Source: a virus | DNA: 22,702 nucleotides | Virus record (IMG/VR): IMGVR_UViG_3300034520_000204 | Span: 1 to 22,702 of that record | Reading direction: 5' to 3' (one strand) | Shown: one piece after another, positions 1 through 22,702 of the stretch | How positions within the stretch are numbered: position 1 is the stretch's first letter | Layout: each line of letters begins with the position of its first letter | Notes under the pieces: generated by a model | Database searches by the model: none | Told to the model about the DNA's origin: nothing | Seen by the model: only the letters and a program-made list of their open reading frames with translations | Translations under genes and position numbers: made by a program

Positions 1-149
1 ACAAGAACCGAAGTGGTAAGAAAAGGCTTGGAAACGGTATTAAGAGAAGAAAAAGAATAAAAAATGGCACCCGCCGTCCCGTCAAGAACAAAGCGAGTGC
101 CACCCACCAGCCGAAGCTGATAAATATATTCTATCAGACTTCTGGCTGA
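1..149 (+). CDS. 3' end of a phage gene upstream of the tape measure; probable tail assembly chaperone (partial)
   Basis: The left edge cuts into a gene. Two overlapping frames are open. The frame starting at base 1 ends at TAA 58-60. The frame starting at base 3 stays open to TGA 147-149 and gives a lysine/arginine-rich tail. The longer frame ends 20 bases before the next start, which is normal phage packing; the shorter one would leave a 109-base gap. The second frame is -1 relative to the first. That is the arrangement of tail assembly chaperone pairs (gpG/gpGT), which sit just before the tape measure gene in many siphophages. I see no classical X-XXY-YYZ slippery heptamer in the visible part, so a frameshift is an inference from position; a single ordinary gene ending at 149 is the simpler reading. 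No family could be recognised from the fragment itself. Confidence 0.5.
   Translation, partial: KNRSGKKRLGNGIKRRKRIKNGTRRPVKNKASATHQPKLINIFYQTSG
108..148 (+). other. Imperfect 15-bp hairpin at the end of the leftmost gene
   Basis: The arm at 108-122 pairs with 132-148 (inner stem CTGATA/TATCAG, outer CAGCC/GGCTG and GAAG/CTTC, with single-base bulges at A138 and T143) around a 9-base AT-rich loop. It overlaps the last codons of the longer left-edge reading frame and lies about 20 bases before the next gene. It has no T-tract, so it is not a clear terminator; it may affect translation coupling, frameshifting or RNA processing. Confidence 0.4.
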
Positions 150-169
150 AAAACAAGGAGGATGATAGA

Positions 170-397
170 ATGTCGCAAATCGAAAAACTATATGAGGCTT
201 ACTGCGCAGAGCAAAGCCACGCACCGATGCCACAAGAAACTATTCGTTTACATGAAGTCCTATCGAGTATGCTTCCTCATAAAGAATACCTGGAAGTAGA
301 GGAACTTATTTCAGCCAGCCATAATGAGCGCGATAAAGAATACTTTTTTGCTGGATTTCGTGCAGCAATGAGATTATGGGCAGAGGCAATGAAATGA
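170..397 (+). CDS. Small phage protein of unknown function (75 aa)
   Basis: A 75-residue, mostly helical, soluble protein without cysteine pairs or membrane segments. It starts at ATG 170 behind a good site (AAGGAGG at about 155-161) and ends in an ATGA overlap with the HNH gene, so the two are translationally coupled. The C-terminal stretch with FFAGFRAAMRLW and AEAM resembles the helical ends of several small Firmicute phage proteins, but I cannot assign a family. It sits between the probable tail chaperone and the tape measure gene, a slot normally without extra genes. It probably arrived with the HNH gene as one inserted cassette. Function unknown. Confidence 0.7.
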   Translation: MSQIEKLYEAYCAEQSHAPMPQETIRLHEVLSSMLPHKEYLEVEELISASHNERDKEYFFAGFRAAMRLWAEAMK

Positions 398-1071
398 GAA
401 AACTTGATCTTACAGGGCAGCGCTTCGGAAGGCTGGTAGTAATTAAAGAAGCAGGGCGCTCATCCGATGGGCGCGTAAGGTGGCTATGTAAATGCGATTG
501 CGGAAATTATACGTCCACTCCAAGCACTAAGACACTGCGAAACGGAACCTGCAGAAGCTGTGGATGCATACAAGAAGAAAACAGACTGACTTGTAGAAAA
601 ATCGAAATGAAAGGACGCAGATTCGGTCAGCTTACTGTAATCGAAGAGGGAACGAAAACTGGAAAAGAAACTATGTGGGTTTGTGTTTGTGACTGCGGAA
701 ATAAAGTTACGGTGAACGGAAATAGCCTTCGACAAGGAAAAACTGTGAGCTGCGGATGTCATCGTAAGACGCTACTTGCAACTCATGGTCTCTACCAAAC
801 GAGATTGCATAGGATATGGAGAGGGATGAAACAACGATGCAGCAATCCAAATAAACAGCATTATGATCGATACGGAGGACGTGGTATCAAGGTATGTGAT
901 GAATGGGAGAATGACTTCCAAGCTTTCTATAACTGGGCAATGTCCAACGGATACCGCGATGATCTTACTATCGATCGCATAGATAATGATGGAGATTATG
1001 AACCATCAAACTGCCAGTGGATAACACAGGCTGAAAATACAAGCAAAGCTATAAGGAACAGGAAAAAATAA
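394..1071 (+). CDS. HNH homing-type endonuclease with two N-terminal zinc-finger-like repeats
   Basis: The 225-residue protein starts at ATG 394, inside the ATGA overlap with the previous stop and 7 bases after AGAGG; an in-frame ATG at 376 has a poorer context. Two repeats of about 50 residues (4-58 and 73-122) each carry a GxRFGxL(V/T)VI strand followed by a C-x-C-x-C ... CGC cluster (C32, C34, C36, C53, C56, C58; C97, C99, C101, C120, C122), which look like DNA-binding modules. The C-terminal part (about 138-211) holds LTIDRIDNDGDYEPSNCQW, the HNH-like signature of phage AP2/HNH mobile proteins. Family knowledge: these are free-standing homing endonucleases that nick phage DNA and spread into relatives. 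The gene has its own terminator at 1080-1113 and is missing upstream of the second tape measure copy, both consistent with mobility. Confidence 0.82.
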   Translation: MRKLDLTGQRFGRLVVIKEAGRSSDGRVRWLCKCDCGNYTSTPSTKTLRNGTCRSCGCIQEENRLTCRKIEMKGRRFGQLTVIEEGTKTGKETMWVCVCDCGNKVTVNGNSLRQGKTVSCGCHRKTLLATHGLYQTRLHRIWRGMKQRCSNPNKQHYDRYGGRGIKVCDEWENDFQAFYNWAMSNGYRDDLTIDRIDNDGDYEPSNCQWITQAENTSKAIRNRKK

Positions 1072-1079
1072 TACACAGC

Positions 1080-1113
1080 AAAAGAGCTGTCCTGAACAAG
1101 GAGGCTCTTTTTT
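1080..1113 (+). terminator. Rho-independent terminator between the HNH gene and tape measure copy 1
   Basis: AAAAGAGC (1080-1087) pairs with GCTCTTTT (1104-1111), extended inside by TCCT/AGGA around a 5-base loop, and runs into six T residues (1108-1113). It lies only 9 bases after the HNH stop and directly before the tape measure ribosome binding site. It would limit read-through from the HNH cassette into the tape measure gene, unless late transcription is antiterminated. Confidence 0.7.
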
Positions 1114-1131
1114 GTGAGAAAGGAGGAAAGA

Positions 1132-4100
1132 ATGGCAGAGGTTTTCAGGATCGAGATCCCAATTAGTGTCGAGGACAAGACGGATCCTGGCGTCTCCCAG
1201 GCAACGCGGAAGATAAATGGATTTGATAAGGCCAACCAAAAGACACAGGAACGGCTTAACCAGATGAACCGAACAAAATACCAGGTCGTCCTTGACGCGC
1301 TGGATAGGGCGTCGAGCATTGTCGGTAAAGTTTCATCAAAAGCACGCAGCATAGCAGGTAAGACGTTCAGCTTTACGATGAAAGTAATCGACCTGGCCAC
1401 GGCGCCGTTGAAAGCCCTATGGAACTTCGCGACGTCCATACAAGGTGCCATACTTGGTGCGACTGGTGCATTTGCCGGCATTTATAAACCGATGGAAATC
1501 GCCGGCGACTTCGAACAGACACAGATTGCATTTGAAACCATGCTAAAAAGCGCCGAGAAGGCAGAAAAATTCCTAAAGGAAGCGTCAGAGTTCGCAAACA
1601 AAACACCGTTTAAATTTCCGGAACTGATCAACAGCAGTAAGCTGCTAATGGCCTTCGGATTTGAAGCCGATAAGGTGCTGGATATGCTAAAGACCATAGG
1701 TGATACTGCCAGCGGCCTGGGAGCTGGTTCTGAAGGAATAGACCGTATAACGAGAGCACTCGGCCAGATGAGAGCAAAAGGACGAGCACAGGCAGAGGAA
1801 CTCCTGCAGCTTCAGGAGCTTGGTGTACCAGCCAACCAAATACTGCAGGAAGAGCTCGGCCTAACCGGAGAACAGATCGCAAACATCGGTAAAGAGAGTA
1901 TAGAGGCTTCGAAGGTAATAGACGCATTGCTGCGAGGCATGGATAAGCGCTTCGGTGGAATGATGGCCAACCAATCCAGGACCGCAAAGGGTATGATATC
2001 AACCCTTAAAGACACTCTCCAAAACTCACTTTTAAGGCCATGGGGACAAGGCCTGTGGGAAGGCATAAAGCCAGGACTTGAAAAACTCACCAATTGGATA
2101 GACGAGAACCAGGATATCATTGCTCAATGGGGAGAGGCCTGGAAGAAAGCCGGAGCAAACATCTCCAAGTGGGTAATGGCCAGAGTGGACGACTTAAGAA
2201 ACAGCATACAGCGTATGGTTAACTCCCAGGAATGGAAAGACGCGAAAACCTTCGGAGAAAAGCTGAAGATAGCCTGGGACAAGATTATCGCGCAGCCGTT
2301 CAACGAATGGTGGAATTCAACCGGTAAAGCCTGGCTTGCAGATAAAGCCAGCAAAATCGGTGAAGGAATAGGAACTGCGCTCTCCGCTGGATTGCTGGCT
2401 ATACTCGGAATAGACGCAAAAGGCGCCGTAGAGGACGGAACCAGCATAGGAGCTTCATTCGCTGAAGGCTTTACACGAGGATTTGACGGCAAGAAGGTAG
2501 GCGAGGCAATCCTAAACGCCATAAAGGGCGTATTCAAAGACGCGGGAACGCTGCTCCCAGGAGGAGAGAAACCAAGCAGTACATCCTGGCTGTCGGCCGG
2601 CGCAATAGTATTGGCGCTTCAAAAGCTCGGAGTTTTCAAGCTGTTAGGCAAAGGCGGAAAGGGTTTAATTAATCTCCTCGGGAAAGGGAGCAAAGATGGA
2701 GTGCCGGCAGCGACAGGATCTCTTTTCTCCGACAGCTTTATAACTTCTACTATGGCCGTTACTGCCTCTGTAGTTTACATCAACGGTCCAACGATTGGAG
2801 GAGGTGGAAGCGGGGGCAAAATCATAAACAGCATTCCAAGCTTACCTGGAGGAGGACCCGCGACAATACCAAAGCTTCCTGGAGGAGGATCGACTCTTGC
2901 TTTACCGAGTGCTGCAGGAGCTGCAGGAAAGGCAATAAATACTGTGAAGCTTGCTAATGGCACATACGTAGCGTCCGGAGGTGCGTTAACAACAGGCCTG
3001 GCCAAGTTAGGAGTAGCACTCGGAAGCGGAGCAACAACTGCCGGCGGAGCTGCAGCGGTCGGAGGTGCCTCGATTGCTGGAATTATCGGCGGCATTCTTG
3101 GACTTGGATCAGCTGGTATTGATGTTTACCAGGGAATAAAAGCGAGCAAGGCCGGCAATAGCAAAGCTGCTAAAGATGAATATGTAACAGCAGGGACCAA
3201 GGCTGGCATGGTCGGTGCGGGAGCTGCTGCAGGCGCTGCCATTGGTGCTTTATTTGGAGGCATAGGTGCGGTACCAGGAGCGCTTATTGGAGCGGGAATC
3301 GGTGGAGCCGCTTCACTTTTCGCCGGAGATAAAGCTGGCAAAGCCCTATCAGACGCAACGGACAAAGACGGAGCTTTATCAAAGTTCTGGGAAAACACCA
3401 AACAATGGGCAAGCGATACATGGGACTCCATCAAGACCGGAGCTTCAAATGCAGGATCCTGGGTATCTGAGAAATGGAACGCAGCAGGAGACTGGATAAG
3501 CAACAAATGGTCCAGTTTTAGTGATTGGTTTGATACCTCGGTATGGACGCCAGTAAGAGACGTCGGAGTTTCAGCTATTAACATAGCGGCTGGAGCTTGG
3601 AGCGAGACAAAGGACTGGGTAGGAGAAAAGTGGAGCGATTTCTCCGCATGGTTCGATGAGAGCATATGGACCCCGGTCAAAACAGGCGCCCAGGCGGCAG
3701 GTGAATGGATAAGCGAAAGATGGAGCGAGGCCAAAACCTGGGTAAGCGAGATATGGGGAACCGTAAGCACCTGGTTTGATGAAACAGTATGGACGCCGGT
3801 AAAAACTGCAGCACAGACAGCAGGAGCATGGCTGGGAGAGCAGTTCACAGCGGCAAAGAACGCCATAAGCGAGGCCTGGTCCGGAGTGTCCGACTGGTTC
3901 TCCAGTAACGTATGGGAGCCCATCAAGACCGGAGCAAGCGAGGCATGGAAATGGGTAGGTGAAAAACTCAGCGGTATCGGTGAATGGATCGGCGACAAGT
4001 GGCAGAGCTTCAAGGACTGGCTCGGAGGCCTGGGCCAAAAAGGCTCAAAAGAAACCGGCCTAACAACCAGCAAAGGCAAAGGCAGCATTCTCGAACACGC

Positions 4101-4518
4101 ATACGGCGGAATTATGACAAAACCGCACATGGGCATCGTGGCCGAGGACGGAGCCGAAAGCCTTATCCCGTTAAGCCCAAGCAAGAGACAAAGAGGCCTT
4201 GATTTATGGCAGCGGACCGGTGAGCTCCTCGGAGTCAGGACCTACGAAGACGGCGGAATAGTAGGCGAGGAACCGGACGGAATCCCGGTAGCCTCTGCAA
4301 CCGGAAAAGCCGGCCAGAACATCACCATCAAGGTGGAAGTCAAGGCAGAGCCTAAATTCACGATTGAAGGCTCCGGAGACGCCACCGATGAAAACAAGGT
4401 ACTGGCTGTCCTGAAGGCCTACATCCGCGAAATGACCGACGACATAGGAGACGAGCTGGCAGAGAGACTGGCTCGCATATTCGCTAATATGCCGGTGAAA
4501 GGAGGAGCTGAAGCTTGA
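1132..4518 (+). CDS. Phage tail tape measure protein, copy 1 (1128 aa)
   Basis: Sets tail length and occupies the tail lumen before DNA ejection. ATG 1132 is chosen because AAAGGAGG precedes it and it matches the start of copy 2; a GTG at 1114 is less likely. The tape-measure N-terminal domain spans about residues 115-305 (SEGIDRITRALGQMRAKGRA, LQELGVPANQIL). Glycine/alanine-rich hydrophobic stretches follow at about 530-550, 638-662 and 687-733, typical of tape measure segments thought to enter the membrane. A tryptophan-rich region (about 758-960) contains repeats with a strict 41-residue period: WTPV or WEPI at 804, 845, 886 and 927. The C-terminal motif GIVAEDGAESLIPLSP (about 1000-1016) is common in these proteins. 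From residue 193 to the end it is identical to copy 2; the first 192 residues differ at about 28 positions. Confidence 0.95.
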   Translation: MAEVFRIEIPISVEDKTDPGVSQATRKINGFDKANQKTQERLNQMNRTKYQVVLDALDRASSIVGKVSSKARSIAGKTFSFTMKVIDLATAPLKALWNFATSIQGAILGATGAFAGIYKPMEIAGDFEQTQIAFETMLKSAEKAEKFLKEASEFANKTPFKFPELINSSKLLMAFGFEADKVLDMLKTIGDTASGLGAGSEGIDRITRALGQMRAKGRAQAEELLQLQELGVPANQILQEELGLTGEQIANIGKESIEASKVIDALLRGMDKRFGGMMANQSRTAKGMISTLKDTLQNSLLRPWGQGLWEGIKPGLEKLTNWIDENQDIIAQWGEAWKKAGANISKWVMARVDDLRNSIQRMVNSQEWKDAKTFGEKLKIAWDKIIAQPFNEWWNSTGKAWLADKASKIGEGIGTALSAGLLAILGIDAKGAVEDGTSIGASFAEGFTRGFDGKKVGEAILNAIKGVFKDAGTLLPGGEKPSSTSWLSAGAIVLALQKLGVFKLLGKGGKGLINLLGKGSKDGVPAATGSLFSDSFITSTMAVTASVVYINGPTIGGGGSGGKIINSIPSLPGGGPATIPKLPGGGSTLALPSAAGAAGKAINTVKLANGTYVASGGALTTGLAKLGVALGSGATTAGGAAAVGGASIAGIIGGILGLGSAGIDVYQGIKASKAGNSKAAKDEYVTAGTKAGMVGAGAAAGAAIGALFGGIGAVPGALIGAGIGGAASLFAGDKAGKALSDATDKDGALSKFWENTKQWASDTWDSIKTGASNAGSWVSEKWNAAGDWISNKWSSFSDWFDTSVWTPVRDVGVSAINIAAGAWSETKDWVGEKWSDFSAWFDESIWTPVKTGAQAAGEWISERWSEAKTWVSEIWGTVSTWFDETVWTPVKTAAQTAGAWLGEQFTAAKNAISEAWSGVSDWFSSNVWEPIKTGASEAWKWVGEKLSGIGEWIGDKWQSFKDWLGGLGQKGSKETGLTTSKGKGSILEHAYGGIMTKPHMGIVAEDGAESLIPLSPSKRQRGLDLWQRTGELLGVRTYEDGGIVGEEPDGIPVASATGKAGQNITIKVEVKAEPKFTIEGSGDATDENKVLAVLKAYIREMTDDIGDELAERLARIFANMPVKGGAEA

Positions 4519-4997
4519 AAATCGATTTAGAGGGTACTGTTAATGAAATAGTGGAGGAAATAACCTATCAGGCTAAATCAAGGGCATTCCGTGCAGCCAA
4601 CGAGCTCAGGAATTCAGCATTGACTGTCCTCCGGGGAGAGCGCTCTGGAAAGGTTTATAAAAAGCCTGGCACATACGGAAGCAGAATGACAAAGCAAACG
4701 AAGAATTTGCTTAAAGATTATGGCCATAAATTGCGAGGTGGACAATTATACAGAGCTTCAGCACCAGGGGAACCGCCTGCGAACCGTAGCGGGAACCTGC
4801 GCTTAAGCTGGAGACCGCAAACCGCATCCGAGCGAATAGGCAAGACCGTAACAATAAAACCGGCAATTACTACCAATGTAAAGTATGCTCCATATCTCGA
4901 AGAGGGAACCGATAGAATGGCTCCAAGACCATTTGAAGACCCTATTATCGAAAGAGCAATGCCTCGTATTCGCCGAATCTTCAAAGAGCCGTATTAG
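4515..4997 (+). CDS. HK97-gp10-like tail completion / minor tail protein, copy 1
   Basis: The 160-residue basic protein starts at TTG 4515, overlapping the tape measure TGA (4516-4518), with AAAGGAGG at about 4498-4505. The C-terminal pattern with APYLEEGTDRMAPRPFEDP is the hallmark of HK97-gp10-like proteins (an aromatic, then E-x-GT, then a PRPF block), and the LRLSW segment with PANRSG before it also fits. Family knowledge: these proteins act at the head-tail connector or as tail completion proteins, and are usually encoded before the major tail protein. Here the gene lies after the tape measure, so the order is unusual. It is co-translated with the tape measure gene and followed by a strong terminator, so it ends this transcription unit. 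An identical gene occurs at 22115-22597. Confidence 0.8.
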   Translation: MKIDLEGTVNEIVEEITYQAKSRAFRAANELRNSALTVLRGERSGKVYKKPGTYGSRMTKQTKNLLKDYGHKLRGGQLYRASAPGEPPANRSGNLRLSWRPQTASERIGKTVTIKPAITTNVKYAPYLEEGTDRMAPRPFEDPIIERAMPRIRRIFKEPY

Positions 4998-5008
4998 GTT
5001 TAACCTTA

Positions 5009-5046
5009 AAAGTAAAAGGGCGGAATAAAATCCGCTCTTTTGCTTT
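5009..5046 (+). terminator. Strong terminator after the tail genes, copy 1
   Basis: A 16-bp stem (5009-5024 with 5031-5046; two G-U pairs, no mismatches) closes a 6-base loop. The descending arm contains CTCTTTTGCTTT. It lies 12 bases after the HK97-gp10-like stop. Just downstream are a GGACATGTCC palindrome (5059-5068) and a small hairpin CGGGTA/TACCCG (5127-5132/5140-5145). Confidence 0.8.
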
Positions 5047-5229
5047 ACTTGTTTGGACGGACATGTCCATATCAAAAATGCAGGCGAGAAACGGCCAGAT
5101 TTGACTTGTACGGAACGAATTTAAAGCGGGTAAGGTAAATACCCGTCTTGGCGTTAAAATTCAAAATAAAGGGAAAATACGCGCTTAAAATGCTTTTGAT
5201 TATTCATGGTAGTTAAAGAGCAATAAAAA

Positions 5230-5248
5230 AGCCCTGTTTTTCAGGGCT
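5230..5248 (-). terminator. Terminator of the minus-strand secreted-protein operon
   Basis: Read on the minus strand, AGCCCTG, a loop of five A and CAGGGCT are followed by six T and ATT: a textbook rho-independent terminator 29 bases after the stop of the secreted protein gene. It isolates the minus-strand cargo from the tail genes. Confidence 0.88.
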
Positions 5249-5276
5249 GTGCTGTGAATATTTAAAAAGATAGTTT

Positions 5277-5792
5277 TTATACATCGATGAGCTCGATCTT
5301 GAAATAAACCGTACCTATGTACGTACCGTATGATGTAGAACTAGTAATTTGGGGCTTGAATTTCAGCGCGCCATATGCCTTCGGATTTGTGCTGCCATCA
5401 GCAAATGTTGCAACTACTTCACTCAAACCAGTTATATCCTCAAAAGAGCTACTGGTAGGCAATCCACGCAGAATTCTGCAAGATATTCTTTGTTCGTTTG
5501 CAGTCCCTTTATCTTTGTATAAATAAAAATTGCCACCGTTTTCGTATGTAGCTGCACCATCAATCGTAATCTTAACATTTTTACCGCTTCCTATGTCCAT
5601 TTTATTAGCCGAGAATGTGAATCCCTCGCTATCATTGATAGATATAGAGGCAGGGATATTGATTGTATACTCGGGCGAATAGGTGTACGATATCGTTGTA
5701 TTTGCAGATGTCTGGTTTGCAAAAGCATCCATTGGCGATATACTGCAAACCAGTATGGCTGCAAGCAGAAAAGAGAATATTCTTTTTATCAT
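5277..5792 (-). CDS. Secreted protein with signal peptide, unknown function (171 aa)
   Basis: Residues 1-25 form a Sec signal peptide: basic start (MIKR), a hydrophobic core and an A23-F24-A25 cleavage site before N26. The cysteine in the core lacks a proper lipobox, so this is probably not a lipoprotein. The mature part of about 145 residues is Ser/Thr/Gly-rich and beta-strand-like, opening with a YTINIPASISI segment of the sort seen in many secreted Ig-like surface proteins of Firmicutes, and ending in a TVYFKIELIDV strand. No LPXTG motif or membrane anchor is present. ATG 5792 follows GGAGG and overlaps the stop of the upstream anchored protein (ATGA), so the two are coupled. It looks like cargo expressed from the prophage rather than a virion protein. 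Function unknown. Confidence 0.82.
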   Translation of the reverse strand: MIKRIFSFLLAAILVCSISPMDAFANQTSANTTISYTYSPEYTINIPASISINDSEGFTFSANKMDIGSGKNVKITIDGAATYENGGNFYLYKDKGTANEQRISCRILRGLPTSSSFEDITGLSEVVATFADGSTNPKAYGALKFKPQITSSTSYGTYIGTVYFKIELIDV

Positions 5793-6271
5793 GGCTTAAC
5801 CTCCAATTTAAAAATAGTTTTGGCACCGTTCAATTCTTTGATTTCTTTCATGCCATAGCATGAATAACTTAAGATGGCACCTTCGTACATTCCGGGTTTA
5901 AGCTCTTGAGAGAGCTCAATAGAGTTAAGGACTTGCCCGGGCGCAAGCAAACCGGACTCATAAAGCTGCGTTCCATCGGGGAGCATAATTGCAATTCTCA
6001 TATAACAATTATTTTGTTTTGGGTTACCGAGCTCGATATTTTGAACCTTTTGACCTGCTTTCATAACTATATGATCATATCCCGGGATTGCTATCATACC
6101 GGAGGCACCGCTGTTATTCGATGATATGTCGACATCGGAGAGTGTCTGCACAGAGTCATCGGGTTTGGACTTGAGCACATCATTGAAATTGTAACCGATT
6201 GCTGCGGCTACAAACAAAGCTAAAGCTATACCGAATGACATAGTTATTTTTTTTACGTTTCTGTTTTCAAT
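5789..6271 (-). CDS. Membrane-anchored extracellular protein, probable partner of the secreted protein
   Basis: I place the start at ATT 6271. AAAGGAG (6281-6287) lies 9 bases before it, and the ten extra residues (ENRNVKKIT) supply the positive charges expected before the membrane segment. The in-frame ATG 6241 has only A-rich sequence upstream and would begin right at the hydrophobic stretch. From the ATT the protein has 160 residues: one N-terminal transmembrane segment (about 13-27, GIALALFVAAAIGY), a Ser/Asp-rich linker, then a beta-rich domain with MIAIPGYDHIVMKAGQKVQ, LAPGQVLNSIELSQELKPG and FKLEVKP. That is an Ig/CARDB-like strand pattern, likely on the outer surface. It overlaps the next gene by ATGA. 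I do not recognise a named family. Co-expression suggests the pair works together outside the cell. Confidence 0.78.
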   Translation of the reverse strand: MENRNVKKITMSFGIALALFVAAAIGYNFNDVLKSKPDDSVQTLSDVDISSNNSGASGMIAIPGYDHIVMKAGQKVQNIELGNPKQNNCYMRIAIMLPDGTQLYESGLLAPGQVLNSIELSQELKPGMYEGAILSYSCYGMKEIKELNGAKTIFKLEVKP

Positions 6272-6309
6272 GATTTATCACTCCTTTCAGCTGGCTTGTC
6301 TACAAAAAT

Positions 6310-6338
6310 ACTATAGAAGCTCCAGATTATTAAGGCAA
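6310..6338 (-). promoter_or_regulatory. Putative promoter of the secreted/anchored gene pair
   Basis: On the minus strand TTGCCT (6338-6333) and TATAGT (6315-6310) are separated by 17 bases, about 40 bases upstream of the proposed ATT start. It overlaps the end of the DUF6431 gene, so the pair could be transcribed separately from it. Confidence 0.5.
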
Positions 6339-6695
6339 ACTGGGTGGGTATTTTCCCTTTTTCCATCTTCGGATCGTCGAATCATCTGCCGGGCATGAAT
6401 CTGAACGGCCAGCCATAACATCTTCTATAAGCCTGGCTTCATAATGCTTTTTAGGAGCCATAAAATCCGGAAGCTCAAGATGCAGTTTTTCGCAGCCTGG
6501 ACACTTTAGCCGGCGCAACCTGTACCAGAAGATCTGGCCAGAACTATCGACGACATGACGGGCTCTTGTATCATATCCGGAGAGCAGCTGGCCACAATCA
6601 GGGCAAAAAGGAGCATCTTTATTCCGGATCTTATAAACCTTACGGGTCTCATCATATTCCACGGTGTAATTAATAGCAATGATCAGGATAACCAC
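6330..6695 (-). CDS. DUF6431-like zinc-ribbon / HTH protein
   Basis: A protein of about 120 residues with two CxxC pairs (C31/C34 in CPDCGQLLSGYD, C65/C68 in CPGC), an LELPDFMAPKKHYEARLIEDV block and a DSTIRRWKKG end. That is the zinc-ribbon plus HTH layout I associate with DUF6431 proteins, which resemble transposase N-terminal domains and are common in Lachnospiraceae and relatives. The only standard start in frame is GTG 6695, but its G is also the last G of AGGAGG, so ribosome spacing there is zero. CTG 6686 (8 bases after AGGAGG), ATC 6683 or ATT 6680 would fit better and remove three to five residues. No transposase partner or terminal inverted repeats were found nearby, so this is a solo gene. 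Function unknown; DNA binding is likely from the fold. Confidence 0.72.
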   Translation of the reverse strand: MVILIIAINYTVEYDETRKVYKIRNKDAPFCPDCGQLLSGYDTRARHVVDSSGQIFWYRLRRLKCPGCEKLHLELPDFMAPKKHYEARLIEDVMAGRSDSCPADDSTIRRWKKGKYPPSLP

Positions 6696-6718
6696 CTCCT
6701 CATCCGCTGAACGTCATT

Positions 6719-6736
6719 AAATACGCCAACGTATTT
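6719..6736. other. AAATACG-CCAA-CGTATTT inverted repeat
   Basis: A perfect 7-bp inverted repeat with a 4-base loop, about 24 bases upstream of the DUF6431 gene (minus strand) and 95 bases before the next plus-strand gene. It could be an operator for either divergent unit. No promoter was confidently placed beside it. Confidence 0.35.
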
Positions 6737-6830
6737 GGAGCTGGTCCTGAATGTTACCCACCTGGTATGCCTTAATCATGGGAGCTGATTGCATTAACAT
6801 GAATTCAAACTAAAGCAAGGGGAGAAAACC

Positions 6831-7100
6831 ATGGAATATGGAACGATACTCGCAACCAGAGGTGTAGCTGATGAGATGAAGCAAAACCCGATATTTGCTC
6901 AAGAAGTCATTGCAGCCTTTAACCGGTACCGGAAAAATGACTGGGGAGACCTTTGCCAAGAGGATAAAGAACTGAATGATCTGGCTGCCAGGACAGGCGA
7001 GCGAATACTGGCCGCATATGAGACCAGCAAGGGAAAGATCTGGATTATTACCGAATGGGATAGATCTGCGACAACAATCCTCTTTCCAAGTGAATATTAA
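6831..7100 (+). CDS. Small conserved phage/plasmid accessory protein (89 aa)
   Basis: ATG 6831 follows AAGGGGAG. The 89-residue protein has a recognisable pattern: TRGVADEM near the start, then NDWGDLCQEDKELND, GERILAAYETSKGKIWIITE and a WDRSATTILFPSEY end. Proteins with this pattern are widespread on plasmids and in prophages of Firmicutes and other phyla. They are often labelled plasmid-related or, without support, type I restriction subunit. No catalytic motif is visible, and I would not trust a restriction assignment. It stands alone, bounded downstream by two terminators (7162-7207 and 7253-7289). Confidence 0.8.
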   Translation: MEYGTILATRGVADEMKQNPIFAQEVIAAFNRYRKNDWGDLCQEDKELNDLAARTGERILAAYETSKGKIWIITEWDRSATTILFPSEY

Positions 7101-7161
7101 CGGCCATAGCCCTTCCATGTCATACAATAAAACAACGACAATAAAGCTACACCAGAAACAC

Positions 7162-7207
7162 AAAGAGAGCCTCCAGGATTATATCCCGGTATAGGCTCCC
7201 TTTTATA
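7162..7207 (+). terminator. Terminator after the 6831-7100 gene
   Basis: AAAGAGAGCCT (7162-7172) pairs with AGGCTCCCTTT (7193-7203) with one mismatch, followed by further T/A-rich bases. It lies about 60 bases after the stop of the small accessory gene. Confidence 0.65.
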
Positions 7208-7252
7208 TATAAGACACAGAATGGCCACAACATTACCACTGGTTATATTTTG

Positions 7253-7289
7253 GAGCGGAATCTTAAAGATTAGATACCGCTCTTATTTT
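7253..7289 (+). terminator. Second terminator, facing the Fic operon
   Basis: GAGCGG-A-ATCT (7253-7263) pairs with AGAT-A-CCGCTC (7272-7282), with one A-A mismatch, followed by TTATTTTATTTT. The T-tract is on the plus strand. The hairpin also lies just beyond the end of the minus-strand Fic gene (7293) and may stop transcripts from both sides. Confidence 0.65.
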
Positions 7290-7292
7290 ATT

Positions 7293-8042
7293 TTAAGGCA
7301 GATTGGGGAAAGGAATATGAAGTAATCTCATAATTTCCTTTTCAGACTCCAGAACGCGTTCAGCAATAAAATCCATAAAAGGCTGATCATCATCATGGGC
7401 CCGCTCCAGTAAGCTTATATACTCATGGCGCAAGACCGGTGGAATTATAGCCAGCATATAACCGTCTTGAATAAGCGCTGTATTCATAAGCAACCGGGCA
7501 ACTCTCCCGTTTCCATCTATGAAAGGATGAATAAATACAAACCGCTTATGCAACTGGGCGGCAAATTGGACCGGATGGTATTTGTTACGCGCGGAGCATG
7601 CCCACTGGAATAGCTTTTTCATTTCCTCTTCTATCCGTTCTACTGGGCATACTTCATATTTTGAGCCAGTTATAAAGACTGGGCGATCGCGGTATTTTCC
7701 TGCTGCCTCGGCATCGATACCTGTATAGAATATCCGGTGCATTGTAAGGGCGTCTTCTTCGGTTATTTGATAACTATTAAGCAATGTAAACATGAAATCA
7801 TAAGCCTTTGCATGTCCCAGTGCTTCGAAGGTATCTCGAAGAGGCTTTCCTCCGACAGTCAATCCATCTTCCAGAAGGATCTTTGTTTCACTTAAAGTGA
7901 GAGTATTTCCTTCAAGAGCATTACTGGACCATGTAAGGCCTATGCGGTAATAATTTTTAATTTCATGAAGCAAATGGCCTTCAAAGGGACGCTTTTCATC
8001 AATGGCCAGCTTGTAGCGGTCGATTTTTTCATATAAATTCAT
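7293..8042 (-). CDS. Fic-domain protein, probable AMP-transferase, with N-terminal autoinhibitory motif
   Basis: The 249-residue protein carries the complete Fic catalytic motif HPFIDGNGRVAR at residues 172-183 (H172 base, N178 and R180/R183 nucleotide contacts). An upstream S40-N-A-L-E44-G45 matches the (S/T)xxxE(G/N) inhibitory helix. Family knowledge: Fic enzymes transfer AMP (sometimes other groups) from a nucleotide to hydroxyl side chains of target proteins. Those with the inhibitory helix in the same chain N-terminal to the core (class II) hold themselves inactive until relieved. The fold is full-length, with no C-terminal winged helix. ATG 8042 overlaps the stop of the zinc-ribbon gene (ATGA). 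With the HTH gene before it, this forms a three-gene operon on the minus strand. Its target cannot be read from the sequence; prophage defence or host modulation is inference. Confidence 0.92.
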   Translation of the reverse strand: MNLYEKIDRYKLAIDEKRPFEGHLLHEIKNYYRIGLTWSSNALEGNTLTLSETKILLEDGLTVGGKPLRDTFEALGHAKAYDFMFTLLNSYQITEEDALTMHRIFYTGIDAEAAGKYRDRPVFITGSKYEVCPVERIEEEMKKLFQWACSARNKYHPVQFAAQLHKRFVFIHPFIDGNGRVARLLMNTALIQDGYMLAIIPPVLRHEYISLLERAHDDDQPFMDFIAERVLESEKEIMRLLHIPFPNLP

Positions 8043-8236
8043 TGATTATCACCGTCCCCCGTAATTACTTTCCGTGTGGTAATAATGCCGCTTGTTACTT
8101 CGCTGCCATTTTCAACACCACACCAGGGACAATTTATGCTTTCTCGCTCTTTCCCGCCGGGATATCCTGCGTTTGATATGGTCACAGAAAAGCGTTTACC
8201 ACAGGCTATACACTTGTATATACCATCATTGAACAA
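8039..8236 (-). CDS. Small zinc-ribbon protein in the Fic operon (65 aa)
   Basis: Start TTG 8236, with AAGGGGG 9 bases upstream. The 65 residues hold two knuckles, CIACGKRF (C9, C12) and INCPWCG (C36, C39), the layout of a C4 zinc ribbon, followed by a polar tail. There are no catalytic motifs. It lies 17 bases downstream of the HTH gene and overlaps the Fic gene by four bases, so it is co-translated with Fic. It may be a Fic-associated adaptor or a stand-alone nucleic-acid binder; this cannot be decided from sequence. Similar small ribbons are common in phage early regions, so a direct link to Fic is not certain. Confidence 0.75.
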   Translation of the reverse strand: MFNDGIYKCIACGKRFSVTISNAGYPGGKERESINCPWCGVENGSEVTSGIITTRKVITGDGDNQ

Positions 8237-8253
8237 TTTGATAACCCCCTTTT

Positions 8254-8469
8254 TTAGTATGTGACTTTCTCACCAGATGGCAGTATAAAAGAGCCCTCGT
8301 ATTTACATCCGGCAGCTTCGGCTATTTTTTTCAACTCATCGACAGTGAAAGTTTCCCTCTTCATCTTTTGATTAAAGGCCTGTGGACTTTTCCCGGACAT
8401 CCTTCCAAGTTCGGAGACACTTATTCCAAGCTTTACGCATAGAATTTTCAGCTGTTCAGACACTGACAT
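8254..8469 (-). CDS. Small XRE-family HTH regulator (71 aa)
   Basis: The protein is little more than one lambda-repressor-like helix-turn-helix (about residues 5-60: LKILCVKLGISVSELGRMSG, KSPQAFNQKMKRE), followed by a short strand-rich end. ATG 8469 has AAAGGAG upstream. It is the first gene of a minus-strand operon with the zinc-ribbon and Fic genes and faces the plus-strand early genes across a 154-base region that carries promoters in both directions and repeated ATAAAC elements. By position it should autoregulate and repress the divergent early promoter. At 71 residues it has no dimerisation or cleavage domain, so it is Cro-sized rather than CI-sized. Confidence 0.85.
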   Translation of the reverse strand: MSVSEQLKILCVKLGISVSELGRMSGKSPQAFNQKMKRETFTVDELKKIAEAAGCKYEGSFILPSGEKVTY

Positions 8470-8493
8470 ATAACCACTCCTTTCGATATTCTC

Positions 8494-8522
8494 ATTATAA
8501 ACGAATTTATTTAATAAATCAA
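8494..8522 (-). promoter_or_regulatory. Promoter of the HTH / zinc-ribbon / Fic operon
   Basis: On the minus strand TTGATT (8522-8517), a 17-base spacer and a perfect TATAAT (8499-8494), 25 bases upstream of the HTH start codon. The ATAAACGA element on the plus strand overlaps the -10 box, where a repressor could act. Confidence 0.8.
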
Positions 8523-8529
8523 CGATAAT

Positions 8530-8605
8530 ATTTCTATTTTATTGAGAATCGTTAAATTGGTCATTGACACCATAAACAATATCGTTTATATTATAAACAG
8601 AAATA
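8530..8605 (+). promoter_or_regulatory. Early promoter and operator-like repeats facing the HTH operon
   Basis: TTGACA (8564-8569), a 17-base spacer and TATATT (8587-8592) lie 32 bases before the start at 8624. The imperfect palindrome ATAAACAATATCGTTTAT (8571-8588) fills the spacer and touches the -10, so a bound repressor would block the promoter. Related half-sites occur at 8498-8505 and 8593-8598. ATTCTCA (from about 8489) and TGAGAAT (from about 8543) form a wider inverted pair. Confidence 0.75.
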
Positions 8606-8623
8606 ATTAAAGGGAGTGATTAC

Positions 8624-8899
8624 ATGAGTACAAATGAATTACTAAGCAAAGTTAGAGAACTTAAAGAGCTTCAGGCAATGGCAGAAGAGCTTCAGGCAGA
8701 GATAAATAGTATTCAGGATGCGATTAAAGCTGAGATGAGCGCCAGAGGAGTTGATGAAATGGTTGTTGATGTTTTCAAGATCCGTTGGAAGGTTGTAAAA
8801 AGCAGCCGCTTTGATACAGCAGCATTTAAGGCGACACACGCCGAGCTTTATAAGCAATACATGAAGGAAACGGAAACCCGCCGCTTCACGGTGGCATAA
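8624..8899 (+). CDS. Small coiled-coil phage early protein (91 aa)
   Basis: The first gene of the plus-strand early run, starting at ATG 8624 behind AAAGGGAG. Residues about 1-40 form a charged helix with leucine/alanine heptads (LRELKELQAMAEELQAEI in character), likely a coiled coil. The rest is a compact domain with KIRWKVVKSSRFD and a TETRRFTVA end. Proteins of this pattern (helix, ARGVDEM, W-K-V-x-SSR-FD, RRF-V-A) are frequent in clostridial prophage early regions, but no function is known to me. It is directly under the repressible promoter at 8564-8592, so it is among the first genes expressed when repression is lifted. Confidence 0.8.
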   Translation: MSTNELLSKVRELKELQAMAEELQAEINSIQDAIKAEMSARGVDEMVVDVFKIRWKVVKSSRFDTAAFKATHAELYKQYMKETETRRFTVA

Positions 8900-8909
8900 G
8901 AAAAGCCCC

Positions 8910-9002
8910 TTACATCAGCACCCGACTAAAAGCTTTGATGTAAAGAGCTTCGCACAGACCAACCGGAGCGGGCCTGTACTATGATTATACCAGACCCGCT
9001 CC
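8910..9002 (+). other. Intergenic region with two perfect hairpins
   Basis: TTACATCA (8910-8917) pairs with TGATGTAA (8936-8943), and GGAGCGGG (8965-8972) pairs with CCCGCTCC (8995-9002), all without mismatches. Neither has a T-tract, so simple termination is unlikely. The region separates the 8624 gene from the 9038 gene and is unusually GC-rich for an intergenic stretch. A processed or regulatory RNA leader is possible. Confidence 0.5.
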
Positions 9003-9037
9003 CATAATTCAATTAATAACAACTGGAGGAATAAGTT

Positions 9038-9265
9038 ATGGGAGACGACATTCAAAGCATATTTAGAGAACACATTCGACAAATGACAGATGTTGAAATT
9101 ATTCAGAGACTTGAGACATGCTGGGATAGGACTGAAGAAGCGCTTTTGTTAGATGAAATTAAGAACAGAAAACCAAATATTTTTTCAAGATACTACAACA
9201 CAATAACCCGGCAAACAGATGTAGCCAGTTTAATTGTAGAATTAAAAAGGGAGGTTACGAAATGA
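9038..9265 (+). CDS. Small phage early protein, unknown (75 aa)
   Basis: ATG 9038 follows TGGAGGAATAAGTT. The 75-residue protein is charged and helical, without cysteines beyond one, membrane segments or recognisable motifs (pattern RQMTDVEIIQRLETCWDRTEEALLLDEI, given here only as the helical core at about residues 14-42). It overlaps the next gene by ATGA (9262-9265), so the two are translationally coupled. Its position in the early operon suggests a replication, takeover or anti-defence accessory role; this is inference from position only. Confidence 0.72.
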   Translation: MGDDIQSIFREHIRQMTDVEIIQRLETCWDRTEEALLLDEIKNRKPNIFSRYYNTITRQTDVASLIVELKREVTK

Positions 9266-9540
9266 CAAAGCAGGAGTTTAAGCGTCTTTCAAAGCGAGAT
9301 TTCACGGATGCAGAATATGAAGCAATCGAAACCGTTTATACATTCCATCCAGCCATAAGCGAGACGGAAGGCAAGCAGCAGATCGCCAGCCTTTATGACA
9401 CCTTCGGGTTCAGAATCATAGCCGACATGCTGCCAACGGCAATCAAAGCAAAGGAGCTCGAGGAGCAAATAACCAGGAAGAGACATGAGCTGGAAGAGCT
9501 CCAGGAAGAATTCAAAAGATTAAAGGACCCCAGCATATAG
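9262..9540 (+). CDS. Small conserved phage early protein with C-terminal coiled coil (92 aa)
   Basis: ATG 9262 overlaps the preceding stop and is served by AGGGAGG. Residues 1-60 form a helical domain with FTDAEYEAIETVYTFHPAIS, ETEGKQQIA and GFRIIADMLPTA. From about 61 a continuous charged helix (AKELEEQITRKRHELEELQ) predicts a coiled coil. The YTFHP-x-IS and ET-GK-QIA pattern recurs in hypothetical proteins of clostridial phages. No catalytic residues are evident. It ends the first translationally coupled pair and is followed by a GC-rich structured intergenic stretch. Confidence 0.75.
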   Translation: MTKQEFKRLSKRDFTDAEYEAIETVYTFHPAISETEGKQQIASLYDTFGFRIIADMLPTAIKAKELEEQITRKRHELEELQEEFKRLKDPSI

Positions 9541-9545
9541 CAACC

Positions 9546-9655
9546 GGCGCCTTGGCAGGTGCCATGCCCGCAGAGTCTGCCGCCTCCACGCGGCGCGGGT
9601 GGATAACCAACCAAGAGCAGGCATAAGAAGCATACCTTAAGGGGACGCCCCAACC
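9546..9655 (+). other. GC-rich structured intergenic region
   Basis: The 144 bases between two small early genes (9541-9684) are much richer in GC than their surroundings. Stems: GGCGCC (9546-9551) with GGTGCC (9558-9563, one G-U), GCCGC (9579-9583) with GCGGC (9590-9594), and GGGG/CCCC around a 3-base loop near 9641-9651. No ORF with a ribosome site and no T-tract was seen. Candidate structured RNA or protein-binding region. Confidence 0.4.
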
Positions 9656-9684
9656 ACATAAATTGATATAGGGGGTAAAAAGAC

Positions 9685-9972
9685 ATGGCCAAAATAGTAA
9701 GCTTACAACCAGCTATCACAAAGCAGCTAAAGTTAAGGTACATAATCACGATTGACGAGGACGAAACACCGGTCCATGTAGCACGAGAACTAAAGCCTGG
9801 AGTAATCACCATCATGATCACAGCCAGGACACCGGAGGAAGCCGAGTCAATGAGAAAAGAAGCTGCAGCTATCGCAAAGCAGCAACATAAGGACATAACA
9901 CCGGCACCTATTGGAAACCTAACAAAATCAAGGACTTTCAGAAAGCACCAGATTAGCCTCATGCAAGTATGA
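9685..9972 (+). CDS. Small phage early protein, unknown (95 aa)
   Basis: ATG 9685 lies behind AGGGGGTAAAA. The 95-residue protein starts with beta-strand-like sequence (IVSLQPAITKQLKLRYIITI, then VITIMITAR) and continues as a charged helix (TPEEAESMRKEAAAIAK) with a basic tail. The alternating strand/helix pattern suggests a compact alpha/beta fold. I do not recognise a family. It is directly followed by the heptamer repeat array (9995-10043). Confidence 0.68.
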   Translation: MAKIVSLQPAITKQLKLRYIITIDEDETPVHVARELKPGVITIMITARTPEEAESMRKEAAAIAKQQHKDITPAPIGNLTKSRTFRKHQISLMQV

Positions 9973-9994
9973 GAAAAGCACAGTACAAGCCGGG

Positions 9995-10043
9995 CCTATT
10001 ACCTTTAACCTTTAACCTATTACCTATTACCTTTAACCTATCA
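9995..10043 (+). repeat. Seven tandem heptamers, CCTATTA / CCTTTAA type
   Basis: Seven uninterrupted 7-base units beginning with CCT: CCTATTA, CCTTTAA, CCTTTAA, CCTATTA, CCTATTA, CCTTTAA, CCTATCA. They lie in the 131-base gap before the DUF5131 gene. Iteron-like arrays of this kind can be replication-initiator or regulator binding sites; simple slipped-strand expansion is the alternative. The unit also resembles telomere-type repeats, which I take as coincidence. Confidence 0.85.
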
Positions 10044-10103
10044 CCGAGTAATACCGGAGCAGGGAGGAGGTAATGCATTAACTAAGAAGGGAGGAATAAA
10101 CAG

Positions 10104-11054
10104 ATGATGAACAAATCAAAGATCGAGCTGTGTGATTTCACCTGGAACCCGATCACCGGCTGCCGGCACGGATGCCCATACTGCTACGCAGCGAAACAGG
10201 CAAAGCGCTTCTCCGGAGACGTGAGGGTCAACAAAGGATCCAGCCAGCTCCGAAAGGATGAAAACGGACTTTATATCCTGGATAACCCATTCAAAAACCA
10301 GATAGGTAAGGTTATACCGGACCCGGTCGGATTTGAGCCGATAATGCACAGGTACCGCCTGCCAATGCCGGCGCAAAAGAAGAAACCAGCGAATATTTTC
10401 GTCTGCAGCTTGGGGGATCTGTTCGGACCATGGATACCGGATGGCTGGATCGAGGAAGTATTCAGGGCCTGTGAAGCAGCACCATGGCACAATTACCTTT
10501 TCATGACGAGATACCCGCAAAGATATGAACAGATGAGCTCCATAGGACTACTTCCACGCTCCGGAAATTTTTGGTACGGGACGACCATCACCAGGAACAC
10601 TGACCTTGATCGGATAGTATTTCTCCCCAGGAAGCAGCATAACCAATTCATCAATATAGAGCCGCTCCTGGAGGAGATAGATATAAGCAACATAGACTTC
10701 ATGGACTGGATCATCATCGGAGCAGAGACCGGAAATAGGCGGGACAAAGTGAAGCCGAAGCGGAAATGGATAGAGACAATCATCACTGCAGCCAGAGCTA
10801 TCGAAATTCCGGTCTTTATGAATAGCAGCAAAGAGCTGGAGAAAGTCTGGGGCAGGGATTTAATACAGGAGTTCCCTGCAGGACTGATACGGCCGGATGA
10901 TAAACCAATCCCGCACTGCAAGAAGTGTGAGCACTGCAAAATAACCCCGGAAGGGAAGCGAGGGAGCCGGCACGATTGCATGAAGGCAGGCAAGCACATA
11001 CCAGGAAGGTATGCAAGGACCAGCCCGCCTTGGTGCCCGCTCCGGAACGAATAA
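10104..11054 (+). CDS. DUF5131 / phage Gp37-Gp68 family protein, radical-SAM-like
   Basis: The 316-residue protein starts at ATG 10104 (a second ATG follows at 10107) behind AAGGGAGG. The N-terminal block WNPITGCRHGCPYCYAAK gives C20-x3-C24-x2-C27, the [4Fe-4S] pattern of radical SAM enzymes. Other family markers include FVCSLGDLFGPWIPDGW, the FMTRYPQRY region and WIIIGAETG. A second cluster near the end (C272, C275, C278, C292, C311) could bind zinc or another iron-sulfur centre. Family knowledge: DUF5131 (Gp37/Gp68) proteins are widespread in phages and related to spore photoproduct lyase-type radical SAM folds, with no settled reaction. The length is normal for the family. It is the largest gene in this early run and is preceded by the heptamer array. 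Confidence 0.9.
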   Translation: MMNKSKIELCDFTWNPITGCRHGCPYCYAAKQAKRFSGDVRVNKGSSQLRKDENGLYILDNPFKNQIGKVIPDPVGFEPIMHRYRLPMPAQKKKPANIFVCSLGDLFGPWIPDGWIEEVFRACEAAPWHNYLFMTRYPQRYEQMSSIGLLPRSGNFWYGTTITRNTDLDRIVFLPRKQHNQFINIEPLLEEIDISNIDFMDWIIIGAETGNRRDKVKPKRKWIETIITAARAIEIPVFMNSSKELEKVWGRDLIQEFPAGLIRPDDKPIPHCKKCEHCKITPEGKRGSRHDCMKAGKHIPGRYARTSPPWCPLRNE

Positions 11055-11074
11055 TAAACGAGGAGGAATGAAGG

Positions 11075-11350
11075 ATGAAAAAGAACATTTATCAATTAGC
11101 ATGTTTTTTGCAGAATGAAGAGAATACCAATATCATATCTACAGCTGATCTCCAGGAGGATATCAAAGTGGCCAAAGAGGAAATCTTGTCATTACTGGCT
11201 GAAAAGATAGGTAAAATGGCAGCAGAGGACAAACTCAACAACTTGACAACTTCTGTATATGACCAGGGCTATATCGATGGAATCAGAGCAGGTGCGCAGC
11301 TGATAAGATTAATAACTGGAGACACCGACACTATCAAAATAACAGCTTAA
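11075..11350 (+). CDS. Small phage early protein, unknown (91 aa)
   Basis: ATG 11075 follows GAGGAGGAATGAAGG, 20 bases after the DUF5131 stop, so it is very probably in the same operon. The protein is acidic and helical; its second half (YDQGYIDGIRAGAQLIRLI) is an amphipathic helix typical of small phage proteins of unknown role. There are no metal-binding pairs, signal peptide or membrane segment. I cannot assign a family. Confidence 0.72.
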   Translation: MKKNIYQLACFLQNEENTNIISTADLQEDIKVAKEEILSLLAEKIGKMAAEDKLNNLTTSVYDQGYIDGIRAGAQLIRLITGDTDTIKITA

Positions 11351-11373
11351 TAATTGAAGAGGAGGCTAACAAA

Positions 11374-11754
11374 ATGGGCAAAGCATGTATATCACCAGTT
11401 TTTCAAAGACAGATGGAGCAAATGCGCAATATAAAGAACCTTATTTTTGATAATGATGCCATGGGAGAGCTCCCACCATTAACCAGGTTATTATTTGCAG
11501 GCCTCTGGACCATGGTCGATGATAAGGGACGCATGGAGGACAATCCCAGGAAGATTAAGAAGGTTATAATGGGATATGACGACGTGAACGCCGGCCAGGT
11601 TGATGAAATGCTGCAGAGCCTGCACGATAGACGCTTTATCGTGCGTTACAGCGTAAACGGCAGCAATTACATTCAGGTAAATAACTTTAGTAAATACAGG
11701 AACCCGCAGCTTTATAGAAGGTGCAGTCAAATACCAGCGCCAGAGTTTCAATAG
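11374..11754 (+). CDS. N-terminal domain of a phage replication initiator, probably truncated (126 aa)
   Basis: ATG 11374 follows AGAGGAGG. The winged-helix-type N-terminal domain of phage replisome organisers is clear: LTRLLFAGLWTMVDDKGRME, NPRKIKKVIMGYDDV, a VDEMLQSLHDRRFIVRY block and YIQVNNFSKYRNP. In relatives known to me this domain is followed by a low-complexity linker and more sequence, giving proteins of 200 residues or more. Here a TAG stops the protein right after the domain, at IPAPEFQ. In the same frame beyond the stop, linker-like sequence continues with further stops (see 11755-11892). Either the gene is broken, or a stand-alone DNA-binding domain has been kept. A second, intact initiator lies at 15184-16110. 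Confidence 0.78.
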   Translation: MGKACISPVFQRQMEQMRNIKNLIFDNDAMGELPPLTRLLFAGLWTMVDDKGRMEDNPRKIKKVIMGYDDVNAGQVDEMLQSLHDRRFIVRYSVNGSNYIQVNNFSKYRNPQLYRRCSQIPAPEFQ

Positions 11755-11892
11755 GTATTTTAATCAGATTTATGGTGTAGTATAATAGCAAAATACAGGG
11801 CACTTAATGAGCACCGGAAAGGCACAGTAAAAACACGATGAAAGCACAGTGCCAATACGGTGCAAAGTGTTTATTTTCAGGAAAGAGGAGGT
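11755..11892 (+). pseudogene. Possible decayed C-terminal linker of the replication initiator
   Basis: In the same frame as 11374-11754, after stops at 11752 and 11761, the translation from 11809 reads EHRKGTVKTR, then TGA, then KHSANTVQSV. That resembles the degenerate EHSTSTVQ-type linker repeats I recall from proteins sharing this N-terminal domain. It is recognised by eye only. The stretch has no ribosome site of its own until AGGAGG at 11886-11891, which serves the next gene. Confidence 0.35.
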
Positions 11893-11902
11893 AACGAAGA
11901 TC

Positions 11903-12235
11903 ATGGACAGACAAGCCGTTTATATATATAAGCTTCCGGATGACGAAAGCTTCACCGGCATAGCTCTGGATGTACACATGCACGAAGGAAACCTCCGCTA
12001 TTTTGATACCAATAGAGGCCATGAGATCCCGGGAAAGATTACAAAGGAGACTGAGAAGGGTTTTACCTTCATATCTGAAGGATACATGCCGGGAGAATGG
12101 CAGTTCAAGGTATTAACAATCGAAGAGTTCAAGTGCAAATATTACAAGCTGGTGGAAGACGGACAGACGCTGGCGGCCAAGATAAATACCACAGAGGATC
12201 TTCACCAATGGTACCGGAGGGAGTTCATAATTTAA
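11903..12235 (+). CDS. Phage early protein, unknown (110 aa)
   Basis: I choose ATG 11903 (MDRQAVYIYKLPDDES) because AGGAGG (11886-11891) is 11 bases upstream; an in-frame ATG at 11849 has no good site and would add 18 odd residues. The protein is beta-rich in its first 70 residues (SFTGIALDVHMHEGNLRYFD, then FTFISEGYMPGEWQFKVLT) and helical at the end, with a TTEDLHQWYRREF tail. There are no cysteine pairs and no membrane segment. It is the last gene of the plus-strand early run and converges on the integrase gene, with a shared terminator at 12399-12433. No family recognised. Confidence 0.74.
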   Translation: MDRQAVYIYKLPDDESFTGIALDVHMHEGNLRYFDTNRGHEIPGKITKETEKGFTFISEGYMPGEWQFKVLTIEEFKCKYYKLVEDGQTLAAKINTTEDLHQWYRREFII

Positions 12236-12254
12236 ACTGTATTTAAGCATAAAC

Positions 12255-12275
12255 CGTGGTAGCAAAATGGCAGCA
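12255..12275. repeat. Putative integrase arm-type site, copy 1 (CGTGGTAGCA)
   Basis: CGTGGTAGCA followed by four variable bases and GG-x-AGCA. The same arrangement is found at 12446-12466. Both lie just beyond the 3' end of the integrase gene, where arm-type binding sites and attP cores often sit. Binding is inferred. Confidence 0.45.
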
Positions 12276-12398
12276 AAAAATTTTTTAAACTATAAAAATG
12301 GCAATAATTTTGATAATATGAATAATAGAAATAGCAGAAAACAATAGGAATAACGACGAATAAAACTTTAACAATTGAATGGGAATAGACGTCAAAAT

Positions 12399-12440
12399 GC
12401 CTCTGAACCCAGTAAAATAAAGGTTTCAGAGGCTTAATTT
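12399..12440. terminator. Bidirectional terminator between the early operon and integrase
   Basis: GCCTCTGAA (12399-12407) pairs with TTCAGAGGC (12425-12433); CC/GG extends the stem inside, with one bulged T. The plus side continues TTAATTTTT and the minus side ATTTTG. It lies between two convergent transcription units. The rest of the 231-base gap (12236-12466) is AT-rich with no gene apparent. Confidence 0.75.
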
Positions 12441-12445
12441 TTGCT

Positions 12446-12466
12446 CGTGGTAGCAGTTTGGAAGCA
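12446..12466. repeat. Putative integrase arm-type site, copy 2 (CGTGGTAGCA)
   Basis: An exact 10-base repeat of the site at 12255, again followed by four bases and GG-x-AGCA. It abuts and slightly precedes the integrase stop codon at 12467. Spacing between copies is 191 bases, same orientation. Confidence 0.45.
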
Positions 12467-13576
12467 TTATTCTAAAATACCCGGATTTTTATCTGATTTT
12501 TGGCAAATATTAGGAGAAAATAACTCGTTCAGTTTACTGGAAACTTCCCCGTGCTTATTGGGGTATAAGTGGGCATATATTTCCAGAGTGGTCTCCACAT
12601 TTTCATGGCCAAGACGCTCTGATATCAGCAGCGGGGAAAAACCAAGTTCAATCAATAACGATGCGTGGGAATGACGGATGTCATGAACACGTATCTTTTT
12701 TACCCCTGATTTCTTGCAACCGCGGTCCATTTCACTTTGAAGGTAGTGCTTTGTATATTCAAAAAGGCGGTCCGAAGGCTCATAGTCCACCAGGCGGCCA
12801 GCGTAATCCTTCAGGATATCCAGGAGGAAATCCGGTACAGTTATTACCCGGCGGCTCTTTGGAGTTTTTGGAGGAGAGATCACATCCTCTCCTCCGATCC
12901 TGGCGTAGCTCTTTGTTATGCTTATCGTTTTAGCTTCAAAATTTACATCATTCAGAGTAAGGGCCAGGAGCTCTCCGGAGCGCATACCGGTCCAGAATAA
13001 GGTGTTAAAAATAGCATACGATGCAGGCTTATCTGAAACAGCTTCAACAAAAAGCTGAAATTCATCTTTTGTCCAGAACTGCATAGCCTCGGCGTTCTTT
13101 TTACCGATAGATCCAGCGACAGCTGCAGGATTGGTACTCAGTCCATAATAGCGCTTGGCAAAATTGAAAATGGCCGAAAGCTGATTATTTATCGTCTTGA
13201 GGTATGTTGGAGAATACTCGGCGTCATCATCCAGGAGCTCATTCTGCCATTTGCGTACCGTAGCGGCTGTTATAGCATTTACAGGTAAATCTTTAAAAGT
13301 TGGAAGTATTTTAGACTCAATGAGGTACCTCTTACTTTCGTATGTCGTGGAGCGGAGCCGCGACTTACAATCTTCCATGTATAGCTCCACCATAGAGCCG
13401 AAGCTCATGTCACAGCTGCCGCTTTGTTTTTTTAGAAAGTCTCGCTCGTACTGGACAGCTTCGGATTTCTTCTGAAAGCCTCTCTTTTTATGCTGACGCA
13501 CGACGCCGGCCCAGTCTTTGTAGCGGAACCAGACATACCACGTTTTTCTCTCTTCATCTTTGTAAACCGGCAACAA
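12467..13576 (-). CDS. int: Tyrosine recombinase, phage integrase
   Basis: The 369-residue integrase has all domains: an N-terminal arm-binding region (about 1-55, YVWFRYKDWAGVVRQHKKRG), a SAM-like core-binding domain (about 58-150) and the catalytic domain (about 165-345). Catalytic residues are R199 (WTGMRSGELLAL), K237, H298-x-x-R301, H324 (RLGHENVETT) and nucleophile Y334 (LEIYAH). Length and order are complete, so it should be active. The start is TTG 13576 or the adjacent TTG 13573, the latter better spaced after GGGAGG. It inserts and, with a directionality factor, excises the element at an att site. No excisionase gene was recognised. The attachment core cannot be identified without the other end; the repeats near its 3' end are candidate arm sites. 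Confidence 0.95.
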   Translation of the reverse strand: MLPVYKDEERKTWYVWFRYKDWAGVVRQHKKRGFQKKSEAVQYERDFLKKQSGSCDMSFGSMVELYMEDCKSRLRSTTYESKRYLIESKILPTFKDLPVNAITAATVRKWQNELLDDDAEYSPTYLKTINNQLSAIFNFAKRYYGLSTNPAAVAGSIGKKNAEAMQFWTKDEFQLFVEAVSDKPASYAIFNTLFWTGMRSGELLALTLNDVNFEAKTISITKSYARIGGEDVISPPKTPKSRRVITVPDFLLDILKDYAGRLVDYEPSDRLFEYTKHYLQSEMDRGCKKSGVKKIRVHDIRHSHASLLIELGFSPLLISERLGHENVETTLEIYAHLYPNKHGEVSSKLNELFSPNICQKSDKNPGILE

Positions 13577-13626
13577 ACCGCCTCCCTTCCTAAAAAGTCA
13601 GTAGCATATCACCAGAGCAAACCTTA

Positions 13627-14142
13627 TTAAGCTGATTGAGGGTGGGCCCCTTCAAATACTGCTCTATTCCGCAAAACATAGTCTCTCATCCACCAATCGA
13701 ACGCAACCAGGAAAACCCCAACCACGCCACCAAGGACGAGGTTTACAATTGCAAAAGCAATCAACCAGTTACGTCGGCTGTCATACCAGGGTACGATCGC
13801 AGAATTGCCGGCGTATATGCTCTTTACAGAGCGCAGCCTCATAATCGCATTGATGATATTCCATACTCCAGCAGCTGCAGTCCACACAAGGACCAGCTGC
13901 ACTGCCCCGATTATCAACCAAAGGATACCTGATATTGTTTCATACTTTCTTATGCGGTTGGCCACTCGTTCTTCTGCAGATGGGGTTGTAGCTGCTTTGA
14001 ACTGTTTGTGGGAAATTCCTGGAGGCTTTATACGGATCCTGGTACCGCAAGTAGGACATTCAACAGTAAAACCGGAGTCCGCTGTAGGTTCTTCAGTAAC
14101 AAACTGACTGCCACATGCGCAGTTAACATTTATAGAAGCCAT
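13627..14142 (-). CDS. Zinc-ribbon membrane protein in the lysogeny module; possible exclusion protein
   Basis: The 171-residue protein begins with a cytoplasmic zinc-ribbon-like part (C8-x-C10 and C29-x2-C32), a linker (about 40-68), one long or hairpin-like hydrophobic segment (about 71-101, ISGILWLIIGAVQLVLVW) and a second at about 126-149 (WLIAFAIVNLVLGGVVGVFL). ATG 14142 follows AAGGAGG. It lies between the repressor and the integrase on the same strand, so it should be expressed in the lysogen. Family knowledge: this slot often holds superinfection exclusion or abortive infection genes; small membrane proteins are common among them. No homologue is recognised, and exclusion is inference from place and topology. 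A different host-directed membrane function is equally open. Confidence 0.78.
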   Translation of the reverse strand: MASINVNCACGSQFVTEEPTADSGFTVECPTCGTRIRIKPPGISHKQFKAATTPSAEERVANRIRKYETISGILWLIIGAVQLVLVWTAAAGVWNIINAIMRLRSVKSIYAGNSAIVPWYDSRRNWLIAFAIVNLVLGGVVGVFLVAFDWWMRDYVLRNRAVFEGAHPQSA

Positions 14143-14164
14143 AACTTCTCCTCCTTCATAAAAT

Positions 14165-14194
14165 CCCAGCCTCTATACGATAGCTGGGTTTTTT
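14165..14194. terminator. Terminator between the repressor and the membrane-protein gene
   Basis: CCCAGC (14165-14170) pairs with GCTGGG (14183-14188), followed on the plus strand by six T and on the minus strand by ATTTT. The only nearby transcripts run on the minus strand, so it probably attenuates read-through from the repressor gene into the membrane protein and integrase genes. Confidence 0.65.
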
Positions 14195-14229
14195 ATTTAT
14201 AGTAATGTATGTGTAAACTACTTATATCA

Positions 14230-14790
14230 TTAGATTTCATGGTCAATCCTAAGAATTTCAGCAACTATTCTTGAATCAAGCTTTGAATTATTGTTTCTTA
14301 AAAGAAATGTTCTTATCGCTTCATCACGGTCTGAATAATCTCTATAGTTCAAAAGGATATCCAAAATACGGTCAAAGAGTTCTATATCATTATTGAGTTT
14401 TTCATAAATACAGAAAAACAACTCTCCACAACCTTCATCATCATACCGGTTCATTTTCTCTTTATAAAAATACTGTGCCTTTTCCAAACATGCTCTTAAT
14501 TTACGATAAATTTTTATTGAAAACTCGGAAGCTTCATTTGAACTGTCTGAGTCAAAGGCCAGAGCTTTCTCCTCTGAAGAATTCTTAAAAATGGTTCGGC
14601 CAAGCAAGTAGTCAGTTGAAACATTAAAGAATTCAGATAGTTTTATGAGAATATCAAAAGAAGGTTCTCTTAAGCCATTTTCATAATTAGAAATCACTTG
14701 CTTACTAAGTCCAAGAACCTCGGCTATATCTTCCTGTCTATAATTTTTTTCATTCCTTAGGCTTCTTAATGTATTAGGGAAATCACTCAT
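14230..14790 (-). CDS. CI-type XRE repressor without a peptidase domain
   Basis: The 186-residue regulator has a lambda-type HTH at about residues 6-60 (RQEDIAEVLGLSKQVISNYE) ending in the common FFNVSTDYLLGR. The C-terminal part (about 90-186) is all helical and acidic (IYRKLRACLEKAQYFYKEKM). No S24 peptidase Ser-Lys motif is present, so RecA-stimulated self-cleavage is not expected; induction must use an antirepressor or another route. ATG 14790 has AAAGGAG about 10 bases upstream. It faces the Cro-like gene across a 153-base region with near-consensus promoters in both directions. It is thus the likely maintenance repressor of this module. Confidence 0.88.
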   Translation of the reverse strand: MSDFPNTLRSLRNEKNYRQEDIAEVLGLSKQVISNYENGLREPSFDILIKLSEFFNVSTDYLLGRTIFKNSSEEKALAFDSDSSNEASEFSIKIYRKLRACLEKAQYFYKEKMNRYDDEGCGELFFCIYEKLNNDIELFDRILDILLNYRDYSDRDEAIRTFLLRNNNSKLDSRIVAEILRIDHEI

Positions 14791-14823
14791 TTCATGGATA
14801 CTCCTTTAAAACTTTTTGCATTA

Positions 14824-14852
14824 ATAATAGCACACAAATAAACATAAGTCAA
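14824..14852 (-). promoter_or_regulatory. Repressor-side promoter
   Basis: On the minus strand TTGACT (14852-14847), 17 bases, TATTAT (14829-14824), about 34 bases before the repressor start. AACAT (14841-14845) and ATGTT (14857-14861) form an inverted pair across the -35 box, a possible operator. Confidence 0.82.
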
Positions 14853-14872
14853 CAAAATGTTATATTAATATA

Positions 14873-14901
14873 TTGACAATCAACAGATGGGATACTATAA
14901 T
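14873..14901 (+). promoter_or_regulatory. Consensus early promoter for the Cro-like gene and replication operon
   Basis: Perfect TTGACA (14873-14878), 17-base spacer, perfect TATAAT (14896-14901), about 43 bases before ATG 14944. GTCAA (14848-14852) and TTGAC (14873-14877) form an inverted pair linking both -35 boxes, so one repressor could control both directions. Confidence 0.88.
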
Positions 14902-14943
14902 TGAGTAAACAGAAAGTGATATTAATCAAAGGGGGTAATCAAA

Positions 14944-15180
14944 ATGTTGATTATTACTGCTCGTCCTAATGCCCTACAGTCTGCCAGGCTGCGTAAAGGA
15001 TATAGCTTAAGGGAAATGGCTAAAATTTCAGGAGTAAACTTTTCTACAATTTCCAAGACAGAAAAAGGAGTTCAAAAACGGGTTACCCCAAGGGTAGCCA
15101 GACAAATATGTGAAGCATTGGAAGCCTCATTTGACGATCTTTTTATCTTAACACCTGCAGATCAGCAAATGGAGGTGTAA
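14944..15180 (+). CDS. Cro-like XRE HTH protein (78 aa)
   Basis: ATG 14944 follows AAAGGGGGTAATCAAA. Residues about 8-66 form the HTH domain (ALQSARLRKGYSLREMAKIS, VNFSTISKTEKG), ending in FDDLFIL. It is short and has no other domain. Divergent to the CI-type repressor and first in the operon with the initiator and helicase loader, it takes the Cro position. The next gene starts four bases after its stop. Role by position: shut off the repressor side, or tune early transcription. Confidence 0.85.
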   Translation: MLIITARPNALQSARLRKGYSLREMAKISGVNFSTISKTEKGVQKRVTPRVARQICEALEASFDDLFILTPADQQMEV

Positions 15181-15183
15181 TAA

Positions 15184-16110
15184 ATGGGGCGTCCACGGAA
15201 ACAAACAGCAGACTGGTTTCCGCATTATGTTGCGGATAGCCGGACAAAATTCATCCTTGAAGATAAGTGGGGAAATAACGGCTATGCATTTTGGTTCAAG
15301 TTACTTGAGCTGCTTTGCAAAAGTGACGGACATAATTATAGCTGTGCAGATAAAATGAACATGAAGTATCTTGTTGCTGTCACGAAAGTTAATGAAGAGA
15401 CAGCAATGGAAATACTTAATACTCTTGCTGATCTTGGGAAGATTGATGGACCGCTTTGGGAACAACATCGAATAATTTGGTGCCAATCTCTCGTTGATAA
15501 TCTTTCAACGATGTACTCCAAAAGAACAGTTTCTGTACCCGAAAAACCAATATTTAATGAATTTTCGAACCGAAAACTATCCAATATTGAAGTTTCCGAC
15601 AACGGAAATCCATACAATACAGTACACAATAATACAATACAGGATAATAGAAAACATAACACAAATAAACACGAAACAGAGCCAGGCGAGAGCCTAACGG
15701 TTGAAGAAGTAAAAATGGCCGGAACGGCAGCAGGAAAAGAAACCTGTGAACAGTCCTCCAAGACCCTGGTTGAAAGAAGATTCGACGAGTTCTGGGCAGC
15801 TTATCCAAAGAAAGTAGGCAAGAAAGCAGCATGGACAGCCTGGAATAAGATTAAGCCTGATGCAGAGCTTCATAACAAAATTCTGACGGCCATAGGTAAA
15901 GCTAAATTGACAGATCAATGGCAGAGAGAAAACGGTCGATTTATTCCAAACCCTACAACCTGGCTAAACCAGGGAAGATGGGATGATGAATACGGGGAGG
16001 TGATGGCAGATGGAGTCAATAGCCGAAATAATGAAGAAGTGGCCAGAATTGATGAACATAAGGGAGTCCCAAGCCTTAAAAGGTTCAAGATGGCAACGAC
16101 ATCAGAATAG
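15184..16110 (+). CDS. Phage replication initiator, DUF4373 (Lin1244/Lin1753-type) domain protein
   Basis: The 308-residue protein starts at ATG 15184 after TGGAGGTGTAATAA. The N-terminal domain (about 9-115: DWFPHYVADSRTKFILEDKW, GYAFWFKLLELLCKSDG) is the DUF4373/Lin1244-type winged helix of phage initiators. After a polar linker rich in Asn/Thr (about 120-195) comes a conserved C-terminal module (about 204-268: FDEFWAAYPKKVGKKAAWTA, then the FIPNPTTWLNQGRWDDE end) typical of replisome organisers. These proteins bind the phage origin and recruit the helicase loader, here the next gene. The 3' end overlaps the loader gene by about 100 bases. The AT-rich linker coding region may contain the origin, as in related phages; that is inference. 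Confidence 0.88.
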   Translation: MGRPRKQTADWFPHYVADSRTKFILEDKWGNNGYAFWFKLLELLCKSDGHNYSCADKMNMKYLVAVTKVNEETAMEILNTLADLGKIDGPLWEQHRIIWCQSLVDNLSTMYSKRTVSVPEKPIFNEFSNRKLSNIEVSDNGNPYNTVHNNTIQDNRKHNTNKHETEPGESLTVEEVKMAGTAAGKETCEQSSKTLVERRFDEFWAAYPKKVGKKAAWTAWNKIKPDAELHNKILTAIGKAKLTDQWQRENGRFIPNPTTWLNQGRWDDEYGEVMADGVNSRNNEEVARIDEHKGVPSLKRFKMATTSE

Positions 16111-16957
16111 AGCAATGACGGATGAAGAGTCAGAAGTAATAATGAGTAATAGTGAAGCAGCAAAAAAGCTTTGGTACGCACCACCTCCTGATGAAAAGTG
16201 CCCTTATTGTTCAGCGGACATTATCTTCAAAGGAATAAAAGATAAGTCGTCATGGGTTTATAAATGGATCCCTGAGCCGTGCAGCTGCCCTGAAGCCCAG
16301 CAAGAATATAAACATAAACAAGAGCGGGAAGCTGCTGCAAGGGCAATATTGAACTTCAAAGAATCTGGAATGAGTAGAAGGCATATTCTTAATACATTTG
16401 AAAGCTTTCGTGAGACGCCAAATAATAGAGAGGCTAAACAAATAGCACAGAAATATGTTGAGGACTTTCACGAATTGCTCCCAAAAGATACAATTACAGA
16501 TCCAGGACGCAACGGACTATTTATCACAGGAGGCGTAGGAGTTGGCAAGACACATCTTGTTTCAGCCATAGCAAATGCTTTGCTTGCAAAGGGATACAGA
16601 GTGATATGCATGACCATGATTGACTTACTGGACCGGATAAAGAAGACATACGACTATGGAGAAATTTCAGAGGGTGAAGTGTTAGAACTTTATGAGACAG
16701 TGGACCTTTTAATTATCGATGACCTCGGGAAAGAGCGAGTTACAGAGTGGGGAAGCTCAAAAATATATACAATCATCAACGGCCGATATGAAAGATTAAT
16801 GCCAACAATTGTTACGACAAACTATGGAGATGATGAGCTCGTGAATAAATTAACTCCACCTAATGGAGATAAAATTACTGCAGAAGCGACGATTGATAGA
16901 CTTTGCGAGATGTGCAAAGGAATTGTTATGTCAGGCGATAGCTGGAGATCGGAATAA
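16010..16957 (+). CDS. dnaC: DnaC-like helicase loader, AAA+ ATPase
   Basis: The 315-residue protein loads the replicative helicase at the phage origin. It has an N-terminal cysteine pair region (C64, C67; C91, C93), then the AAA+ core: Walker A GGVGVGKTH (174-182), Walker B LLIIDDLGKE (233-242) and sensor-1 TTNY (269-272). The chosen start, ATG 16010, has GGGGAGG about 10 bases upstream but overlaps the initiator gene by 101 bases. ATG 16115 (residue 36), five bases after the initiator stop, is the alternative, with a weak ribosome site. It is directly downstream of the initiator, the usual initiator/loader pair of Gram-positive phages. After its stop comes a 152-base gap with a 7-codon ORF but no clear gene. 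Confidence 0.9.
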   Translation: MESIAEIMKKWPELMNIRESQALKGSRWQRHQNRAMTDEESEVIMSNSEAAKKLWYAPPPDEKCPYCSADIIFKGIKDKSSWVYKWIPEPCSCPEAQQEYKHKQEREAAARAILNFKESGMSRRHILNTFESFRETPNNREAKQIAQKYVEDFHELLPKDTITDPGRNGLFITGGVGVGKTHLVSAIANALLAKGYRVICMTMIDLLDRIKKTYDYGEISEGEVLELYETVDLLIIDDLGKERVTEWGSSKIYTIINGRYERLMPTIVTTNYGDDELVNKLTPPNGDKITAEATIDRLCEMCKGIVMSGDSWRSE

Positions 16958-17109
16958 TAAAAACGTATTTTAGCTGCAAGTGGAGGAAGGGCCATGGTTA
17001 CTGGTATACAAAAATAAAAACGAGAGCATTTAAGACAGCTCCCGCTCCGTTTTAGCCCAATATCCACAATCTTTTTTAATATTCTATCACGGAGAGGGGG
17101 TTATTACAA

Positions 17110-17796
17110 GTGACAAATGAGGAGTTGGCAGCCATGGCCGCGCAGGGAGATATAGAAAGCCTGCATAAATTGTACTTCGCAGTGAAGCCACTGCTTTTCA
17201 AGCTCATAAGCCGGTATTTTCCTCTATGCAAGAACAGTTTAGCAGAGCCTGAAGATTTACTCCAATGCGGTTACTTTGCGGTTTTAGAGGCCATAAATGA
17301 TTTTTCGCCTGATAAAGGACTTCTTTTTAATTCATATCTTGGATATCACGTGAAAAATGTTTGCCTCGCTGAATTAGGATTTAAGGGTAAACGGCAGGTT
17401 GAGACGATATCGCTTGATGCGCCCATATCTGAAGAAGGAGAAGACTTTACTTTAGAGGACGTAATTTGTGCCCCCTCTTCGGATACATACAGTTATTGCG
17501 AACTTAACGATATGAGGCTTATTGTCAGACAAGAGATAGATAAGCTTCCGCCAAGAGAACAAATTTATATATATTACCGGTATTATGAAGAAAAAACCAT
17601 TACAGAGATAGGAAAGATCATGGGATGGGAAAGGTGGCTTACATGGGACATAAGATGCTCAGCTTTCAATATTTTACGTAAGTCAGAAGCTATACAAGAA
17701 TTAGGAAAAGTTTATCAGTTTAGCTTTGTAAATGAATTCTCAAATCCCGAGAGCATTATTATTGCCTTTGAAGATGGGGATCTCGAACTCATATAA
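17110..17796 (+). CDS. Phage sigma-70-family RNA polymerase sigma factor
   Basis: GTG 17110 lies behind GAGAGGGGG. The 228-residue protein has a region-2-like segment (about 30-95: LISRYFPLCK, EDLLQCGYFAVLEAINDFSP, GLLFNSYLGYHVKN) and a region-4-like HTH (about 137-185: DKLPPREQIYIYYRYYEEKT, ITEIGKIMGWE). The spacing fits small phage or ECF-like sigma factors. It lies after the replication genes and before the late genes, so a role in switching to late transcription is probable. The C-terminal 40 residues are an acidic extension of unknown role. Region-4 recognition residues look divergent (WERWLTWDIR), so promoter specificity may be unusual. Confidence 0.85.
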   Translation: MTNEELAAMAAQGDIESLHKLYFAVKPLLFKLISRYFPLCKNSLAEPEDLLQCGYFAVLEAINDFSPDKGLLFNSYLGYHVKNVCLAELGFKGKRQVETISLDAPISEEGEDFTLEDVICAPSSDTYSYCELNDMRLIVRQEIDKLPPREQIYIYYRYYEEKTITEIGKIMGWERWLTWDIRCSAFNILRKSEAIQELGKVYQFSFVNEFSNPESIIIAFEDGDLELI

Positions 17797-17822
17797 CAAT
17801 ATAACCAAGAGGAGGATGTGAA

Positions 17823-18263
17823 ATGACACTTAGCATTCAGGAATTAATAGAGCAGGAAGACAGTTCAAGTATCATGGTTGAAGCGCGACAGAAGGCTGTA
17901 AAACAGGCATTAAAAAGATATAAGGATGGCAAGTCGAGTCCAGAGGAGAAAGCGGCACTTATTCAAGCAATGAAAAAATATAGGACAATAGCTAAAGGTG
18001 AAAAAGCCAGAGTGTATAACGAATTGCTATGCTTCTATTTTGCAGAAAATCCTCTGGATAGCTATAAAACGGCGGCACGATTTAACATTAACAGAAGGAC
18101 ATTATTTAAAGACATAGACAGAGGCGTAAAGGACCTGACTGTCATTTTATATGGTATTGGTGGAATTGACTTGCTTCCTGAAGAGGAAAGTCCGGCTTTT
18201 ATAAAAGCTAAGCTCCAGGAGGCAATTACAAAAAAGCTAACTGAAGAATTTGGAAGGAGGTGA
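17823..18263 (+). CDS. Phage HTH protein, probable late-gene transcription regulator (146 aa)
   Basis: ATG 17823 follows AAGAGGAGG. Residues about 10-70 form charged helices; about 75-115 contain a helix-turn-helix-like segment (DSYKTAARFNINRRTLFKDI) and the VKDLTVILYGIGGIDLL block seen in late regulators of Gram-positive phages (ArpU/RinA-like by position and layout). Such proteins turn on the packaging and structural operon. It is 26 bases downstream of the sigma factor gene and overlaps the following gene's alternative start, so all three look like one operon. The exact family is uncertain. The genes it would normally activate (terminase, portal, capsid) are absent downstream. Confidence 0.7.
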   Translation: MTLSIQELIEQEDSSSIMVEARQKAVKQALKRYKDGKSSPEEKAALIQAMKKYRTIAKGEKARVYNELLCFYFAENPLDSYKTAARFNINRRTLFKDIDRGVKDLTVILYGIGGIDLLPEEESPAFIKAKLQEAITKKLTEEFGRR

Positions 18264-18268
18264 GAGCG

Positions 18269-18568
18269 ATGTTCCCTACTGCAGAGTTTAGAAATGAAGA
18301 AAGAGCCAAGTATATCGAAAAGCTAAAGCAGCGCCAGGAGCTCAAGCGGCAGCAAGAGGAGAGGGAGGCCGCAGCGAGGAAGGCTGCTGAAAAGACGCCA
18401 TATGAAAAAAGCTTGGACAAGCTAAAAGAAGCCAAAAAGCTCATTAACAGCATTCAGATAGGCAGCCCAATGAACGAAGGATATATAGCCGCTGCACTAA
18501 AGCAAATATGCGACATTTTGGACTTTTGCTTGAATGAAATCAAGCCAGAAAACAGCTCGGAGAAATAG
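18269..18568 (+). CDS. Small charged helical phage protein, unknown (99 aa)
   Basis: ATG 18269 is preferred over the in-frame GTG 18260 because AAGGAGG is 8 bases upstream and would overlap the GTG. The first 60 residues are almost entirely Lys, Arg, Glu, Gln and Ala (YIEKLKQRQELKRQQEERE), a single long charged helix or coiled coil. The rest forms two helices (KLINSIQIGS, GYIAAALKQICDILDFCLNE). It follows the late regulator without a gap. In related phages this position before the small terminase holds small unknown proteins; no function is known to me. Confidence 0.72.
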   Translation: MFPTAEFRNEERAKYIEKLKQRQELKRQQEEREAAARKAAEKTPYEKSLDKLKEAKKLINSIQIGSPMNEGYIAAALKQICDILDFCLNEIKPENSSEK

Positions 18569-18601
18569 TCCGGGAAGCTATAAGCAGAAAGGAGGGATAA
18601 C

Positions 18602-18688
18602 GTGAAAAGCGGAAAGTTAAAGGAAAAATGCTATATAAGTGCATTAGTCAACAGTTACCTTTACTGTGTCAGAGCTCCTCCCTTCTAA
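18602..18688 (+). CDS. 28-codon ORF with a strong ribosome site at the junction before tape measure copy 2; possible gene remnant
   Basis: GTG 18602 follows AAAGGAGGGATAAC, as good a ribosome site as any in the window, but the frame closes at TAA 18688 after 28 codons. The peptide begins with a basic SGKLKEK stretch and ends in a hydrophobic, cysteine-containing tail (ALVNSYLYCVRAPPF). It sits exactly where early regulators meet the tape measure gene and where terminase and head genes would be expected. A full-length gene cut by a deletion or recombination is the best reading; a genuine small peptide is possible. Confidence 0.4.
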   Translation: MKSGKLKEKCYISALVNSYLYCVRAPPF

Positions 18689-18731
18689 AACCCATGCAAT
18701 TAATTAAAATAATTCAGAAAGGAGGATAACA

Positions 18732-21700
18732 ATGGGTGAGGTTTTTAGAATTGAGATACCAATAAGCATTAAGGATAACACAGATCCCGGAGTGTCCCAG
18801 GCTAAAAATAAGCTGAATGCCTTTGATAAAGCAAGTCAAAGGACCCAGGAACGGCTGGAACAGATGAATAAGACCCAATATCAGATCATCCTTGAGGCTG
18901 TAGATAGAGCTTCAAGCATAGTAGGTACTGTTTCATCCAAAGCGCGGAGCATCGCGGGTAAGACGTTCAGCTTTACGATGAAAGTAATTGACCTGGCCAC
19001 GGCACCATTAAGGGCCCTATGGAACTTTGCGACGTCCATACAAGGTGCCATACTCGGTGCGACCGGTGCATTTGCCGGCATTTATAAACCGATGGATATA
19101 GCTGCGGACTTCGAACAGACACAGATCGCATTTGAAACCATGCTAAAAAGCGCCGAGAAGGCCCAGCAGTTCCTGAAGGAAGCGTCAGAGTTCGCGAATA
19201 AAACACCGTTTGAGTTTCCGGAGCTAATTAACAGTAGTAAACTGATGCTGGCATTCGGATTTGAGGCAGATAAGGTACTCGACATATTGAAAGTTATCGG
19301 CGATACGGCCAGCGGCCTGGGAGCTGGTTCTGAAGGAATAGACCGTATAACGAGAGCACTCGGCCAGATGAGAGCAAAAGGACGAGCACAGGCAGAGGAA
19401 CTCCTGCAGCTTCAGGAGCTTGGTGTACCAGCCAACCAAATACTGCAGGAAGAGCTCGGCCTAACCGGAGAACAGATCGCAAACATCGGTAAAGAGAGTA
19501 TAGAGGCTTCGAAGGTAATAGACGCATTGCTGCGAGGCATGGATAAGCGCTTCGGTGGAATGATGGCCAACCAATCCAGGACCGCAAAGGGTATGATATC
19601 AACCCTTAAAGACACTCTCCAAAACTCACTTTTAAGGCCATGGGGACAAGGCCTGTGGGAAGGCATAAAGCCAGGACTTGAAAAACTCACCAATTGGATA
19701 GACGAGAACCAGGATATCATTGCTCAATGGGGAGAGGCCTGGAAGAAAGCCGGAGCAAACATCTCCAAGTGGGTAATGGCCAGAGTGGACGACTTAAGAA
19801 ACAGCATACAGCGTATGGTTAACTCCCAGGAATGGAAAGACGCGAAAACCTTCGGAGAAAAGCTGAAGATAGCCTGGGACAAGATTATCGCGCAGCCGTT
19901 CAACGAATGGTGGAATTCAACCGGTAAAGCCTGGCTTGCAGATAAAGCCAGCAAAATCGGTGAAGGAATAGGAACTGCGCTCTCCGCTGGATTGCTGGCT
20001 ATACTCGGAATAGACGCAAAAGGCGCCGTAGAGGACGGAACCAGCATAGGAGCTTCATTCGCTGAAGGCTTTACACGAGGATTTGACGGCAAGAAGGTAG
20101 GCGAGGCAATCCTAAACGCCATAAAGGGCGTATTCAAAGACGCGGGAACGCTGCTCCCAGGAGGAGAGAAACCAAGCAGTACATCCTGGCTGTCGGCCGG
20201 CGCAATAGTATTGGCGCTTCAAAAGCTCGGAGTTTTCAAGCTGTTAGGCAAAGGCGGAAAGGGTTTAATTAATCTCCTCGGGAAAGGGAGCAAAGATGGA
20301 GTGCCGGCAGCGACAGGATCTCTTTTCTCCGACAGCTTTATAACTTCTACTATGGCCGTTACTGCCTCTGTAGTTTACATCAACGGTCCAACGATTGGAG
20401 GAGGTGGAAGCGGGGGCAAAATCATAAACAGCATTCCAAGCTTACCTGGAGGAGGACCCGCGACAATACCAAAGCTTCCTGGAGGAGGATCGACTCTTGC
20501 TTTACCGAGTGCTGCAGGAGCTGCAGGAAAGGCAATAAATACTGTGAAGCTTGCTAATGGCACATACGTAGCGTCCGGAGGTGCGTTAACAACAGGCCTG
20601 GCCAAGTTAGGAGTAGCACTCGGAAGCGGAGCAACAACTGCCGGCGGAGCTGCAGCGGTCGGAGGTGCCTCGATTGCTGGAATTATCGGCGGCATTCTTG
20701 GACTTGGATCAGCTGGTATTGATGTTTACCAGGGAATAAAAGCGAGCAAGGCCGGCAATAGCAAAGCTGCTAAAGATGAATATGTAACAGCAGGGACCAA
20801 GGCTGGCATGGTCGGTGCGGGAGCTGCTGCAGGCGCTGCCATTGGTGCTTTATTTGGAGGCATAGGTGCGGTACCAGGAGCGCTTATTGGAGCGGGAATC
20901 GGTGGAGCCGCTTCACTTTTCGCCGGAGATAAAGCTGGCAAAGCCCTATCAGACGCAACGGACAAAGACGGAGCTTTATCAAAGTTCTGGGAAAACACCA
21001 AACAATGGGCAAGCGATACATGGGACTCCATCAAGACCGGAGCTTCAAATGCAGGATCCTGGGTATCTGAGAAATGGAACGCAGCAGGAGACTGGATAAG
21101 CAACAAATGGTCCAGTTTTAGTGATTGGTTTGATACCTCGGTATGGACGCCAGTAAGAGACGTCGGAGTTTCAGCTATTAACATAGCGGCTGGAGCTTGG
21201 AGCGAGACAAAGGACTGGGTAGGAGAAAAGTGGAGCGATTTCTCCGCATGGTTCGATGAGAGCATATGGACCCCGGTCAAAACAGGCGCCCAGGCGGCAG
21301 GTGAATGGATAAGCGAAAGATGGAGCGAGGCCAAAACCTGGGTAAGCGAGATATGGGGAACCGTAAGCACCTGGTTTGATGAAACAGTATGGACGCCGGT
21401 AAAAACTGCAGCACAGACAGCAGGAGCATGGCTGGGAGAGCAGTTCACAGCGGCAAAGAACGCCATAAGCGAGGCCTGGTCCGGAGTGTCCGACTGGTTC
21501 TCCAGTAACGTATGGGAGCCCATCAAGACCGGAGCAAGCGAGGCATGGAAATGGGTAGGTGAAAAACTCAGCGGTATCGGTGAATGGATCGGCGACAAGT
21601 GGCAGAGCTTCAAGGACTGGCTCGGAGGCCTGGGCCAAAAAGGCTCAAAAGAAACCGGCCTAACAACCAGCAAAGGCAAAGGCAGCATTCTCGAACACGC

Positions 21701-22118
21701 ATACGGCGGAATTATGACAAAACCGCACATGGGCATCGTGGCCGAGGACGGAGCCGAAAGCCTTATCCCGTTAAGCCCAAGCAAGAGACAAAGAGGCCTT
21801 GATTTATGGCAGCGGACCGGTGAGCTCCTCGGAGTCAGGACCTACGAAGACGGCGGAATAGTAGGCGAGGAACCGGACGGAATCCCGGTAGCCTCTGCAA
21901 CCGGAAAAGCCGGCCAGAACATCACCATCAAGGTGGAAGTCAAGGCAGAGCCTAAATTCACGATTGAAGGCTCCGGAGACGCCACCGATGAAAACAAGGT
22001 ACTGGCTGTCCTGAAGGCCTACATCCGCGAAATGACCGACGACATAGGAGACGAGCTGGCAGAGAGACTGGCTCGCATATTCGCTAATATGCCGGTGAAA
22101 GGAGGAGCTGAAGCTTGA
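18732..22118 (+). CDS. Phage tail tape measure protein, copy 2 (1128 aa)
   Basis: Same length and domain plan as copy 1: tape-measure N-terminal domain, glycine-rich hydrophobic stretches, 41-residue tryptophan repeats and the AEDGAESLIPLSP end. ATG 18732 follows AAAGGAGGATAAC. Residues 1-192 differ from copy 1 at about 28 sites (for example A2G, T25K, R26N, K66T, K161E), many conservative. From residue 193 onward there is no difference in protein or DNA. The first 192 codons also carry many silent changes, so the split is abrupt at nucleotide level. It is preceded by early regulatory genes and a 28-codon ORF, not by tail genes. Its product would be functional by sequence, but in this context no tail tube or chaperone gene accompanies it. 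Confidence 0.95.
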   Translation: MGEVFRIEIPISIKDNTDPGVSQAKNKLNAFDKASQRTQERLEQMNKTQYQIILEAVDRASSIVGTVSSKARSIAGKTFSFTMKVIDLATAPLRALWNFATSIQGAILGATGAFAGIYKPMDIAADFEQTQIAFETMLKSAEKAQQFLKEASEFANKTPFEFPELINSSKLMLAFGFEADKVLDILKVIGDTASGLGAGSEGIDRITRALGQMRAKGRAQAEELLQLQELGVPANQILQEELGLTGEQIANIGKESIEASKVIDALLRGMDKRFGGMMANQSRTAKGMISTLKDTLQNSLLRPWGQGLWEGIKPGLEKLTNWIDENQDIIAQWGEAWKKAGANISKWVMARVDDLRNSIQRMVNSQEWKDAKTFGEKLKIAWDKIIAQPFNEWWNSTGKAWLADKASKIGEGIGTALSAGLLAILGIDAKGAVEDGTSIGASFAEGFTRGFDGKKVGEAILNAIKGVFKDAGTLLPGGEKPSSTSWLSAGAIVLALQKLGVFKLLGKGGKGLINLLGKGSKDGVPAATGSLFSDSFITSTMAVTASVVYINGPTIGGGGSGGKIINSIPSLPGGGPATIPKLPGGGSTLALPSAAGAAGKAINTVKLANGTYVASGGALTTGLAKLGVALGSGATTAGGAAAVGGASIAGIIGGILGLGSAGIDVYQGIKASKAGNSKAAKDEYVTAGTKAGMVGAGAAAGAAIGALFGGIGAVPGALIGAGIGGAASLFAGDKAGKALSDATDKDGALSKFWENTKQWASDTWDSIKTGASNAGSWVSEKWNAAGDWISNKWSSFSDWFDTSVWTPVRDVGVSAINIAAGAWSETKDWVGEKWSDFSAWFDESIWTPVKTGAQAAGEWISERWSEAKTWVSEIWGTVSTWFDETVWTPVKTAAQTAGAWLGEQFTAAKNAISEAWSGVSDWFSSNVWEPIKTGASEAWKWVGEKLSGIGEWIGDKWQSFKDWLGGLGQKGSKETGLTTSKGKGSILEHAYGGIMTKPHMGIVAEDGAESLIPLSPSKRQRGLDLWQRTGELLGVRTYEDGGIVGEEPDGIPVASATGKAGQNITIKVEVKAEPKFTIEGSGDATDENKVLAVLKAYIREMTDDIGDELAERLARIFANMPVKGGAEA

Positions 22119-22597
22119 AAATCGATTTAGAGGGTACTGTTAATGAAATAGTGGAGGAAATAACCTATCAGGCTAAATCAAGGGCATTCCGTGCAGCCAA
22201 CGAGCTCAGGAATTCAGCATTGACTGTCCTCCGGGGAGAGCGCTCTGGAAAGGTTTATAAAAAGCCTGGCACATACGGAAGCAGAATGACAAAGCAAACG
22301 AAGAATTTGCTTAAAGATTATGGCCATAAATTGCGAGGTGGACAATTATACAGAGCTTCAGCACCAGGGGAACCGCCTGCGAACCGTAGCGGGAACCTGC
22401 GCTTAAGCTGGAGACCGCAAACCGCATCCGAGCGAATAGGCAAGACCGTAACAATAAAACCGGCAATTACTACCAATGTAAAGTATGCTCCATATCTCGA
22501 AGAGGGAACCGATAGAATGGCTCCAAGACCATTTGAAGACCCTATTATCGAAAGAGCAATGCCTCGTATTCGCCGAATCTTCAAAGAGCCGTATTAG
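22115..22597 (+). CDS. HK97-gp10-like tail completion / minor tail protein, copy 2
   Basis: Base-for-base the same as 4515-4997: 160 residues, TTG start overlapping the tape measure TGA, and the APYLEEGTDRMAPRPFEDP signature near the end. Its presence shows that the duplication is a segment crossing gene borders rather than a single duplicated gene. As in copy 1, it is placed after the tape measure gene, although relatives usually lie between head and tail-tube genes. There is no sign of relaxed selection between the copies (no differences), which fits a very recent event or an assembly artefact. Confidence 0.8.
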   Translation: MKIDLEGTVNEIVEEITYQAKSRAFRAANELRNSALTVLRGERSGKVYKKPGTYGSRMTKQTKNLLKDYGHKLRGGQLYRASAPGEPPANRSGNLRLSWRPQTASERIGKTVTIKPAITTNVKYAPYLEEGTDRMAPRPFEDPIIERAMPRIRRIFKEPY

Positions 22598-22608
22598 GTT
22601 TAACCTTA

Positions 22609-22646
22609 AAAGTAAAAGGGCGGAATAAAATCCGCTCTTTTGCTTT
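22609..22646 (+). terminator. Strong terminator after the tail genes, copy 2
   Basis: Exact copy of the 16-bp-stem hairpin at 5009-5046 (here 22609-22624 with 22631-22646), 12 bases after the HK97-gp10-like stop. Confidence 0.8.
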
Positions 22647-22702
22647 ACTTGTTTGGACGGACATGTCCATATCAAAAATGCAGGCGAGAAACGGCCAGAT
22701 TT

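Follow-up and report, generated by a model that had tools for sequence, protein, structure and literature searches.

A Fic gene that sits downstream of a small helix-turn-helix (HTH) gene and a zinc-ribbon gene in viral DNA raises the questions of whether the three form one dedicated system, what controls it, and which part of the arrangement travels between mobile elements. We addressed these questions in a 22.7-kb IMG/VR record, referred to here in its whole length as the window, and in its relatives. The preliminary description of this DNA read the HTH, the ribbon, and Fic as three coupled genes, a coupling that our analysis supports. All three open reading frames (ORFs) lie where it placed them, on the minus strand; HTH and ribbon are separated by 17 nt, and ribbon and Fic overlap by 4 nt (Table 1).

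Table 1. Positions in the window of the Fic operon, its predicted control sites, and the integration and switch genes of the element
Feature	Position	Strand	Basis or remark
Fic, 249 aa, class II	7293..8042	-	PF02661 E=2.8e-22, above Pfam cut-off; motifs invariant in homologs; nearest solved structures FICD, BtFic, CdFic
CxxC...CxxC zinc-ribbon protein, 65 aa, TTG start, optional operon member	8039..8236	-	weak Zn_ribbon_8 match, E=6.5e-4, under Pfam cut-off; alignment
HTH_26/XRE regulator, 71 aa, conserved Fic partner, head of other operons	8254..8469	-	HTH_26 match, E=1.2e-5, above Pfam cut-off; neighborhoods; alignment
Promoter of HTH-ribbon-Fic operon, TTGATT-17-TATAAT	8494..8522	-	10/12 matches; -35 TTGATT at 8522, -10 ending at 8494
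Predicted operator copy 1, TAAACGAATTTATTTA	8498..8513	.	spacer and -10 edge of HTH promoter; pattern count, related upstream regions
Divergent orf91 promoter, TTGACA-17-TATATT	8564..8592	+	11/12 matches; TTGACA at 8564, TATATT ending at 8592; kept in distant elements
Predicted operator copy 2, TAAACAATATCGTTTA	8573..8588	.	spacer and -10 edge of divergent orf91 promoter; pattern count, distant elements
orf91, first gene of divergent operon	8624..8899	+	phrog_6244 E=4.5e-17; phrog_434 partial
Tyrosine integrase, adjoins attachment core	12467..13576	-	phrog_1 E=1e-76
CI-like repressor	14230-14790	-	element's own switch, with Cro-like gene
Cro-like gene	14944-15180	+	element's own switch, with CI-like repressor

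Fic is very probably an AMP-transferase, as judged from its motifs and kinship. The catalytic motif H172-PFIDGNG-R180 agrees with HPFx[D/E]GN[G/K]R, and S40-NAL-E44-G45, N-terminal to the Fic core, agrees with the inhibitory pattern [S/T]xxxE[G/N], which bears out the earlier reading of a complete enzyme with its inhibitory helix. S40, N41, A42, E44, and G45 are invariant across an alignment of 49 homologs, and the inhibitory Glu is, as far as sequences can tell, as strongly conserved as the catalytic residues. The protein has the Fic fold (AF2 pTM of 0.82, with the model uncertain at residues 45-73; structure match to FICD with E=1.5e-11 and TMq of 0.75), and its nearest solved relatives, by sequence as well as by fold, are FICD, BtFic, and CdFic, which are class II enzymes with an N-terminal inhibitory helix. 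PADLOC models PDC-S04 (E=1.5e-31) and SoFic (E=3.5e-25) match it, but its score of 23.9 bits falls far below the NCBIfam SoFic equivalog cut-off of 550. Some copies of the enzyme may be inactive, since 5 of 58 homologs have lost a catalytic residue yet keep the inhibitory motif; these are L013, L025, L038, L050, and L067, with the changes D176Y, R180Q, N178T, and, twice, D176N.

The two small proteins upstream have looser affiliations. For the HTH, the nearest PDB profile match is the phage 434 repressor (E=0.003), and an NCBIfam search matched no model, so that the cut-off of TIGR02612 was not reached. The controller (C) proteins of restriction-modification (RM) systems were considered as a possible identity and rejected for want of PDB kinship, as none is among the PDB profile matches at E<=0.1. 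The zinc-ribbon call rests on the CxxC...CxxC pattern because the Zn_ribbon_8 match is below cut-off; no Pfam or NCBIfam model over cut-off names a family for this protein, and its PDB profile matches are short zinc-finger fragments.

Which of these genes belong together is best seen in genomes that were searched without selection for neighborhood. Among the 113 genomes in the class of G009 there are 20 distinct HTH genes, and in 18 cases a same-strand Fic gene comes next; every HTH copy of at least 79% identity (15/15) precedes Fic, and 18 of the 23 Fic places have the HTH upstream. In the class of G007 (37 genomes), close Fic homologs occur in six genomes and the HTH in the same six, in one case on split contigs. 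The ribbon was found in only 5 of the 113 genomes, and 13 of the 18 HTH-Fic pairs are without a detectable one. As the neighborhood recurs in many independent genomes, it goes beyond chance, and the co-occurrence in genomes unselected for it marks HTH-Fic as the unit, with the ribbon optional. Taken over these genomes, the recurring unit is a real and mobile HTH-Fic pair and not a trio. The conserved HTH-zinc ribbon-Fic neighborhoods that the preliminary description suggested looking for thus exist with respect to HTH and Fic but not with the ribbon as a fixed member, and we rejected the trio as the unit, because most pairs lack the ribbon.

The association is not obligatory for the enzyme. 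We pooled 100 distinct Fic homologs from all searches for a count of neighbors and a tree: 40 have the HTH upstream (18 of these together with the ribbon), 1 has the ribbon only, 57 have neither gene, and 2 are cut short. With 57 homologs lacking an HTH of the same family upstream, Fic does not need the HTH, and on the tree the HTH label requires many gains or losses. In G009 itself, about 6 kb separates one HTH-Fic pair from a second (L131, 4617-5642 and 10898-12944), with HTH identities of 38% and 82% and Fic identities of 60% and 75%.

The control region suggests what the HTH does. The 154 nt that separate HTH from orf91 contain two divergent sigma-A-like promoters, and each holds, between its -35 and -10, one copy of the inverted repeat TAAAY-N6-RTTTA, in support of the repressible promoter proposed earlier. 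The window contains two occurrences of the pattern where 0.14 would be expected, a count that is no independent test, as the pattern was derived from the window sequences and their relatives. Its recurrence elsewhere is stronger evidence, though the relatives also informed the pattern: 36 of 38 distinct regions upstream of HTH genes of at least 74% identity, several of them near-copies of one another, contain it (35 at the HTH-adjacent site), against an expectation of 0.00-0.04 per region. It is missing from L012 and L176. Upstream of the more distant HTH homologs the exact motif is seldom found. The operator is also present where the cargo is not Fic (L116-L124), including HTH genes that head nucleases in place of Fic, and distant elements preserve the paired promoter-operator layout with its spacing of about 75 nt. 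The operator goes with the HTH and not with Fic, which is what autoregulation of the HTH gene would predict, and the HTH probably binds the operator and represses from it.

Several comparisons show that the genes behind the HTH are exchangeable. HTH genes at 74-77% identity head either a GIY-YIG gene or a gene whose 447-aa product has a C-terminus resembling HNH/homing endonucleases. In the class of G160, where 391 unselected genomes were searched, HTH homologs at 49-59% identity are followed by genes for C5 methyltransferases, N4/N6 methyltransferases, an HsdM, and a DarG macrodomain, and an AlbA_2 gene stands behind one homolog at 40%; the methyltransferase partners are thus found at 49-59% identity and not among the closest HTH copies. 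Homologs of the element's Cro served as a control in these genomes: judged by eye from the eight readable cases, the genes behind them are small DNA-binding-like, replication-like, or transporter-like, with no methyltransferase or defense partner visible. The preliminary description had counted replacement of Fic by unrelated genes without pattern as evidence against its system. Replacement does occur, with nuclease-like genes at 74-77% HTH identity, but it follows a pattern of nucleases, methyltransferases, and defense genes. Between L016 and L104, promoter and HTH share 93-97% DNA identity, while ribbon and Fic mostly share 50-75%, and there is a mosaic boundary at the HTH end.

The HTH family extends to further settings. 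A protein family starting MISPESYYEEYLKGK, with no Pfam match, stands behind the HTH in several genomes (L161, L183, L185, and L187). HTH homologs at 51-52% identity head an operon of nucleotidyltransferase, methyltransferase, and ant(6)-Ia genes in Enterococcus plasmids and a streptococcal prophage (L173, L174, and L175). The HTH has matches in 306 plasmid records, 296 of them from Enterococcus; these plasmid searches reached Enterococcus resistance plasmids and no Fic.

Relatives of the window reveal the element that carries the operon, a conserved stretch of about 17.6 kb. Its order is integrase, CI-like repressor, Cro-like gene, replication genes, sigma factor, tape measure, and neck/tail-completion gene, followed by p171-p150-DUF6431 on the minus strand, orf89 on the plus strand, Fic-ribbon-HTH on the minus strand, orf91 to o11849 on the plus strand, and the attachment core. 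This core (12374-12388) is identical to the guaA 3' end, as it is in L126 near 17854 and in L141 near 81, and its flank in L126 encodes the GuaA C-terminus; the element appears to insert at guaA, restoring the C-terminus of GuaA. Tape measure and neck/tail-completion families are its only structural genes found, an incomplete set as in satellites, and we call the element satellite-like because no capsid, portal, or large terminase was recognized among the ORFs tested. Close copies occur in Thermoanaerobacterium and Thermoanaerobacter and distant ones in Desulfoscipio. The neighbors of the Fic operon at window 5277-7100, orf89 and DUF6431-p150-p171, accompany it over large distances (Fic at 60%, p171 at 30% identity), and neither p171 nor p150 matched a library family.

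The gene order, the motifs, the operator with its co-inheritance with the HTH, and the exchange of cargo behind it can be read from the sequences themselves. To explain them, we propose, with slightly better than even confidence, that a portable autorepressor cassette controls a self-inhibited Fic cargo, with an optional third gene, in a satellite-like element. The cassette would consist of the 71-aa XRE regulator and TAAAY-N6-RTTTA between the -35 and -10 of its own promoter, carried by the element of about 17.6 kb, and through the twin operators the HTH would repress its own operon and orf91 together. The cargo would be a catalytically intact class II Fic held off by its N-terminal inhibitory helix. 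In a naive cell, transcription would proceed until enough HTH had accumulated to bring both operons down to a low level; loss of repression upon infection, induction, or a rise in copy number would let Fic protein accumulate and AMPylate a cellular target or one in a competing phage. A role of Fic in defense or in competition between mobile elements is suggested by the defense-type cargo behind the same controller, by the PADLOC PDC-S04 and SoFic matches, and by Fic homologs in streptococcal satellites (24 Streptococcus phage records, nearly all of satellite phages), and we regard the case for that role as evenly balanced.

Other explanations place the weight on different parts of the operon. 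Were the ribbon an essential adaptor or substrate of Fic, one could understand why, in the unselected genomes, it always lies between HTH and Fic where it is found, and why it overlaps the Fic start by 4 nt. Its absence from 13 of 18 pairs speaks against this, however, as do the loss of Cys36, one of its four cysteines, in L014, its decay in L004, L005, and L028, where a gene has been inserted, and the occurrence of a relative apart from Fic in L106, so that such a role is highly improbable and the ribbon is, on this comparison, an optional operon member. The insertion, present in two host groups, is a gene for a membrane-type protein of 277-293 aa between the decayed ribbon and Fic (upstream of Fic in L004 and L005; 4104-4937 in L028). 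It is also unlikely that the operon is a type II toxin-antitoxin module with the HTH as an antitoxin that binds and neutralizes Fic while autoregulating. A small upstream HTH gene, an autoregulatory operator, a toxin-like cargo, and a mobile context would suit such a module, and Xre-Fic pairs are among listed toxin-antitoxin-like pairs (PMC2701414), but the same HTH family accompanies unrelated cargo (methyltransferases, HsdM, and nucleases), the HTH hardly changes where Fic has diverged to about 60%, unlike co-evolving antitoxins, and a class II Fic brings its own inhibitory helix.

The kinship of the enzyme allows a third view, in which Fic, like FICD, toggles AMPylation and deAMPylation of a host protein and tunes the stress physiology of its carrier, with no part in defense. 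FICD is the nearest solved relative by sequence and fold, and the inhibitory Glu is invariant, kept as strongly as the catalytic residues; even so, the mobile-element setting, the defense-type cargo under the same controller, and the PDC-S04 and SoFic matches make this view unlikely. The preliminary description instead tied Fic to the lysis-lysogeny switch, with its operon as the lysogenic arm opposed by early genes. Divergent promoters with shared operators fit this idea, as does the position of Fic homologs in two streptococcal satellite phages, directly behind the repressor in Javan547 and one gene further in Javan759. However, the element keeps its own CI-like/Cro-like pair, together with the integrase, some 4-6 kb from the Fic locus, which led us to reject a switch at that locus; in addition, because both operators lie inside promoters, joint repression is predicted and not a reciprocal switch, and orf91 is not a Cro-like regulator. 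The operon does face a divergent operon, as described, but the term "early genes" was loose for what orf91 heads, an accessory/replication-type operon. Coupling to lysis and lysogeny is thus very unlikely, and the autorepressor cassette remains the reading that we prefer.

Parts of this cassette have precedents. TIGR02612 and TIGR02613, mobile mystery proteins A and B, are an HTH-Fic pair that we take to be one of them, with only passing mentions in the literature. As in the Xre-Fic/Doc pairs, an HTH gene lies upstream of a Fic-family gene in mobile DNA, but Fic from the window scores 39.2 bits against the TIGR02613 cut-off of 124.4, and the HTH is without an NCBIfam model. The remark in the preliminary description that it knew of no described system with this exact trio is not supported as a claim of novelty, as Xre adjoining Fic/Doc was tabulated in 2009 by Makarova, with 22 cases (PMC2701414). 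On the HTH-operator family, in turn, we found no paper in the open-access literature. Against this background, the operon is best described as a portable HTH cassette, predicted to regulate itself, that carries Fic as one of its cargoes within a satellite-like element.

With the class II enzymes FICD/HYPE, Clostridium difficile Fic 0569, and Bacteroides thetaiotaomicron BT_2513, Fic shares the N-terminal [S/T]xxxE[G/N], the HPFxDGNGR core, and the Fic fold, but it is short, single domain, co-transcribed with a separate HTH regulator, and located in a mobile element. SoFic, an antiphage Fic that works through abortive infection, is followed by a small antitoxin (PMC12249575). SoFic and PDC-S04 share the Fic core and the inhibitory helix with the protein described here, which at about 249 aa lacks the C-terminal domain of the two-domain SoFic (about 360 aa) and is partnered by an upstream HTH rather than the small downstream anti-Sofic. 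For the HTH, by analogy, the closest working counterparts are the RM controller proteins and RptR, a 79-aa protein that binds TAGCTA; both are small DNA-binding proteins that head an RM or defense operon with an operator at their own promoter (PMC3874152, PMC12255303). The likeness, a small HTH that heads RM genes, holds for HTH homologs at 49-59% identity and not for the window copy. In contrast to C proteins and RptR, the position of the HTH operators inside the promoter suggests pure repression, and the PDB matches of the HTH profile include no C protein.

A broader possibility, to which we give somewhat less than even weight, is that the HTH and TAAAY-N6-RTTTA form a family, not described in the papers searched, of general plug-in controllers whose cargo serves defense and conflict in the mobile elements of clostridia and their relatives. 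One such cargo would be a self-inhibited Fic AMP-transferase, used by a tape-measure-bearing satellite against competing phages and co-repressed with that satellite's divergent operon via twin operators. If this is true, a single operator would flag conflict genes in many mobile elements of clostridia, and the DNA behind the HTH and its operator would be a place to search for new defense cargo. Fic enzymes have so far been known as toxins, as effectors that act on the host, and, in a few cases, as abortive-infection genes; the proposal would tie them to phage satellites, where Fic homologs recur in both streptococcal satellites and clostridial elements.

Putative tape measure genes were recently reported in diverse putative phage satellites (PMC12987554). 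The element resembles such satellites (PLE11 and cf-PICIs with tmp) in having an integrase, CI, replication genes, and a tape measure gene of its own, but differs in that no capsid, portal, or terminase was recognized in it and in its host, a thermophilic clostridium. Tape measure and neck/tail-completion genes lie at window 1114-4997 and 18732-22597 and are also present in L125-L127, L129, and L131-L133. The window contains a direct repeat of 3.99 kb, 97.2% identical, with its copies (1117-5102 and 18716-22702) one element length apart and the first 1116 nt different; possible sources are a circle whose reading runs on into a variant, two elements in tandem, and a join made in assembly. Just upstream of one tape measure copy lies an HNH endonuclease gene (376-1071), possibly a homing insertion, and the N-termini of the two tape measure copies differ.
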